Source of the DNA: Gloeocapsa sp. PCC 7428
GTDB lineage: Bacteria > Cyanobacteriota > Cyanobacteriia > Cyanobacteriales > Chroococcidiopsidaceae
DNA length: 64,000 nucleotides
Direction: 5' to 3'
Assembly: GCF_000317555.1 (NCBI RefSeq)
Contig: NC_019745.1
Coordinates: 4,278,001 to 4,342,000 of the forward strand
This document shows positions 1-64,000 of this stretch, piece by piece; position 1 is the first letter of the stretch; every line of letters starts with the position of its first letter. A program made the position numbers and the translations under genes. The notes under the pieces were generated by a model. That model saw only the letters and a program-made list of their open reading frames with translations, did not search any database and was not told the DNA's origin.

Positions 1-142
1 TCGTAGTTTCTAAGCAACGTTGCAGTTCATGTGAACTGTATCCAGGCATAGAAGCAATGATGGTTGAAGCAGTTTTGAAAGCAGTTTCAAATTCAGCAGC
101 TAAACCAGGCTTAATGTCGAGAATTGCAACTTCTAGAATCAC
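1..142 (-). CDS. Antibiotic biosynthesis monooxygenase (ABM) domain protein, 3' end cut by window
   Basis: Reading the minus strand from a GTG at 140-142 gives about 47 residues running off the window edge, beginning VILEVAILDIKPGLAAEFE and containing the pattern ASMPGYSSHELQRC. This matches the N-terminal half of small ABM-fold (dimeric alpha/beta barrel) proteins, where the first strand, the helix and the S-H-E-L strand form the core. Such proteins act as heme-degrading or quinol monooxygenases, or have unknown roles; the substrate cannot be inferred here. No ATG is available in frame, so GTG is the likely start. The C-terminal half lies outside the window. Confidence 0.72.
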   Translation of the reverse strand, partial: MILEVAILDIKPGLAAEFETAFKTASTIIASMPGYSSHELQRCLETT

Positions 143-235
143 AGATTTAAAGTTATAACTCAGTATTGACTACGACTGCTCTTAAAGTACTACCATTACT
201 AATAAACTTCAGCTGTTTGCTACAACCAAGTAATG

Positions 236-421
236 TTAACCTGCTTCGTCACTGAGCTTCCTAATAATATGCCTAGCAAGCTGCTCTTTAATTTCTCGGT
301 GTCTAGGCACAGGTTGAGAAACCTTTGTTTTTGGGTTTTGATACCAATCATGTTTGCTACCGTGACGGATGAAAACACAACCCATTTCCTCAAGCTTCTT
401 AATTAAGTCTCTGCGCTTCAC
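236..421 (-). CDS. hicA: HicA-family mRNA interferase toxin
   Basis: A 61-residue protein of the HicA/YcfA family: a small dsRBD-like fold that cleaves mRNA when free of its antitoxin. The sequence shows the family pattern: basic N-terminus (MKRRDLIKKLEEMG), then RHGSKHDWY with the expected catalytic histidine at about residue 24, and a PRHREI segment near the C-terminus. Its ATG overlaps the stop of the upstream hicB by 4 nt (418-421, ATGA), so the two are translationally coupled in antitoxin-then-toxin order. The length is normal for HicA. Toxicity is a family inference. Confidence 0.85.
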   Translation of the reverse strand: MKRRDLIKKLEEMGCVFIRHGSKHDWYQNPKTKVSQPVPRHREIKEQLARHIIRKLSDEAG

Positions 422-606
422 AGCACCTCAAGTTCTGCAACCTTACGAACATTTGGAATAGTTCCACTTGTTAACTCATTGTAAATATCGAGCAGATTGT
501 CTCTTAATTCCTCTTCTGTCTCGCCTTGAGTCCAATAGTCAGGATATTCTTCGAGAAAGCCTAACCACATATCATCATCTTGCCAATAAATATACTTCTG
601 TTTCAT
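418..606 (-). CDS. hicB: HicB-family antitoxin, short form
   Basis: A 62-residue protein with the partial RNase-H-like HicB fold: an N-terminal strand pair (YIYWQDDDMWLGFLEEYPDY), the TQGETEEELRDNL helix that is the family hallmark, and a short tail. It should bind and neutralise HicA. The C-terminal ribbon-helix-helix or HTH DNA-binding domain of longer HicB proteins is absent, so autoregulation by this protein alone is doubtful. It is the first gene of the hicB-hicA pair and overlaps hicA by 4 nt. Confidence 0.82.
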   Translation of the reverse strand: MKQKYIYWQDDDMWLGFLEEYPDYWTQGETEEELRDNLLDIYNELTSGTIPNVRKVAELEVL

Positions 607-688
607 CTGCCACCTCTTTTTGAACTAAGAAGTAAGTTGGAGTGTGAATCTGTTGTCAGAATGTGCTTAATTAAATGTTCTTAAGTCT

Positions 689-709
689 GGGTAGGTATCT
701 TGCCTACCC
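689..709. repeat. GGGTAGG / CCTACCC inverted repeat
   Basis: A perfect 7-bp inverted repeat with a 7-nt spacer lies between hicB and the HlyD gene stop. It has no T-run on either side, so it is not an obvious intrinsic terminator. Similar GGGTAGG-type palindromes are common intergenic repeats in cyanobacteria (general knowledge). Confidence 0.5.
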
Positions 710-796
710 TACATTTAGCATTTGATCTGATGAACTTACTTAAATTGTTTGAGTGTCAAAAAGTAACTGCTGTTACTTGACATATGATAGATACAT

Positions 797-2335
797 TTAC
801 CTGACAGAAAATGCCTCGCTAAAGCGCCGCGTGACTGGTTCTAGTAAGAATGTTAAGACCGATTTACGACGCGTAACGATTTCACCCGTTGCAGCCATAC
901 CAGGAGTTAACTGCACTTCTTGACCGCGAACTTGCAATGAATTTTTCTCTAACTTGAGTCGCGTAGGAAATACCAAGCCGAGCTTCTCGTCATTCACTGC
1001 ATTCGGACTAACGCTAATCACTTCAGCGTTAATTGTACCGAATTCTTGGAAAGGAAAAGTTGCTAATTTGACTTTTGCCCGCATTCCCTCGCGAATAAAG
1101 CCAATATCGCGATTAAGAACTCGAACTTCTAGTAATAATTCTTCACCATCTGGTAAAATTGACAGCAATTCTTCTCCAGGTTGTACGGGTCCACTCGTTG
1201 CTTTAACGCTATAAATTGTCCCAGACACTGGAGCCGTGATCACTTCTTGCTCGCGCTGTTTCTTGGCTTGAACTAATTGACCTTGAACGGTTGCTTGTTC
1301 TTCGCGCCGTCTGTTAAGTTGCGTTAGAATTTCGCTTTGGCGTTCTGATGCCAAACTCGCTGCTTGATCGCGTGCAGCTTGATACGCTTGTTCAGCTTGG
1401 CGGACTTGTTGTGCTTGGGCTGTAATTTCTTTTTCTATTGATACAACGCGATCTTGTGCTTCGGTAATGCGCGATCGCGCGTTGGTAATTCCGTCTTCAG
1501 CGTTAGTCACACCCGCTTGCGCTTGCAAAACAGCATTTTGCGCCTCGATGTAATCAAGTCGGGGTGTAGCACCGTCTTCTAGAAGTGTACGCAGGCTAGC
1601 TTCGCGTTTTTCAGCGTTTGCTAACAAACTTTTAGCTTTTTCTGTAATACTTTGAGCATTAACGAGGTTTTGCTCAGCGTTGGCTAAAGTTGCTCTCGCG
1701 TTGACAAGGTTATCCTGTAGGCGACTCCAGCGTACTCGCGCTTCGTTAATCACCGCTGCTTGACGATTTGCCTCGGCTATTGCTGCTGCTTGACGTGCTT
1801 CAAAGTTTTGCATTCGAGAACTTAGTAACTGATCTTGAAGATCGGTTCCTGATGCTGCTGCGCCTGTACGTTCTGCTTCTAAACGTTTGAGATCTTCACT
1901 AATCAATTGCGCCGATCGCGTTAAGCGATCAACTTCAGCTTGAGGTAAGTCAGAGTTACGTTCAACAAGCACATCGCCTTGGTTAACGCGATCGCCTTCT
2001 CGTACTCGTACCGCTAATATTGATCCTTCCCCTAGCGCGCGCACAGGTCTTACTTGAGCAGAAGCAATTAATTCTCCAGGCGCGATCGCAACTTCATCAA
2101 TCTTACTAAAATGCGCCCAACCAATTGCACCAAACACTACTAAACTAATGCTTCCTGCCAAAAGTCTTGTATATAGAGGTGGTAATTCTTGAACTGCTTT
2201 ACCTAACTCGTACGAGAGAAACTCGTCGGGATTTGCAAACTGCTGTTTCACCTGCCGTGATTGTGCAGGCGAGGAAGCTAATGTTGGACGTTTTACTCTT
2301 TGCTGCGTTGTATCCATCGGCAACTGATGGTGCAC
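797..2335 (-). CDS. HlyD-family membrane fusion (periplasmic adaptor) protein
   Basis: A 512-residue adaptor that would bridge an inner-membrane exporter and an outer-membrane TolC-type channel. It shows one N-terminal membrane helix (about residues 60-80, LLAGSISLVVFGAIGW), a first lipoyl half-motif (GSILAVRVREGDRVNQGD), a very long alanine/glutamine-rich coiled coil (about 130-370), a second lipoyl half (VITAPVSGTIYSV) and a beta-barrel domain. The apparent start is GTG at 2333-2335; an ATG at 2315-2317 (MDTTQQ) is an alternative. No ABC transporter peptidase/ATPase or TolC gene is adjacent, so its exporter partner is unknown. Confidence 0.85.
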   Translation of the reverse strand: MHHQLPMDTTQQRVKRPTLASSPAQSRQVKQQFANPDEFLSYELGKAVQELPPLYTRLLAGSISLVVFGAIGWAHFSKIDEVAIAPGELIASAQVRPVRALGEGSILAVRVREGDRVNQGDVLVERNSDLPQAEVDRLTRSAQLISEDLKRLEAERTGAAASGTDLQDQLLSSRMQNFEARQAAAIAEANRQAAVINEARVRWSRLQDNLVNARATLANAEQNLVNAQSITEKAKSLLANAEKREASLRTLLEDGATPRLDYIEAQNAVLQAQAGVTNAEDGITNARSRITEAQDRVVSIEKEITAQAQQVRQAEQAYQAARDQAASLASERQSEILTQLNRRREEQATVQGQLVQAKKQREQEVITAPVSGTIYSVKATSGPVQPGEELLSILPDGEELLLEVRVLNRDIGFIREGMRAKVKLATFPFQEFGTINAEVISVSPNAVNDEKLGLVFPTRLKLEKNSLQVRGQEVQLTPGMAATGEIVTRRKSVLTFLLEPVTRRFSEAFSVR

Positions 2336-2494
2336 TACCTAATGATGTTTAACTTATTTAGCGAAGACTCTTCACAATTTTGCTATATCTAAAATAAGGC
2401 TTAACTGATTTAACTTCTAATCAGATTCAGCTGTTAGTTACTAATTATACCAGAAAACTCGTATTACCACTTATTTTATTTTGTCTGTAAACTT

Positions 2495-2785
2495 ATGATA
2501 CTACAACTGCTGCGTTTTCTCATTCATACAATTCAACCGTTTTTAGTACCGATTTGCTTTGTTTGTGCTTGGGCATTTATGAGTGCGATCGCCTGGAGTT
2601 TGTGGACTGCTGTCCGTGACGGTGTTAATACTAGCAAACGTCTTCATCAAATACCGTGTAGTCATTGTCAATATTTTACAGGTGACTATCGCTTAAAATG
2701 CACCGTTCGACCGAGTATTGCTAATACTGAAGCCGCAATTGATTGTCTCGACTATCAACCAAAAACTAACCCTTTACTATACTAA
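2495..2785 (+). CDS. Small membrane protein with cysteine pairs, unknown function
   Basis: A 96-residue protein with one or two N-terminal membrane helices (about residues 5-38), then a cytoplasmic or lumenal tail containing CSHCQYFTGDYRLKC and a later cysteine (DCLDYQP). The C-x2-C...C arrangement could bind a metal or form disulfides. I recognise it only as a cyanobacterial hypothetical. It lies 39 bp upstream of the cupin gene on the same strand, so co-transcription is possible. Confidence 0.6.
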   Translation: MILQLLRFLIHTIQPFLVPICFVCAWAFMSAIAWSLWTAVRDGVNTSKRLHQIPCSHCQYFTGDYRLKCTVRPSIANTEAAIDCLDYQPKTNPLLY

Positions 2786-2824
2786 GTAACATCTGACCGC
2801 ATCAACCTGTATAAAGTTTCCTCA

Positions 2825-3184
2825 ATGCTCGTACAAAAACTTAACAACTGTCCTGAATTTCTGGCTGGAGATAGCACGCATTTACGCGAATTATTGCATC
2901 CAGATAAACAAGCGATCGCCTTACGCTACAGTCTAGCTCATGCTACTTTACCTGTAGGAGAAACTTCACAACCTCATTCTTTAAAAACATCTGAAGTTTA
3001 CTACATTCTCAGTGGAAAAGGCGAAATGCACATCGACGATGAAACGCAAATCGTCGAACCTGGTGATGCCGTTTACATTCCACCGAATGCCAAGCAGTTT
3101 ATTTCTAGTTGTGGTGATGAACCATTAGTTTTTATTTGTATTGTCGATCCAGCATGGCGCAAAGAAGATGAAACTGTTTATTAA
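2825..3184 (+). CDS. Cupin-domain protein
   Basis: A 119-residue single-domain cupin. Cupin motif 1 is visible as QPHSLKTSEVYYILSGKGEM (about residues 48-67) and motif 2 as VEPGDAVYIPPNAKQFI, with the G-D and P-P turns of the double-stranded beta-helix. Only one histidine of the usual HxH pair is present, so metal binding may be altered or absent. The family covers isomerases, dioxygenases and sugar- or auxin-binding proteins, and the substrate cannot be inferred. Its 3' end overlaps the ChaN-like gene by 17 nt, suggesting coupled expression. Confidence 0.8.
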   Translation: MLVQKLNNCPEFLAGDSTHLRELLHPDKQAIALRYSLAHATLPVGETSQPHSLKTSEVYYILSGKGEMHIDDETQIVEPGDAVYIPPNAKQFISSCGDEPLVFICIVDPAWRKEDETVY

Positions 3185-4097
3185 AAAGCGCCTGCTACAC
3201 AATCTGTTAATTTTATCACTCGGACTTTGTTGGCTGTATGGCATTCCAACTTATGCAGCATATACGTTTTATCCAGTCAAATTTTCTTCGTTAACTCTAT
3301 CAAGAGAAAATCTTGCTTCCTCGCCTCAAATTATTTCTAACCTGCAAGATCTTCTACCGCACCTAGCTAAAGCAAATGTAGTTTATTTAGGCGAAACGCA
3401 CAATAACCTACAGCACCATCAAATGCAGTTGGAAATCATTCAATCGCTGCACAAGCAGCAACCTAAAATTGCGATCGCCCTCGAAATGTTCCAACGCCCT
3501 TATCAACAATTTCTCGATCAATACATTGCCGGAAAACTGACAGAACAAGAACTTTTAGAAAAAACCGAATATAACCAACGTTGGGGCTTTCCTTGGGAAA
3601 ATTATGCCCCGATTCTTCGCTATGCTAAAGCAAATAAATTACCAGTCTTAGCCTTAAATACTCCTTCGGAAGTTACGCGCCAAGTCGCCCGCGAAGGATT
3701 AGCGAGTCTAACACCCCAACAAAGACAATTCATTCCGCCCGTTACAGAGATTCGCACAGACAACGCTGAGTATCGTCAAATGATTCTTGACGCCTTCGAG
3801 CAACATCAACAAGCTGGACACGGTTCAAGTTCAAATTTTGAAAACTTCTTCCTTGCTCAAGTTTTGTGGGATGAAACAATGGCAGAAAAAATTACGCTGT
3901 TTCACCAATCTCAACCTAATTATCAAATCGTTGTCTTAGCAGGACAAGGACACATTATTTACGGTCATGGTATTCCTAGTCGTGTGGCGCGTCGCGTACA
4001 CAAACTCACTCAACACTCGGTACTGCTAAGTCCCCCAGAAGAACAGATAAATTCAAATCATCGCATCGCAGATTTTGTGATTAAGCGTGATAAATAG
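3168..4097 (+). CDS. ChaN-like (DUF399/TIKI superfamily) exported protein
   Basis: The ATG at 3168, preceded by AAGAAG, is preferred over an upstream in-frame TTG at 3141 because it places a hydrophobic signal segment (LLILSLGLCWLYGIPTYA) right at the N-terminus. The mature part has the family hallmarks: VVYLGETHNNLQHHQ, IALEMFQRPYQ, and near the end VVLAGQGHIIYGHGIP. In Campylobacter, ChaN is a heme-binding outer-membrane lipoprotein, and relatives are metalloprotease-like. No clear lipobox is seen here. The gene overlaps the cupin gene by 17 nt. Confidence 0.8.
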   Translation: MKLFIKKRLLHNLLILSLGLCWLYGIPTYAAYTFYPVKFSSLTLSRENLASSPQIISNLQDLLPHLAKANVVYLGETHNNLQHHQMQLEIIQSLHKQQPKIAIALEMFQRPYQQFLDQYIAGKLTEQELLEKTEYNQRWGFPWENYAPILRYAKANKLPVLALNTPSEVTRQVAREGLASLTPQQRQFIPPVTEIRTDNAEYRQMILDAFEQHQQAGHGSSSNFENFFLAQVLWDETMAEKITLFHQSQPNYQIVVLAGQGHIIYGHGIPSRVARRVHKLTQHSVLLSPPEEQINSNHRIADFVIKRDK

Positions 4098-4299
4098 AGA
4101 AGTATTCTTCTTGAAAGAAGAGAAGTTTTATATTAGTATATTCTTCATAATGGGGATTTTTCTATTTTCTTCAGATTATTATAGGTGGTAATTATAACTA
4201 CCAAATAATATTACCAGATAGAGCGACAATTTTCAACTCAAAAGTAGATAGTTACTGTTGCGCCGAGTTATAAATTATCAATACGATTCATTCAAAACT

Positions 4300-5112
4300 T
4301 CATTGTGCAATCTTCTGCATATAAGGTCGAAAAACTGGCACTAATTCTGCATGGCTGACAACTAAAGTAGGAAAAGAGCGATCGCCATAATCTTTACCAG
4401 GTAGTAGCGGAAACAAAGGTTGCGAATGCAGCGATACCCAAGCGCCACCAGCCGCTTTAACGATAACCCAAGCCCCAGCAAGATCCCACACTTTAGGCGT
4501 TGCTTCAACTGCGCCTAGCGTCGTTCCGGCGGCGACGGTAAGGAAATTATAGCTAGCGACGCCAAGCATCCGAATTTTACAAGGGAAACCTGGCTGAATC
4601 ACCGAAGTACTGCGCGCGCATAAGCTAAAAAAGTGGTTAGAACCAGGAGCATCGTTACTGCTGTGGATCGGACTATGATTTAAAAAAGCCCCAGACGGCA
4701 TTTTTAGTTGAGATTCTCCTGGAAAAAAGCCATGAAAAACTTGATTAAGTGGTGGTAGATAGATGCAGCCAAAAACAGGAGTTCCTTGGTAGAGTAGACC
4801 TAACGAAATTGCCCATAGTGGAATTCCTCTGGTAAAATTCGTCGTACCATCGAGAGGATCGATAACCCAACACCACTCGCTACCAGGAAAAGTTTGATCG
4901 CCCTCTTCACTTAAAATCCCGTGTTCGGGGAAATGAGTTGCGATCGCCTCGCGTAAAGCTTGATCTGCCCATTTATCCGATTGCGTCACCAAACTGCCAT
5001 CCGCTTTTTGTGACGCTTGTACGTGTCCAAAATCTTTGAGAAGTTGCGTTCCAACCTGTTGGGTTGTCGTTTGCGCAAAGTCAAGAATTGATGTCCAAAA
5101 ATCTTTATTCAA
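4300..5112 (-). CDS. Inositol monophosphatase family phosphatase
   Basis: A 270-residue Mg-dependent sugar or inositol phosphate phosphatase. The metal-binding residues are visible: E69-E70 in ILSEEGDQ, the signature VIDPLDGTTNFTRG (D85, D88) and WDLAGAWVIVKAAGG near residue 210. The length is typical for IMPase. Cyanobacterial members dephosphorylate inositol-phosphate or histidinol-phosphate, and the sequence alone does not decide. The start codon overlaps the stop of the upstream BCD transporter gene by 4 nt (5109-5112), so the two form a tightly coupled pair. Confidence 0.88.
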   Translation of the reverse strand: MNKDFWTSILDFAQTTTQQVGTQLLKDFGHVQASQKADGSLVTQSDKWADQALREAIATHFPEHGILSEEGDQTFPGSEWCWVIDPLDGTTNFTRGIPLWAISLGLLYQGTPVFGCIYLPPLNQVFHGFFPGESQLKMPSGAFLNHSPIHSSNDAPGSNHFFSLCARSTSVIQPGFPCKIRMLGVASYNFLTVAAGTTLGAVEATPKVWDLAGAWVIVKAAGGAWVSLHSQPLFPLLPGKDYGDRSFPTLVVSHAELVPVFRPYMQKIAQ

Positions 5113-6554
5113 TCTAATTCATTCTCCAGTATCGAGGCGATCGCGTTTTTAGCGTTTGAACGAAATTCTGCCACATCAACGCGGTTGAGAAACCAAATTG
5201 CCAAAAGCATTCCAAATGCTTGCACTGTAAATACTAAGCCGTAAGCCAGAACGCGATCGCTAAATATTTGCCTGCCAATATCGAGGACTGCACCACCCGT
5301 AACAGTTGCTACCGCCCGTGCGATCGCTTGTGCTAATCCCCACGCACCGATAAAAGTTCCGGCGGTTTCTGCTGCGGTTAAGTCGAGCATCAAACTAATT
5401 GCGCCTGTTGTCGTGACGCCAGAAGCTAAACCAAATAATAATAAAGCTCCTTGCAACATCTGTGGATTCGCACTAAAACCCGATAGTACAACTAATGATA
5501 ACGAGAGCGCAACTGTCAAACAGCCTAAGAGCGCAGTTTTTTGCTTGCCAATACGCGGTACAACCAAAAATCCTGTACTGCTAATACCTAAAAGCGTTCC
5601 CGTTCCCCAAAACGCGTTTAACCGCGTCGTGTCTGAAACGCACATCCCAAAGACTTCACCGCCATAAGGTTCCATCACCGCTTCTTGCATAAATAAGCTA
5701 ATCGTCATGACGAGCAAAAACGTGAAAAATAAACCTGTTTGACGGCTAGCGGTTAATACTTTTAAAGCTTGAGAAAGCGTAATTTTGTCTTCGCGGTTAG
5801 CGATCGTCGAACGCGATGTGTAACGCGAATATTTCTTTTCTACACCAAAAGTTGAGAACACTGCCAACCCAAACACAACCGCAGGTAGCAGAATAAACAA
5901 GCGGTTAATCGAATTTTGGAGCAACGCTAGACTTTGCGGATTGCTATAGATCGAGTTCACAACTGCGTCTTGGCAAGTTGTAGGCGCAGGAAGTAATCTC
6001 CCACTGACGATCGCACCAATCACGATCCCTACCATTAACATCGACCATACAATACCAACAAGTTTAGAGCGATTGTCTTCATCCGAAACGTCTACAAGCA
6101 GTGCAGCGAAAGGAGTCGAACTCGAACTCAGTGCTAACCCGTACAGCGCAAAAATTCCTCCTAGCAGTGCAATCAAGCTGTAAGTTGTCAATGTCCAACC
6201 TTGCGAGTGAACGCTGTTTCCTAACAGCCATGTGACTTGTACGGCTAAAAAGGACGCGATCGCAAATAACGCTGCGCCAATCCACACATAACCAGTACGG
6301 TGCGTTCCGCCAATCGTTTTCGCATCCGACAACTGACCAAACCATAATCTTGCAGGTGCTACAAATTGATGCATAGCAATTGTCCCTGCTACCAAAGTCG
6401 CCGGAATCGCTAATTCTTTAATCATGATCCGGTTGAGTACTCCCAGCGTCAGGATCGACATAATGCCTAATCCCATCTGAAATAAGCCCAGTCGGAACAT
6501 TGTGAGAAGATTAATCTTCGGAGGAATCTGCTTCAACGAAGCCTTGTTTGCCAT
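5109..6554 (-). CDS. BCD/PucC-family MFS transporter
   Basis: A 481-residue protein with about 12 hydrophobic helices. The N-terminal pattern LLTMFRLGLFQMGLGIM, followed by LNRIMIKELAIPATLVAG and APARLWFGQLSDAKTIGG, is that of the bacteriochlorophyll-delivery (BCD) branch of the major facilitator superfamily, which includes PucC/LhaA of purple bacteria. In cyanobacteria such proteins have been proposed to deliver chlorophyll to pigment proteins, but transport is unproven. It is the first gene of a coupled pair with the IMPase-family gene. Confidence 0.85.
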   Translation of the reverse strand: MANKASLKQIPPKINLLTMFRLGLFQMGLGIMSILTLGVLNRIMIKELAIPATLVAGTIAMHQFVAPARLWFGQLSDAKTIGGTHRTGYVWIGAALFAIASFLAVQVTWLLGNSVHSQGWTLTTYSLIALLGGIFALYGLALSSSSTPFAALLVDVSDEDNRSKLVGIVWSMLMVGIVIGAIVSGRLLPAPTTCQDAVVNSIYSNPQSLALLQNSINRLFILLPAVVFGLAVFSTFGVEKKYSRYTSRSTIANREDKITLSQALKVLTASRQTGLFFTFLLVMTISLFMQEAVMEPYGGEVFGMCVSDTTRLNAFWGTGTLLGISSTGFLVVPRIGKQKTALLGCLTVALSLSLVVLSGFSANPQMLQGALLLFGLASGVTTTGAISLMLDLTAAETAGTFIGAWGLAQAIARAVATVTGGAVLDIGRQIFSDRVLAYGLVFTVQAFGMLLAIWFLNRVDVAEFRSNAKNAIASILENELD

Positions 6555-6734
6555 AATGACTTAAACCGGAATTAGATTTTAGATGCTCAAAAGCGATCGC
6601 ATCACTACTTCATTTTCAAATACAAACCTTACGCAAAACGCGACTGAAATTATCATTTTGACTGGTCGTACCTACCCAATCCACAACGATACACTAGAAG
6701 AATATAAAGAAGTGTAAAGAAGTGGTAGTCATAA

Positions 6735-7682
6735 GTGGAAACAATTAGATTAGGACAAGACGGTCCCGCAGTTACACCTTTGTGTATTGGTACGTGGGCT
6801 TGGGGCGACAAACTTTTCTGGAATTACGGTAGCGACTACGATGCAACTCAACTACGCGAAGCATTCAACGCTGCTGTAGAAGCAGGAACTACGTTCTTTG
6901 ATACTGCCGAAATTTACGGATTTGGGCAGTCTGAAGAATTTTTAGCACAGTTCATGCAGCAGACAACGCAACCCGTCCAAATTGCAACTAAATTTGGTCC
7001 TTTCCCTTGGCGATTTACAGGTCAATCTGTATCGGATGCGTTAACCGATAGTTTAAAACGCCTGCAATTAAAAAAAGTACCACTTTATCAAGTTCATTGG
7101 CCTTTTACCTTTTTACTCAGTCAAGAAACCTTGATGAACACCTTAGCCGATGAAGTGCAACGCGGCAGAATTGAAGCAATCGGTGTCAGCAACTATTCCG
7201 CCGAACAAATGCGCGAAGCCCATAATTTATTAGCTAAGCGCGGCGTGCGTTTGGCGGTAAATCAAGTGCGTTACTCGCTGATTACGCGGCAAATTGAAAC
7301 GAATGGTATCCTCGATACAGCACGCGAATTGGGCGTGACAATTTTGGCTTATAGCCCATTAGCACAGGGCTTACTAACAGGTAAATACTCAGCCGACAAT
7401 TCTGAAACTCCTACTGGTGCGCGGCGAATTGATCCCCGTTTTAGCAAGGATGGTTTGCGGAAAATAGAACCGTTGTTATCTTTACTGCGAGAAATCGGTG
7501 CAAAATGCGATCGCACGCCTGCGCAAGTCGCACTCAACTGGTTAATCGCTCAAGGTAATGTTATCCCCATTGCTGGTGCAAAAACAGCCGCACAAGTCAA
7601 ACAAAATGCTGGTGCTTTAGGCTGGAAACTGAGTGAAGACGAATTCACACAACTAGATTTAGCAAGTCGTTCTTGGCGATGA
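6735..7682 (+). CDS. Aldo/keto reductase
   Basis: A 315-residue NADPH-dependent TIM-barrel oxidoreductase starting at GTG. The catalytic tetrad is complete: D56 and Y61 (FFDTAEIYGFG), K86 (IATKFGPF) and H121 (YQVHWPF). The cofactor-binding C-terminal part is also typical (ILAYSPLAQGLLTGKY, then NVIPIAGAKTAAQVKQN). The substrate is not predictable. A strong hairpin follows the stop codon. Confidence 0.9.
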   Translation: METIRLGQDGPAVTPLCIGTWAWGDKLFWNYGSDYDATQLREAFNAAVEAGTTFFDTAEIYGFGQSEEFLAQFMQQTTQPVQIATKFGPFPWRFTGQSVSDALTDSLKRLQLKKVPLYQVHWPFTFLLSQETLMNTLADEVQRGRIEAIGVSNYSAEQMREAHNLLAKRGVRLAVNQVRYSLITRQIETNGILDTARELGVTILAYSPLAQGLLTGKYSADNSETPTGARRIDPRFSKDGLRKIEPLLSLLREIGAKCDRTPAQVALNWLIAQGNVIPIAGAKTAAQVKQNAGALGWKLSEDEFTQLDLASRSWR

Positions 7683-7693
7683 GCCGAGTAGTA

Positions 7694-7718
7694 TAGGGAA
7701 AGCAGTCGTCTTTCCCTA
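7694..7718. terminator. Hairpin after aldo-keto reductase
   Basis: TAGGGAAAG (7694-7702) pairs perfectly with CTTTCCCTA (7710-7718) across a 7-nt loop, directly after the reductase gene and just before the ICMT-like gene. No long T-run follows, so it could be a weak terminator or an mRNA 3'-end stabiliser. Confidence 0.45.
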
Positions 7719-7732
7719 CAGACTCTCTAACG

Positions 7733-8245
7733 ATGAAACTTTTAACTGATTGGGGCTTCACGCGTGTAGGATGGCGTAACAACCAACGAGGTGAATATTG
7801 GGTACTCGCCCAAGCTTTTTTGATATTGAGCTTTTTTGTGTTACCTGTTTACCAACCTGCCATAATTAACAAATCTAGTAATTTAATATACTTCGTATGG
7901 GCTGTAGCCTTTGGATTAGGATTAGTTGCTACTATTTTTCTTCTTAAAGGCTTGTGGGATCTAGGTAGTAATCTGACTCCGCTACCATACCCTAAAAACG
8001 ACGGACAATTAGTGCAAACTGGCGTTTATCGTATCGTGCGCCATCCACTCTACAGTGGTGTCATCTTAGCTGCACTAAGTTGGACTGTGTTCGCACTCAG
8101 TTTGTCGCACTTAGTAGGAAGTGCAATTTTATTTGCTTTTTTTGATGCTAAGGCTAGAAAAGAAGAAGCCTGGCTAACCCAGAAGTATCCAGATTATCCA
8201 GACTATTGTCAACGCGTTAAAAAGCTAATTCCTGGAATTTATTAG
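7733..8245 (+). CDS. ICMT/PEMT-like integral membrane methyltransferase
   Basis: A 170-residue protein with four or five hydrophobic helices and the signature GVYRIVRHPLYSGVILAALSW (about residues 98-118), the SAM-binding core of the isoprenylcysteine carboxyl methyltransferase and phospholipid methyltransferase families, followed by EEAWLTQKYPDYPDYCQRVK. Bacterial members methylate small lipophilic substrates that are mostly unknown. Its stop lies 3 bp from the convergent helicase stop, so the two transcripts must overlap at their ends. Confidence 0.82.
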   Translation: MKLLTDWGFTRVGWRNNQRGEYWVLAQAFLILSFFVLPVYQPAIINKSSNLIYFVWAVAFGLGLVATIFLLKGLWDLGSNLTPLPYPKNDGQLVQTGVYRIVRHPLYSGVILAALSWTVFALSLSHLVGSAILFAFFDAKARKEEAWLTQKYPDYPDYCQRVKKLIPGIY

Positions 8246-8248
8246 AAT

Positions 8249-9643
8249 TTAGCTATTTTTCGATACAGATTGCGATCGCGCTGAGCGCAAAATCGGTTTC
8301 GGTGTCGATGGTTTATCGGGTTCGATTATTGCAGCTTCTGACTGCATCCAAGCGGGACGAGTCGAATCATACGCCATCTGTAATGCAGCAGCAGCGATCG
8401 CGTGGACGTCGTATTCGTTGCTTAAATCGCGCACAATGGGTAAGAACGAAGCTAAACGTTCTCCTGATAGAACCTCTTGTACTTGACCTTGCAGCTTTTC
8501 TAAATGACGTGCTTCAATCTGCGCTCGCGTTGGAATAGAAATGACTTTCCAACTTTGACGAACGTGACGCTCAATCAATTGCTGTTTGCGTCGTTCAAAC
8601 GGTTGTACCAACGAAATCGCGGTTCCTTCTTTACCTGCACGCCCAGTTCGCCCGATGCGGTGGACATACGTTTCGACACTATCGGGTAAGTCGTAGTTGA
8701 TGACGTGCGTCAAATCTTCGACATCTAAACCACGCGCCGCGATATCAGTCGCAATCACCCAGCGTACTTGCTTGTTCCGGAAGCGCATTAACAGTCTTTC
8801 ACGCGCTTGCTGCGTTAAATCGCCGTGATATTCGTCTACGCTGTAACCTGCTGCTTGTAACTGATTTGTCAGTTCAGCCGCCGTTTTTCGAGTGCGCACA
8901 AAGATCAAAGCAGATTCGGGATCTTCCAGCGCCAAAATCGGTTGTAAGGCGCGTGCTTTTGTCCAATGGCGGGGAACTAAGTACGCAACTTGATTGATGC
9001 GTGTTGGTGCTGCTTTTGGCTGTTCGACTGTCACCGTTACGGGCGATCGCAAAAACTTTGTCACTAATTGACGAATCGACGGTGGCATTGTGGCAGAGAA
9101 TAAAGCTGTTTGCCGTTCGCTTGGTGCAGTCTGTAAAATTTTCTCTACATCATCAATAAAGCCCATGCTGAGCATTTCATCGGCTTCGTCTAACACCATC
9201 CAATTAATTTGATTTAGCTGCAAGCTACCGCGATCGATCAAATCAATCACCCGCCCTGGCGTACCGACAACAATTTGCACGCCACGCTTGAGTTGTAGCA
9301 TTTGTCGGTCAATCGATTGTCCGCCATAAATTGCTACTACACGGATATTTTGCTCGCCGATAAAGCTAGAAATCGCTTCTTTTACCTGTACCGCTAACTC
9401 GCGTGTGGGTGTCAAAATTAAAGCTTGCACCGATCTTTGATTTGGGTCAATGCGCTCTAAAATTGGCAATGAAAATGCGGCTGTTTTTCCGGTACCAGTT
9501 TGCGATTGTCCGACAACATCGCGCCCTGCAAGTAAGTGAGGAATTGCTTGCGCTTGAATATTTGTCGCTGCTGTAAATCCAATTTTTTCTAAATGTTGAA
9601 TACGTGCTTCTGAAAGACCCAAGCTTTCAAAGGAAAAATTCAT
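8249..9643 (-). CDS. DEAD-box RNA helicase (CrhR/DeaD-like)
   Basis: A 464-residue ATP-dependent RNA helicase. Motifs in order: Q-motif region (FESLGLSEARIQHLEKIGF), Walker A SQTGTGKTAAFS (about 47-58), PTRELAVQV, TPGRVIDL, DEAD in VLDEADEMLSMGF, SAT, then the second RecA domain with ARGLDVEDLTHVINYD and HRIGRTGRAG. The C-terminal extension of about 110 residues carries no recognisable RNA-recognition domain. Cyanobacteria use one such helicase (CrhR) in redox and cold response; the assignment to CrhR is plausible but not certain. The start is ATG, 50 bp from the rimO stop. Confidence 0.92.
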   Translation of the reverse strand: MNFSFESLGLSEARIQHLEKIGFTAATNIQAQAIPHLLAGRDVVGQSQTGTGKTAAFSLPILERIDPNQRSVQALILTPTRELAVQVKEAISSFIGEQNIRVVAIYGGQSIDRQMLQLKRGVQIVVGTPGRVIDLIDRGSLQLNQINWMVLDEADEMLSMGFIDDVEKILQTAPSERQTALFSATMPPSIRQLVTKFLRSPVTVTVEQPKAAPTRINQVAYLVPRHWTKARALQPILALEDPESALIFVRTRKTAAELTNQLQAAGYSVDEYHGDLTQQARERLLMRFRNKQVRWVIATDIAARGLDVEDLTHVINYDLPDSVETYVHRIGRTGRAGKEGTAISLVQPFERRKQQLIERHVRQSWKVISIPTRAQIEARHLEKLQGQVQEVLSGERLASFLPIVRDLSNEYDVHAIAAAALQMAYDSTRPAWMQSEAAIIEPDKPSTPKPILRSARSQSVSKNS

Positions 9644-9693
9644 CTAATCTCCTAATATGTACTGTGTTTCACTTGCAATCAACGCGCCATTAA

Positions 9694-11013
9694 CTAGTTG
9701 TTAACGACATGACCATAAAGGTCGTAAATATCGGCATCGGTAATCTTGACTGGTACCAGAGAACCTAGCCGCGCTGCACCCTGAACGTAAACTAAACCAT
9801 CAACTTCCGGAGAAAATCGGGCAGAACGTCCCACGAGTTCTCCAGTTTCTGGATTTTCTTGCTCGATCAGCACTTCTACGACTTTGCCGACTTCTTGTTG
9901 ATTCTTACGCAACGAAATCGGTTGCTGAATTTCCATCACCGCATCGCGTCGCGCTTCCATAACTTCTTGCGGTAACTGATTTGGCAAACTGTACGCCGGA
10001 GTTCCTTCCTCTGGAGAGAATGTAAATACTCCAACATGGTCAAATTCATGACGCTGAACAAATTGCAGTAGATGCTCAAAGTGTTCTTTTGTCTCTCCAG
10101 GAAATCCAACGATAAACGTTGTTCGTAGCACCGCCTGCGGAATTGCTTGCTTGATGCGTTCGATAATCCCGTCGTTGACGCGCCCTTGCCAAGGACGATT
10201 CATCGCGCGCAGAACTTCTGGATGCGAGTGCTGTAACGGTAAGTCTAAATAAGGTAGAACATTGGGCGTTGCTTGAATTGCCTCAATGACTTTTGGTGTC
10301 AGTCCTGTAGGATAGGCGTAGTGCATCCGAATCCAGGGAATACCGACTTTCCCTAATGCTTGCAGCAGTTCGGCTAATCGCGGTTCTCCGTAAACATCGA
10401 CACCGTAATTTGTCGTAATTTGCGAAATGAGGATAATTTCCTGGACGCCTTGCGCTGCAAGTTGTTTGGCTTCTGCCACAATCGATTCAATCGAGCGCGA
10501 TCGCTGATTTCCTCGCAGATGTGGAATAATGCAAAACGCACAGCGATAATCACATCCTTCCGCAACACGGAGATAGGCGACACCTTCAGTCGTTGTTCGA
10601 TAGCGTGGTGTTGTCTCATCCGCAATATACGTTGGTTCAGCAGTCACTTCTTGAACGCGTTCTCCTGCCTCAACCCGATGAATTACATTAACAATTTTGT
10701 GATAGTCTCCTGTTCCTACCACTGCTACTGCTTCGGGCAACTCTTCTAAGAGTTCCTGCTGAAAGTGTTGCGCCATACAGCCCGCGATTACGATCTTTTT
10801 TCCCGCGTCTGCTAGTTCTACCAAAGTTCGTACAGATTCTTCCCGCGCCGCTTGAATAAAGCTACAGGTATTAACGATGACATAATCTGCTAGTTCTTCA
10901 TTTGTATCTACACCATAGCCGGCTTGAACTAAAAGCCCTAGCATGTGTTCCGTATCGATTCGGTTTTTCTCGCAGCCCAAATGAGAAATCGCAATTGTTG
11001 GCTTATCACCCAT
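9694..11013 (-). CDS. rimO: Ribosomal protein S12 methylthiotransferase RimO
   Basis: A 439-residue radical-SAM methylthiotransferase that adds a methylthio group to the S12 aspartate. It has an N-terminal UPF0004 domain with cluster-binding cysteines ([38 protein letters not shown]), then the radical-SAM motif CDYRCAFC (about 154-161) and a C-terminal TRAM domain. The EKNRIDTE signature and [10 protein letters not shown] pattern separate it from MiaB, which is also encoded in the window. It lies upstream of the helicase on the same strand with a 50-bp gap. Confidence 0.93.
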
Positions 11014-11440
11014 ACAGTAAGTCGCTTGTGTTTTGCAGTCGAAATTATCGCCAGCGGATTTTACTGCTTTACAAACACAGGTCGTCAGCTTACTCCACCA
11101 GCGCTAACAATGGATATTAATGCCGTTTCGTTGCTGGGCTTAGAGGATAAAACTGGATTTCGTTTAAATTTCTTAATTTTAAACTTAGAGAAATACCAAT
11201 TGTTAAACTGGTATTAAGCTACCCTACTTTGCCCTATGCAGTGTTGTTGTAGGAACAATAGTTGTACCTAGCTTGATGTTGGAGTGGCAAACTCCGTTGC
11301 ACCTGGTTTATATCTTAACATATCTTATGAATACTGTGCTGCTAACTCCAGCAAAGGATAAATTATGTCATCGCTGCGTGTACGATTTAAGTTGCTTATT
11401 TTAACCGCGCTGAAGCTGAAGCGTCTGTAGTGGAGAAAAA
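11014..11440. other. Intergenic region between rimO and btpA
   Basis: 427 bp holding the divergent promoters of rimO and btpA. Two small inverted repeats are visible: AATACCA/TGGTATT (11192-11198 with 11209-11215) and GGAGT/ACTCC (11281-11285 with 11291-11295). Neither is followed by a T-run. No convincing tRNA, riboswitch or small gene was seen. Confidence 0.5.
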
Positions 11441-12304
11441 GTGGACTTAAAGCAGCTATTTAAAACTCCCAACCCAATTATCGGCGTAGTTCATTTACTA
11501 CCGTTGCCCACCGCACCAGGTTGGGGTAATAACCTTAAAGCCGTGATTGACCGTGCCGAACAAGAGGCAACAGCGCTGGCGAGTGGCGGCGTTGATGGTA
11601 TTATCGTTGAAAATTTTTTTGACGCGCCATTTACAAAAAATCAAGTCGATCCAGCGGTAGTCAGTGCGATGACCGTAGTCATTCAGCGGCTAATGCAGTT
11701 AGTTACGATTCCGCTTGGGGTGAATGTCCTGCGGAACGACGCGCATAGCGCCTTAGCGATCGCCACCGTTGTCAAAGCCCAATTCATTCGCGTCAACGTT
11801 CTCACGGGCGTGATGGCAACAGATCAAGGATTAATCGAAGGGCAAGCGCACCAATTATTGCGCTATCGTCGCGAAATTGGCAGCGATGTCCGAATTTTTG
11901 CGGATGTACTTGTCAAACACGCACGACCGTTGAGTTCGCCAAATCTGACTGTGGCTGTACAAGATACGATCGAGCGGGGTTTAGCCGATGCCGTCATTTT
12001 GTCAGGTTGGGCAACAGGTAGCCCACCCGATTTACAAGATTTAGAACTTGCCAAAGCAGCAGCTTACGATACGCCAGTTCTGATTGGCAGCGGTGCGAAC
12101 TGGGAAAATATTTCGACATTAATGCAAGCCGCAGACGGTGTGATCGTCTCCTCATCGCTGAAACGGCACGGTCGCCGCGAGCAAACAATCGATCCGATTC
12201 GCGTTAGCCAATTTGTCGAAGCTGCACGCAGTAGCAAGCTGCAAACTATAAAAGTGGGCGATCCGATGGGGATCAAAGATCAAGAATCGGGGGTGCGGAG
12301 TTAG
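11441..12304 (+). CDS. btpA: BtpA family protein, photosystem I biogenesis
   Basis: A 287-residue TIM-barrel protein of the BtpA/SgcQ family, starting at GTG. Recognisable segments are NPIIGVVHLLPLPTAPGW, GGVDGIIVENFFDAPF, GVNVLRNDAHSALAIA and VLIGSGANWENI. In Synechocystis, BtpA is a peripheral thylakoid protein needed to stabilise the PSI reaction-centre subunits, notably at low temperature. Its chemistry is unknown. The last 15 or so residues (GIKDQESGVRS) are charged and probably variable. Confidence 0.92.
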   Translation: MDLKQLFKTPNPIIGVVHLLPLPTAPGWGNNLKAVIDRAEQEATALASGGVDGIIVENFFDAPFTKNQVDPAVVSAMTVVIQRLMQLVTIPLGVNVLRNDAHSALAIATVVKAQFIRVNVLTGVMATDQGLIEGQAHQLLRYRREIGSDVRIFADVLVKHARPLSSPNLTVAVQDTIERGLADAVILSGWATGSPPDLQDLELAKAAAYDTPVLIGSGANWENISTLMQAADGVIVSSSLKRHGRREQTIDPIRVSQFVEAARSSKLQTIKVGDPMGIKDQESGVRS

Positions 12305-12388
12305 TCATCGTTTGCCATAGAATGCTACCTTGAACTTGTCAAAATAAAACTTAGGCAATAAAAAAGTCTTAAGTATTGACATATTGCC

Positions 12389-12416
12389 ATTAGCCACTAG
12401 TCACTAGCCATGAGTC
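12389..12416. repeat. Heptad repeat array over the VKOR start codon
   Basis: Four consecutive 7-mers, ATTAGCC ACTAGTC ACTAGCC and ATGAGTC, occupy 12389-12416 in exact 7-bp register. The fourth contains the ATG of the VKOR gene, so the array forms its translation initiation region in place of a clear Shine-Dalgarno sequence. Confidence 0.75.
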
Positions 12417-13369
12417 GCCGACGATCTACTCCTTGGATACATCGATGGTCACGTCCGCTAATCGCAGCGATCGCGTTGCTAGGCGCACTGACTACCGCAT
12501 ACTTAACGATCGTAAAGTTTACCCAAAGTTCCACTGCTTGTCCTGCGGGAAACTGCGATCTCGTTCTTTCTAGCCCTTATGCCACAGTTTTTGGCTTACC
12601 GTTAGCTTTGTTTGGTTTCTTAGCTTACGCCAGCATGAGCGCGTTTGCTTTGGCACCTTTGGCAATCAACCCAGGACGCAAAAAAGAACTGCGTTCGCAA
12701 GTAGAAAATTGGACTTGGTTGCTACTGCTGGCTGGTGCGATCGCCATGACCGTCTTCAGTGGTTACTTGATGTATTTGCTCTTTTCGCAAATTCAAGCGA
12801 CTTGTATTTACTGTATTGCCTCAGCGATCTTCTCAGTTAGCCTTTTAGTCCTCACGATTATTGGTCGGGCGTGGGACGATATCGGGCAAATTTTCTTTAC
12901 CGCGATCGTTGTCGGTATGATTACCCTCATTGGGACTCTCGGTATCTACGCGGGAGTCAATCAACCAACCGCAACAACACCAGGACAAACCAGTACAAGT
13001 TTAAGCCCAACAACAGCGCCAACGCCTGGTGTGGGTTGGCAAATTACAACGACTTCTGGAGAAGCTGAAATAGCTTTAGCACGTCACCTAAATCAGATTG
13101 GTGCGAGAGAATTTGTCGCTTGGTGGTGTCCGCATTGCCACGAACAAAAGCAGTTGTTTGGACAACAAGCCTACGCCGAAATTAATCACATCGAGTGTGC
13201 TGCGGATGGTCAAAACGCGCGTCCCGATCTTTGTCAAGCCGCAGGTATTCAAAGCTTCCCAACCTGGGAAATCAATGGTCAGTTGTATCCTGGTTTAAGG
13301 TCTTTAGAAGAGTTAGCAGAACTTTCCGGCTACACAGGTCCACGCAATTTTCAGTACTCTCCCTCGTAA
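12410..13369 (+). CDS. VKOR-thioredoxin fusion, disulfide-bond forming oxidoreductase
   Basis: A 319-residue natural fusion of a four- to five-helix vitamin K epoxide reductase domain and a thioredoxin-like domain. The VKOR loop cysteines are C44 and C49 (TACPAGNCD), the quinone-proximal CxxC is C132-C135 (TCIYCIAS), and the thioredoxin active site is C240-C243 (WWCPHCHEQ). A proline/threonine-rich linker joins the two (about 185-208). In Synechococcus the homologous fusion (structure known) oxidises protein thiols in the lumen or periplasm using a quinone. It could act on photosystem assembly factors. The start codon lies inside a heptad array. Confidence 0.93.
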   Translation: MSRRRSTPWIHRWSRPLIAAIALLGALTTAYLTIVKFTQSSTACPAGNCDLVLSSPYATVFGLPLALFGFLAYASMSAFALAPLAINPGRKKELRSQVENWTWLLLLAGAIAMTVFSGYLMYLLFSQIQATCIYCIASAIFSVSLLVLTIIGRAWDDIGQIFFTAIVVGMITLIGTLGIYAGVNQPTATTPGQTSTSLSPTTAPTPGVGWQITTTSGEAEIALARHLNQIGAREFVAWWCPHCHEQKQLFGQQAYAEINHIECAADGQNARPDLCQAAGIQSFPTWEINGQLYPGLRSLEELAELSGYTGPRNFQYSPS

Positions 13370-13393
13370 GAGTCAGGGGTCGGGGATCAGGGA
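13370..13393. repeat. Degenerate heptad repeats after VKOR
   Basis: Directly after the VKOR stop codon come GTCAGGG, GTCGGGG and ATCAGGG units in approximate 7-bp spacing. A related TGACCT-type stretch sits at about 13481-13499, in the opposite orientation. Confidence 0.55.
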
Positions 13394-13577
13394 AATTTTT
13401 ATGCTTAAAAGCAAGGAAAATAGATAGTTACAGACGTTGAGAAATCAATTATTTTCTTTGCTGAGGCAATAGCCAATAACCTCTGACCTTTGATCCCTAC
13501 AAAAAATTGTTGCTATTGAATAATTCCTAACCTTCCTTGGGCAATCTAGCAGTAGGGAAGGTTGGGCATCGTCAAGC

Positions 13578-15779
13578 ATGGGTATAATTGGAGACGGTAG
13601 TAAAGGAACGAAAAAACGATTATTTAGAGGACAATTACGCACACGCAATCGTCGGCGAGTATGGCTAACCGCGCTCAGCGTTACTAGTTGTATCCTGTTA
13701 TTACGTTACTTTGGGGTTATCCAATCTTTAGAGTGGGCAGCCCTCGATCAATTTTTTCGTCTACGCCCACCTGAACCTACAGACGAACGAATTGCGATCG
13801 TTGCCATTGAAGAAGCTGATCTGCAATCTATCGGAAAGTGGCCCTTACCGGATACTATCATTGCGCAGCTATTGCAGCAATTACACCGTTACCAACCCCG
13901 CGTTATTGGTTTAGATCTTTACCGAGACTTACCTGTAGAACCTGGACACGAACAACTGCAACAAACCTACAAATCGCTTCCCAACTTAATCGGCATTGAA
14001 AAACTTGAAGATGAGTATAGTGCAGCGGTGTTACCCCCACTGATTTTGAATCAACAAGGTCGTGTAGGTTTCAATAACGTGATTCTTGATGCGGATGGAA
14101 AAGTACGCCGTAGTTTATTGTATTGGACAGCAGACGATAAAACGCATGAAAGTTTTGCGCTCAAACTCGCTTTAAGCTATTTGGCATCGCAAGGAATTGC
14201 TCCTCAACCAGCACAAAATCCCGACTATCTACGACTTGGAAAAAGTGTGTTTCCTTGCTTCAAACGCAATGACGGTGGTTACGCGCACGCTGATGATGGT
14301 GGTTATCAGATCATCTCTAATTTTCGCCACCCGCAAGCAAGCTTTCGTACGGTATCGCTTACAGATGTCTTAACGAATAAAGTACCAGCCGAGTGGTTTC
14401 GCGATCGCATCGTCTTGATCGGTTCTACTGCACCCAGTCTCAAAGACTTTTTCTTCACTCCTTACAGCAGCAGTTTCCTCACCCCAGCAGCACAACCCAT
14501 CGCGGGTGTAGAACTCCATGCTAATTTTATCAGCCAAATTCTCGATGCGGCACTTATTGGACGTCCAGTGATTCAAGTTTGGTCAAAATTGACTGAAAGC
14601 TTGTGGATTTTTGCGTGGACTTTTGTTGGTGCGTCGCTGAGTTGGCGTTTGCGTAAACCAACTCAGTTTATTGTGAGTCTTGCGATCGCCACTGCGCTAC
14701 TTGTTGGTAGTACATACATCGCTTTTACTGCTGGTTGGTGGCTACCTGTTGTTCCGCCACTCTTGGGTATTGCTGGCTGTGCGGTAGCGATCGCCAGCCA
14801 CATCGCCTATCAACAAGAAGGGCTACAGCGATCAAAAGAATTTTTGCAGGAAGTGATTAATACAATTCCCGATCCTGTTTTTGTCAAAAACCAACAGCAT
14901 CAGTGGATCGTTTTAAACGATGCATTTTGTCAATTTATTGGCTATCCACTGGAGGAATTACTCGAAAAGTCAGACTATCAATTTCTCCCGCAACATCAAG
15001 CCGATATTTCTTGGCAACAGGATGATATTGTTTTCGTCAGTGGCAATGCGATCGAAAACGAAGAGGAACTAACCGATTCTAGAGGTATAACTCATCTTGT
15101 TGCGACTAAAAAATCACTGCACAAAGACGCGGCGGGTAATTTATTTTTAGTGGGAGTGATGCGCGACATTACAGAACGTAAGCGAATTGAAGAGGAACTC
15201 AAGCGCACCGCTGCTGAACTTTTGCGATCAAACACTGAATTACAACATTCGCAAGACCGTTTGCGTTATCTTGCTTATCACGACTCACTCACAGGTTTAC
15301 CCAACCGCAAGTTATTTTACGACCACCTCAATCAGTCGCTTGCCTGGGCAGAAAATAATAAATTATCACTAGCGTTGTTGTTTATCGACTTGGATGGGTT
15401 CAAGCAAGTCAATGATACTCTTGGACACGATAGCGGCGATCGCCTACTGGTGACAGTTGCACAACGATTAACACTTTGTTTGCGTGGTAGCGACATTGTG
15501 TCTCGACTTGGCGGCGACGAATTTACGGTTATTCTTCCAGGAATCGCCAAAGCCGACGATGCTGCTACTGTTGCAGAAAAAATTTTAACAATGCTTTCGC
15601 AAGAATTTCATCTTAACGGACACACCATATGTATTACTGCCAGCATCGGCATTAGCATTTATCCAAACAATGGGACAGCCCAAGAAACGATAGTAAAACA
15701 AGCTGACTTGGCAATGTACCAAGCTAAGCGACTTGGTAAAAATTGCTACCAGTTTGCTGAGGTTGTCCCTTTGCACTAA
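13578..15779 (+). CDS. CHASE2-PAS-GGDEF diguanylate cyclase
   Basis: A 733-residue signalling protein. An N-terminal membrane helix (about 28-45) precedes a large extracytoplasmic CHASE2 sensor (about 50-315, with IAIVAIEEADLQSIGKWPLP and RIVLIGSTAPSLKDFF). Three hydrophobic helices follow (about 335-410), then a PAS domain (about 420-540) and a GGDEF domain (about 565-730). The active-site loop is intact (SRLGGDEFTVIL), and DSLTGLPNRKLFYDHL begins the domain, so c-di-GMP synthesis is expected. No EAL domain is present. The start used is ATG 13578. Confidence 0.9.
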   Translation: MGIIGDGSKGTKKRLFRGQLRTRNRRRVWLTALSVTSCILLLRYFGVIQSLEWAALDQFFRLRPPEPTDERIAIVAIEEADLQSIGKWPLPDTIIAQLLQQLHRYQPRVIGLDLYRDLPVEPGHEQLQQTYKSLPNLIGIEKLEDEYSAAVLPPLILNQQGRVGFNNVILDADGKVRRSLLYWTADDKTHESFALKLALSYLASQGIAPQPAQNPDYLRLGKSVFPCFKRNDGGYAHADDGGYQIISNFRHPQASFRTVSLTDVLTNKVPAEWFRDRIVLIGSTAPSLKDFFFTPYSSSFLTPAAQPIAGVELHANFISQILDAALIGRPVIQVWSKLTESLWIFAWTFVGASLSWRLRKPTQFIVSLAIATALLVGSTYIAFTAGWWLPVVPPLLGIAGCAVAIASHIAYQQEGLQRSKEFLQEVINTIPDPVFVKNQQHQWIVLNDAFCQFIGYPLEELLEKSDYQFLPQHQADISWQQDDIVFVSGNAIENEEELTDSRGITHLVATKKSLHKDAAGNLFLVGVMRDITERKRIEEELKRTAAELLRSNTELQHSQDRLRYLAYHDSLTGLPNRKLFYDHLNQSLAWAENNKLSLALLFIDLDGFKQVNDTLGHDSGDRLLVTVAQRLTLCLRGSDIVSRLGGDEFTVILPGIAKADDAATVAEKILTMLSQEFHLNGHTICITASIGISIYPNNGTAQETIVKQADLAMYQAKRLGKNCYQFAEVVPLH

Positions 15780-15900
15780 AAGCCCTGCGACTGAAGTCGC
15801 GGCTATGCAATCAAGGTGTGCCTGCGCACACTAGACTATAAAGTTTTTAGTGGCAGGTTGATTCGCACCCGCCTTGTGCATCTAATTTATTTATAACCAA
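15780..15900 (+). repeat. Nested-hairpin element, degraded copy E
   Basis: Begins at the base after the GGDEF gene's stop codon. It has hairpin 1, GCGACT-GA-AGTCGC (15787-15800), and hairpin 2, GGTGTGC (15815-15821) with GCACACT (15826-15832) around a CTGC loop. Both match the other copies in order and spacing. The terminal inverted repeats are missing, so this is a fragment. Confidence 0.65.
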
Positions 15901-15963
15901 CGTCAATAGAGTCAAGACATGATATAGCAGTCGAAGGAATAGCTAGGACATCGAACACGCTAA

Positions 15964-16015
15964 GTTGATAGTTGACAGTTGACAAAGTCTTCCCACACTC
16001 TCTTCACTGTCAACT
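15964..16015. repeat. GTTGACA...TGTCAAC repeat, copy 1
   Basis: An approximately 50-bp repeat with core AAGTCTTCCCACACTCTCTTC, flanked by GTTGACA on the left (two tandem units here) and TGTCAAC on the right, giving an inverted-repeat arm. A near-identical copy lies at 51990-52035 with only one left unit. Confidence 0.75.
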
Positions 16016-16048
16016 GATCTCTGACCCCTGACCTCTGACCTCTAACCC
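16014..16048. repeat. Heptad repeat array (CTGACCY)
   Basis: Five consecutive 7-mers in register: CTGATCT, CTGACCC, CTGACCT, CTGACCT and CTAACCC. They directly follow the GTTGACA repeat. The whole 15780-16194 gap otherwise holds no convincing gene. Confidence 0.75.
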
Positions 16049-16194
16049 CTGCTATGAGTGTCTTCTAGTGAATTTACTGATGACACGCCAGGCTTTTCTA
16101 AGCTTGTGTAAATTAACTATGTGCGTTACGTAAATGTACGGAACAAGACAAAGGAATATGAAATACTGAAATATATAGCGCTCCAGCAGCATCT

Positions 16195-16452
16195 ATGGCA
16201 ATTTATTTCAAACTTACAACTATTGTCACTTTTGTTGTCGGGGTACAACTGTTTAACCTCATAGAAACACAGAAACTAATAAGTATTCTTTTTAACACAA
16301 ATGTTACTGAATATCGTATTGCTGATGTGACGATTGTCTTAGCTGCTGATTTGGAATCGCCAGCGACTAACGGCAACACAAATTCAACTTCTCGTTTTAT
16401 TCCGCCGCGAAAAGGTGCGCCTAAAAGTACTCAAGGTTCTGGTACTAGGTAG
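16195..16452 (+). CDS. Small putative exported protein, unknown
   Basis: An 85-residue frame with a hydrophobic N-terminus (about residues 5-22) and a polar C-terminus ending FIPPRKGAPKSTQGSGTR. That ending resembles the short P-P-x-x-G-x-P-x-x-T-x-G-x-G-x-R motif found after the signal peptide of cyanobacterial DUF928-type exported proteins, which suggests a truncated relative. No further DUF928 sequence follows in frame. No strong ribosome binding site is visible, so it may not be expressed. Confidence 0.35.
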   Translation: MAIYFKLTTIVTFVVGVQLFNLIETQKLISILFNTNVTEYRIADVTIVLAADLESPATNGNTNSTSRFIPPRKGAPKSTQGSGTR

Positions 16453-16470
16453 CTGTTAAAGAAGTAAAAT

Positions 16471-18150
16471 TTACTCTTCCACTCTTTCAGATTGCCACCA
16501 CTGATGCTGTTGTACTAAGGTGTGAACTTGCCAATTAGGGTCGGTTTGAGGGTAATCTATACGATAGTGTCCGCCACGGCTTTCGGTACGAAAAGACGCA
16601 CTTTTGAGAATAAGATAAGCGACATCAAGTAAGTTCCGCGTTTCTCCCCATAAGCGCAACTGTTGTTCAGCAAAAGGTGAATCGACGGTAACTGTCTGTG
16701 CTGCGGGTAAATGAAGTACAAACTGACTCAAAGGTAAAGCTGCAAGTTCGTTTTGCCAAACGACAACCTGCGCGATCGCCTCTTCTAATTTACTTGCTTC
16801 GCGACAAATCCCCGCACCTTGCCATACTAAACGCGGTAATTCCTGACGCCACGTTGTTAATTTTTGTTGTTGAGTTAACCAATCATCTTCAGACAATGGA
16901 ATATCAATACTCGACAGAATGTAGCTATCATCCTTGCTCAAAGGAACTAATTCATCATTCAAATGCGCCATCTGCGCGCCGAAAACAATACACTCTAGCA
17001 AGGAGTTACTCGCTAAACGATTCGCGCCGTGTACTCCGGTACTTGCGGTTTCACCGACTGCATACAATCCAGGAATTGAAGTGTGGTTATCTAAATCTGT
17101 AACGATTCCACCCATCCAATAATGCGCCGCCGGAGCCACCGGAACAGGTTCAGAAAACACATCAATTCCCCAGCGCTGGCACACTTGAATAATATTAGGA
17201 AAACGATGCAGAATAGTCTCTTTTGGGATTGGACGTAAATCTAACCAAACATGAGCCGTTGCCGGATCAGACGCAGTACGCTGTAAATGATTGAAAATTG
17301 CACGACTTACCACATCTCTAGGTGCTAATTCTCCCGCAGGATGGTAGTCAAACGCAAAGCGGTGTCCTTGATCGTCAATTAAGTGCGCGCCTTCTCCGCG
17401 TACAGCTTCGCTAATCAAAAAGCGTGGCGCGCCAGCTTTTGTTAAAGCCGTAGGATGAAATTGCACAAATTCTAAGTCTCGCAGTAAAGCACCCGCCCGC
17501 CAAGCGATCGCTACTCCATCACCAGTACTAATCGCCGGATTTGTTGTTTGCGCGAAAACTTGTCCCCCACCGCCTGTAGCGAGAACAACGGCTTTCGCTT
17601 TTACCCAAGTAATACGATCTTGATAAAGTAAGCAAATTCCTTGACAGCGTTGCTGCGCATCGAGCCACAAATTTAAGGCATAAGCTTGCTGGATAACTTG
17701 GATGTTTTGGCGTTGTAGAACTTGAGCCGTGAGAGTTGTTGTCACTTCTCTACCCGTCGTATCCGCAGCATGAAGTACGCGACGGCGAGAATGCGCGGCT
17801 TCTAATGTTAAAGCTAGTTCGCGATCGCGGCGATCGAATGCAACTCCCAGTTTGACGAGCGATTGGATGCAACTCGGTGCCATTTTTGCCATAAATTCTA
17901 CGGAGGCGCGATCGCACAATCCTGCACCTGCGTGCAAAGTATCTTCGATATGAAGTAACGGCGAATCATCCGGCGCGATCGCCGCCGCGATTCCCCCCTG
18001 CGCCCAATCACTCGCCGACAGCGATACCGTATCTTTGGTAATTAAGCCAACTTGCAGATTTTCTGGCAAACATAGCGTGGTGTAAAGTCCCGCAGCACCA
18101 GCACCAACAACAATGACATCAAATTGAGTTTGGAGATTGATTTGAGACAA
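16471..18150 (-). CDS. nadB: L-aspartate oxidase
   Basis: A 559-residue FAD enzyme that oxidises L-aspartate to iminoaspartate, the first step of de novo NAD synthesis with NadA. The FAD-binding motif is at the N-terminus (VIVVGAGAAGLYTTLCLP), followed by SASDWAQGGIAAA, HAADTTGREVTTTL, RGEGAHLIDDQGHRF, and the second FAD motif GLYAVGETASTGVHGANRLASNS (split across about 355-378). The C-terminal helical domain is complete. The only start that fits is TTG (18148-18150), just downstream of a heptad array, which suggests low or controlled initiation. The gene converges on a small hypothetical gene. Confidence 0.95.
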   Translation of the reverse strand: MSQINLQTQFDVIVVGAGAAGLYTTLCLPENLQVGLITKDTVSLSASDWAQGGIAAAIAPDDSPLLHIEDTLHAGAGLCDRASVEFMAKMAPSCIQSLVKLGVAFDRRDRELALTLEAAHSRRRVLHAADTTGREVTTTLTAQVLQRQNIQVIQQAYALNLWLDAQQRCQGICLLYQDRITWVKAKAVVLATGGGGQVFAQTTNPAISTGDGVAIAWRAGALLRDLEFVQFHPTALTKAGAPRFLISEAVRGEGAHLIDDQGHRFAFDYHPAGELAPRDVVSRAIFNHLQRTASDPATAHVWLDLRPIPKETILHRFPNIIQVCQRWGIDVFSEPVPVAPAAHYWMGGIVTDLDNHTSIPGLYAVGETASTGVHGANRLASNSLLECIVFGAQMAHLNDELVPLSKDDSYILSSIDIPLSEDDWLTQQQKLTTWRQELPRLVWQGAGICREASKLEEAIAQVVVWQNELAALPLSQFVLHLPAAQTVTVDSPFAEQQLRLWGETRNLLDVAYLILKSASFRTESRGGHYRIDYPQTDPNWQVHTLVQQHQWWQSERVEE

Positions 18151-18166
18151 GGCAATAACTGGTAGA

Positions 18167-18194
18167 GATCAGAGGTCAGAGGTCAGGGGTCAGA
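18167..18194. repeat. Heptad repeat array in the nadB leader
   Basis: Four consecutive 7-mers (GATCAGA, GGTCAGA, GGTCAGG, GGTCAGA on the plus strand) lie 17-44 bp upstream of the nadB TTG start, in its 5' leader. Confidence 0.75.
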
Positions 18195-18267
18195 GGACGT
18201 GCTTCGCGCAGACCTACGGTTCAGACAGAGTAAAGATACATTATGCCCGTTATTAGAGCCTCTATCA

Positions 18268-18436
18268 TAGACCTCCTGCATGAATCACACTCTTCCTCCG
18301 ACTTTCTTCGGGGCTATCCAGGCAAAGTGTACCTTCGTACACTAAAACAAGCTTTTTATGAGTAAGTCCACGCACCATCTGGACTTTGTTGATTTAGCGG
18401 CGAATTCATTCATCGATTCTCTTCATGCAGGAGTAT
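18268..18436 (+). repeat. Nested-hairpin element with terminal inverted repeats, copy A
   Basis: About 169 bp bounded by inverted TAGACCTCCTGCATGAA and TTCATGCAGGAG ends. Hairpin 2 is AGTGTAC (18326-18332) with GTACACT (18337-18343) around CTTC. The third hairpin is AAGTCCA (18364-18370) with TGGACTT (18380-18386). It lies between nadB and psbU in a 374-bp gap that contains no gene. Confidence 0.78.
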
Positions 18437-18469
18437 CCATGTTCTCACCCTAATATGACCCTGTTTATA

Positions 18470-18501
18470 TAAAAATAGCCCACTCCGTTTGGAGTGGGTT
18501 G
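18470..18501 (-). terminator. Intrinsic terminator of psbU
   Basis: A perfect 8-bp stem, CCCACTCC (18481-18488) with GGAGTGGG (18493-18500), has a 4-nt loop. On the minus strand it is followed by CTATTTTTATA. It lies 24 bp past the psbU stop codon, in the position and orientation expected for a Rho-independent terminator. Confidence 0.85.
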
Positions 18502-18524
18502 TTCGGATAAATGTGTTTTAGCTG

Positions 18525-18986
18525 TTATCGATAGATACCATTGTTAAAGCGATCGTCGCCCTCGACGAAAGCTGCTTCGGGTTCTGTTACCGTAAATTTG
18601 TCCAGATTCGCTTGCAACAGTTCTTTCTGGCGATCGCTCAATCCTTCAATATTCAACACATCCTCAACATTTTCGTAGGGAGCATTCTTGATAATTTTCT
18701 TGGCTAGATTAGGATACATTCCTGGATACCGTTGAAATGCTCGTACATTGGTATTGTTCAAATCAATTTTTTTACCAAAGTCCGTAGCTAGTTTATCATC
18801 AGCACGGTTTCGCGGTGCTGATTCTACCTCAACGCCCAAAATTGCTGAATGTAGGCTGACATTGCCCAAATTTGCCGCAACTGCTTGTTGCGGTACGCCA
18901 AGCCATCCCAGACACCCTACGACGAAAAACAAAATTGCCAATACACGCATCAATCGTTTCACGATTTCTCTACCTCTTTCCATCAA
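18525..18986 (-). CDS. psbU: Photosystem II 12 kDa extrinsic protein PsbU
   Basis: A 153-residue precursor with a hydrophobic signal peptide (about 13-37, ending QQAVAAN) directing it to the thylakoid lumen. The mature protein has the helix-hairpin-helix fold of Psb[38 protein letters not shown], then [19 protein letters not shown]. It stabilises the oxygen-evolving manganese cluster together with PsbO and PsbV. The gene is monocistronic, with a strong terminator behind it. The ORF opens with two adjacent Met codons, and a start nearer the hydrophobic segment is possible. Confidence 0.95.
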
Positions 18987-19313
18987 TCTGAAATCAACAC
19001 ACAGCAGGCTTTCTGAAACTAATATATAGCTTTATTGATCCCGAAGCTATCACTTATAGCATTGATAAGTAAATTTTGGTTATTGAATCTCAGACATGAA
19101 ACAGGAAGATGGATTAGAGTTCAGAAAACAGAAGGCTTTTATGGAGTTCTCATAAATAAAGCTAGGAGAGTAGGCTTTTGAGACAGTATTGTTAGAGCGA
19201 TTTCTAGGGATATAGATTGTCTTGAATGAGTTAGAAGCTTCAAAGTATGAAGACACATGGAGCTTCTAGAATATCAAAACCTTCTACCTCTTGGTCTTCG
19301 CCTTTCTTCAGTT
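18987..19313. other. Upstream region of psbU
   Basis: 327 bp between psbU and the DUF3120 gene, both on the minus strand. It must hold the psbU promoter. An A/T-rich stretch around 19018-19032, reading TATATATTAG on the minus strand, is a possible -10 region, but no convincing -35 pairs with it. No gene or repeat was seen. Confidence 0.35.
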
Positions 19314-20036
19314 TCACGCAGCTAATGCAGCTATCCAAAATAAAAGATCTACCAAGATTGTACTTAAGACTGCACCACCAAACGCCCAGAAATGCAGTTG
19401 TAACTTACGTAAAGGTAAAACGCCAACTGTGAGTAGCACACTTGCTAAGACGATCGCCCACAGTTGTCCCCACGATGTATGAACTTGCGCCAAAGCATTC
19501 TGTAATATGGGTGCGGCGAGTGCTGGCTCTACTTGCATTAACTGTCGCCAATGCGGAATTAAATCAACTACATAAAAGTATATATCTGTAACTACAGTTC
19601 CAAATAAAGAACCAAGGTAAAAAAAGTTACCTATTAGTCCCCAATTACGCCGGATACAAAAAATTGCAAATGGTAGCGCGATCGCTTCTACGGGTAAATG
19701 CAACAATGGTTCCCAACGCAGCCAACCCCAATACAACGAACCAGCTAACCAACTCCAGCTAAATCCGAATAAAAGATCGCCCCAACGATGCGTTGCTGGG
19801 CGTGACATCAAAAATAAACTAAGCGCCATCCAGCCACCAGTTAACGCTAAACTCAAGCTCGGTAGCGATCGCACAAGGGGTGCTTCAATAAATACTGGTA
19901 CGGATACTAAAAAAACTGCCGCAGCAAAGAATAACCAAGCTTGGCGCGAACCAATTGCGGGTAAGGGAACAATCGCGTTTTCTCCAGTAGGAACTGGGGG
20001 CGAAGCTGAATATGAAGACAATGTATGATTAACCAA
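19314..20036 (-). CDS. DUF3120 family membrane protein
   Basis: A 240-residue polytopic membrane protein with about six hydrophobic helices beginning near residue 33 (AWLFFAAAVFLVSVPVFIEAPL). Characteristic pieces are FGFSWSWLAGSLYWGWLRWEP, NFFYLGSLFGTVVTDIYFYV and the closing FWAFGGAVLSTILVDLLFWI. I recognise it as the DUF3120 family, which occurs in cyanobacteria and has no established function. The N-terminal 30 residues are polar and proline-rich. Upstream of its start lies a C6/G5 palindrome (20095-20106). Confidence 0.78.
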   Translation of the reverse strand: MVNHTLSSYSASPPVPTGENAIVPLPAIGSRQAWLFFAAAVFLVSVPVFIEAPLVRSLPSLSLALTGGWMALSLFLMSRPATHRWGDLLFGFSWSWLAGSLYWGWLRWEPLLHLPVEAIALPFAIFCIRRNWGLIGNFFYLGSLFGTVVTDIYFYVVDLIPHWRQLMQVEPALAAPILQNALAQVHTSWGQLWAIVLASVLLTVGVLPLRKLQLHFWAFGGAVLSTILVDLLFWIAALAA

Positions 20037-20094
20037 TGATTTGTTATGATTCTTTACTTAACTTAATCTTATTAAAGTTTATCGTAGCATTAAT

Positions 20095-20106
20095 CCCCCC
20101 AGGGGG
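20095..20106. promoter_or_regulatory. C-run/G-run inverted repeat
   Basis: CCCCCC immediately followed by AGGGGG in an otherwise A/T-rich 265-bp gap between two divergent genes. It could be a binding site or a compact hairpin; no function is established. Confidence 0.25.
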
Positions 20107-20163
20107 CATATTTATCATAATCTAAATTGGATTAAAGCAATTAGAGAAACTAGAAAATAACTC

Positions 20164-20191
20164 CGATCTCTGATCCCTGAACCCTGAACCC
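20164..20191. repeat. Heptad repeat array upstream of uppP
   Basis: Four consecutive 7-mers: CGATCTC, TGATCCC, TGAACCC and TGAACCC, in the leader of uppP. Confidence 0.7.
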
Positions 20192-20301
20192 TTCAAAAGC
20201 ATCCAGCTAAAGTAAGAATTTCTTAAAGACAACTAGCTCGATCTAGCTCAGATCGATATTTGCCGCTATGCTGTACGAGACATTGGTATAGAAACAGGAA
20301 C

Positions 20302-21261
20302 ATGGCATTATCCCTACCGCGCTGGTTTAAACTCGCAAGCACAGGTATCGCTGCGTTTGCAGTTGCTACTTTACCAAGCAAAGTTTTCAGCCAACCGAAT
20401 CCAGAGATAGTTGCAGTACCTCAGATAAATATATTTCAAGGCATTGTTCTCGGTATGGTACAAGGGTTAACCGAGTTCTTGCCAATCAGTAGTACCGCAC
20501 ATCTTAAAGTTGTACCAGTCGTTTTAGGGTGGGGCGATCCTGGCGTTGCGTATACCGCAGTTATTCAATTGGGTAGCATTGGGGCAGTACTGTGGTATTT
20601 TTGGAGCGACTTAAAGCAAATTACGACAGGAATAGCTAAAGCGATCGCAACTAGAAACTATAGTTCTTATGACTTCCGCCTTGGCTTGGGAATTATTTTA
20701 GGCTCAATTCCGATCATTTTCTTTGGATTACTCATCAAGTTTTTAATTCCAGATTTCGACAACTCGCCTATGCGGAGTTTGCAAGTTATTGCCTTTACAT
20801 CGATTGGACTATCTTTATTACTGGGGCTTGCTGAGCAAGTCGGAAAGCGCAAGCGCGATTTAGATAGCCTTAAGCTTCAAGACAGTATTGTAGTAGGTTT
20901 AGCTCAAGCGTTGGCATTAATTCCTGGAGTTTCGCGTTCAGGTTCAACGTTAACAGCCGCACTGTTTACCGGATTAGATCGCGCCCCTGCTGCTCGATTT
21001 TCTTTTTTATTAGGTATTCCTGCAATTACCTTAGCAGGCTTAGTAGAACTGAAAGGTGCAATTGAGATAGGATTAGGCAATACGGGAGTTTTACCGCTGA
21101 TTGCTGGGATTATTTCTGCTGCGGTGTTTTCCTATGCGGCGATCGCCTGGTTGTTACGGTTTTTACAAACGCACAACACCTGGGTCTTTGTCGTATATAG
21201 GTTAGCATTTGGAATAGCAATCTTAACTGCAATTAGCACTGGACTACTACAAAACACCTAG
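20302..21261 (+). CDS. uppP: Undecaprenyl-diphosphate phosphatase
   Basis: A 319-residue integral membrane phosphatase that regenerates the undecaprenyl phosphate carrier for peptidoglycan and polysaccharide synthesis. The two active-site motifs are intact: GLTEFLPISSTAHL and PGVSRSGSTLTAALF. The ATG at 20302, preceded by ACAGGA, is preferred over an in-frame TTG at 20260. The first 40 residues, with a signal-like hydrophobic stretch, extend beyond the usual bacterial length; cyanobacterial members often have this. Confidence 0.93.
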   Translation: MALSLPRWFKLASTGIAAFAVATLPSKVFSQPNPEIVAVPQINIFQGIVLGMVQGLTEFLPISSTAHLKVVPVVLGWGDPGVAYTAVIQLGSIGAVLWYFWSDLKQITTGIAKAIATRNYSSYDFRLGLGIILGSIPIIFFGLLIKFLIPDFDNSPMRSLQVIAFTSIGLSLLLGLAEQVGKRKRDLDSLKLQDSIVVGLAQALALIPGVSRSGSTLTAALFTGLDRAPAARFSFLLGIPAITLAGLVELKGAIEIGLGNTGVLPLIAGIISAAVFSYAAIAWLLRFLQTHNTWVFVVYRLAFGIAILTAISTGLLQNT

Positions 21262-21280
21262 TAGCCTGCGTCCTTCGTTT

Positions 21281-22606
21281 ATGAGTCACGCTATTCGCCC
21301 TGCTAAAATTACCAAAGTTCTTCCTGAATCGATCGCCGCAGAAATTGGCTTTGAACCTGGCGATGCGATTGTCACAATTAATGGTAATCGTCCGCGTGAC
21401 TTAATCGACTATCAATTTTTGTGTGCGGATGAAGTACTAGAACTCGAAGTTCTCGATGCTGCTGGCAAAAGTCATCAAATTGAAATCGAAAAAGACTACG
21501 ATGAAGACTTGGGGCTAGAGTTTGAAACGGCGTTGTTTGATAATCTGATTCAGTGTAATAACCGCTGTCCGTTTTGCTTTATCGATCAGCAGCCGCCTGG
21601 TAAACGGCAAAGTCTGTATCTCAAAGACGATGATTACCGTTTAAGCTTTTTATACGGCTCGTATTTAACCTTAACGAATCTACCGCCAAAAGAATGGGAA
21701 CGTATTGAACAGTTACGTTTATCCCCTCTCTATGTTTCTGTTCATGCGACTGAACCAGAAGTTCGAGTTCGACTCTTAAAAAATCCGCGAGCAGGACAAA
21801 TTTTACAACACATCGAGTGGTTTCAACAACGACGGCTACAAATTCACGCTCAAGTTGTCGTCTGTCCAGGAATTAATGATGGCATTCATCTCGAACGAAC
21901 GCTACTCGATTTAGCTCATTTTCATCGCGGAGAAACACCCGCTGTTGCTTCTGTTGCGGTTGTTCCTGTGGGGTTAACGCGGTTTCGCCCCGCAGAAGAT
22001 GAACTGATTCCTGTAGATCGCGCCAAGGCGCAAGAAGTCATTGCGCAAGTGCGATCGCTGCAAGATAAGTTTCGCGCTTCATTTGGTTCGACATTTGCGT
22101 GGTTAGCCGATGAGTGGTTTTTAATCGCCCAAGAAGAACTTCCACCGGAGTCGCACTACGAAGACTATCCTCAAATTGATAATGGTGTGGGTTCGATCCG
22201 CGCTTTCTTGAAACAGTTTGCGATCGCCGCCCAAAATTTGCCGGCAAAAATTGCTTTGCCAAGAAAAGTAACTTGGGTTGTAGGTAATGCGGTTGAACAT
22301 GCTTTTCAACCGATCTTACAGCGACTCAATCAAGTCGTAAATTTACAGGTAAATATGGTTGCTTTATGTAGCAATTATTGGGGGCAAAGCATCACAGTTA
22401 CTGGTTTACTTACTGGACAAGATTTACTAGAAGGATTGCAGGGAAAAGATTTAGGCGAAAGAATATTACTACCTGCAATGATGTTAAAACAGGGGGATAC
22501 GTGTTTTTTAGATGACATGACGATTGCGGAATTAGCTAGTAAACTGAAAACACCCGTAGTACCGATTCGGGGGGTAGAAGAACTCATCGAGATGTGTACG
22601 CAGTAA
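21281..22606 (+). CDS. PDZ-containing FeS oxidoreductase (TIGR03279/DUF512 family)
   Basis: A 441-residue protein with an N-terminal PDZ-like domain (about 8-70, with IGFEPGDAIVTINGNRPRDL), a CX3CX2C cluster motif (C92, C96, C99 in CNNRCPFCFIDQQPPGK) and a C-terminal DUF512 domain. The family is annotated as a putative cyanobacterial FeS oxidoreductase related to radical-SAM enzymes; its substrate is unknown. It starts 19 bp after uppP. Its TAA overlaps the ATG of the next gene by one base (TAATG), so translation is coupled with the GH10-like gene. Confidence 0.88.
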   Translation: MSHAIRPAKITKVLPESIAAEIGFEPGDAIVTINGNRPRDLIDYQFLCADEVLELEVLDAAGKSHQIEIEKDYDEDLGLEFETALFDNLIQCNNRCPFCFIDQQPPGKRQSLYLKDDDYRLSFLYGSYLTLTNLPPKEWERIEQLRLSPLYVSVHATEPEVRVRLLKNPRAGQILQHIEWFQQRRLQIHAQVVVCPGINDGIHLERTLLDLAHFHRGETPAVASVAVVPVGLTRFRPAEDELIPVDRAKAQEVIAQVRSLQDKFRASFGSTFAWLADEWFLIAQEELPPESHYEDYPQIDNGVGSIRAFLKQFAIAAQNLPAKIALPRKVTWVVGNAVEHAFQPILQRLNQVVNLQVNMVALCSNYWGQSITVTGLLTGQDLLEGLQGKDLGERILLPAMMLKQGDTCFLDDMTIAELASKLKTPVVPIRGVEELIEMCTQ

Positions 22607-25266
22607 TGTCTATAAAGCTATCTTTCACAGCCTCGCAGTCATCACCACGGGCGAATAATTATCTAAAAAACATCCGCATCAAATTATTTTGCCTACTACC
22701 GCTGACATCTTACCTTGTGTCGTTCGTATCTCCCCTGGTAGGACAAAAACCCGCAATAGCCCAAGAGAAAAGCGTGTTAGGAGTTGTCAGAAGCCAGGAA
22801 AATACGGCGCAATGGCAGGGGATAACCGAGCGATTGCAAGCAGCAAAAGTCGCATATTGTGTTATAGACCTAGAAAATGTGAGGAACGTAACAGATTTCA
22901 GTAATCCCCCTGTGGTGTTTTTACCTAATGTTGCAACTTTGTCTCCAACACAAGCAATTGCCTTAGAAGAATGGATTAGCCGAGGCGGGAAGGTGATTGC
23001 AAGTGGTCCTGTGGGGAATACAAGTCAACCAGGCGTACGGCAACTACTGCGATCGCTACTAGGCGCGTACTGGGGTTTTGAGATGAATCAACCTTCGCAA
23101 GTGCAACCATTAAGAATTAATACGCAAAGCTGGGTACGCCAACCAGGACTTGCAGGGACAATTCGCGGTGGAGTTGTCATTCCCGCAAATTTGACAAGTA
23201 AACCGGCGGCGATTTGGCAATCAAAAGATACACCTCCAGCCGTTGTGACAACCGAACGCTCGACAGTGTTAGGTTGGCAGTGGGGAACTGATAATGCTGC
23301 ACCAGTCGCAATGGATAGTGCTTGGATACGGGCAGCCGTCAGCCGCTATGTTCCCTTATCAGATGCGCAAACGACAACGCCAAAAAATTGTAATGGTAGT
23401 GCGGTTGCTGTATCTTCACCACCAAAGCCTACACCAACCCCCGTAGCGATCGCGCCACCACCGCCCAATCCTGAAGATGAAGCCATCGAGCGCATTGCCC
23501 CTAGAGGATTACCAACAGCACCCAACTCGAACAATCCCATCTCAAGTGTAGAAGCGATCGCACTTCAACAAGAACTGCAAAATTTAATTGGTAGGTTTGA
23601 AAGTGCGCAGTTAGCCGCAAATGCGAGAAACAGTACTAAAGCTAATCCTAGGGTTGAATCTGAAGCCGCAGCAAAAGCACTAGCCGACGCGAAAGCGATC
23701 GCCAAAATCCTACCACAACTGGTGAAACAAGGCGACTATGTTGCTGCGCGGAATCAATGGCTTAAAGCACAGCAAATGTTGTGGCAAAATTATCCCAGCG
23801 ATCGCCCACTCGCCCAACCCGAAATTCGCGCCATGTGGCTAGATCGCGGCAGTATTGTCCGTGCAGGTTCGGAACAAGGACTTGCTAAGATTTTTGACCA
23901 ATTAGCCGCCGCAGGCATTAATACCGTCTTTTTTGAAACAGTCAATGCAGGGTATCCGATTTACCCAAGTACAGTTGCACCGCAACAAAATCCATTAATT
24001 CAAGGATGGGACCCGCTTGCGAGTGCAGTCAAGTTAGCCAAAGCGCGTGATATGGAGTTACACGCTTGGGTGTGGGTGTTTGCGGCAGGAAATCAACGCC
24101 ATAATACGATCGTTAATCTGCCAGTAGATTATCCAGGGCCCTTAATTGCGGCTAATCCTGACTGGGCAAGTTACGATAATCGCGGGAGTATTTTTCCTCC
24201 TGGTCAAGGAAAGCCATTTTTAGACCCCGCAAATCCGGAAGTACGACAATACTTATTACGACTTTTTGAAGAAATTGTCAGCCGCTATCAAGTCGATGGG
24301 TTGCAACTCGATTACATTCGCTATCCCTTCCAAGATCCTGGGGCAGAGCGTACATATGGTTATGGTAAAGTTGCGCGGCAAAAGTTTCAGCAACTGACTG
24401 GCGCTGATCCACTGCAAATTTCACCGCGTCAACCAAATTTATGGCAAAAGTGGACGCAATTTCGCACGCAGCAAGTTGATAGTTTTGTTGCCGAAGTCTC
24501 GCAACACTTGCGGCGCAAACATCCTCAAATTATTTTATCGGCGGCGGTATTTCCGCTTTCCGAACACGAACGAATTCAAAAGTTACAACAGCATTGGGAA
24601 GTGTGGGCAAGTCGCGGCGATGTTGATGTGATTGTGCCAATGACTTATGCGTTGGATACGTATCGCTTTGGGCGTCTCGCACAACCGTGGATTACATCAA
24701 ATAAGTTAGGTTCGACGCTCGTTTTACCAGGCATTCGCTTACTTGATTTACCAGTACCAGCCGCAGTCGATCAAATTCAACTTGCTAGAGATCTTCCTGT
24801 GAGTGGATACTCGCTATTTGCCGTTGAAAATCTAAGTGATGAGTTACAAACGCTATTTCAGCGGACGCAAGGTAATCTTCAAGCCCCAGTACCTTATCGC
24901 CAACCGTTCCACACCGCCGCAGCCCGTTACAATAGCTTGCAGGAAGAATGGAACTTTCTCGCAGCAAATAACCAGCTGCGATTACGCGGGCGATCGCTTT
25001 CTTTGTTTAACGTTCAAGTCACCGATTTAGAAAATGCTTTAAAGCAACTTGCCGCAGATCCTTCATTGCATCGTTTAGGCGTTGCTAGAGCCGCATTAAC
25101 TCATTTCCAGTTACAATTCAGAAGTTGGATGCGTCCTTATGCGCTGGAAAATCCTTATCAAGCTAAAGTCTGGGAAAATCGTCTGGCGACGATCAAAAGA
25201 CTTCTTAGCTACGGTGAAACAGTTGTCCTTAAACGCGATGCTGCACCTGTTGCTAATCGGGAATGA
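22606..25266 (+). CDS. Exported family-10-like glycosyl hydrolase (GHL10/DUF187)
   Basis: 886 residues from the ATG at 22606, chosen because it overlaps the preceding stop as TAATG. An N-terminal hydrophobic segment (LFCLLPLTSYLVSFVSPLVG) suggests export. Residues to about 255 resemble a small Rossmann-like domain, followed by a proline-rich linker (about 258-290) and a helical region. The catalytic-type TIM barrel (about 400-750) begins PEIRAMWLDRGSIV and contains LQLDYIRYPFQDPG, typical of the YddW/GHL10 family, some members of which cut peptidoglycan glycan strands. The substrate here is unknown. Confidence 0.82.
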   Translation: MSIKLSFTASQSSPRANNYLKNIRIKLFCLLPLTSYLVSFVSPLVGQKPAIAQEKSVLGVVRSQENTAQWQGITERLQAAKVAYCVIDLENVRNVTDFSNPPVVFLPNVATLSPTQAIALEEWISRGGKVIASGPVGNTSQPGVRQLLRSLLGAYWGFEMNQPSQVQPLRINTQSWVRQPGLAGTIRGGVVIPANLTSKPAAIWQSKDTPPAVVTTERSTVLGWQWGTDNAAPVAMDSAWIRAAVSRYVPLSDAQTTTPKNCNGSAVAVSSPPKPTPTPVAIAPPPPNPEDEAIERIAPRGLPTAPNSNNPISSVEAIALQQELQNLIGRFESAQLAANARNSTKANPRVESEAAAKALADAKAIAKILPQLVKQGDYVAARNQWLKAQQMLWQNYPSDRPLAQPEIRAMWLDRGSIVRAGSEQGLAKIFDQLAAAGINTVFFETVNAGYPIYPSTVAPQQNPLIQGWDPLASAVKLAKARDMELHAWVWVFAAGNQRHNTIVNLPVDYPGPLIAANPDWASYDNRGSIFPPGQGKPFLDPANPEVRQYLLRLFEEIVSRYQVDGLQLDYIRYPFQDPGAERTYGYGKVARQKFQQLTGADPLQISPRQPNLWQKWTQFRTQQVDSFVAEVSQHLRRKHPQIILSAAVFPLSEHERIQKLQQHWEVWASRGDVDVIVPMTYALDTYRFGRLAQPWITSNKLGSTLVLPGIRLLDLPVPAAVDQIQLARDLPVSGYSLFAVENLSDELQTLFQRTQGNLQAPVPYRQPFHTAAARYNSLQEEWNFLAANNQLRLRGRSLSLFNVQVTDLENALKQLAADPSLHRLGVARAALTHFQLQFRSWMRPYALENPYQAKVWENRLATIKRLLSYGETVVLKRDAAPVANRE

Positions 25267-25355
25267 AAGTGAAGACCTAAGGATTGCTTTGCTTCCTAAA
25301 TCCCCCACTATTGGGGAACTTTTACTACTTAAGCTGTTTAATAAACTAAATATCT

Positions 25356-25400
25356 TTAGATAGCCCCGACTTCAGTCGGAAGGCTTCAATGTTGCAACAA
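25356..25400 (-). repeat. Nested-hairpin element, fragment F (hairpin 1 only)
   Basis: On the minus strand it reads CCGACTGAAGTCGGGGCTA, the hairpin 1 segment of copies D and E, with stem CCGACT/AGTCGG. It lies in the 249-bp gap between the GH10-like and GH31 genes. Confidence 0.55.
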
Positions 25401-25515
25401 CTCTCAAATATGACTCGGTTGAAAAGAATTACGAGAGACTCTACCTAAATGCGCTTGTCACTCTGAGCCTCGGTGGCATACACTGGCTGCCGATGAAAAA
25501 AACGCCTTATGCTTT

Positions 25516-27861
25516 ATGCCGCAATATTTTGGACAACTACCGATCGATGAACAGCCTTGGGAAACACTCAGCGCAGTACAAAACATCTCTCAAGAACAAC
25601 ATTGTGTCCGCTTTGATTGTGGCGAGTCGTGTTTGACGGTTAATGTCCTTGCACCTAACTTAATTCGCGTGCGGGTTGCGCCTACAAGAAAGTTTACACC
25701 AAGGCGATCGTGGGCAGTGACAAAGGATGATGCGGCATGGCAAGTTCCATCATTTGAGGTGCAGGAAACTGATACTACTGTAGAAATTCAAACGGAACAA
25801 TTGCGCGTCGTTGTCCAACGAGAAAACGGTCAAATCGCTTGCTTTGATACGGCGAATCGTTCTTTTGCGGTTGATGCTGCACCAGGAATCGGTTGGCGCT
25901 TGGGAACAACGGCGGCTTGGAAGCAAATTGCGGCTGACGAACATTTTTATGGGTTTGGCGAACGTACAGGCTTGTTGGATAAACGCAGTGAAGTCAAAAC
26001 GAATTGGACAACAGACGCTTTGGATTATGGCTCATTGACGGACGAAATGTATCAAGCAATTCCGTTTTTTATTGCTTTGCGTCCGGAAGTTGGCTATGGC
26101 ATCTTTTTTAATACAACGTTTTGGAGTCGCTTTGATATTGGTGTTGAACAGCCAGGCATCTGGCGCATGGAAACGCACGCGGCTGAGTTAGATTACTACA
26201 TTATTTATGGTCCGACACCTGCAAAGATTCTCGATACCTACACGCAGCTAACAGGGCGTATGGCTTTACCACCCAAATGGGCTTTGGGTTATCATCAATG
26301 TCGCTGGAGTTACGAATCGGAAACAATCGTCCGCGAACTTGCCCAAGAATTTCGCGATCGCCGCATTCCATGTGATGTGATTCATCTGGATATCGACTAT
26401 ATGCGGGGATATCGCGTATTTACCTGGAGTCCCAAGCGGTTTCCGCATCCAGAGAAGTTAATTCAAGAACTCGCAGAAGCTGGCTTTAAAACTGTGACGA
26501 TTATCGACCCTGGCGTGAAGTACGAACCAGAAGCAGATTATCACGTCTTCGACCAAGGAGTCGCAGGCGATTACTTTGTGCGCAAAGCTGATGGACAGCT
26601 ATTTCACGGCTATGTATGGCCCGATAAAGCGGTATTTCCTGATTTTATGCGTGCTGATGTGCGCCAGTGGTGGGGAGAATTACACGAAAGTTTAACTGAT
26701 ATTGGCGTTGCAGGAATTTGGAATGACATGAACGAACCCGCAATTAGCGATCGCCCGTTTGGGGATGAAGGCGATAAGATTTGGTTTCCGTTGGATGCAC
26801 CGCAAGGAGACGATCGCGTGACGCACGCGGAGGCGCATAATTTATATGGATTAATGATGGCGCGCGCTTGTGCGGAAGGTTTAGAGAAACTGCGACCAAC
26901 TGAGCGATCGTTTGTGTTGACGCGATCGGGGTATGCAGGAATTCAGCGGTGGTCGTCGGTGTGGATGGGTGATAATCATTCATTATGGGATCATCTCGAA
27001 ATGTCGCTACCGATGCTTTGCAATATGGGGTTGTCGGGAGTTGCGTTTGTCGGGTGCGATGTCGGTGGATTTGCGAGTAATGCGACAGCAGAATTATTTG
27101 CGCGGTGGATGCAAGTTGGAATACTGTATCCTTTTATGCGCGGACACTCGGCGCTGACCACCGCACAACACGAACCTTGGTCGTTTGGCGATCGCACGGA
27201 AAAGATTTGCCGCGAGTATCTTAATCTGCGTTACCAATTATTACCGTACATTTATACACTGTTTTGGGAAGCAGCAACGACAGGCGCGCCGATATTACGT
27301 CCCCTACTGTACGATTTTCCGAACGATCCGCATACATATGCGCTGCACGATCAAGTGTTACTCGGTTCCTCACTCATGGCTGCACCGATTTATCGTCCTG
27401 GCGTTGAGCATCGTGCGGTTTACTTACCCGCAGGCACATGGTACGACTGGTGGAGTGGGGAATCTTATACTGGATCAACGCACATCCTCGCGCACGCCCC
27501 ACTCGAAAAAATGCCGCTTTATGTAAAGGCGGGTGCGATTATTCCGATGCAACCTGTGATGCAGTATGTCGATGAGCGATCGCTTGATCCGCTAACGTTA
27601 CGTATTTGGCAGGGTGACGGTGAATTTACGCTTTACGAAGACGATGGGCAGACGTTTGCTTATCAAGATAATGGCTATGCAACTACAAAAATCAGTGTAA
27701 ATACTGAAGAAAATCGCGTAGTTGTGAGCATTAATCAGCGTGAGGGAAATGGGTTATTCCCTAAGCGCGAAGTTATTGTTGAGCTTGTGGGAGTTGGCGA
27801 ACAACGATTTAGTGATGCTGGTACAGCACAGCAGTTGGTTTTTAATTTAGCACCTCAGTAG
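25516..27861 (+). CDS. Glycoside hydrolase family 31 alpha-glucosidase
   Basis: A 781-residue cytosolic-type enzyme without signal peptide. It has an N-terminal beta-sandwich domain, then the catalytic barrel introduced by LPPKWALGYHQCRWSY. The nucleophile aspartate sits in GIWNDMNEPAI (near residue 408) and the probable acid/base aspartate in SSVWMGDNHSLWDH. C-terminal beta domains complete the GH31 layout. It would release glucose from alpha-linked oligosaccharides, perhaps maltose or glycogen-derived chains. The upstream gap carries repeat fragment F. Confidence 0.93.
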   Translation: MPQYFGQLPIDEQPWETLSAVQNISQEQHCVRFDCGESCLTVNVLAPNLIRVRVAPTRKFTPRRSWAVTKDDAAWQVPSFEVQETDTTVEIQTEQLRVVVQRENGQIACFDTANRSFAVDAAPGIGWRLGTTAAWKQIAADEHFYGFGERTGLLDKRSEVKTNWTTDALDYGSLTDEMYQAIPFFIALRPEVGYGIFFNTTFWSRFDIGVEQPGIWRMETHAAELDYYIIYGPTPAKILDTYTQLTGRMALPPKWALGYHQCRWSYESETIVRELAQEFRDRRIPCDVIHLDIDYMRGYRVFTWSPKRFPHPEKLIQELAEAGFKTVTIIDPGVKYEPEADYHVFDQGVAGDYFVRKADGQLFHGYVWPDKAVFPDFMRADVRQWWGELHESLTDIGVAGIWNDMNEPAISDRPFGDEGDKIWFPLDAPQGDDRVTHAEAHNLYGLMMARACAEGLEKLRPTERSFVLTRSGYAGIQRWSSVWMGDNHSLWDHLEMSLPMLCNMGLSGVAFVGCDVGGFASNATAELFARWMQVGILYPFMRGHSALTTAQHEPWSFGDRTEKICREYLNLRYQLLPYIYTLFWEAATTGAPILRPLLYDFPNDPHTYALHDQVLLGSSLMAAPIYRPGVEHRAVYLPAGTWYDWWSGESYTGSTHILAHAPLEKMPLYVKAGAIIPMQPVMQYVDERSLDPLTLRIWQGDGEFTLYEDDGQTFAYQDNGYATTKISVNTEENRVVVSINQREGNGLFPKREVIVELVGVGEQRFSDAGTAQQLVFNLAPQ

Positions 27862-27936
27862 AAATATGCATCAAAAGTTCTTTTGATACAAATTAACAAA
27901 TTTATTTAAAATTAAGAATTGTACAACAGGTCGAGA

Positions 27937-30225
27937 ATGCGCACGAGCGAGCAAATTAAGGCAGAGATCGAGGATAAGTTTGGTTTTTTTCCACCATTCT
28001 TTAGTCCAGCACTGCATAACCCTCAGGTGTTGGAAAATTTATGGCAGCAAACCCTTATTGCTTATATCCATAATCCTTTATCTGCGGTCTTTAAGGAAAA
28101 GCTGAGTGCTTACCTGTCGCGCTTCTGTACTGTTCCTTACTGTATGGTGTGTCATAGCTGTACTTTACGCCCGTTGGGGATGAAAGCTGAGGAAGTCTTG
28201 CAGCTTTTGGATACGCCACCACCGAAGGTAGAAGAAATTGAATCGCACTTAAAGCGACTTGCCGCACATACGCAGTTAGATATTTTACCTGCGGCAAATT
28301 CAGAACTCGAAGAAAGTTTACTTGTTTGTGCCGTATTTATCTTTTTAGAAGGCGAAGCCGCAGAAAACTATCGCGCCCAGTTACGCCAAATTTTGGGAGC
28401 AAGTAATTATCAACACTTAGTTGCGTTTGTCGCCTATGTGAAAACTTGTCACGTGTGGATGGAAGCTAATCCTGAGGTTTCGTATGAAGCAGATAAACGC
28501 GTCTTGGATAACCTTGGTTATTTAATAGCCGATGAGCCAAGATTAAGCGAGTTTTTTCGGAATTATGCCACTAAAGTCAAACAAGAGCGGCAAACTCGTG
28601 CAGAACGTCAAGCAATTCTTGCCGAACGCCAACGTAATTTAGAAGTCTTACGAGAAAGTGAAGAGAAATATCGTAAGCTGGTGGAATTAATGCCGGATAC
28701 ACTGTTTGTCCAATGTGAAGGTAAGCTTGTCTTTGCTAACAGTGCAGCAGTAAAGCTACTTGGTGCTGAGAACGTAGAGCAATTAATTGGTCAACCAGTT
28801 TTAAATATTATTCACTCAGAAAGTCAACTCATTGCACAAGAACGAATGCAGGATCTTCAGGCGGGAAAATCTGCGCCGTTCATTGAGGAAAAGTTTGTGC
28901 GCTTAGATGGTAGTGTCGTCGATGTGGAAGTCGCGGCTTTTCCTTTTACTTACGGTGGGAAACCAGCAGCACAAGTCGTGGTGCGGGATATTAGTGTGCG
29001 CAAGCAAGCGGAACAAGAACGTGCAGAACTTCTTGCTAGCGAACAAGCCGCACGCGCTGAAGCTGAAAGTGCGAATCGCAGTAAGGATGAATTTTTAGCA
29101 ATCGTCTCGCACGAGTTGCGATCGCCACTGAATGCAATGCTTGGCTGGGCAAGATTACTGCGGACTCGTCAGTTTGATGCGACTACAATGGAGCGAGCCT
29201 TAGAAACGATTGAACGCAACGGTCAAGCACAATTACAATTACTCGAAGATTTACTTGATATGTCGCGGATTATTCGCGGCAAAATTCATCTTAATATTTG
29301 TACGGTTGATATTTTATCGGTGATTACGGCTGCCATCGAGACAGTACAACTTGCAGCCGATACAAAATCAATTGAATTAGTTTATGAGATCCCTTCCTCA
29401 TCTATTTTTGTCACCGGAGATTTTGCGCGGTTGCAACAGGTGATTTGGAATCTACTATCGAACGCGATTAAATTTACGCCGCATGGTGGGCGTATTACTG
29501 TGCGATCGCAACAAGTTGGTGCGGTTGTTCAAATCACAGTCAGCGACACAGGAAAAGGTATCAGTGCCGATTTCTTACCATTTGTGTTTGATCGGTTTCG
29601 CCAAGCTGATAACACAAGTAGCCGAGGTAATGGCGGCTTAGGTTTGGGACTTGCGATCGTTCGGCAATTAGTCGAACTGCATCACGGTCATGTTTACGCC
29701 GCTAGCCCTGGCGAAGGAAAAGGCGCTACGTTTATCGTTGAATTGCCACTGTGTATCCAGAATCAAGAATTAGTCAATGACAACAATGATAATAAATCAT
29801 CCTCGCTGATAGATACGGCAAACCCACTTACAGGATTGCACGTTCTTGTTGTTGATGATGAAGCGGATATTCGCGACTATGTGACAACTGTATTAGAAGA
29901 ATATGGCGCACGCGTGCAAGAAGTTGCTTCAGTAGATGCGGCACTCGATGCGATCAAACAATCACCGCCAGATATCCTTGTGAGCGATATTGGAATGCCG
30001 CAAGAAGACGGCTATAGTCTGATTCAAAAAGTTAGGGCATTAGCACCAGAGTGCGGGAAAAACATACCGGCGATCGCATTAACTGCCTACGCTAGAGACG
30101 AAGATCGTCAACGCGCTTTAGCCGCAGGGTTTCAACTTCATGCCACAAAACCGATTGAACCAGTACATCTCGTTGCTTCTGTTGCCAAATTAGTCAATCT
30201 CCTGCACGAAAAGAATTGCGAATAA
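27937..30225 (+). CDS. AhpD-like domain - PAS - histidine kinase - receiver hybrid
   Basis: 762 residues from the ATG at 27937. The first 180 residues are all-helical and carry the cysteine cluster RFCTVPYCMVCHSCTLRPLGM, like the CxxC active-site region of AhpD/carboxymuconolactone-decarboxylase proteins. A coiled coil, a PAS domain (about 235-350), HisKA (FLAIVSHELRSPLNAM), HATPase (VSDTGKGISADFLPFVFDRF and GLGLGLAIVRQL) and a C-terminal receiver (ILVSDIGMPQEDG) follow. No membrane helix is present, so sensing is cytosolic, perhaps of peroxide or redox state (inference). The final codons (LLHEKNCE and stop) fall inside repeat copy D. Confidence 0.88.
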   Translation: MRTSEQIKAEIEDKFGFFPPFFSPALHNPQVLENLWQQTLIAYIHNPLSAVFKEKLSAYLSRFCTVPYCMVCHSCTLRPLGMKAEEVLQLLDTPPPKVEEIESHLKRLAAHTQLDILPAANSELEESLLVCAVFIFLEGEAAENYRAQLRQILGASNYQHLVAFVAYVKTCHVWMEANPEVSYEADKRVLDNLGYLIADEPRLSEFFRNYATKVKQERQTRAERQAILAERQRNLEVLRESEEKYRKLVELMPDTLFVQCEGKLVFANSAAVKLLGAENVEQLIGQPVLNIIHSESQLIAQERMQDLQAGKSAPFIEEKFVRLDGSVVDVEVAAFPFTYGGKPAAQVVVRDISVRKQAEQERAELLASEQAARAEAESANRSKDEFLAIVSHELRSPLNAMLGWARLLRTRQFDATTMERALETIERNGQAQLQLLEDLLDMSRIIRGKIHLNICTVDILSVITAAIETVQLAADTKSIELVYEIPSSSIFVTGDFARLQQVIWNLLSNAIKFTPHGGRITVRSQQVGAVVQITVSDTGKGISADFLPFVFDRFRQADNTSSRGNGGLGLGLAIVRQLVELHHGHVYAASPGEGKGATFIVELPLCIQNQELVNDNNDNKSSSLIDTANPLTGLHVLVVDDEADIRDYVTTVLEEYGARVQEVASVDAALDAIKQSPPDILVSDIGMPQEDGYSLIQKVRALAPECGKNIPAIALTAYARDEDRQRALAAGFQLHATKPIEPVHLVASVAKLVNLLHEKNCE

Positions 30226-30375
30226 ATTCGCTACTCAATAAACCCTGTCCACCTCCGTGAACTACGGGTAAGACATACCTTACCTCCTCAAATCTATTAC
30301 TTTATAGTGTGCGCAGGCACACTTTGTTTGAGTAGCCCCGACTTCAGTCGAAGGGTATCTATGATTCATGCAGGA
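30199..30375 (-). repeat. Nested-hairpin element, copy D, overlapping kinase 3' end
   Basis: Copy of the family in minus orientation. Terminal repeats are CTCCTGCACGAAAAG at 30199 and TTCATGCAGGAA ending near 30375. Hairpin 2 is AGTGTGC (30306-30312) with GCACACT (30317-30323). Like copy C it carries the longer central module, including CCGT/ACGG and a TAAG..CTTA near-palindrome. The first 27 bp encode the last codons and stop of the hybrid kinase. Confidence 0.75.
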
Positions 30376-30379
30376 AGCC

Positions 30380-30407
30380 AGGGGTCAGAAGTCGGGGTTA
30401 GAGGTTG
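30380..30407. repeat. Degenerate heptad repeats next to copy D
   Basis: AGGGGTC, AGAAGTC, GGGGTTA and GAGGTTG follow in 7-bp register directly beside element D. Confidence 0.55.
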
Positions 30408-30430
30408 GTTGACGCAACAGTTTTGAGTTT

Positions 30431-32026
30431 CTATTGCTCTAATTTAGTTAAAGGATTCGGTTGTGTTTGCCCTGTTGCTTGCGGCACTACGGTTAAATAA
30501 GGGTTGAGTACGTCGCTTTCTACCCAACCAGAGTAATGCTTTAGTGTCGTAGCGTTTTCAGAAATTGCGAGTAGTTCTAGATCGCCGCGCATAGCGTTGA
30601 AATTGCTAGGGCGGTTTGGTTCTACATTCATACTAGATGCAATTCCGCGAGAACCACCGCCAAATTCATTTTGCGCCACTTCATCCCAGGCGCGGACAAA
30701 GCGATCGCCTTGCCAATGCCATTCAGATCCAACCCAATCAATCGCCGGTTTTCCTGGTCGAATCAACCTTGGAAATTGTGCAGGTCTTGCCCCTTCATTT
30801 AGCGTCACCGTAAAACCTGGCTGATAGCGAACTTCATAGCGACTTTGACGCGTTTGATAATCGAGGGGATGCGACCACAAAACTTCAACGTCTTCACCTT
30901 GAGTATTTGATAGCGTCGCCGCCGGAGTTTTTTCGAGCAATCCGCGATAAATTGGGACTTCTGAAGGAAGCTTCGCCATCAACGCAAATCGCCAACACGA
31001 CCAGCGATCGCGATTTTCAACAGCTTGCCATTGCACTTGACAAATGCCGTTTCCTGTGCCTACCCACAGCGTATCGCCTTCGACTTCAAGTTGCGTTGGA
31101 ATTGCTCCCACAAGCGGGCTATTGTGGACAGTGTAGGTGTTGAGATTCCTTGAACGAGGATTTGCTAAATTTGGGCGATAAGCAACTAGCCCATAGGCTG
31201 GAATATTCGGATTCCCTTCTCCACTGAGCTTGGTTCCTAACCATAATGTAGGCGCATTTTCATCGCCTGTCACGACGAGATCGGTAATTTGTTGTGAGGC
31301 AATTTCCTGGGGCTGAAATAACGTAAATTGATTAGTTTGCGGTTGGTAGCTGACAATTGTAGCGATACCGTTATTACCTTCGCCTTGCTCAAATGCGATC
31401 GCCCACCAAATACGTTGTCCATCAGTCACCGCAGCCGTTATTTGGGGAATACCCAGTTGTGTACCAATACTGGAAAATCCGTTTTGTACAGCAGATGCTT
31501 GTAAATCTTTGAGGGTATATAGGATTTTTTGCTGCGGTTGCTGACTGTCAGGAGTTATTAATTCAAATACAACTTTGTCGTTTTCTGGTGATACCTCTGG
31601 GCGCGATAAGCGATCGCCTTCACTCAAAGAGTAATTTGGTTCTAGTCGTACGCGATATTGATACATTCTGCCATCAACTGTAATAGATTTGAATGATGGA
31701 TTAATGATTTCTTTTACAGCTTCTGAGTAGTTTGATGGCGGTTGAAATTCATTCGGTAAAGTCCCTGCTTGTACAGTCCAACTGTTGTTGCTGCGACAAA
31801 ATACAAAATCATATTTTGTTGTTTGAAACTTTATTGTATTATTATCTTTAACAATGTTCCGAATCTGATAATTGGAAGATTCAAAGTAGCCTGTTTGTGG
31901 GTTTGGCTCTACTTGAACCGCTGCTGTAGATTGTGGACAGGAGTTAGTATTATTAGCTGATTGTGAGAGCGACGTACAAGCATTTAATAGCCAGACGACA
32001 CTTAATAATGTGATAAATTTCTTCAT
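30431..32026 (-). CDS. Lipoprotein with beta-propeller-like repeats, unknown function
   Basis: A 531-residue protein with a lipoprotein signal peptide: MKKFITLLSVVWLLNAC, with the lipobox cysteine at residue 17. The mature part contains repeats of the type TLWLGTKLSG and TLWVGTGNGICQVQW, similar to the periplasmic-propeller blades of two-component sensors (Reg_prop), suggesting a propeller. No enzyme motif was seen. It probably sits on the outer or plasma membrane facing the periplasm. It lies in the same direction as the 142-residue gene upstream, separated by a repeat-bearing gap. Confidence 0.65.
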   Translation of the reverse strand: MKKFITLLSVVWLLNACTSLSQSANNTNSCPQSTAAVQVEPNPQTGYFESSNYQIRNIVKDNNTIKFQTTKYDFVFCRSNNSWTVQAGTLPNEFQPPSNYSEAVKEIINPSFKSITVDGRMYQYRVRLEPNYSLSEGDRLSRPEVSPENDKVVFELITPDSQQPQQKILYTLKDLQASAVQNGFSSIGTQLGIPQITAAVTDGQRIWWAIAFEQGEGNNGIATIVSYQPQTNQFTLFQPQEIASQQITDLVVTGDENAPTLWLGTKLSGEGNPNIPAYGLVAYRPNLANPRSRNLNTYTVHNSPLVGAIPTQLEVEGDTLWVGTGNGICQVQWQAVENRDRWSCWRFALMAKLPSEVPIYRGLLEKTPAATLSNTQGEDVEVLWSHPLDYQTRQSRYEVRYQPGFTVTLNEGARPAQFPRLIRPGKPAIDWVGSEWHWQGDRFVRAWDEVAQNEFGGGSRGIASSMNVEPNRPSNFNAMRGDLELLAISENATTLKHYSGWVESDVLNPYLTVVPQATGQTQPNPLTKLEQ

Positions 32027-32040
32027 AGCATTAACTTTTC

Positions 32041-32100
32041 AAAGCGCTGGTGACTTTAGTCACCGCTAAATGAACAAAGTCCACGCAGGTGGACTAGTAC
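32041..32100. repeat. Nested-hairpin element, fragment G
   Basis: Two perfect hairpins lie side by side: GGTGACT (32049-32055) with AGTCACC (32058-32064), and AGTCCAC (32078-32084) with GTGGACT (32089-32095) around GCAG. The first corresponds to hairpin 1 of copies E and F with changed pairs; the second resembles the third hairpin of copy A. It is placed just upstream of the lipoprotein start. Confidence 0.6.
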
Positions 32101-32215
32101 GGTTTTAATTTAAGGTTATGATCGTGAGGTAGCAGAGAAGTGCTTTTTTTCAAATGCTCGGTTTGCACAATAAGCCTGACCTCTAACCTCTTTCTTAAAT
32201 ACATTGACAAGTTTT

Positions 32216-32644
32216 TTAGTCGCTTGGTTCCAATTGCAAGCGTTGTAATTCTTGTTGTAAAAATTTGCCCCACTCAGCGGCTAGGGGAATTTCTGTAAAG
32301 GGAATATGTATTCGTGTAGATGGTAGTAGAAATTCTAAAACAACGTCGCGACCTTTACGGGGTAAGTTATTGACATCGACAGCTTGATTATCAACTAATA
32401 GTTGAATTGATTGAACGTCTTTTAATGAAAAAGTTTCGAGTTCAATAAGCCCTTTTTGAGTTGGTTTTCCCCAGGTTAAATTTGTTCCTTTTTGACCCAA
32501 CACTGCATAGATATCGTATTTGGCACGCTCAAATTGTTCAGCCCATACGCGATAGTTTTCGACTTTTTGATATTCGTTTTTACCTTGCCACGCTAACCAA
32601 ATAAAGACAGCTAGCAGTGCTAACCACAAAATTCCGCGTTCCAT
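32216..32644 (-). CDS. Membrane-anchored protein of unknown function
   Basis: 142 residues with an N-terminal membrane anchor (about 4-20, ILWLALLAVFIWLAWQG) and a soluble domain rich in alternating strands (YDIYAVLGQKG, IELETFSLKDVQSIQLLVDN, RGRDVVLEFLLPS overall pattern). I recognise no named family; it resembles conserved cyanobacterial hypotheticals. It is divergent from the subtilase gene, with 128 bp between the two starts. Confidence 0.6.
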   Translation of the reverse strand: MERGILWLALLAVFIWLAWQGKNEYQKVENYRVWAEQFERAKYDIYAVLGQKGTNLTWGKPTQKGLIELETFSLKDVQSIQLLVDNQAVDVNNLPRKGRDVVLEFLLPSTRIHIPFTEIPLAAEWGKFLQQELQRLQLEPSD

Positions 32645-32772
32645 AATTCAAGTGTTCCGTATTTATACTTAATGAGCGCATTGACTCTCACACTGTAACT
32701 ATCTTGCAACATCAGGGCAAGAGCGCCGGTACATACGTTATGTTGATCGTAAAACTAGTGCCGAAGCAAGAT

Positions 32773-34539
32773 ATGAAAAAATTACTAGTAGGCTTGGTTT
32801 TAATTGGACTATGCTTTGGCTTGTTCAATTTCAAAGGCTTAGCAAGTCAGGGTGAATTTGAGGAAATTGTGCTGGACTTTCGGGAAGATATTCCGATATC
32901 CCAAATTGACAATCAACTCAGTGCGATCGCTCAACAATTTAACCTTGCCCCTCAATTAAATAGTATCTTTTCTAAACCAGATAATGTGTACATTGTCAAG
33001 GGAGATCGCGCAACACTCAAAGCACTGCGCAAGTCTTCTGCTGCCAAGTCAACTGAATATATTGAACCGAACTACATTTACAACGCTTTAGAAGTTCCCA
33101 ACGATCCAGACTATAACAAACAGTGGAATTTACGCTCTATTAAAGTCGAGTCAGCGTGGGATGAAACGAAAGGTCATGGTGTGACGGTTGCGGTCATTGA
33201 CACGGGTGTTTCTCCAGTTCCCGACTTAAAGCAAACCAAATTTGTGCGCGGGTATGACTTCGTGAACAACCGCGAAACGGCGACAGATGACAGCGGACAT
33301 GGAACGCACGTCGCGGGGACAATTGCCCAATCGACGAATAACAATTATGGCGTTGCAGGGATTGCTTATGAAGCAAATATTATGCCATTAAAAGTATTGA
33401 GTGCTTTTGGCGGTGGAACTGTTGCGGATATTGCCGAAGCGATTAAATTTGCGGCTGACCACAATGCGGATGTCATTAATATGAGTTTGGGTGGTGGTGG
33501 TGATAGCCACTTACTCAAAGATGCGATCGCTTATGCGCATCGTAAAGGTGTCGTTGTTGTCGCGGCTGCGGGTAATGCCAACAAAAATTCAGCTTCGTAT
33601 CCGGCGCGTTATCCTCACGTGATTGGTGTAGCCGCGCTCGATTCAGCGGGTGAAAAAGCGCCGTATTCTAACTTTGGTGCAGGTGTTGATATTTCTGCGC
33701 CTGGTGGTGTGGGTACGGGTGCAGGAGGGATTCTGCAAGAAACAATTAATTCTGAGGGACAAGCGATGTTTGTTTCTTTTCAAGGAACAAGTATGGCAGC
33801 CCCTCACGTTGCTGGTGTTGCGGCTTTAATCAAAGCAACTGGCGTTAAAGAACCAGATCAAGTGCGAAGTGTCTTGAAAAAATCCGCGATGCGCGTCAAA
33901 AATGATACTTTAAATCATTATGGTGCGGGACAACTTGATGCGGCAGCGGCGGTTAAACTTGCGGTACGCGGACAAATCAGTTTTCGCGATTTCTTCCGGT
34001 GGTTGCGTGACAGTGGCTATCTCAATCCGCGCTTTTGGATTGATGGCGGCGCGGTGGCGTTACTGCCGAAACTAGCTATGGTTTTGGGTTCTTATCTCCT
34101 CGCCTGGTTTTTACGCGTATACTTCCCGTTTACTTGGAGTTGGTCATTATTGGGTGGTTTAGTTGCTGGAAGTTCAGGGTTATTCTTCTTGCGCGGATTC
34201 TACATCTTTGATTTTCCGCAAGTTCCCTTCCGCATTATGGGCAGTTCAATTCCCGAAATGGGGAATGCGATCGCGGGTAACAATATCTTAAATCCCTTAT
34301 TCGCTAGCGTCCTGATTCCGTTTATCTTAGTCGCCCTCCTCTTGAATAAACCCACATGGAAGTGGTTTGCGATTGGTACGGCGTTAGGTGTTGCGGCGTG
34401 TTTAGGCGTGAATGCCGTTGTCTCACCTGCGGTTTGGGGCATGGGTAGCGGTGCGATCGCCCGTGTATTTCTGTTCATTAATGCTTTAATGTGTTACAGC
34501 CTCGCGCTATTAGCCATCAAAGTGGAGCGATCGACATGA
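32773..34539 (+). CDS. S8 subtilisin-like protease with C-terminal membrane domain
   Basis: 588 residues from the ATG at 32773, chosen over a 23-residue upstream extension because it begins a clear hydrophobic signal (MKKLLVGLVLIGLCFGLF). An inhibitor-type prodomain precedes the protease. The catalytic triad is complete: Asp in VAVIDTGVS, His in SGHGTHVAGTI and Ser in FQGTSMAAPHVAG. The last 170 or so residues form four or five membrane helices, unusual for a subtilase, which would tether the protease to a membrane. The stop overlaps the next ATG by 4 nt (ATGA). Confidence 0.9.
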   Translation: MKKLLVGLVLIGLCFGLFNFKGLASQGEFEEIVLDFREDIPISQIDNQLSAIAQQFNLAPQLNSIFSKPDNVYIVKGDRATLKALRKSSAAKSTEYIEPNYIYNALEVPNDPDYNKQWNLRSIKVESAWDETKGHGVTVAVIDTGVSPVPDLKQTKFVRGYDFVNNRETATDDSGHGTHVAGTIAQSTNNNYGVAGIAYEANIMPLKVLSAFGGGTVADIAEAIKFAADHNADVINMSLGGGGDSHLLKDAIAYAHRKGVVVVAAAGNANKNSASYPARYPHVIGVAALDSAGEKAPYSNFGAGVDISAPGGVGTGAGGILQETINSEGQAMFVSFQGTSMAAPHVAGVAALIKATGVKEPDQVRSVLKKSAMRVKNDTLNHYGAGQLDAAAAVKLAVRGQISFRDFFRWLRDSGYLNPRFWIDGGAVALLPKLAMVLGSYLLAWFLRVYFPFTWSWSLLGGLVAGSSGLFFLRGFYIFDFPQVPFRIMGSSIPEMGNAIAGNNILNPLFASVLIPFILVALLLNKPTWKWFAIGTALGVAACLGVNAVVSPAVWGMGSGAIARVFLFINALMCYSLALLAIKVERST

Positions 34540-34763
34540 GTACGACTGTTACAGGAACAATTCAACGCAGTGATATGGGTGCTGGGGCGTGGGCGCTAAC
34601 AGCAGACGACGGCACAACTTATGAACTTCATAACGCCCCGAAAGAATTGCTGCAACCAGGCAAAAAAGTCAAAGTCACAGGACAGATCCGCGAAGATGTG
34701 ATGACAATTGCAATGATTGGACCTGTCCTTGAAGTGCGATCGTTTGAACCTGTTAGCGATTAG
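34536..34763 (+). CDS. Small OB-fold-like protein
   Basis: 75 residues starting at the ATG that overlaps the subtilase stop (34536-34539), indicating translational coupling. The sequence TTVTGTIQRSDMGAGAW, then TYELHNAPKELLQPGKKVKV, then GQIREDVMTIAMIGPVLEV reads as the strand pattern of small OB-fold domains of the DUF5818 type. Function is unknown; the coupling points to a role with the protease. Its stop codon lies inside a heptad array. Confidence 0.65.
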   Translation: MSTTVTGTIQRSDMGAGAWALTADDGTTYELHNAPKELLQPGKKVKVTGQIREDVMTIAMIGPVLEVRSFEPVSD

Positions 34764-34773
34764 CAATTAGCAC
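34753..34773. repeat. Heptad array overlapping a stop codon
   Basis: Three consecutive 7-mers, TTAGCGA, TTAGCAA and TTAGCAC; the TAG of the second unit is the stop codon of the OB-like gene. Confidence 0.75.
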
Positions 34774-34778
34774 TTTAG

Positions 34779-35096
34779 CTAAACTGTTGTAGCATCTAAC
34801 ACGGCTTGCAACTTACTTCTAAATTCTCCCTTGGGATGACCGCCTTTGACTTCGCCTAAAATCTTAAATTCGCCTTCGGGGGAATCACAGATAAGATAGG
34901 TAGGCCATCCCATTTCTGCTTTGTCGGGATACTGCGTTAACAGAATCTTACGATACTTGCGATACGTCGCAGTGTCCTGCATCTTAACATCAATAAACTG
35001 TAATCCTAATTCCTCACTGACTTTTTGATCGTAAAACGACATTTTATGGCAAATTCCGCAATCTTCTGATGAAAACTTAATAACTGCTCGCTCCAT
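34779..35096 (-). CDS. Thioredoxin-like protein (CGIC)
   Basis: A 105-residue thioredoxin-fold protein with the active-site-like motif EDCGICHKM (C13 and C16) and the cis-proline segment MGWPTYLICD. The CGIC pair is not the classical CGPC, so the redox potential may differ. No signal peptide is present, so it is cytosolic. It converges on the OB-like gene, with 15 bp between stops. Confidence 0.82.
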   Translation of the reverse strand: MERAVIKFSSEDCGICHKMSFYDQKVSEELGLQFIDVKMQDTATYRKYRKILLTQYPDKAEMGWPTYLICDSPEGEFKILGEVKGGHPKGEFRSKLQAVLDATTV

Positions 35097-35130
35097 TATG
35101 GTTTATCCTCGTTGGTCAGAAATTGTGAAT

Positions 35131-35161
35131 TAAGTAGGTGGTACATAATTAAATATCACAC
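35131..35161 (+). repeat. TAAGTAGGTGG..CATAATTAAAT repeat, copy 1
   Basis: About 30 bp matching the segment at 49065-49095 apart from an insertion and single-base differences (TAAGTAGGTGG, CATAATTAAAT, TCACAC). It lies upstream of the thioredoxin-like gene. Confidence 0.7.
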
Positions 35162-35202
35162 TTGTTGAGAGCAGGTAACGGGTAATGTGTTGCTCAATAT
35201 TC

Positions 35203-35230
35203 TTACCAATTACCAGTTACCAATGACCAA
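35203..35230. repeat. Heptad repeat array (TTACCAA type)
   Basis: Four consecutive 7-mers: TTACCAA, TTACCAG, TTACCAA and TGACCAA. Confidence 0.75.
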
Positions 35231-35399
35231 GCTTTTAGTTACGTTTATTTTCACTTACTTACTTAAGTTATTTATTGTATACGTCTGAAGTAGCAGATTG
35301 CGCACTGCTCAATTCTCCACAATAGGGTATGCAACTGCGTGAAGGAAATAGGTAAGTTAAAAAAATAATGCTTATCTACTGCTAAGAGGAGAGTTTCAC

Positions 35400-36059
35400 G
35401 TGGTGCAAGCAGTAATTTTAGATGTTGATGGCACACTGGTGCTGAGTAATGATGCCCATGCGCAATCGTGGGTTGATGCGTTTGCAGAATATGGATATCA
35501 CATATCATTTGAACAAGTCCGACCGCTCATCGGAATGGGTGGCGATCAAGTCATACCGAGAATGGTACCAGGGTTGAATAAAGAAGAGGGTGATGGGAAA
35601 AAGATCTCTGAACGGCGCAAAGAACTGATTATCGAGAAGTATGGACCCAAGCTAGAAGCTGCTCCAGGTGCGCGAGAATTAGTACAGCGGATGAAGCAGC
35701 AAGGGTTAAAGTTGATTATTGCTAGTTCTGCGACAAGTCAAGAGTTAGAAGTTTTACTTAAAGCTGCGCAGGTAGATGACTTGCTCAATGAAGCAACGAC
35801 ATCGAGTGATGCTGAGGCTTCTAAACCAGAACCGGATATTGTCGAAGCTGCTTTAAGTAAGTTACAGGTACAACCTGATGCTGTGTTGATGCTAGGCGAT
35901 ACACCCTACGATATTCAAGCCGCGAGTGCAGCTGGTGTTGACACGATCGCAGTACGTTGCGGGGGGTTTGAAGATGCGCAACTCAAAGGCGCTAAAGCAA
36001 TTTATGACGACCCTGCGGATTTGCTTGCGCACTACGATGAGTCGCTTTTGAGTAAATAG
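35400..36059 (+). CDS. HAD-superfamily phosphatase (phosphoglycolate phosphatase/beta-PGM-like)
   Basis: 219 residues beginning at GTG, with a good AGAGGAG site 7-13 bp upstream. Motif I is AVILDVDGTLVLSN (nucleophile D9 and D11), motif II IIASSATSQ, motif III SKPEPDIV, and the motif IV aspartate lies in MLGDTPYDIQAA. The helical cap (about 18-85) is of the beta-phosphoglucomutase/Gph class. The substrate is probably a small phosphate ester; not determined. Confidence 0.87.
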   Translation: MVQAVILDVDGTLVLSNDAHAQSWVDAFAEYGYHISFEQVRPLIGMGGDQVIPRMVPGLNKEEGDGKKISERRKELIIEKYGPKLEAAPGARELVQRMKQQGLKLIIASSATSQELEVLLKAAQVDDLLNEATTSSDAEASKPEPDIVEAALSKLQVQPDAVLMLGDTPYDIQAASAAGVDTIAVRCGGFEDAQLKGAKAIYDDPADLLAHYDESLLSK

Positions 36060-36557
36060 TAGTATCACGGGTAATAGGTCATAAGTCATTGCTAATTAGA
36101 TACTCTGAGGCGTAAGTATTTATTGTCGCCGGCTCAGTTTTGAGTTGCCGAAGTACTAGCAGTGCATCGATGCCTATTGCTTTGAGTACATAAAAGGTTT
36201 CTTTGCTTAAATCAATTGACATATTTACAGTCGCGATCGCTGATTCAACCTTGATCATCGTGCGTAAGAATTCGCCTCACCAACAAAGTGCGAATTCTCT
36301 ACGCAGTAGCTAACACAAAAATATTCTCTTTGCAAGCGAAAACACACTGAGATCTTGAATAAGATTGTTGCAGGTAACGAAATCACTTCAGAAGATTTAC
36401 GCTCAAAATAATTAAACTGTGTAGATATGCTTAATGAAACAATATGAAATAATTATTAAGAGGAAAATGTTATTAATTAACAATTATAGACTGAATGAGC
36501 ATCCAGAGAAAATCAGACTTATAGAACAAAACTTAGGAGAAATCCTAAAGCCTACTA
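36060..36557. other. 498-bp gap before the DUF4118 kinase
   Basis: Contains a possible 59-codon frame (see 36079-36258) and an A/T-rich part (36400-36540) likely to hold the kinase promoter. An inverted repeat GAATTCGC...GCGAATTC is visible around 36269-36297. No clear tRNA or terminator. Confidence 0.5.
36079..36258 (-). CDS. Possible small protein, 59 aa
   Basis: An open frame from the ATG at 36256-36258 to the TGA at 36079-36081 on the minus strand. The product begins MIKVESAIATVNMSIDLSKE and continues with a helix-rich stretch (ETFYVLKAIGIDALLVLRQL). Composition looks protein-like, but I recognise no family and see no strong ribosome binding site. It may be a fragment of an older gene. 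Confidence 0.3.
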   Translation of the reverse strand: MIKVESAIATVNMSIDLSKETFYVLKAIGIDALLVLRQLKTEPATINTYASEYLISNDL

Positions 36558-36623
36558 TTGATGCATATCTGCATCAAAGTGCTGCTAACAAAAGTTGTTA
36601 GTCGTGCTACTAAAGCTAGTTAT

Positions 36624-39173
36624 ATGAGTGTTTATGGTTGGAGAAGAAAGCATTTTCTATGGAGCCGCTATTGTGTAGCGGTTGCAGCTATAGCAATCAC
36701 ACTACTGGTCAAACTGTTGCTTGCACCAATCATTGATAATGAAAGTCCCTTCTTATTATTTTTCTTTGCGATCGTCGTTAGTACTTGGTACGGCGGTAGG
36801 ACAACAGGAATACTTGCGACAGTTTTAGCGGCTTTATGCGCCGATTATTTTTTCATTCCGCCGTTTCATTCTTTCTTAGTTGATACTGTAGGCTTTTGTA
36901 TTCGTCTAGGCTTGTTCATCTTTGAAGGAACTGCAATAACATATGTCGTTGCTGAATTAAATACTACCAAACAACAAGCCGAAACGAGAAGGTTAGAAGC
37001 TTTACGCTACCAAGAGACTTTACAACAAAGCGAAGAACGCTTTCGTTTATTCGTTGAAAGTGTTGGCGAATATGCAATATTTATGCTCGATGCCGATGCT
37101 AACATCGTTAGCTGGAATGTGGGAGCAGAAAACTTATTTGGGTATAAAGAAGCAGAAATTTTAGGAAAACATTTTTCTTCCTTATTCACGCTTGACGATA
37201 TTAGAAGTGGGAAACCACAACATGAGATCGAACAAGCGATCGCGCAAGGACGTGCGGAAGCGCAAACGTGGCACCTACGGAGTAACGGTACGTGGTTTTG
37301 GGCAAATTGCGTAATTACCGCGTTACGCGATAATAATGGTTGCTTGCGTGGTTTTGCCAAAGTTATTCACGATTTTACCGAACATCATCAAGTAGAAGTG
37401 GTTCTGCAAAAAGCTAACGAAGAATTAGAACTCAGAGTCCAAAGCCGCACCTTTGAGTTACAAAACGCTAATGAGCAACTGTGCAACGAAATTATTGAAC
37501 GCCAGCAAATTGAAGAAGCTTTATTAGATAGTCAAACTCGACTGCAACTGATTAATAGCATCTCAACCGCAATGATGCTAGGTATGTCGGTAGAACAGAT
37601 TATTAAACGTACCGTCAGACAAATCAGCGAATGTTTTCCTTCACTACGCGTCGCTTACTCGATAATTGATCAAAATGGCACCTTGATGGTCGTTCATTCG
37701 CTAGAACCCGAAGGAATACCATCACTTCAGGGAGTCACGTTTGATTTGCAGACAATGCCAGACTATCTCCAAGCGATACAAATGAATGTACCGATTGTAG
37801 TAGAAGATATCGCGCAGGATCTGCGCTTTTCTCCGCAAAATTGTGCTTTGTTTCGTACCTATGGTATTCAAGCGTTTGTTGACGTTCCATTGCAATACTC
37901 GAAACAATTAATCGGTTTGCTGTGCTTTGATTCGGCGCAGCCGCGAAAGTGGAGTAATCACGAAATTGGTACGTTGATTGTTATCACGCAGTATCTTTCG
38001 ATCATCATCAAGAATGCTCAGACGCAACAAGAACGCGATCGCGCCGAACTCGCGTTACAACAAGCGCACGATGAATTAGAACTTAGAGTCAGAAATCGAA
38101 CAGCACAACTTGCAAAAGCAAACGAAGAGTTAAAAACAGAAATTTACGAGCGCCGGCGCGTTGAAGAATCACTAAGACAAAGTGAAGAACGCTTGCGCTT
38201 TGCTCTGAGTGCGGCTGATATGGTAGCGTGGGATTGGAATACTTCAACCGATGAAATTAGTTACTCTGACAATGCACATAGCGCGATCAGATTACCGTCA
38301 AAAACAAAAATAAACACGGCGACCGAGTTTTTTAATTTAATCTATCCTGAAGATCGCGATCGCGTGCTGCAAGAACTTCGGTTTCAATGTACTTCAGCGA
38401 ATAGAAATCTCTACAGCACAGAATTTCGTTTAGTTCATCCTGATGGTTCGATTCACTGGATGGCTAATCAAGGAAAAGTGAGTTATGACAGCGCGGGTAA
38501 AGTCATCCGCGTTAGTGGAATTCTCCGTGATATTACAAAGCAAAAGCAAATTGCCGACCAAATACAAGCTTCGCTTGTTGAAAAAGAAGTCTTACTCAAA
38601 GAAATTCATCACCGTGTCAAAAATAATTTGCAGATCATTTCTAGCCTTCTCAGCCTACAGTCAGGATACATTGAAGATCAACAAACGCTAGAAATTTTAA
38701 AAGCGGGTGAAAACCGTATAGCTTCAATGGCACTAATTCACGAACAATTGTATCAATCACAAGACTTAGCAAAGATTGATTTCCCAGATTATATTCAAAA
38801 TTTAGTGGCTAATTTGTTTAGCTCTTATGATGTTTCTTCTGAAAAAATTATTTTACATTCTAATATTGAACGCATTCTTTTGAGTTTAGATATCGCTATC
38901 CCGTGTGGTTTAATTATTAACGAATTAATCTCTAATTCTTTAAAACACGCCTTTCCAAATAATAAAAAAGGTAACATATACATTAAGCTGTCTGCGATAG
39001 ATGATCGATATCACCTTAGTATTAGAGATGATGGTGTAGGATTACCAAAAAACATAGATCCAAACAATACAGATTCTTTGGGCTTACAAATTGTCGCTGC
39101 TTTAACTCAACAATTAGAAGGTAGTTTGGATATTCATAGTCACAATGGTACAGAGTTTAAAATTAAGTTTTGA
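36624..39173 (+). CDS. DUF4118-PAS-GAF-PAS sensor histidine kinase (HisKA_2 type)
   Basis: 849 residues from the ATG at 36624; in-frame starts at 36558 and 36561 would add 21-22 residues. A four-helix membrane module of the KdpD/DUF4118 type lies at the N-terminus (AIAITLLVKLLLAPI, FFAIVVSTWYGGRTTGILATV). Next come a PAS domain, a coiled coil, a GAF domain, a second PAS and a HisKA_2 box (LLKEIHHRVKNNLQIISSLL) with an HATPase domain (LSIRDDGVGLPKN). The HHRVKNNLQ histidine is the phospho-acceptor. It is followed after 34 bp by a receiver-kinase gene. Confidence 0.88.
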   Translation: MSVYGWRRKHFLWSRYCVAVAAIAITLLVKLLLAPIIDNESPFLLFFFAIVVSTWYGGRTTGILATVLAALCADYFFIPPFHSFLVDTVGFCIRLGLFIFEGTAITYVVAELNTTKQQAETRRLEALRYQETLQQSEERFRLFVESVGEYAIFMLDADANIVSWNVGAENLFGYKEAEILGKHFSSLFTLDDIRSGKPQHEIEQAIAQGRAEAQTWHLRSNGTWFWANCVITALRDNNGCLRGFAKVIHDFTEHHQVEVVLQKANEELELRVQSRTFELQNANEQLCNEIIERQQIEEALLDSQTRLQLINSISTAMMLGMSVEQIIKRTVRQISECFPSLRVAYSIIDQNGTLMVVHSLEPEGIPSLQGVTFDLQTMPDYLQAIQMNVPIVVEDIAQDLRFSPQNCALFRTYGIQAFVDVPLQYSKQLIGLLCFDSAQPRKWSNHEIGTLIVITQYLSIIIKNAQTQQERDRAELALQQAHDELELRVRNRTAQLAKANEELKTEIYERRRVEESLRQSEERLRFALSAADMVAWDWNTSTDEISYSDNAHSAIRLPSKTKINTATEFFNLIYPEDRDRVLQELRFQCTSANRNLYSTEFRLVHPDGSIHWMANQGKVSYDSAGKVIRVSGILRDITKQKQIADQIQASLVEKEVLLKEIHHRVKNNLQIISSLLSLQSGYIEDQQTLEILKAGENRIASMALIHEQLYQSQDLAKIDFPDYIQNLVANLFSSYDVSSEKIILHSNIERILLSLDIAIPCGLIINELISNSLKHAFPNNKKGNIYIKLSAIDDRYHLSIRDDGVGLPKNIDPNNTDSLGLQIVAALTQQLEGSLDIHSHNGTEFKIKF

Positions 39174-39207
39174 TAGTCAAAGTTATTTAATTTGATAAGT
39201 ATTCCTA

Positions 39208-40773
39208 ATGAGTAAGGCAAGTATCCTAATTGTAGAAGATGAGCTTCTTGTTGCCAAAGATATACAAAATCGGCTAACTAAGTTTGGATACGCTGTTGTT
39301 GGTGTCGTCTCTTCGGGAAAGGAAGCGATCAATAAAGCGACAGAAAAGAATCCTGACCTCATTTTAATGGATATTCATTTAAAAGGAGAGCTTGACGGAA
39401 TTGAAGTAGCGCAGGTAATTTATAATGGTTTGAATATTCCGATAGTTTACCTAACCGCTAATGCTGATGACAGCACATTAGAACGCGCCAAGGCAACAGA
39501 GCCGTTTGGGTATATTTTAAAACCTTTTAAAGAGAAAGAATTAAAAACAACAATTGAAATTACACTAACGAAGCATCAAATTGAAAAAAAGCTTCGACAA
39601 AGCGAACAGTGGTTAGCCACAGTTCTCAAAAGTATTGGCGATGCTGTGATTACTAGCGATGCTTGCGGAACAGTGACTTTTATGAATCCTGTAGCCGAAT
39701 CGCTGACAGGTTGGACACAAGAGGAAGCCTACGGTAGAGATGCAACAGAAATATTTAATATTACGAATAGCATATCTGGTCAAAAAGTGGACAGTCCTAT
39801 TGTGCAAGCTTTAAAACAAGGAACTACAGTTGGAATCGCCGAAGAAACACTTTTGATTACCAAAAATGGCATAGAAATTCCCATTGATGATAGCGCAGCA
39901 CCAATCCGCGATGATAAAGGAAATATCACTGGTGCAGTATTAGTATTTCGCGATATTACAGAACGTAAGCAAGCAAAAGAAGCTCGTCAAAAGCAAATTG
40001 AACAAGAAAGGCTTGTTGCTCAACTAGAAAAACTTAATCAACTAAAAGATGATTTTTTAAGTACAGTTTCGCACGAATTACGGACTCCGATCGCCAATAT
40101 GAAAATGGCAATTCAAATGCTATCTCTTGCACCTAATATAGAAAAAAGTCGGCGGTACTTGGAAATTTTGCAAGCAGAATGCACGCGGGAAACTGAGCTA
40201 ATTAATGATTTGCTTGATTTACAACGTCTCGAATTAGCAACTTATCCAACGCTACTTGCTGAAGCAATTCATTTAAGCGATTGGTTAGCAAAAATAATTG
40301 AGCCATTTGTGCATCGCAGCGAACAACGTCAACAAATCCTGCAAATGAATATTAGCTCTAATTTAATACCATTGGTTTCTGGTCGGGCTAGCATCGAGCG
40401 AATTTTAGCAGAACTATTAAATAATGCGTGTAAGTATACTCCAGCAGGTGGGAAGATAATCTTAAGTGTCAGCCAAGATGATGCACGATCGCCCGAAGAT
40501 GCGGCAAGAAACACAGATTTATCTAGAGTAAAAACGATTTTCAGCGTTAAAAATCAAGCCGAAATTCCTCAAGAGCAATTACCGCGAATCTTTGAAAAAT
40601 TCTATCGCGTTCCCCAAAGCGATCGCTGGCAACAAGGTGGAACAGGTTTAGGGCTTGCTTTGGTGCAAAAGCTTGTTGAACACTTGCAGGGAACGATTGA
40701 TGTAACCAGCGATCAAGGTTGGACAACATTTACTGTCACGTTGACTAATTTAGTTGGAAATCATGAAATCTAA
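39208..40773 (+). CDS. Receiver-PAS-histidine kinase
   Basis: 521 residues. An N-terminal receiver (about 4-120) has phospho-acceptor aspartate in LILMDIHLKGELDG and lysine in YILKPFKEKE. A PAS domain follows (about 130-250), then HisKA (FLSTVSHELRTPIANM) and HATPase (LPRIFEKFYRVPQSDR, GGTGLGLALVQKLVE). It lies 34 bp after the membrane kinase, so a two-step relay is plausible, with the first kinase phosphorylating this receiver. No output DNA-binding gene is adjacent. Confidence 0.88.
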   Translation: MSKASILIVEDELLVAKDIQNRLTKFGYAVVGVVSSGKEAINKATEKNPDLILMDIHLKGELDGIEVAQVIYNGLNIPIVYLTANADDSTLERAKATEPFGYILKPFKEKELKTTIEITLTKHQIEKKLRQSEQWLATVLKSIGDAVITSDACGTVTFMNPVAESLTGWTQEEAYGRDATEIFNITNSISGQKVDSPIVQALKQGTTVGIAEETLLITKNGIEIPIDDSAAPIRDDKGNITGAVLVFRDITERKQAKEARQKQIEQERLVAQLEKLNQLKDDFLSTVSHELRTPIANMKMAIQMLSLAPNIEKSRRYLEILQAECTRETELINDLLDLQRLELATYPTLLAEAIHLSDWLAKIIEPFVHRSEQRQQILQMNISSNLIPLVSGRASIERILAELLNNACKYTPAGGKIILSVSQDDARSPEDAARNTDLSRVKTIFSVKNQAEIPQEQLPRIFEKFYRVPQSDRWQQGGTGLGLALVQKLVEHLQGTIDVTSDQGWTTFTVTLTNLVGNHEI

Positions 40774-41102
40774 AGAATAGGTTAATTTTAAATTTGTTGT
40801 GCGTCGTTAATGTTAGTGAAAGTCAATTTATAGGCTATATATTATAACGTAAGTTGCGGATTTATGACAACTTAGATAGCCAGAGAAACTTTGTTGATAA
40901 AAATGCATCTAAGTAATTAGTTAAGATCAAATAGTAGAGAGTTGCGTTTAGAAAGTAAATCTGTGGAATAGGTGAAAAAGAATCAGGAACATACAATTAG
41001 CAATCTTAATTGGGCGGTAGAAAACATCTGTTCCATCATTAAACAGTCAAAATTTTCCTGTGTTGCGAACTTTTTTCCTTTTTTCGGGCAATAGGAGCCA
41101 CT
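40774..41102. other. Intergenic region before the CHAT-like/TPR gene
   Basis: 329 A/T-rich bp with a small AAGTTG/CAACTT inverted repeat near 40851-40873 and a GGAG site just upstream of the GTG start at 41103. No gene or larger repeat was seen. Confidence 0.4.
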
Positions 41103-42539
41103 GTGACGCTAGAATTCCACCTCTGCGTAACTGCTATTGGACATCATCTTTACCGAGTACATACTGAACAAGTACCGCCTACAGTGCCAATTGCCAAGGA
41201 AGTTAGAGCGTGGGATGTAGAGAGTTGGTTAAGTTATGCAGCGCAGATTAAAGCTGCTGTATATCTAGGCGATCGCCATAACTTAAATGCAACCTTAGCT
41301 ATTTTAGGAAAGCAACTTTATGCTGCATTGTTTACAGGGAAAATTGCAGAGAGTTGGAATGTAGCACAAAATTTAGCTCAGCAAAAACAAGTACTACTGG
41401 CATTACACATAGAAATTGCTGCGAGTTGCTTAGTAGATTTACCGTGGGAACTTCTCTATACAGCAGATCGCTTTTTAGTTACCAATCCTCAAATCGCTGT
41501 GAAGATTAGCCGGAGACACGCAGCCGAAAATCTAGAACAACTCGATTTGGCTTACCTCATCGAGGATATGCAGCAAGAATCGCTTGCGGAAGAATGGAAT
41601 GATACGTTTCTCGAAATTGATGAGAGCGATCCCGCGTATGCCGAAGATTCAGCTGTTGTTGCGAATATATTGAGCCAACTTGCAGCATCGCCGCCGACAA
41701 CTCCAAACGAAGAACAAGCTTCCATACCTACAACTTCTACTCAAACTACGCCGCCACCGCGCGGCAAATCAGAAAGTGTCTGGAGGACATTTGTCATTGG
41801 TAGTTTCATGATGGCAATCGTTGCGATCGCCAGCGTATGGTGGGAATATCAGCAACCAAATCAAATTGCTAGTTCTTTAACATCCTTAGCGTGGAATCGG
41901 TTAAATAAGCGTAATTGGCAAGCCGCGAGTACACAAGAAATAACGGCGATCGCGATCGCCCAGTTGCATCGAAAAGAAGCGATCGCTGCACAACCCCTAG
42001 TGGAAGAACTACTTAACCGCAACGCGTTACAAAATGCTGAAAAGGTGCTGAAGGTTGTTCCGCCGTCTGCTAATACTGATACAATTTTGTTTCTGCGTGG
42101 ACGTTTGGCATGGCAATCTTCACAAATAGAACAAGCACGTCGTTATTGGGAAGCTGCGGTCAAACAAAAGTCTGACACAAAATACTACAACGCTTTAGGC
42201 TTCGCCTACTATGCACAAGACAACTGGAGTCAAGCTAATGAAGCATGGTTTGAGGCATTATATTTAGCTAATCAACCGTCAGTCACGCAAGATAACAGCG
42301 AACTCCTCACAACCTATGCTGGACTTGCATTAGTCTTGCAGCAGTCAGTGCCGAATCGACCGCCTAACGAACAAGCAAAACTCATTAATGAAGCAGTAAA
42401 GCTCCGTGAAAAAGTTTTAGCAGAAGATCCTATTAACTTTCAACTACAGCAGTTAGAGAGTCATTGGCTATGGCATCAAAAAGCCATCACCGACTGGCGA
42501 TCGCTCCTTCTTATAAAAGACAGCAGGGTTAGTCGTTAG
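41103..42539 (+). CDS. CHAT-like N-domain, membrane helix and TPR protein
   Basis: 478 residues from a GTG start. The first 165 residues contain EIAASCLVDLPWELLYTADRFLVTNPQIAVKISR, close to the L-P-W-E-L-L strand of CHAT caspase-like domains. The catalytic His and Cys half is not found. After an acidic linker and low-complexity region comes one membrane helix (about 225-245, VIGSFMMAIVAIASVW), then TPR-like helical repeats (about 270-460). The probable topology is a cytosolic N-domain with extracytoplasmic TPRs, or the reverse. A signalling or scaffold role is inference. The stop lies in a heptad array. Confidence 0.65.
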   Translation: MTLEFHLCVTAIGHHLYRVHTEQVPPTVPIAKEVRAWDVESWLSYAAQIKAAVYLGDRHNLNATLAILGKQLYAALFTGKIAESWNVAQNLAQQKQVLLALHIEIAASCLVDLPWELLYTADRFLVTNPQIAVKISRRHAAENLEQLDLAYLIEDMQQESLAEEWNDTFLEIDESDPAYAEDSAVVANILSQLAASPPTTPNEEQASIPTTSTQTTPPPRGKSESVWRTFVIGSFMMAIVAIASVWWEYQQPNQIASSLTSLAWNRLNKRNWQAASTQEITAIAIAQLHRKEAIAAQPLVEELLNRNALQNAEKVLKVVPPSANTDTILFLRGRLAWQSSQIEQARRYWEAAVKQKSDTKYYNALGFAYYAQDNWSQANEAWFEALYLANQPSVTQDNSELLTTYAGLALVLQQSVPNRPPNEQAKLINEAVKLREKVLAEDPINFQLQQLESHWLWHQKAITDWRSLLLIKDSRVSR

Positions 42540-42549
42540 TGGGTAGTAA
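42529..42549. repeat. Heptad-like array across a stop codon
   Basis: GTTAGTC, GTTAGTG and GGTAGTA run in 7-bp register; the TAG of the second unit (42537-42539) is the stop of the CHAT-like/TPR gene. Confidence 0.65.
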
Positions 42550-42577
42550 GATGAGCATTAAAGCTAACATTAGCTAT

Positions 42578-43315
42578 TCACTCTTCTGTTTCCTCATCGT
42601 AAGTTTTACCCAAAATTGAAGATAGCGAACGGCGTTTACGAATGTCCATCATTTCTGCGAGTGCGACTTTTTCGACATCGACTTGTTGAGCATTTTCTGG
42701 AGGCAAAATTGTGATGACTGGGTCTTCACGACTACCATTACTATCTGAAACCTCTACAACGGTTGGTTCGGCGCTGTGAGGTTCTGGGACTTCGACAACA
42801 GGCGGTTTAGGTGTTGGGGATATCTCTGGTTCAATTACAATAGGTGGTTCTATACGAGGAACCGCAGAGGGCTGTTGCGCTTGCAGCATTTGTAGTTGCT
42901 GCTTGCGGTTACGCGATCTTCGCTGACGGCGTTGATGTTTTCTTTTTGGCTGTGATGAATCTTTTAATTGTCGGAAGACAACCCAGTAGCCAGCTGCACA
43001 GATAACAATCGCACCAACTACCCAGATGACAAGGCGATCGCTACCAGTAGTGACCGCATCAGGTACTTGGACAACAAGCGGTGCTGATTCTGGGCGATCG
43101 ACAAAACCAGCAAAAGTTAAACTGAAAATCGAAAGTGTAGTGACTAGTAGTAGAATTAACCACAGCAAAGGCCAAAGCAGCCAAGGTGAACACAGTACGG
43201 CAAGTACCGAATTCAATAAGATAGATGATTTTGCTGATCCTCGCCGTCTGGCACGAGCCAACTGTAAATTACTACGTTGTTGTGATGACTGCTGTGTACT
43301 CTGATTGTCGTCCAT
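42578..43315 (-). CDS. Two-helix membrane protein with basic and proline-rich tail, unknown
   Basis: 245 residues: a polar N-terminus, a hydrophobic hairpin (about 35-72, ILLNSVLAVLCSPWLLWPLL), a second membrane segment (about 95-115), a strongly basic stretch (KRKHQRRQRRSRNRKQQ, about 123-139) and a P/E/V-rich disordered region. It ends in a conserved-looking MMDIRKRRSLSSILGKTYDE. The basic stretch could bind nucleic acid or anionic lipid. I recognise no named family. It converges on the TPR gene. Confidence 0.6.
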   Translation of the reverse strand: MDDNQSTQQSSQQRSNLQLARARRRGSAKSSILLNSVLAVLCSPWLLWPLLWLILLLVTTLSIFSLTFAGFVDRPESAPLVVQVPDAVTTGSDRLVIWVVGAIVICAAGYWVVFRQLKDSSQPKRKHQRRQRRSRNRKQQLQMLQAQQPSAVPRIEPPIVIEPEISPTPKPPVVEVPEPHSAEPTVVEVSDSNGSREDPVITILPPENAQQVDVEKVALAEMMDIRKRRSLSSILGKTYDEETEE

Positions 43316-43366
43316 AGCTAAATGTCAGCGGCATACACCCTGTTTTGTTTTTCATTATCTAATAGA

Positions 43367-43388
43367 TCTGGAGGTCAGAGGTCAGAGC
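43367..43388. repeat. Short heptad array (GAGGTCA)
   Basis: GAGGTCA GAGGTCA GAGCTTT lies between the ddl stop and the membrane-protein start. Confidence 0.55.
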
Positions 43389-43447
43389 TTTTTAGAGCAA
43401 GGATATAGGGTAAAAAGTTGTTACAACTATTTACTTTCACCTACTCT

Positions 43448-43468
43448 ACTAACTACTAACCACTAACG
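43448..43468. repeat. Heptad array overlapping the ddl stop codon
   Basis: Three consecutive 7-mers, ACTAACT, ACTAACC and ACTAACG. The CTA of the third unit (43463-43465) is the minus-strand TAG stop of ddl. Confidence 0.75.
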
Positions 43469-44575
43469 ATGTCTTTCTAATGCCAATTGGATGAGGCGAT
43501 CGACTAATTCTGTGAAGGGAACGCCACTTTTTTCCCACATTTGCGGATACATACTTGTTGCTGTAAAGCCTGGTAATGTATTGATTTCGTTAATCAGAAT
43601 TTCTCCTGTGGCTTCAACGTAGAAGAAATCGACTCGTGCTAAACCCGCCGCGTCAACAGCCGCAAAAGCTTGCAACGACATCTCTTGAATTGCCGCAGCG
43701 ACTGATTCTGGTACAGATGCAGGAATTGACAACGCTGCTCGACCCGCAGTATATTTTGTTTCATAGTCGTAGAAATCACTCTCAAAGGTAATTTCTCCGA
43801 CGACCGAAGCTTTGGGGTTATCGTTGCCCAAAACCGCACACTCTAGTTCGCGAGCAACAACGCCTGCTTCGACAATTAACCGCCGATCGTAGCTAGCGGC
43901 ATTGTCTAGGGCTGTTTCTAATTCACTGCGCGATCGCACTTTGGTAATACCAACCGAAGACCCTAAATTCGCGGGTTTCACAAAGCATGGATAACCAAGC
44001 GTTGCTTCGATTTGGTCGCATAATTTAGGAAACACGCAAGGATTTGACCACACTTGCGCGCGGTTAACTGCCATGTACTTGACTTGCGGCAATCCAGCTT
44101 GGGCAAATGCCATTTTCATCGCGATTTTATCCATGCCCATCGCGGAACCTAATACCCCAGAACCTACGTAGGGCACCTGCATTAATTGCAACAAACCTTG
44201 GACTGTACCGTCTTCACCATTCGGACCGTGAAGGATCGGAAACCAGACATCTACATCGGCAACTTGCGACTGCGACGAAGCTGAGGAAACGGGTAGATAG
44301 GGAGATGTTGGAATTGGGAGCGATGTTGAGTTGTCACTCGGTAGCTGCGTATTTGATTCATCAAGTTGGAGGGGAGTACCAGACGCGAGAACTTGCTGCG
44401 CAATGTCTCCAGGAAGCCAGCGCCCATCCTTTTGAATATAAAACGGCAGAAGTTCGTATTTTTGTTGATTTGAACCTGATAGGAGTGCTTGTGCGATCGC
44501 GCGTGCGGAACTAATTGAAACTTCATGTTCGCCCGAACGACCGCCAAACAGCAACCCTACTCGCAATTTATTCAT
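43463..44575 (-). CDS. ddl: D-alanine--D-alanine ligase
   Basis: A 370-residue ATP-grasp ligase that joins two D-alanines for peptidoglycan precursors. Family segments: [49 protein letters not shown] and the metal-binding end [16 protein letters not shown]. Residues 74-104 form a serine/proline-rich low-complexity insertion (about 44264-44355) not part of the usual core. It probably forms a surface loop. The start is ATG at 44575. Confidence 0.94.
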
Positions 44576-44631
44576 CGGCTAATTCCCTTTTAGGCGCTCC
44601 CCATTGGGCAATAGCGTACCATAGGGAAGGC

Positions 44632-44934
44632 TCAAGACGTCATGCGATTGCGATAGACGCTAAATTCAGCTTCTAGTCCAGGTAAGTGTACAGGCTCGCA
44701 CGATAAGGATTCTAGTTCATCAGCAAATTCGCGTAATCGTTGAATATTCGTTTGTAGCCGCGACTTAATGCCTTGCGCGCCTAATGCTAAACAATCAGGG
44801 CAAATATCACCGTATTCAATGCCTTGGTTGCTATATATTGATGCTCTTGCTGTTTTGAGATGGTAAAGACAACCACAAACTAGGCACTTATTTTGCCGTC
44901 CTCGTGTAGGTTCTTGGTGAAAACGAATTTTCAT
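44632..44934 (-). CDS. Zinc-ribbon-like small protein, unknown
   Basis: 100 residues with CLVCGC near the N-terminus and ICPDC about 30 residues later, forming a likely four-cysteine zinc site, followed by a helix (IQRLREFADELESL). No named family is recognised. It lies 57 bp upstream of ddl on the same strand and could be co-transcribed with it. Confidence 0.6.
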   Translation of the reverse strand: MKIRFHQEPTRGRQNKCLVCGCLYHLKTARASIYSNQGIEYGDICPDCLALGAQGIKSRLQTNIQRLREFADELESLSCEPVHLPGLEAEFSVYRNRMTS

Positions 44935-45060
44935 GCTATGACCTCTTACGCTTTACTTCAACGTGCGATCGCTTTAAGGTTGGTCATTGGAAAGAAGGTT
45001 CATCAACAATTACCGCGTTCTCCATTCCCCGTGACCTGAACTAAATGATTGCTATTGTGG

Positions 45061-46422
45061 TCAAATTGTGACTGGTTGCCGGACAACAACTTCACCCGTT
45101 AAGCTAAAGGCGCGGATTTCGGTAATTTTTACCTGTACTAGCTTACCTTTAAGTTCTGCAATATTTCCAGGAAAGAACGTTAAGCGATTACCACGCGTGC
45201 GCCCCATAACTTGCGCGGGATCTTTGGGGTTTTGGTCTTCGACTAGCACTTCTTCAATTCGACCGAGATAGCGCTGCGAACGCTCGGATGCTTTAATTGC
45301 AACAAGATGATTGAGCCGTTGGAGGCGATCGCTTTTCACTTCTTCACTCAGTTGATTTTCCCACACAGCGGCTGGCGTACCTGGGCGCGGCGAATACGCA
45401 GCGGTATTCAAGTGGTCAAAACCAATATCATCGACAAGTTTGAGCGTATTTTCAAACTGTGCTTCGGTTTCTCCAGGGAAACCCACAATCGCATCCGCAC
45501 TAATCGAAGCATCAGGCATATACCGCCGAATTGTATCAATAATTCGTCGATATTTTTCTTGCGTGTAGCCCCGCGACATTTGTTTGAGGACTTCGTTATC
45601 GCCTGATTGAAAAGGAATGTGGAAGTGTTCGCACACCTTGGGTAACTCTGCACACGCACGAATCAAACGTTCCGTAAAATAACGCGGGTGACTCGTCGCA
45701 AACCGCAGACGTTCAATTCCTGGCACATCATGCACGTAATACAACAAGTCAGTTAATGTGTGCAGATGGCGTCCTTCTGGCGTCGCACCTGGTAGATCGC
45801 GTCCGTAAGCATCTATGTTTTGCCCTAGCAACGTGACTTCTTTGAAACCTTGTCTTCCTAGTTCTACCATTTCTGCGCGAATTGCTTCAGGCGTCCGCGA
45901 TTGTTCCACACCGCGTACATTCGGAACTACGCAGTAGGTACAACGTTCATTACAACCATAAATCACATTGACCCAAGCAGTCACCGTACTATCACGGCGG
46001 GGCTTTGTGATGTCTTCAACAATGTGAATAGGTTCGGTAGCAACTATCTGATTTCCCGCGAAAACTTGTTCGAGTAAGTCTTGTAAGCGATTAGCGTGTT
46101 GCGGTCCCATAACAAGATCGAGTTCGGGAACTCTTCTCAGCAGCGATTCACCTTCTTGTTGCGCAACGCACCCAGCAACGACTAACGTTAATTCGGGGTG
46201 TTCGTGTTTGCGCTTTGCTTGTCTACCAAGGTAAGAATAAACCTTCTGCTCGGCGTTATCTCGAATTGTACAAGTATTGTAAAGAACCAAATCTGCTTGA
46301 TAGGGATCTTCTGACCACTCAAAGCCCATGTCTTCTAAAATGCCAGCCATCCGTTCCGAGTCGGCTTTGTTCATCTGGCAACCAAAAGTAGTGATGTGGT
46401 AGCGACGGTTAAAAGTGGTCAT
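45061..46422 (-). CDS. miaB: tRNA-2-methylthio-N6-dimethylallyladenosine synthase MiaB
   Basis: A 453-residue radical-SAM methylthiotransferase acting on A37 of tRNAs. It begins with the MiaB signature [18 protein letters not shown], then [18 protein letters not shown] and [10 protein letters not shown], the radical-SAM motif CNERCTYC (near 157-164), and a TRAM domain at the C-terminus. Unlike RimO, it has the long N-terminal MNKADSE pattern. Start ATG; 79 bp upstream of it lies the methyltransferase stop. Confidence 0.95.
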
Positions 46423-46501
46423 TGCGATCTAGTCAAAATAGAAGACAGCATCCAAATTTCAATTATAGATTTTTTGTTGGCAATGCTTGGCGACACTCAT
46501 C

Positions 46502-47626
46502 TTAATACAGTTCATACTTAAGTAGCGTACACGCTAAAGCACCGTTATAGATGGGAATGCGCCGCGATGCTTTCAGTCCCACTTTTTTTGCTAGTTCTTT
46601 ATTTCCTGTCAAAACAAACGCTGTCCAACCTTTGAAGCGTTGTTTAAACACATCGCCAAGCAATTTATAAAGTGTACCTAGTTCTTGAATATCTCCTAAA
46701 CGTTCCCCATAAGGAGGGTTACAGAGAAGAACTCCGCAATCGGCTGGCGCTTCGAGGTGAGACAATTCTGTTTGAGCAAACCGAATTTGATGTTCAAGAC
46801 CGCAGCGTTGGGCATTGCTACGTGCTTGAGTGAGGACATTCGGATCGCGATCGCTTCCCCAAATCGGTGCAGGCAATTTTGCTAATCTACTCTTTTGCGC
46901 TTCTGCGAGTAGCTGTTGCCATAACTGAGGGTCAAAATCAGGAAAGTTTTGCAAACTGAATTTTTGACGAAACAAACCTGGCGCAATATTCAAAGCTTTT
47001 AACGCCGCTTCGATGGGTAAGGTTCCTGAACCGCACAACGGATCTAAAAACGGTAGATTGGTATTCCACTCAACGATATCTAAAAGCGCCGCTGCAAGCG
47101 TTTCCTTAAGGGGTGCTGCACCCATTGCTTGGCGATAGCCGCGTCGATGCAAACTCGTACCAGAACTATCTAGACTGACAGTACAGCGATTTTGATGAAT
47201 ATGAACGTTAATCGCTACATCAGGATTTTGAACATCAACGCTCGATCTTTGACCTGATTTGCGGCGCTGTTGGTCTACGATGGCATTTTTGACCTGTAAT
47301 GCGGTGAAGTGCGTGTGGTTGAGTTTTTGATTGCCGCCTGTACAGGTGACTGCTAATGTCCTGTCAGGCTGGAGGTACTCATCCCAAGTAATTTTTTGTA
47401 TTTCTTGATAGAGAATATCTGAGTTAGGGCAGTCAAATTCCCCAATAGGTACGAGGACTCTAAAAATTGTTCTTGCCCAAAGATTCACGCGGTATAGCAG
47501 TGCGCGATCGCCAACAAAATGCACTCCAGTAAAGTCAGGACGCACCTCTTTCGCCCCTAAACGTTCTAACTCAGAGGCGGCAACGGGTTCTAGTCCGCGT
47601 TGCACGGTTGCAAAATAGCTATTCAC
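46502..47626 (-). CDS. THUMP-domain RNA methyltransferase (RlmL/YpsC-like)
   Basis: 374 residues: an N-terminal ferredoxin-like and THUMP region (about 1-160) and a Rossmann methyltransferase. SAM motif I is FLDPLCGSGTLPIEAAL and the catalytic N-P-P-Y is in LLCNPPYGERLGD, typical for N2-guanine methylation. E. coli RlmL acts on G2445 of 23S rRNA; this shorter form lacks the RlmK half. The target is inferred as rRNA. Confidence 0.88.
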   Translation of the reverse strand: MNSYFATVQRGLEPVAASELERLGAKEVRPDFTGVHFVGDRALLYRVNLWARTIFRVLVPIGEFDCPNSDILYQEIQKITWDEYLQPDRTLAVTCTGGNQKLNHTHFTALQVKNAIVDQQRRKSGQRSSVDVQNPDVAINVHIHQNRCTVSLDSSGTSLHRRGYRQAMGAAPLKETLAAALLDIVEWNTNLPFLDPLCGSGTLPIEAALKALNIAPGLFRQKFSLQNFPDFDPQLWQQLLAEAQKSRLAKLPAPIWGSDRDPNVLTQARSNAQRCGLEHQIRFAQTELSHLEAPADCGVLLCNPPYGERLGDIQELGTLYKLLGDVFKQRFKGWTAFVLTGNKELAKKVGLKASRRIPIYNGALACTLLKYELY

Positions 47627-47665
47627 ATTCTTGAAACTAAGATGGGCAAAAGCCCATCCTAACAG

Positions 47666-48232
47666 TTACTCTTGCGGTTGTGTCATGAGCTTTTCTTTAT
47701 CAAGTCTGCGCTTTCGGGCGTAAAGTTGAATCGTGGCTGCCATCGCAACAATCATCGCTAAAATACCCCACGCTGTAATATCGGTAGGTAAATTGTTTTT
47801 GAATACCGCCAGTAACACAATTGCGACAAGAAACACTGTAGGTGCTTCATTTAAAGCACGTAGCTGTTGACTACTCCAACGACACTCATTTTTTGCTAAT
47901 TGCTTCATTAAGCGACTGCAATAGTGATGGTAGCCAATCAATAGGACGACAAATAGCAGTTTAATATGTAACCAACCTTGTTTGAGAACTTCCGGTTCCG
48001 TGCTGATTAACCCGATCGCCATTGCTACCGTTACCAGCATTCCTGGTGTAGTTATGATGTTATATAGCCGTTTTTCCATCAGCTGGTACTGATTTTTGAG
48101 AATTGTTTGGGCGGGTTCTGGTTGTTCATTCGCCTCAACGTGATAGATAAATAGGCGCACTAAGTAGAACAATCCGGCAAACCAAACAACAATACCGACA
48201 AGATGAAATGCTTTAAACCAGTAATAAGCCAT
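47666..48232 (-). CDS. hemJ: Protoporphyrinogen IX oxidase HemJ
   Basis: A 188-residue membrane protein with about four helices. The N-terminus YYWFKAFHLVGIVVWFAGLFYLVRLFIYH has the conserved histidine and tryptophan of HemJ, and KLLFVVLLIGYHHYCSRLMK and LRALNEAPTVFLVAIVLL follow. HemJ oxidises protoporphyrinogen IX in heme and chlorophyll synthesis and binds b-type heme. Synechocystis uses this enzyme instead of HemG/HemY. The stop lies 39 bp before the start of the methyltransferase gene on the same strand. Confidence 0.9.
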   Translation of the reverse strand: MAYYWFKAFHLVGIVVWFAGLFYLVRLFIYHVEANEQPEPAQTILKNQYQLMEKRLYNIITTPGMLVTVAMAIGLISTEPEVLKQGWLHIKLLFVVLLIGYHHYCSRLMKQLAKNECRWSSQQLRALNEAPTVFLVAIVLLAVFKNNLPTDITAWGILAMIVAMAATIQLYARKRRLDKEKLMTQPQE

Positions 48233-48549
48233 ATTCCTAAATCTTTGTTAAAATGTGGTCTTTTTCATTCGGGTACAAACCAAACTTTAAACCTGATAAC
48301 TCTCTAAATTTTAGTTTTCTTTGAAACTCTTAATCTCACTCAACTCAAATCCTATTCACAATTCGTCTTTAGGATTTGTTAAGAAAAATAAAGACTTAAG
48401 TAATATTCTGGAAACTACGTATTGCTACTTGTAGAACAAATAACACCAGTCACTGATAAAGTCTACATTTTACGCAAGCGATCGCACTCCCTCTCACAAT
48501 GCTTCATTAGTTAAAAATTACAACATTTATTATTAGAGATTGATTTTTT
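48233..48549. other. Divergent promoter region of hemJ and the VOC-like gene
   Basis: 317 bp, A/T-rich, with one HIP1 site at about 48479-48486. No tandem array, tRNA or clear regulatory palindrome was seen. Confidence 0.4.
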
Positions 48550-49026
48550 ATGCTTCATCATATTTCAATTGCAGTTGATCGTCCACTTCATGTTGCTGAC
48601 GTCTTAGCGCAAGTTTGTAACGGACAGTCACTTCCTTTTCCACCACATCCAGGGAGTTATATTGTACTTGCTGATGATGAGTATGGTACAGCAATTGAAC
48701 TGTTTCCTACAGGAACTGAACTGATTCCTGGAGTTCAAGAAGCAGCATTTTCACACAATAGTTCATCTAGCCCCTTTACCGCCGTTCATGCAGCAATTTC
48801 AGTTCCGGTTAGTCGTGAAAAAATTGAAGACATTGGCGCGCGCGAAGGTTGGTTAGTTAGACAGAACAATCGCGGTCCATTTCATGTGATCGAATTCTGG
48901 GTAGAGAACAAACTAATGTTAGAATTTCTGCCGCCAGACCTCGCATTAGAATACTTAAACTTCATGCAACCACAGAACTGGAGAGCATTTCTTGATAATA
49001 CAGTTCCCGCCGCGACCAAGTCGTAA
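48550..49026 (+). CDS. VOC (glyoxalase-like) domain protein
   Basis: 158 residues beginning MLHHISIAVDRPLHVADVLA, the usual opening of a vicinal-oxygen-chelate fold, with a second module containing AVHAAISVPVSREKIEDIG and VIEFWVENKLMLEFLPP. Two histidines and glutamates could bind metal. No specific substrate can be assigned. Confidence 0.6.
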   Translation: MLHHISIAVDRPLHVADVLAQVCNGQSLPFPPHPGSYIVLADDEYGTAIELFPTGTELIPGVQEAAFSHNSSSSPFTAVHAAISVPVSREKIEDIGAREGWLVRQNNRGPFHVIEFWVENKLMLEFLPPDLALEYLNFMQPQNWRAFLDNTVPAATKS

Positions 49027-49064
49027 CTGCATCCACAAAGAGTTTCATGACAACATTAATCTTA

Positions 49065-49095
49065 CTAAGTAGGTGGGCATAATTAAATGTCACAC
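49065..49095 (+). repeat. TAAGTAGGTGG..CATAATTAAAT repeat, copy 2
   Basis: Second copy of the segment at 35131-35161, here 40 bp after the VOC-like gene and before repeat B. Confidence 0.7.
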
Positions 49096-49135
49096 GTAAC
49101 ATTTGTCAGTAATGAATAATAGAGACTCTTTCTAA

Positions 49136-49301
49136 TAGACCTCCTGCATGAATCACAGATGCCCTTCGACTCCCTTCAGGGCGATCTAAGCAAAGTGTCC
49201 CTTCGGACACTAAAACAAGATTTTTATGGCTAATTCCACCTCAGTGGAATTTTTTTTATTCAGCTGGCGAATTTATTCGCGATTCTCTTCACGCAGGAGG
49301 T
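49136..49301 (+). repeat. Nested-hairpin element with terminal inverted repeats, copy B
   Basis: The best-preserved copy, about 166 bp. Ends are AATAGACCTCCTGCATGAA and the inverted TTCACGCAGGAGGTTTATT. Hairpin 1 is GCCCT...AGGGC (49171-49192 area). Hairpin 2 is AGTGTCC (49194-49200) with GGACACT (49205-49211) around CTTC. Hairpin 3 is ATTCCAC with GTGGAAT, followed by eight T. A GCGAATTTATTCGC palindrome precedes the right end. It ends 10 bp from the carotenoid oxygenase stop. Confidence 0.8.
49233..49260 (+). terminator. Intrinsic terminator within element B
   Basis: ATTCCAC (49233-49239) and GTGGAAT (49244-49250) form a 7-bp stem with a CTCA loop, followed directly by TTTTTTTT. On the plus strand it would stop transcription coming from the VOC-like gene. 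Confidence 0.65.
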
Positions 49302-49311
49302 TTATTCAATT

Positions 49312-50736
49312 TTACGCCGGTTTCCACGTACCATGAAACCCCATCGGAACTACGCTAGGTAATCCTAGGCGACAAATTGGAGGTTCAGTGAGGCGATCGC
49401 CAAATATCCAAACTTCACTACTATCAGTATTACCATCATAGACAATTGTAACGATCCAACCTCGATCGGGATTTTCGGGATCGGGAGCATAAATTGGTTC
49501 GGCGGGGTAGCGGTTTTCACCACAATCGGCGATCGCTAATGTTTGAATTTGATAGTCAAAACGCGCGATCGCCCCAAACATTTCTTTGCGAGGATCAATA
49601 CTTGGGCGATGTACCGAAAGATAAATTTGCTGTGGTTCTTTTCCGACGGCGTGGGGAGGAATGACCGGAAATTCACAATGCCGATCTAAGATGTTTTGCA
49701 TTACTCTCACTTTGCCAAGTCGCGGATCGAGACATATTTTCCACAGCGCACTTTTCGCAACAGTATGCGTTTCTCCTGTGGCGACTTCTTTGAGATATTG
49801 ATTTGTTTGAAAATCTTCATAGCGGACAACATCAACGATAATATGACCGCGATCGTCTACGTAACCATTTGCAAAATGCCATTGATACCAAGCTTCAGTT
49901 TCACCGCGACAAACAAGCGCGAGATTGCGATCGAATACTAAAAACTCTGTACCAAGTTGCGGTTGCCATTCTAGCGAATCACTAAAGTTATTCAATCCGA
50001 CGAGAATCGGTAAGGGATTGAGGCGCACCGGAGGAATAAAAAATACGAGATACTCGCCTGCTAAGACGAAATCATGCACGAGGGGAACGCCTTTGAGGGG
50101 AAATGTTGCGTGTTTCAAAATTCTGCCTGTAGCATCGCTTTTATAAAGGTTCAGCGTTGCATTCAAGCCAGGAGTAACACCAAAGTTAAAGATCTCTCCT
50201 GTTTGAGTATCAATTTTGGGGTGAGCAGAATAGGGTAAGTTATTTTCTAATTCTCCTAAATCGTCGCATCCCCAGGTTTGTAGTGTTTTCAAATCAAGCG
50301 CATATGGATTACCACCTTCCCATAGCGCCAACAGTTTATCAGGAAGTGCCAAAACAGATGTATTTGCGGCATTTTTGATTGGTTTAAACCATTGATTCCA
50401 GATTGGTCCTGGTGCCGTCATGCCATAGTTACCATAGAGGAATTGCCCTGCTGCGGCTTCCTCCTGATAACCTTGTGTTTGTACATAGCGATATAAGGCT
50501 GTAGCTTCAGTGTCAGTAAAGTTGACTGCGAGAATCGCACCATCGCCATCAAACCAGTGTCCCACGCGCGCTGTACCGCGTTCGAGTCGTGCAGGACCAT
50601 TACGATATAGCGTACCGCGTAAATTCGCAGGAACCTTACCGGCGAGGATGGGTAAAGTCGTCAGCGAAAATTCTTTAGCAGGTTGTGCGATCGCTTTTGC
50701 CCAAGTTTGCGTCGCTGGTTTACTTGTTGTGTACAT
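49312..50736 (-). CDS. Carotenoid cleavage oxygenase (apocarotenoid oxygenase type)
   Basis: A 474-residue seven-bladed propeller non-heme iron enzyme. The four iron-ligand histidines are seen in YSAHPKID, LVHDFVLAGEY, YQWHFANGY and, at the C-terminus, GFHGTWKP. The length matches Synechocystis ACO, which cleaves apocarotenals to retinal-type products. The true substrate is inferred only from family. Confidence 0.92.
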   Translation of the reverse strand: MYTTSKPATQTWAKAIAQPAKEFSLTTLPILAGKVPANLRGTLYRNGPARLERGTARVGHWFDGDGAILAVNFTDTEATALYRYVQTQGYQEEAAAGQFLYGNYGMTAPGPIWNQWFKPIKNAANTSVLALPDKLLALWEGGNPYALDLKTLQTWGCDDLGELENNLPYSAHPKIDTQTGEIFNFGVTPGLNATLNLYKSDATGRILKHATFPLKGVPLVHDFVLAGEYLVFFIPPVRLNPLPILVGLNNFSDSLEWQPQLGTEFLVFDRNLALVCRGETEAWYQWHFANGYVDDRGHIIVDVVRYEDFQTNQYLKEVATGETHTVAKSALWKICLDPRLGKVRVMQNILDRHCEFPVIPPHAVGKEPQQIYLSVHRPSIDPRKEMFGAIARFDYQIQTLAIADCGENRYPAEPIYAPDPENPDRGWIVTIVYDGNTDSSEVWIFGDRLTEPPICRLGLPSVVPMGFHGTWKPA

Positions 50737-51041
50737 TCTTTAGCTTGTGTGCATACTGCGGTGACTTTCCCTAGGGTAGCAAGAATGCTCTTTCGCTCGT
50801 GGCTACTTGAGAATTACCTATACAAATCAGATATAAACTGTGAGAATTTGACATCATGTTCTAAGGCTATATTTATTAATTTAGATATTCTAAAACAGTA
50901 TAGTAAATATGAACAAAGCACATTGGCACAGAGGAGTAGAAAAAAGCTTGATTTGGTACGTAAGAAATTGGGAATAATATATGTTTTAAGTAGTTTTTAA
51001 AAAACGTTGAATCATAAAAAACGCCAATTAAAATTTAGTTT
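50737..51041. other. Gap between carotenoid oxygenase and mscS-like gene
   Basis: 305 A/T-rich bp holding divergent promoters. No recognisable repeat, RNA or gene; frames across it show no family features. Confidence 0.4.
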
Positions 51042-51935
51042 ATGAATGCTCTGATTCAAGAAGTAAAATCAAGTTTATTGCAATTGTTAGGGAATACTAT
51101 TGAAGCACTTCCAGCATTTGCGGCAGCAATTATTATCCTTTTTCTGACACGTTATGCAGCAAATGTTACGCGCAGAATGACTCATGTGGCGACAAAGCGA
51201 ATGGTTAAAAGTCAATCGTTGCGATCGCTTCTTATTCAGATTACTCATGTTGCAACTTGGGTAGCGGGTGTTCTCCTCGCGTGTGTCATTGCGTTTCCAG
51301 ATTTGCGCTTGGGTGATATTATTGGTTTACTTGGCTTGAGTTCAGTCGCATTTGGTTTTGCTTTTCAAGATATTTTCAAAAATTTTCTGGCAGGGGTGTT
51401 GCTACTTTTAAATGAACCTTTTCGATTGGGAGATCAAATAATAGTGAATGGTTCAGAAGGAACGGTAGAAGATATTACGATTCGCTCGACTCAAATTAGA
51501 ACTTATCAAGGAGAACGCGTACTTATTCCGAATGCGATCGTGTTTACAAGTTCGGTGCAGGTACTGACTGCAATGCCACACCGTCGAACTGATTTAGAGT
51601 TAGGCGTTGACTATAATACTGATTTAGCAAGTGCGATTGATTTGTTGCTTGAAACTGTTAAACAAGTCAAAGGTGTTTTACCAAGCCCATCACCAGAAGT
51701 TGATGCAGTTGCCTTTGGTGATAGTGCGATTGAGTTAGTAGTGCGTTACTGGAGTGCGCCGCAAAAAATTCAGGTACGCCAAACGAGAACGCGAGTGATT
51801 ATTGCGCTAAAGCAAGCGTGCGATCAAGCGGGAATTAATATTCCTTATCCAATTCGGACGCTTTACTATTACAACCAAGAACAATTTAATGACCACTATC
51901 CAGCTAAAGATTGTGCTGATTCTCAAATCAATTAG
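51042..51935 (+). CDS. MscS-family mechanosensitive ion channel
   Basis: 297 residues with three N-terminal membrane helices and the pore-lining helix followed by the MscS signature FGFAFQDIFKNFLAGVLLLL and NEPFRLGDQI. A beta domain (GTVEDITIRSTQIRTYQGER, VLIPNAIVFTSS) and a C-terminal alpha/beta domain complete the fold. It should release solutes on hypo-osmotic shock. Directly downstream is repeat copy 2 of the GTTGACA family. Confidence 0.92.
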   Translation: MNALIQEVKSSLLQLLGNTIEALPAFAAAIIILFLTRYAANVTRRMTHVATKRMVKSQSLRSLLIQITHVATWVAGVLLACVIAFPDLRLGDIIGLLGLSSVAFGFAFQDIFKNFLAGVLLLLNEPFRLGDQIIVNGSEGTVEDITIRSTQIRTYQGERVLIPNAIVFTSSVQVLTAMPHRRTDLELGVDYNTDLASAIDLLLETVKQVKGVLPSPSPEVDAVAFGDSAIELVVRYWSAPQKIQVRQTRTRVIIALKQACDQAGINIPYPIRTLYYYNQEQFNDHYPAKDCADSQIN

Positions 51936-51989
51936 TAGTAAGATTTTATGTGAAATTTTGCGCTTGAGTTGTCAATGGTTTTTAACTAT

Positions 51990-52035
51990 GTTGATAGTTG
52001 ACAAAGTCTTCCCACACTCTCTTCGCTGTCAACTG
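51990..52035. repeat. GTTGACA...TGTCAAC repeat, copy 2
   Basis: Same sequence as 15964-16015 apart from one missing GTTGACA unit and one base change (CTTCGCTG for CTTCACTG). It lies between the mscS-like gene and ispH, convergent. Confidence 0.75.
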
Positions 52036-52125
52036 CTACGAGTCAGAGCGATCGCGGCTTGGTATGTCAGACTCTTAATCGCTTGGCGATCGCCCTTGAA
52101 CTGTTGATATTCGATATTTTGTAGC

Positions 52126-53349
52126 TTAGTTAGAATTACTGTACGCTGTGGCTAAGCTGAGTTTGATATCAAATATTTTTTGAACAATGTCGGCTACAAC
52201 TTTATCAGGAGTAGAAGCGCCAGAAGTGATACCAATCGCGATCGCGCCTTCTGGTAGCCAATTTTCTGCGACTGCTAATTCTCCGCTGAGTTGTCGGTGT
52301 TCTACCCTGTTACCTGGACCGATGCGATCGGCACTGTCGATATGATATGACGGAATCTCGCGTTCTACTGCAATTTCTTGCAAGTGCGTCGTGTTAGAAG
52401 AATTAAAGCCGCCAATCACAACCATTAAGTCTAGTTTTTCTTCGACTAGCTCAAACATCGCGTCTTGGCGTTCTTGCGTTGCATCGCAAATCGTGTTGAA
52501 GCTTTGAAAATGGTCGTTTAACTCAGTAGGACCATATTTTTTCAACATGGTGTGTTCAAAAAGTTTACCAATTTGCTCGGTTTCACTTTTAAGCATTGTT
52601 GTTTGATTAGCGATACCAACACGTTCTAAGTCACGATCGGGGTCGAATCCTGCGGAACAAGCGCGACCAAATTTCGCTAAAAATTCGTTTTTATCACCGC
52701 CATTAAGGATGTAATTGGCAACGTACTCAGCTTGTGCCAAATTCAAAACAATCAAGTATTTCCCAGCAAACGAACTCGTCGCTAGCGTTTCTTCGTGGTT
52801 GTATTTACCATGAATAATCGAGGTGTATTCGCCCTTTTTGTGCTTTTCTACAGTGTTCCAAACTTTAGAGACCCAAGGGCAAGTTGTATCAACAATTGTG
52901 CAGCCTTTGTCATTTAATAGTTGCATCTCCTGAACACTTGCACCAAAAGCCGGAAGAATAACAACATCTCCTGATTCAACAACCGAAAAGTCTTTTTTGC
53001 CGTCTTCTACCGAAATAAATCCGACTTGCATTTCGCGTAGGCGCTGATTCACTGAAGGATTGTGAATAATTTCGTTAGTAATCCAAATTCTTTCTTGAGG
53101 AAAGTGCTGACGAGTTTCATACGCCATCGCGACAGCCCGTTCGACACCCCAGCAAAAACCGAAGGCTTTCGCTAAATAAATCGTGACATCACCGCGTTGC
53201 AGCGTGTAGTTATTGTCGCGAATTTCCTGCACAAGATTGCTTTGATATTCTGATTGCAGCTGCGTGGCGACTTCAGCTTGATGTCCAAATCCTTTACGGT
53301 GGTAGTTTTCTGAATGTTGGAGCGATCGCTTAAAAGCTTTTGTATCCAT
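52126..53349 (-). CDS. ispH: 4-hydroxy-3-methylbut-2-enyl diphosphate reductase
   Basis: 407 residues from the ATG at 53347-53349 (11 in-frame codons further upstream are unlikely to be used). It catalyses the last MEP-pathway step, giving IPP and DMAPP. The three FeS cysteines are in [27 protein letters not shown] and [28 protein letters not shown] and [14 protein letters not shown] complete the site. The long N-terminal region (about 60 residues) and total length match the plant/cyanobacterial type. Confidence 0.95.
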
Positions 53350-53447
53350 GCAGGTGTTGCCTCGTACTCTGATGCTTCTCACACTCGATCATAAAATGCT
53401 TAGCTGCTAATTTGATGCTGTCGATAAAATACTGATGCTTGAAGTCA

Positions 53448-53477
53448 ACAAAAAACCGCCGCAGATGTGCGACGGTT
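53448..53477 (-). terminator. Intrinsic terminator of amt
   Basis: AACCGCCGCA and TGCGACGGTT (53454-53477) form a ten-pair stem with one G-U pair on the minus strand and a 4-nt loop. On that strand the stem is followed by TTTTTTG. It lies 42 bp past the amt stop. Confidence 0.8.
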
Positions 53478-53518
53478 AAGAAATTATGGAGAAATGACAA
53501 GTAGGACGTTAACCAACA

Positions 53519-55144
53519 TTAGTAAGTACTAGACACATCCCCAGGACGTCGTGTTGCACCATAAACACTAGGGTCAGCCATCCCGCTAGCATCGGCTTCT
53601 TTGAGGAAACCACTATACGCTTCCATTCCGTGTTCGCCAATATCCAGACCTTCGATTTCTTCTTGTGGTGTGACGCGAATTCCTAAAGTAGCCTTCAGGA
53701 TATACCAGAAAATCGTTGTAATTAAAACAGTAAAGCCACCCACCGAGAGAACACCGATGATTTGCGGCAATAACGCTCCGAATCCGCCACCAAGCAACAA
53801 GCCACGTAACGGACCTGCACCTTCTTCGTAAAGATTCAACACTCCGCCAGGACCTTCGGCAAATAGACCAACCGCCAGCGTTCCCCAGATACCACAAACG
53901 AGGTGAACAGAGGTAGCACCCACAGGGTCATCAATGCGGATTTTGTCAAACCAAGTAACAGAGAAGACAACAATAATCCCCGCGATGAAACCGATAACAG
54001 CTGCCCAAGGCAAACTCACGTATGCACAAGCCGCAGTAATTCCTACCAATCCTGCCAAAATGCCGTTAATAATCATTGACAGGTCAGGCTTACCTAGGTA
54101 TACCCAAGCAACGATTGTCGCCGCGATTCCACCTGTTGACGCTGCAATATTTGTTGTTAAGGCAATATGGGCAATACTGGGGCTAACTGCCATCGTCGAA
54201 CCAGGGTTAAACCCAAACCAGCCTAACCACAGAATCAGACAACCCAACATCGCAATACTCATGTTGTGTCCTGGCATTGCGACCGAAACACCATCTTGGT
54301 ATTTACCTAAACGGGGACCTAAGATCGCTGCTCCCATGAGCGCCGCCCAACCACCGACTGAGTGAACAACGGTTGAACCGGCAAAATCCCAAAAGCCAGC
54401 ATCTGCAAGCCAACCGCCACCCCAAATCCAGTGACCTGTGATAGGATAGGCGATTCCTACAAGTAAAAGGCTAAAAATCAAAAAGTCAATAAACTTGATG
54501 CGCTCAGCAACGGCTCCAGAAACAATCGTTGCCGCAGTTCCAGCGAATACCAACTGGAACAAGAATTTTGCGCCTAAGGGTACGCCCGTCCAGTTTAAAG
54601 CGCTAAAAACGCCTTGGTACGCATCCCCTGTTGATGGGCTATTATCAGCACCTGTTAAAAACCAGCCGTTTGTACCAAAGAAAGCATTGCCGTCACCGAA
54701 CATCAGCGCAAAGCCGATTGCCCAGAATGCAACCGTAGACAGCGCAAACACAATCAAGTTTTTCGCCAGAATGTTGACCGCGTTTTTCTGACGACAAAAG
54801 CCAGTTTCTAACATTCCGAAACCAGCGTTCATAAAGAAAACTAGAAACGCAGCTACACACACCCACAAGGTATCTAAGCCAACTCGGAGATCGAGTAAAT
54901 CTTGGGTTGTTCGATCTGGACTTGCAGCAGGCGCATCTTGCGCAACAGCAGCATAGCCCCACGCTAAGACAATAAAAATTGACAGCGGAATGCAGGCTCG
55001 CCAGGTAGGAGATAGCCGCTTGATTGCTTTGTGCAACTGTGCAAAAAATGTATTTGTCCTTACCGAGGAGCTAGCGTACCGACTTGCTGATAATGGTCGC
55101 CTTTGATCTCTCCATCTTTTCTTTTGCTTTAATTTTAGCTTCAT
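53519..55144 (-). CDS. amt: Ammonium transporter, Amt family
   Basis: 541 residues. A basic N-terminal extension and signal segment ([20 protein letters not shown], about 50-69) precede eleven membrane helices. Amt features include [23 protein letters not shown] in the first helices, [12 protein letters not shown] and [20 protein letters not shown]. It takes up ammonium/ammonia. No NtcA-type GTA-N8-TAC box was found in the 200 bp upstream by eye, although cyanobacterial amt genes are often NtcA-controlled. A clear terminator follows. Confidence 0.94.
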
Positions 55145-55554
55145 TCCTTGAACCGATCCTTCAACTGCGAAAACACATCCAAAGCTCTAATGTGATAGCT
55201 ATTTATGCTTTTAGTTAAGCTGCACAAGCGGCACCAATAGATGTATTCAATCTATCAGTCTCCTTGCTCAAGCAGAGTTCAATAATTCCTGCCCCTGACT
55301 AGGTTACGAGATGAGTTCTCAGCAGAATTATTGATAGTTTTGAGACTTTGATTTTGTATTTTTTTAAGCTAGCAATCTGTATAATTAATTACAGTTACTC
55401 GCAGATTACTTTTGCTAGTTTGGAACAAAAACCAAAGCTTAGTAAACGTCCGCCAACAGCAGAAAAGCATAAAGAAACTAGGAAAAAGCAATTCTTTGTG
55501 TTCTTTATGTCAAAATTATGCAGAAAATGCATCGTTTTTGACTGATACGTTTTA

Positions 55555-56073
55555 TTACAAATTAGATAAGTATTTTTGATAGCCTAGTTCGTCTAACTTG
55601 GCTTGCTTCTCCATCACCATTGTCGTTAAGCCGGCGCGGTACGCTTGCACTTGTTGCAATAGCGCCGGATTGTGCGTTGCGAGAATTTGCACCGCGAGTA
55701 ATCCGGCATTTTTCGCATTGCCGATCGCCACCGTCGCTACAGGAATACCAGCAGGCATTTGTACAATCGAGTACAGCGAGTCAACTCCTTGTAAATGGCG
55801 GCTAGGAACGGGAACTCCGATCACGGGTAAAGGAGTTAACGCCGCAACCATCCCTGGGAGATGCGCCGCACCACCGGCACCCGCAATAATGACTTTTATC
55901 CCGCGTTGATGGGCAGATTTGGCGTATTCTACCATGCGTTCGGGCGTGCGGTGTGCTGACACGATCGCAACTTCGCACGCGACATCAAATTCAGAACAAA
56001 CCGCGATCGCCTCTTTCATCGTGGGCAAATCGGAATCGCTGCCCATAATAATACCAATGAGTGGTTGAGTCAT
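55555..56073 (-). CDS. purE: N5-carboxyaminoimidazole ribonucleotide mutase
   Basis: 172 residues of class I PurE. The substrate-binding start [16 protein letters not shown], the catalytic histidine in SAHRTPERM, and [17 protein letters not shown] with [18 protein letters not shown] are intact. It converts N5-CAIR to CAIR in purine synthesis. It is not adjacent to purK here. Confidence 0.95.
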
Positions 56074-56129
56074 GACTGCCTACAAGGGCTTAAGGTTAGT
56101 TGTAGAGTGGGATTTTTTTGTTGCGTATG

Positions 56130-56180
56130 AAGTTTATATTAAAAACGAACCACCAAGGCTCAAAGGACACGAAGATTTTA
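56130..56180. repeat. CCACCAAGGCTCAAAGGACACGAAG repeat-like segment
   Basis: A tandem-style AACCACCAAGG / CTCAAAGGACACGAAG segment just upstream of nagA resembles a widespread bacterial interspersed sequence of the type ACCACAGAGGCACAGAGGACAC. A more decayed stretch of similar kind is at about 55455-55515. The match is by memory of style, not alignment. Confidence 0.35.
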
Positions 56181-56259
56181 AAGATATATTGAAGGGATAG
56201 CTAGAACATACTTAGAAGCTTACTAACTCTGACCCCTGCAATGTCTTTTGATACAAGTA

Positions 56260-57432
56260 ATGGCAACATTAACGGCGATCGCTAATTTGAATATCATTAA
56301 TGCACGGCTACCAGGTTATCGAGGTTTACAGCAAATTTGTGTTGAGCAGGGTAGGATCGCTCAGATCTTACCGATGCCTGAAGCAATATCATCGACGCAG
56401 GGTTTAGATGTTGCAGGCGATTGGCTGTCTTTGGGCGGCGTTGATTTACAGATTAATGGGGCACTAGGGCTAGCTTTTCCGGAAATTCAAGCGCAAGATT
56501 TTTCTAAGTTAGCGGCGGTTTGTGAATTTTTGTGGCAACAGGGAGTTGATGGTTTTTTACCCACTTTGGTGACAACTTCGATTGACAATTTTCAGCGATC
56601 GCTTGCTGTTATTGGCGAATTTATGCAAAAGCATGAACCGCAGCAAGCCAAAATTTTGGGAGTGCATCTAGAAGGACCATTTTTGAATTACCAGAAGCGC
56701 GGCGCGCATCCAGCTGAATATTTATTACCGCTGACGATTGAAAACGTTCAGCGTGTTGTTGGTGACTATGCATCGATTGTTAAAGTAATAACCCTAGCAC
56801 CCGAATTAGACGCAACTGGGGATGCGATCGCTTATCTGCGTTCGCTTGGCATCACCATCAGCCTCAGTCACTCACAAGCCACTGCAAAAGAAGCACAACG
56901 CGCGTTCGATCGAGGTGCAACAATGGTAACTCATGCTTTTAATGCGATGCCAGGGCTGCATCATCGCGAACCAGGATTGTTAGGAGAGGCAATCGTGTAT
57001 CCTGGGGTGTGGTGTGGTTTAATTGCCGATGGACAGCACGTTTGCCCCACAATGTTGAAAATTTTGTTGAAAGCAAGCGGTTATGCACAAAAAATCTTTC
57101 TCGTGAGTGACGCTTTAGCACCTCTAGGATTACCTGATGGAACTTATCCTTGGGATACGCGCCAAATTACAGTTAGTAGTGGGACTGCGAGATTAGCTGA
57201 CGGTACGCTAGCCGGAACAACACTGCCTTTACTCGTAGGAGTTCAAAACTTGGTACGTTGGGATATTTGTGATGTCGAAAGTGCGATCGCGCTTGCTACA
57301 ACAGCACCTCGTAAAGCAATTCACTTACCAGAATTCATCGGCAATTCCGCAACACAATTACTACGCTGGCGTTGGAATGAGACAACAAAAGAATTAACTT
57401 GGTGCAGATTAGTGGCTAGTGGTGAGTTTTGA
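56260..57432 (+). CDS. nagA: N-acetylglucosamine-6-phosphate deacetylase
   Basis: 390 residues from the ATG at 56260. An amidohydrolase-fold enzyme that deacetylates GlcNAc-6-P in amino-sugar recycling. Metal and catalytic features: GVHLEGPFLNYQKRGAHP (metal-binding glutamate), SLSHSQATAKEA, VTHAFNAMPGLHHREPG and the catalytic aspartate in LVSDALAPLG. No nagB is adjacent. Confidence 0.92.
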   Translation: MATLTAIANLNIINARLPGYRGLQQICVEQGRIAQILPMPEAISSTQGLDVAGDWLSLGGVDLQINGALGLAFPEIQAQDFSKLAAVCEFLWQQGVDGFLPTLVTTSIDNFQRSLAVIGEFMQKHEPQQAKILGVHLEGPFLNYQKRGAHPAEYLLPLTIENVQRVVGDYASIVKVITLAPELDATGDAIAYLRSLGITISLSHSQATAKEAQRAFDRGATMVTHAFNAMPGLHHREPGLLGEAIVYPGVWCGLIADGQHVCPTMLKILLKASGYAQKIFLVSDALAPLGLPDGTYPWDTRQITVSSGTARLADGTLAGTTLPLLVGVQNLVRWDICDVESAIALATTAPRKAIHLPEFIGNSATQLLRWRWNETTKELTWCRLVASGEF

Positions 57433-57560
57433 GTTTCTCGTAAAGAGTTTTGAATTGAAGAAAGTAACTCACCCCTCCCCCTGCTTCCTCTGCCCCTCTG
57501 CTCTCAGTCACCAACCCGTGATAAGTTAAAGCGTTGGGGACTCATGATAAATCTAGTTTT

Positions 57561-58244
57561 ATGAACGCAGCAGACGATAAAACAATTGTTAAAGATTACT
57601 TCAACTCTACAGGGTTCGATCGCTGGCGACGGATTTATGGCGATGGTGAAGTCAATAAAGTACAACTTGATATCCGTAACGGGCATCAGCAAACCGTCGA
57701 AACAGTTCTCAACTGGTTGCAAGACGATAACTTAGCGGGAATGTCGATTTGCGATGCGGGATGTGGTGTGGGAAGTCTGAGTATTCCCTTAGCGCAAGCT
57801 GGTGCTAAAGTTTTTGCGAGTGATATTTCAGAGAAAATGGTGGAGGAAGCTAAAGATCGCGCTGCGGCGGAATTAGCTAACACAGACAATCTTACGTTTG
57901 CGGTGCAAGATTTAGAACACCTCAGCGGCAAATACCACAGTGTCATTTGTTTAGATGTGCTGATTCACTATCCACAAGCGCAAGCAGTAGAAATGATTTC
58001 GCATTTGTGTTCGTTGTCTGAATCACGCTTGATTCTCAGCTTTGCGCCTAAAACTCCTGCTTTAAGTTTACTCAAAAAGATTGGCAGTTTCTTTCCTGGA
58101 CCAAGTAAAGCGACTCGTGCTTATTTACACAAAGAAGCTGATGTCATAAAGATTCTCAATAGCCAAGGTTTTACAATTCAACGACAAGCAATGACACGCA
58201 CTCGCTTTTACTTTTCGCGTATTCTAGAAGCCGTTCGTAGTTGA
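57561..58244 (+). CDS. chlM: Magnesium protoporphyrin IX methyltransferase
   Basis: 227 residues from the ATG at 57561. It transfers methyl from SAM to Mg-protoporphyrin IX in chlorophyll synthesis. Family start DDKTIVKDYFNSTGFDRWRR is followed by SAM motif I (ICDAGCGVGSLSIPLA) and the C-terminal FYFSRILEAVRS. The gap after nagA is C-rich (57470-57515) with loose heptad-like units. hemJ, an earlier step of the same pathway, lies 10 kb away. Confidence 0.95.
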   Translation: MNAADDKTIVKDYFNSTGFDRWRRIYGDGEVNKVQLDIRNGHQQTVETVLNWLQDDNLAGMSICDAGCGVGSLSIPLAQAGAKVFASDISEKMVEEAKDRAAAELANTDNLTFAVQDLEHLSGKYHSVICLDVLIHYPQAQAVEMISHLCSLSESRLILSFAPKTPALSLLKKIGSFFPGPSKATRAYLHKEADVIKILNSQGFTIQRQAMTRTRFYFSRILEAVRS

Positions 58245-58266
58245 TATTTGTTGACGTATGAGTGAA

Positions 58267-59088
58267 CTATCCTGCTTGTAGTTTTCTCATATTTTCTGCG
58301 GTGATATCATCTGCGGGAAATAAGCATTCCACTCGTAATTCTTGAAGTGTAATGTCGTAAGGCGTTCCTAAAGTGGCGATCGTTGAGAAGAAATTAAATT
58401 GGCGATCGCCCTTAATAAAACTCACTGTCAGTAATGGCGCGTGCCACTCCCACTGGAGATCGCGCCATGATTGCGGCACATCAGGATAAGCCAGGAGTTC
58501 GTTAAGTAACGCGATTGATTTTTCACTTTGTCCCTCGACAATTGCCTCGCGATGCACTCTACGAATCAAATGTCCTGCAACCTCTTGCCAGTTGGCAACC
58601 ACAGGGCGCAATCCCTGCGGATTGAACATCAAGCGCATTAAATTGATGCACTCAAATTGAGGTTGTAAGATTTGAGGATCAATTAAGAAATTTAACAAAT
58701 TTGTGGCAGCGCGGTTACTTTGTAGTAGGTTCCAATACCGATCTATAACGACTGCTGGATATGGTTCTTGTTTGTGCAAGATAAAGTCTAAAGCTTTGCG
58801 AATTGGTTCGACTTGCGGATCTTGCAGATCGCTTTCGGAGTATACGGGTGCAAATCCGGCGGCGGTAAGCATCACATTTTGTTCTCTTAAGGGAATATCC
58901 AGCACCGTCGCTAATTCTAAAATCATCGCTCGACTGGGCTTGGCGCGTCCAGATTCTAAAAAGCTAATGTGTCGCTGCGAAACATTGCTCATGACTGCTA
59001 AATCAAGCTGACTTAAACCTCGGCGATCGCGCCACTGTCGCAAAAACTGCCCAAATGAATTGTGTCTATTTTCAATTGATTGTGGCAT
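58267..59088 (-). CDS. XRE-type regulator with MmyB-like (MLTR) ligand-binding domain
   Basis: 273 residues: an N-terminal helix-turn-helix (about 10-66, GLSQLDLAVMSNVSQRHISF) followed by the MLTR_LBD domain (about 95-265, with VVIDRYWNLLQSNRAA). Members of this family respond to small, often fatty or aromatic, ligands; the ligand here is unknown. It is divergent from a small membrane protein gene, its likely target, across a 343-bp gap occupied by repeat C. Confidence 0.86.
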   Translation of the reverse strand: MPQSIENRHNSFGQFLRQWRDRRGLSQLDLAVMSNVSQRHISFLESGRAKPSRAMILELATVLDIPLREQNVMLTAAGFAPVYSESDLQDPQVEPIRKALDFILHKQEPYPAVVIDRYWNLLQSNRAATNLLNFLIDPQILQPQFECINLMRLMFNPQGLRPVVANWQEVAGHLIRRVHREAIVEGQSEKSIALLNELLAYPDVPQSWRDLQWEWHAPLLTVSFIKGDRQFNFFSTIATLGTPYDITLQELRVECLFPADDITAENMRKLQAG

Positions 59089-59111
59089 CGGATTGGCGTG
59101 AATTTGATTGG

Positions 59112-59288
59112 TAGAATCACAGATGCCCTGCGACTAAAGTTGGGGGCTATCTAGGCAAAGTGTACCTTCCTACACTAAAACAAGATTTTTGAGAGGGTAA
59201 GACATGCCTTAGCCGTAGTACACGGAGGTGGATAGGGCTTATTTAGCTAACGAATTTATTCGCGATTCTCTTCATGCAGGAGGTCTAT
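59112..59288 (+). repeat. Nested-hairpin element, copy C, in a divergent promoter region
   Basis: Right end TTCATGCAGGAGGTCTATT is intact; the left inverted repeat is lost and the copy starts at GAATCACAGATGCCC. Hairpin 2 is AGTGTAC/CTACACT (59159-59176) with one C-C mismatch at the loop. The long central module carries TAAGACATGCCTTA and CCGT/ACGG, shared with copy D. It fills most of the gap (59089-59431) between the regulator and the membrane protein. Confidence 0.75.
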
Positions 59289-59431
59289 TGTGTATAGCTG
59301 CGATTTTTGAAGTCTATCACTTTTATTACCTATGAGGTAATTGATTCTATTCAATTTAGCTTCAATAATTCAGGGTAAGCGGTTCAAAAGCGTCATATCA
59401 GCCGCTGTGTAAACCTTCTATCTTCAAAATC

Positions 59432-59869
59432 ATGCTTAAAAAAGTTGTAGCTACCACACCATCTTTAGAAACAACCTTGAAACTTGATAGTTTTGCGTGC
59501 GTTCTTAGCGGTATCATTTTGCTACTAGCATCTGAACCGATCGCGCAACTATTAACATCTCATGCATTTGTTATGTTCGGGTTGACGTTACCTCAGCAGT
59601 TAGAAATTTTAGGAATTGGGATATTTTTGGTGGGAATTGGCGTTTACGCAGTTGCTTCGTATCGCCCGATTAATGCAATTGCTGTGTGGGCAATTATTTT
59701 AATCGAAGTTGATTGGATTATTACGAGTGTCGTTTTGTTATTTTCCTTCGATAGTGTACTGACATTAGCAGGTAAAGACTTGATTGCAGCAAGTGCGATC
59801 GCTGTTTTCACCTTCATGATTTTAGAGATTTACGGCTTGAAACAGTTGCAACAAACGCCTGTAAAATAA
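59432..59869 (+). CDS. Four-helix membrane protein, unknown
   Basis: 145 residues with about four hydrophobic helices (SFACVLSGIILLLAS, ILGIGIFLVGIGVYAVA, IAVWAIILIEVDWIITS, AIAVFTFMILEIYG). No catalytic motif is seen and I recognise no named family with confidence. Its divergent position suggests control by the adjacent XRE/MLTR regulator. Confidence 0.65.
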   Translation: MLKKVVATTPSLETTLKLDSFACVLSGIILLLASEPIAQLLTSHAFVMFGLTLPQQLEILGIGIFLVGIGVYAVASYRPINAIAVWAIILIEVDWIITSVVLLFSFDSVLTLAGKDLIAASAIAVFTFMILEIYGLKQLQQTPVK

Positions 59870-59902
59870 AGTTTGCTAATTGCTGTCACAGATTTTTCTC
59901 AG

Positions 59903-62188
59903 CTAAGCATAAGTTGCTGCAATATCTATCGGTACAAGTGCTGTGGTTCCCGTTGAGTAAAGCGATTGCAAATCAGTACCATCTTCAGGATAGTGCGCGA
60001 AGCCGATACTAAAGTTCAGTTCACCAGTACCATTAGCAACAACTTCTTGATACAGCGTTTCTTGCACTGCGCTTAATCTTGCTTTACCATCACTGCGACT
60101 TGTACCGTGCATTCCTACCATAAATTCTGCTCCTGCCCAGCGACAGACGATCGCTTGCTCGTGAAAGAATTGTTGCAAGAGTTGTCCAACACGCCGTAGT
60201 AGTGCATCTCCTGTCGCATAGCCATGATGAATATTAATCTGCTGCAAAGAGTCTAAACGAATGATTGCTAAGGAAAGGGGTTGATCGTCTGCTTTAGCTT
60301 GGTTGAGTAATGTCTCAAATTCTTGAATTGCTGTTTGCCGGTTAGATACACCTGTGAGTGGATCGATTTCTGCAAGATTTCGCAAAAGCTTAATACGTTC
60401 CCAACGATTGACAATCCGAGTCACCAATTCAGGACCAACAATTGGCTTACTAACAAAGTCATCCGCACCTGCACCAAATACTTGATTAACAGCATTCGTG
60501 TCATTATAAGCGGTGAGAAATACAATCGGTAAGCCATTCCACTGCGGATCGTTGCGGACAACTTGGCATAAGTCAATGCCATTAATATGCGGCATTTTGA
60601 CATCTAAAATCAATAAATCGGGGAGAGTAGCTGCTAGGGTTTCCCAAAAACAACGCGGATTGGCGAGCGTTGTGACTTTCATCCCCCAAGGTTCGAGTAG
60701 ACTGCGCACAGTCGCGAGAATTTGCGGATCGTCATCAACAACCATCACTTTGGCAATGCGATCGCTACTTTGTAAAATTTGAGCAAGTTTAGCAATCACT
60801 TGTGCAGGTGGAGTTGACTTATGCAAAAAATAGCGTCCTCCACTCTTAGCGACTGCGAGGCGATCGCCTAAACTATCGCGTGCGGTATAAACTAAAACCG
60901 GAACTGATGGTGTTTGCTTGTGGAGTTGAGTTATTAGTTGTAAACTTTCTTCGGTTGTTGGGGAAATCGCAATATCAAGTACGACGACTTGCGGGTTTTC
61001 GCGATAAATGGCTTCGCGCGCCGCAATGAGGTTTGTGCTAACTCGCGTGCGTATTCCTTGTTGTTGAGCGATACTGGCTAACTCTTCGGCTTGCAGGCGA
61101 TCGCAATCAACAATTAACAGTAAAGGCGATGTCTCCTGTTGATGTTCTGTCGCCATAACTTGGGCTTCGGGGCGCTGAATTTCTTGGCGTAACGCTGTTA
61201 CTAATTGACACAAATGCGCCGCTGCTTCGGTTGAAATTGACTGTGCTTGAAAGATGCGCTCAATTTTTTTGGCGATGCGCGAACCTTCACCTAAGCCAAA
61301 TGTGCCTAAAGAACCAGCTAAAGTATGCGCTTCGTATTCGGCTGTTGTGCGTAGTTCGTCACTAAGTTGTTCTTGTAACAATGCAACAGTTGCGCGTTCG
61401 AGTAAGGCTACCTGCTGACTGACACGTTCTTCAAATTGACGCCATACACCAGCGATCGCGAATAAAGTTTGTTGTTGCGTTTGTTTGCCAATTTCTACAG
61501 ATGGTACAGATATGGTTTCGAGTGGTTTTAAGCGATAGCCAATGCCGTAAACTGTTTCGATGAGGTCAATGGCTCCTACAGCTTTCAATTTCTGTCGCAA
61601 TCCTTTAATTTGCGTTCTTACCGCTTCTTCGCCTGGAATTTTATCAAATGACCAGAGGTGTTCTAAGATGGCGTTGCAGCTATATACGCGGCGATTGTTG
61701 CGTAAAAATAGTTCTAAAAGCGCGTACTCTTTGGGTGTGAGATGAATCGGTTGTTGGTCGTATGTTACCTCACAGCTACTCGGATCGAGGTGGAGTTTTC
61801 CCCACTCTAAGACTGGGGCTGAGGTGAGATCGCCACGCCGCAACAGCGCACGAACCCGCGCTACCAATTCTTCGCGATCGAATGGTTTAACTAAATAATC
61901 GTCTGCGCCTGCATCTAAACCAACGACGCGATCGTGACTGCTATCTTGTCCGGTAATTAACAATATCGGCATCTGGTAGCCGCGCGATCGCAACCGCCGA
62001 CAAAGACTAATACCGTCTAATTTCGGCAACTTGACATCGAGCAAAATCAGATCGTAGGCAAATACTTGTACTAACTCCCAAGCTGCTTCACCGTCGTTCG
62101 CTGTTTCGACTGCATAGTGCTGCTGTGCCAAAACTAAGCGCAGCGCTTCAGTTATAAATTCGTCATCCTCTACTATTAAAATCTTCAT
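59903..62188 (-). CDS. Multi-receiver regulator: REC-wHTH-Hpt-REC-REC-GGDEF (degenerate)
   Basis: 761 residues from the ATG at 62186-62188. Order: receiver (DLILLDVKLPKLDG), OmpR-type winged helix (about 125-225), Hpt (AHTLAGSLGTFGLGEG), a second receiver (VVVLDIAISP), a third receiver (LLILDVKMPHING), and a GGDEF domain (DPLTGVSNRQTAIQ). The GGDEF loop is AGAEF (CRWAGAEFMVGM), so two of the five residues are changed and cyclase activity is doubtful. It could bind DNA and act as a phosphorelay hub. The truncated kinase gene upstream, 149 bp away, is a likely partner. Confidence 0.9.
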   Translation of the reverse strand: MKILIVEDDEFITEALRLVLAQQHYAVETANDGEAAWELVQVFAYDLILLDVKLPKLDGISLCRRLRSRGYQMPILLITGQDSSHDRVVGLDAGADDYLVKPFDREELVARVRALLRRGDLTSAPVLEWGKLHLDPSSCEVTYDQQPIHLTPKEYALLELFLRNNRRVYSCNAILEHLWSFDKIPGEEAVRTQIKGLRQKLKAVGAIDLIETVYGIGYRLKPLETISVPSVEIGKQTQQQTLFAIAGVWRQFEERVSQQVALLERATVALLQEQLSDELRTTAEYEAHTLAGSLGTFGLGEGSRIAKKIERIFQAQSISTEAAAHLCQLVTALRQEIQRPEAQVMATEHQQETSPLLLIVDCDRLQAEELASIAQQQGIRTRVSTNLIAAREAIYRENPQVVVLDIAISPTTEESLQLITQLHKQTPSVPVLVYTARDSLGDRLAVAKSGGRYFLHKSTPPAQVIAKLAQILQSSDRIAKVMVVDDDPQILATVRSLLEPWGMKVTTLANPRCFWETLAATLPDLLILDVKMPHINGIDLCQVVRNDPQWNGLPIVFLTAYNDTNAVNQVFGAGADDFVSKPIVGPELVTRIVNRWERIKLLRNLAEIDPLTGVSNRQTAIQEFETLLNQAKADDQPLSLAIIRLDSLQQINIHHGYATGDALLRRVGQLLQQFFHEQAIVCRWAGAEFMVGMHGTSRSDGKARLSAVQETLYQEVVANGTGELNFSIGFAHYPEDGTDLQSLYSTGTTALVPIDIAATYA

Positions 62189-62240
62189 AGTGGATGGCTC
62201 ACGCCTATTGTCTCTCCACACTTATACTAGCCATTAAGCA

Positions 62241-62268
62241 GTCATTGGTAACTGGTCATTGGTCATTG
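62241..62268. repeat. Heptad repeat array between two signalling genes
   Basis: Four consecutive 7-mers, GTCATTG, GTAACTG, GTCATTG and GTCATTG, lie in the gap between the multi-receiver regulator and the kinase. Confidence 0.75.
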
Positions 62269-62337
62269 GGAAAATATCTATTACCAATGAACGATTACTG
62301 ATTACCCATTTTCAAAAGGCGTAATTTCTCATTACTT

Positions 62338-64000
62338 CTACTTTTTGATCGCATAATGCAAAGTTTCTAATAAATCTTTTGCTGTGCAAGGCTTGGGTAG
62401 AAAAGCTTGTACGCCTAAACCAGTTTTTGCCGCTATTTTTTCATTAGAACTCAGTCCACTTATGGCAATAATTTTTACTACAGGATTCATCTTTTGTAAC
62501 GTCACAATTGTAAGCGTACCATCCATAGAAGGCATCATCATATCAAGTAAAACCACTGCAATTTCATCTTGATACTTAGCATAAATTGTCAAGGCTTTAG
62601 CGCCATCACTTGCAGTTATAACGCGATAGTTATACGCTTCTAAAGAGAGCTTCGTTGCTTCACGAATACTTGTTTCATCATCAACAACTAAAATTAATTC
62701 ACCATTTCCTAATAGAAGTTCGCTATCTTTGGTTGGTTGTGGTTCGGTTGCTTTGCTTGCAGGTAAGTATATGCTAAATTTTGTCCCTTTGCTAACTTCA
62801 CTGTAGACATTCACAAACCCACCATGATTTTTTACAATTCCTAGTGCTGTAGCTAATCCTAATCCAGTACCTTTTCCGACTTCTTTAGTTGTAAAAAATG
62901 GTTCAAAAATTCGCTCGATGATTTCCGGTGGAATGCCAATACCCGTATCAGTGACAGCGATCGCGACATAACATCCCACCGCTGCCTCGACATTCATCTG
63001 AGCATAGTGGTCATCAATTATAGTATTTTCTGCTTGAATACTTAAAGTGCCACCCTTGGGCATCGCATCGCGCGCATTAACTACTAAGTTCATCAATACT
63101 TGATGTAGTTGTGTCGCATCACCGAAAATTGTCCATAAATGAGGAGAAATATCGGTGACAACTTCAATTGATTTCGGAAAGGTTTCTTTAATGAGATGGA
63201 CAATTTCTGAGATTAAGTGTTTGACTTGTAAAGTAACGCGATCGCCTTCAAAACCACGTGCAAAAGACAAAACTTGTTTAACTAATGCCGCACCGCGTTT
63301 GACATTGCTTTCTAATGAGTTGAGTAAATGTTGACTTTGGGTATCGCTAAACTTCATTTGTAATAGTTGTACTGACATTAAAATCGGTGTCAATACATTA
63401 TTAAGATCGTGGGCAATTCCACCGGCTAGCGTACCAATACTTTCCATACGTTGTACGCGTAATAATTGTGCTTCGAGCCTTTTTTTCTCGGTGATGCCCG
63501 TGTTAACAACTAAGATTGATTTAGGATTTCCTTGCGCGTCGCGGACTAATGTCCAGCGACTGGCTACAATAATTTGTTTGCCATTTTTATCGACTTGACG
63601 CAACTCGCCTTGCCATTCGCCATCTGTGTTGAGCTTTTCTTGCGGAACGACAATTTCTAATGGTGGTTCGCCGTGTAAAAGTTCATCAGCATTTTTCCCC
63701 AAAGCTTCGCGCGCTTGCCAACCATACAAACGTTCTGCGCCTTTATTCCAAAAAGAAATTCGGTTTTCTAAGTCTTGAACAAAAATCGCATCGGTCGCAA
63801 TATCAAGTAACGCTGCTTGTTCGCGAATTGTTTGTTCGGCGGCGTAGCGATCGCTAATATCGGCAATCACTGCCATAATGCCATTAATCTGATTGCTAGC
63901 ATCGCGCAACGGTGCGGTAGAAAGCGAAATCGCGATCGCTTGACCATCTTGTTTATAACTACTCAGTTCAATACCACTCATTGCTTCACCTTGTAAGATG
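62338..64000 (-). CDS. PAS-PAS-histidine kinase-receiver, 5' end cut by window
   Basis: About 553 residues visible; the frame stays open to the window edge (ILQGEAMSGIEL), so the N-terminus is missing. The remaining parts are the end of a PAS domain, a second PAS domain (about 55-170), HisKA (AGGIAHDLNNVLTPIL), HATPase (VTDTGIGIPPEIIERIFEPFF, GKGTGLGLATALGIV) and a C-terminal receiver (VVLLDMMMPSMDG). The H-D-L-N-N pattern matches NtrB-like kinases. It lies upstream of the multi-receiver regulator on the same strand. Confidence 0.9.
   Translation of the reverse strand, partial: ILQGEAMSGIELSSYKQDGQAIAISLSTAPLRDASNQINGIMAVIADISDRYAAEQTIREQAALLDIATDAIFVQDLENRISFWNKGAERLYGWQAREALGKNADELLHGEPPLEIVVPQEKLNTDGEWQGELRQVDKNGKQIIVASRWTLVRDAQGNPKSILVVNTGITEKKRLEAQLLRVQRMESIGTLAGGIAHDLNNVLTPILMSVQLLQMKFSDTQSQHLLNSLESNVKRGAALVKQVLSFARGFEGDRVTLQVKHLISEIVHLIKETFPKSIEVVTDISPHLWTIFGDATQLHQVLMNLVVNARDAMPKGGTLSIQAENTIIDDHYAQMNVEAAVGCYVAIAVTDTGIGIPPEIIERIFEPFFTTKEVGKGTGLGLATALGIVKNHGGFVNVYSEVSKGTKFSIYLPASKATEPQPTKDSELLLGNGELILVVDDETSIREATKLSLEAYNYRVITASDGAKALTIYAKYQDEIAVVLLDMMMPSMDGTLTIVTLQKMNPVVKIIAISGLSSNEKIAAKTGLGVQAFLPKPCTAKDLLETLHYAIKK

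Follow-up and report, generated by a model that had tools for sequence, protein, structure and literature searches.

A MITE copy supplies the last codons and the stop of a hybrid histidine kinase gene in Gloeocapsa sp. PCC 7428

The comparisons described here establish that a hybrid histidine kinase gene of Gloeocapsa sp. PCC 7428 ends within a MITE (copy D), from which its last codons and its stop are read. We consider it very probable that this copy was inserted at an AGT triplet in the last codons of the gene by an IS5-type transposase acting in trans, the old tail of the gene being pushed downstream. All positions refer to the window, that is, to the whole stretch of 64,000 nucleotides that was analysed (Table 1).

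Table 1. Positions of copy D, its host gene, neighbouring features and other copies of the family in the window
Feature	Position	Strand	Basis and remarks
Family copy L029	18268..18433	+	repeat match and family comparison
Hybrid histidine kinase gene (PAS, HisKA, HATPase_c, receiver domain)	27919..30225	+	ORF and Pfam domains; insertion host
AGT target triplet (presumed duplication, left copy)	30192..30194		last bases common to four orthologues; ANT rule
MITE copy D, 185 bp	30195..30379	-	family matches; right boundary less certain, that end being degenerate
Coding tail read from the element (last base of V759, NLLHEKNCE, TAA)	30195..30225	+	ORF and orthologue alignments
Palindrome GCGAATAAATTCGC containing the stop codon	30218..30231		motif count and hairpin search
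Hairpin, terminator-like on the minus strand	30247..30262	-	hairpin search; family hairpin covariation
Hairpin, terminator-like on the plus strand	30306..30323	+	hairpin search; family hairpin covariation
Probable remnant of the original gene end, displaced	30380..30392	+	10/13 matches; local heptamer-like repeat confounds
Convergent ORF, far side of copy D	30431..32026	-	ORF list
Family copy L016	49136..49304	+	repeat match and family comparison
Family copy L001, left end lost	59113..59290	+	repeat match and genome search

The end of the kinase gene and its orthologues

The kinase has 768 residues and ends in KLVNLLHEKNCE; its receiver domain (residues 642–755 according to Pfam) ends before the junction. 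With base 30195, the third position of codon V759, the element takes over, giving that base, residues N760–E768 and the stop. An earlier note on this DNA had claimed that the last codons and the stop are read from a repeat element, which is borne out both by the matches to other copies and by the orthologue junctions; the element, however, starts at 30195 and not at 30199, gives nine residues rather than eight, and runs on past the stop to about 30379. The copy matches include two inverted-repeat matches of the gene end (30199–30233 against 59248–59282, 89% of 35 bases; 30187–30231 against 49267–49311, 80% of 45 bases) and, among the 41 matches of a whole-genome search with the copy at 59113–59290, one at the kinase end itself (C1:4308199–4308367, 78% identity, E 1.9e-31). 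The palindrome around the stop, GAATAAATTCGC, occurs five times in the window with at most one mismatch, as against a mean of 0.75 and a maximum of 3 in 100 shuffles. The AhpD label that had been attached to the N-terminal part of the kinase (27919–28600) was not borne out by Pfam, this part giving no match at E 0.001.

The kinase was searched for in 60 genomes (the Gloeocapsa genome itself, G000, and 59 relatives), and 41 of them were matched at E ≤ 1e-60; most of the matches listed extend over the kinase and receiver part only. As orthologues we took the four closest full-length matches, from G001 and G002 of the same genus (96 and 91% identity) and from G004 and G010 of the same family (84% each). 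The DNA alignment with all four, which are element-free, stops at window base 30194, and their tails up to the stop read KLV-GRSA, KLV-GRSASNRG, KLV-GRST and KLV-GRST, the second being that of G002 (L033). Short ends of the GR[TSAG] type are common among 52 tails extracted by motif from 110 kinase loci, and the distant full-length relatives G012 (65%) and G007 (62%) have other, longer tails. Considering that the site is element-free in G001 and in the outgroups, the insertion is placed on the G000 branch.

An element-free orthologue with the same LLHEKNCE end, which the earlier note had named as the case that would speak against its claim, was looked for and rejected, since none occurs among the four closest orthologues or in a motif search of the collected loci. 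Among these loci a motif of the LLHEKNCE type closes just two frames of 100 codons or more, the kinase and a repetitive 110-codon frame of G022 (L278, about 108–437, minus strand). The DLLHES end of the latter comes from a terminal repeat of the kind seen at the kinase tail, and this frame is probably not a gene.

The kinase end of G002 is altered as well, its GRSASNRG tail being read from other spacer sequence that is absent from G001; the 3' end of the gene has been remodelled more than once. Additionally, spacer sequence common to G000 and G002 is missing from G001, so that the site downstream of the kinase has a more complex history of its own.

The element family and its probable transposase

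Copy D belongs to a multicopy family, of which our catalogue of the genome holds 74 distinct stretches; these are stretches around BLAST and terminal-repeat hits and the catalogue is incomplete, as 400 kb sampled at even steps holds further pieces of the element. The 29 full copies are 142–186 bp long, and their ends consist of AGACCTCCTGCATGAA and its reverse complement (terminal inverted repeats). An 18-base end pattern with at most three mismatches was found at 52 forward and 54 reverse sites, the reversed control pattern at 0 and 2. A 3-bp target duplication is identical in 22 of the 29 full copies, as against 0–1 of 29 at each of 13 control positions with a shift. Of the 22 identical pairs, 19 are ANT, which fits better than the TA duplication that ends of the type TAGACC...GGTCTA might suggest. 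The element carries no transposase gene: even the longest-running frame stops within 14 codons, in 20 of the 29 copies from the left end (there within 12 codons) and in 23 from the right.

The only transposase locus with the MITE's ends that we found in the same genome is IS5-type and lies on contig C2 (L171:616–1575), where a 960-bp element has these ends with 1 and 0 mismatches and two transposase pieces inside. One piece matches PF13359 DDE_Tnp_4 (E 1.2e-12); the other gives HTH_Tnp_4 at 3.8e-5, below its cut-off, and has no further locus in this genome. The transposase frame is broken and the element's flanking triplets differ (AAT, ACT). A search of a plasmid collection gave no match to the stretch around this element. 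We take a 3-bp ANT duplication to be the mark of the ISL2 group within the IS5 family, and, given the ANT duplications of the MITE, this target rule suggests that the MITE was moved by such a transposase. The source transposase was probably of IS5 type (DDE_Tnp_4) and of the ISL2 group, and a transposase like that on C2 may have mobilized the MITE.

Matches to a full copy were found in 11 of the 60 genomes, the Gloeocapsa genome and ten relatives; they are long in G001, G004, G010 and G014, shorter in G002, and in G003, G006, G022, G049 and G056 they span just 22 to 48 bases. In G003, of another genus in the same family, three elements of 267, 146 and 146 bp (L273–L275) with the same ends and another interior have exact AGT, ACT and AGT duplications (3/3 ANT) and are further MITEs of the same end type. 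Some copies carry a GGGTAAGGCATGCCTTACCC-type palindromic module (alignment A1, columns 101–120) that is missing from others, as if the palindromic modules of the family were gained or lost in whole units. Rfam gave no match in the window at gathering score. The family was not found in the literature searched, where the matches listed for pieces of the repeat were to a 9-base term only and none of the titles listed concerned a cyanobacterial repeat.

Probable insertion, its alternatives and its tolerance

At the left junction the sequence reads TT-AGT followed directly by CAATCTCC, and AGT fits the ANT target. At the exact position directly behind the element, AGGGGTCAGAAGT agrees at 10 of 13 bases with AGTTGGCAGAAGT, the end expected from the orthologues; this score is reached at 24 of 127974 window positions (both strands), and the stretch resembles heptamer repeats elsewhere in the window. 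From this match the old end has most likely been displaced, not removed. The earlier note had left a choice between insertion and removal of the old C-terminus, and the AGT target together with the old-end match favours insertion. Heptamer-like GGTCAGA repeats occur in several spacers of the window (16019–16050, 18164–18195 and, directly behind copy D, 30380–30410).

We favour insertion because the orthologue identity ends at 30194, 22 of the 29 full copies have identical flanks, sites of the end pattern far outnumber those of the reversed control, the 960-bp element with the same ends holds transposase pieces, the sites of other gene-end copies are empty in relatives (see below), the old end is matched behind the element and the receiver domain ends before the junction. 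Against it we count the unequal flanks and degenerate ends of copy D, its 84% identity (16% difference) to the nearest full-length copy, the heptamer likeness, the broken transposase and the spacer of G001. The triplets flanking copy D differ, being AGT and AGG if one lost end base is allowed and CCC and ACT as placed by the script, and both ends of the copy are degenerate; such features, and a downstream spacer that differs among G000, G001 and G002 and so marks the region as prone to rearrangement, would also be met if the old C-terminus had been deleted and replaced through recombination with another repeat copy, with no transposition. That course of events we regard as very improbable, however, given a left junction that is a canonical ANT target, old-end bases standing exactly behind the element and clean empty sites at other copies. 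Between the kinases of G000 and G001, 37 of 331 four-fold sites are different, and the divergence of copy D set beside these differences suggests that the insertion may be about as old as the G000/G001 split. The same two figures could be cited for an ancestral element that was precisely lost in the orthologues, but four orthologues from two genera are without it and keep a GR-type end, at least two precise losses would be needed, and we give this history hardly any credence.

In the mechanism that we propose for the insertion, an IS5-type transposase (DDE_Tnp_4, probably ISL2-group) would have mobilized the MITE in trans, and the MITE would have entered the AGT target in the kinase's last codons, a few residues past the receiver domain. 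Translation would then enter the element in the sole frame that the terminal repeat leaves open, add NLLHEKNCE and stop at the TAA in the inner palindrome, and the old tail codons (GRSA type), pushed downstream, would be decaying. Regarding the frames, the ANT–AG junction makes TAG in one, CATGA stops a second within four codons, and the third alone runs on; the kinase entered the running frame at the element's right end. All six entries stop within 15 codons in 13 of the 29 full copies (Markov controls: mean 1.4, maximum 6 of 29), a result that rests mostly on the shared terminal repeat, ends and copies not being independent. Since the kinase domains are untouched, the change appears to be tolerated, and its effect on the kinase is likely to have been near-neutral.

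In nine of the 74 stretches, several of them partial copies, we find the stop codon of an open frame of which 80 or more codons lie outside the element. Besides the kinase, five of these cases were compared with G001, G002, G004 and G010, the tails being read by eye from printed bases, and L027, L230 and L237 were left out. At L005 the stop is now a TAG from the element and the protein end is unchanged (site filled in G001, empty in G002, G004 and G010); at L024 TGA has become TAA, again with an unchanged protein end and with the site empty in all four (in G002 the alignment has a gap at a more upstream place in the gene). The tail at L026 is IKPPA, and the site, filled in G001, is empty in G002, G004 and G010. 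At L015 the tail KMPSD comes from a truncated copy; G002 has no copy there, the sequences of G004 and G010 diverge directly behind the gene, and G001 (L193) has a differently remodelled copy with the tail KPITN. Finally, at L217 EMEQQL (G001, G004) has become EMEQQ, where G010 diverges four bases earlier and G002 gave only fragments. Insertion aimed at stop codons was considered and rejected: on a rough hand estimate about two such cases are expected by chance, a number that the clean cases, L005 and L024, do not exceed.

Gene ends, a possible role in transcription termination and known systems

With two of the 74 stretches set aside because they lie inside ORFs and two because a gene is lacking on one flank, 70 copies were placed; 30 of them have convergent genes as neighbours, 33 tandem genes and 7 divergent ones. 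The corresponding shares of background intergenic bases (20 stretches of 20 kb and the window, element copies included) are 10.7, 58.9 and 30.4%, the convergent share by number of gaps being 15.4%; with gene calls that are crude (ORFs of at least 90 codons), the copies are thus enriched between convergent genes (binomial p 5e-12) and depleted between divergent ones (p 7e-5). Three terminator-like hairpins, distributed over both strands, lie within 601 bases around copy D (mean in shuffles 0.5), and the copy folds at -54.1 kcal/mol (z -4.5). In the family, 16 of 42 named pairs (terminal repeats and five hairpins) have changes on both sides as against 7.4 in shuffles, and 89.9% of cells are pairing (87.4% in shuffles, 32–41% with the partner slid), a test that favours the family structure because this was chosen from the same sequences.

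The placement bias, the covarying hairpins and the hairpins and fold of copy D would all agree with a role of gene-end copies as transcription terminators, for which they would be kept as well as tolerated; such a role would add to the insertion account without excluding it. Yet selection against insertions into promoters and genes yields the same bias, for which purifying selection would suffice, the hairpins could instead have a part in transposition, and the choice of structure and the crude gene calls bear on the figures, so that we rate the role as possible but rather unlikely.

Gene ends supplied by MITEs are already known, and the kinase is a further clear example. In the text consulted, an RU-1 (ERIC/IRU) repeat at the 3' end of the Erwinia carotovora amidase ECA3499 has apparently eliminated the stop and, as in the kinase, gives C-terminal residues beyond the conserved domain; in contrast, it adds about 34 residues, and an element-free junction at base level does not appear in that text (Delihas, 2007; PMC2759123). 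The QMITE1/QMITE2 elements of Coxiella burnetii are likewise described as reaching 1 to 50 bp into the 3' ends of genes, and a copy at EnhC lengthens the C-terminus of that protein by 33 residues, although family and host are others and that tail is longer (PMC5896051). In-frame fusions of small mobile repeats have been reviewed (PMC2229807, PMC10969869), and Rickettsia palindromic elements there give repeat-derived residues in a conserved protein by inserting in frame inside genes, whereas the MITE closes the kinase frame (PMC2229807). The kinase case is not an in-frame insert of that kind with the gene continuing behind it, its reading frame closing after 31 nt of the element.

In being short and non-coding, with inverted ends, a 3-bp ANT duplication and ends that match a DDE_Tnp_4 insertion sequence, the family resembles MITEs of the IS5/ISL2 type; it differs in having no counterpart in the literature searched, and its probable transposase group is assigned from the ends and the duplication. 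The RU-1 family is presumably unrelated to it in sequence.

The kinase end is a base-exact case, polarized by outgroup genomes, of a MITE rewriting the C-terminus of a protein, and within this one family six genes of a single genome (the kinase and five others) can be compared with their orthologues. Moreover, the stops near the element's ends offer a simple reason why insertions at gene ends are tolerated. We further suggest, as a doubtful extension, that the family may act as a portable gene end, in which stops in the frames and covarying hairpins would rebuild a complete 3' end and copies would be kept between convergent genes because they are helpful. If this were true, the TAG at the ANT–AG junction, CATGA in the second frame and usually the inner palindromes in the third would provide the stops, and the hairpins behind them could end transcription both ways. 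The family is a ready test set for asking whether MITEs become terminators in cyanobacteria.
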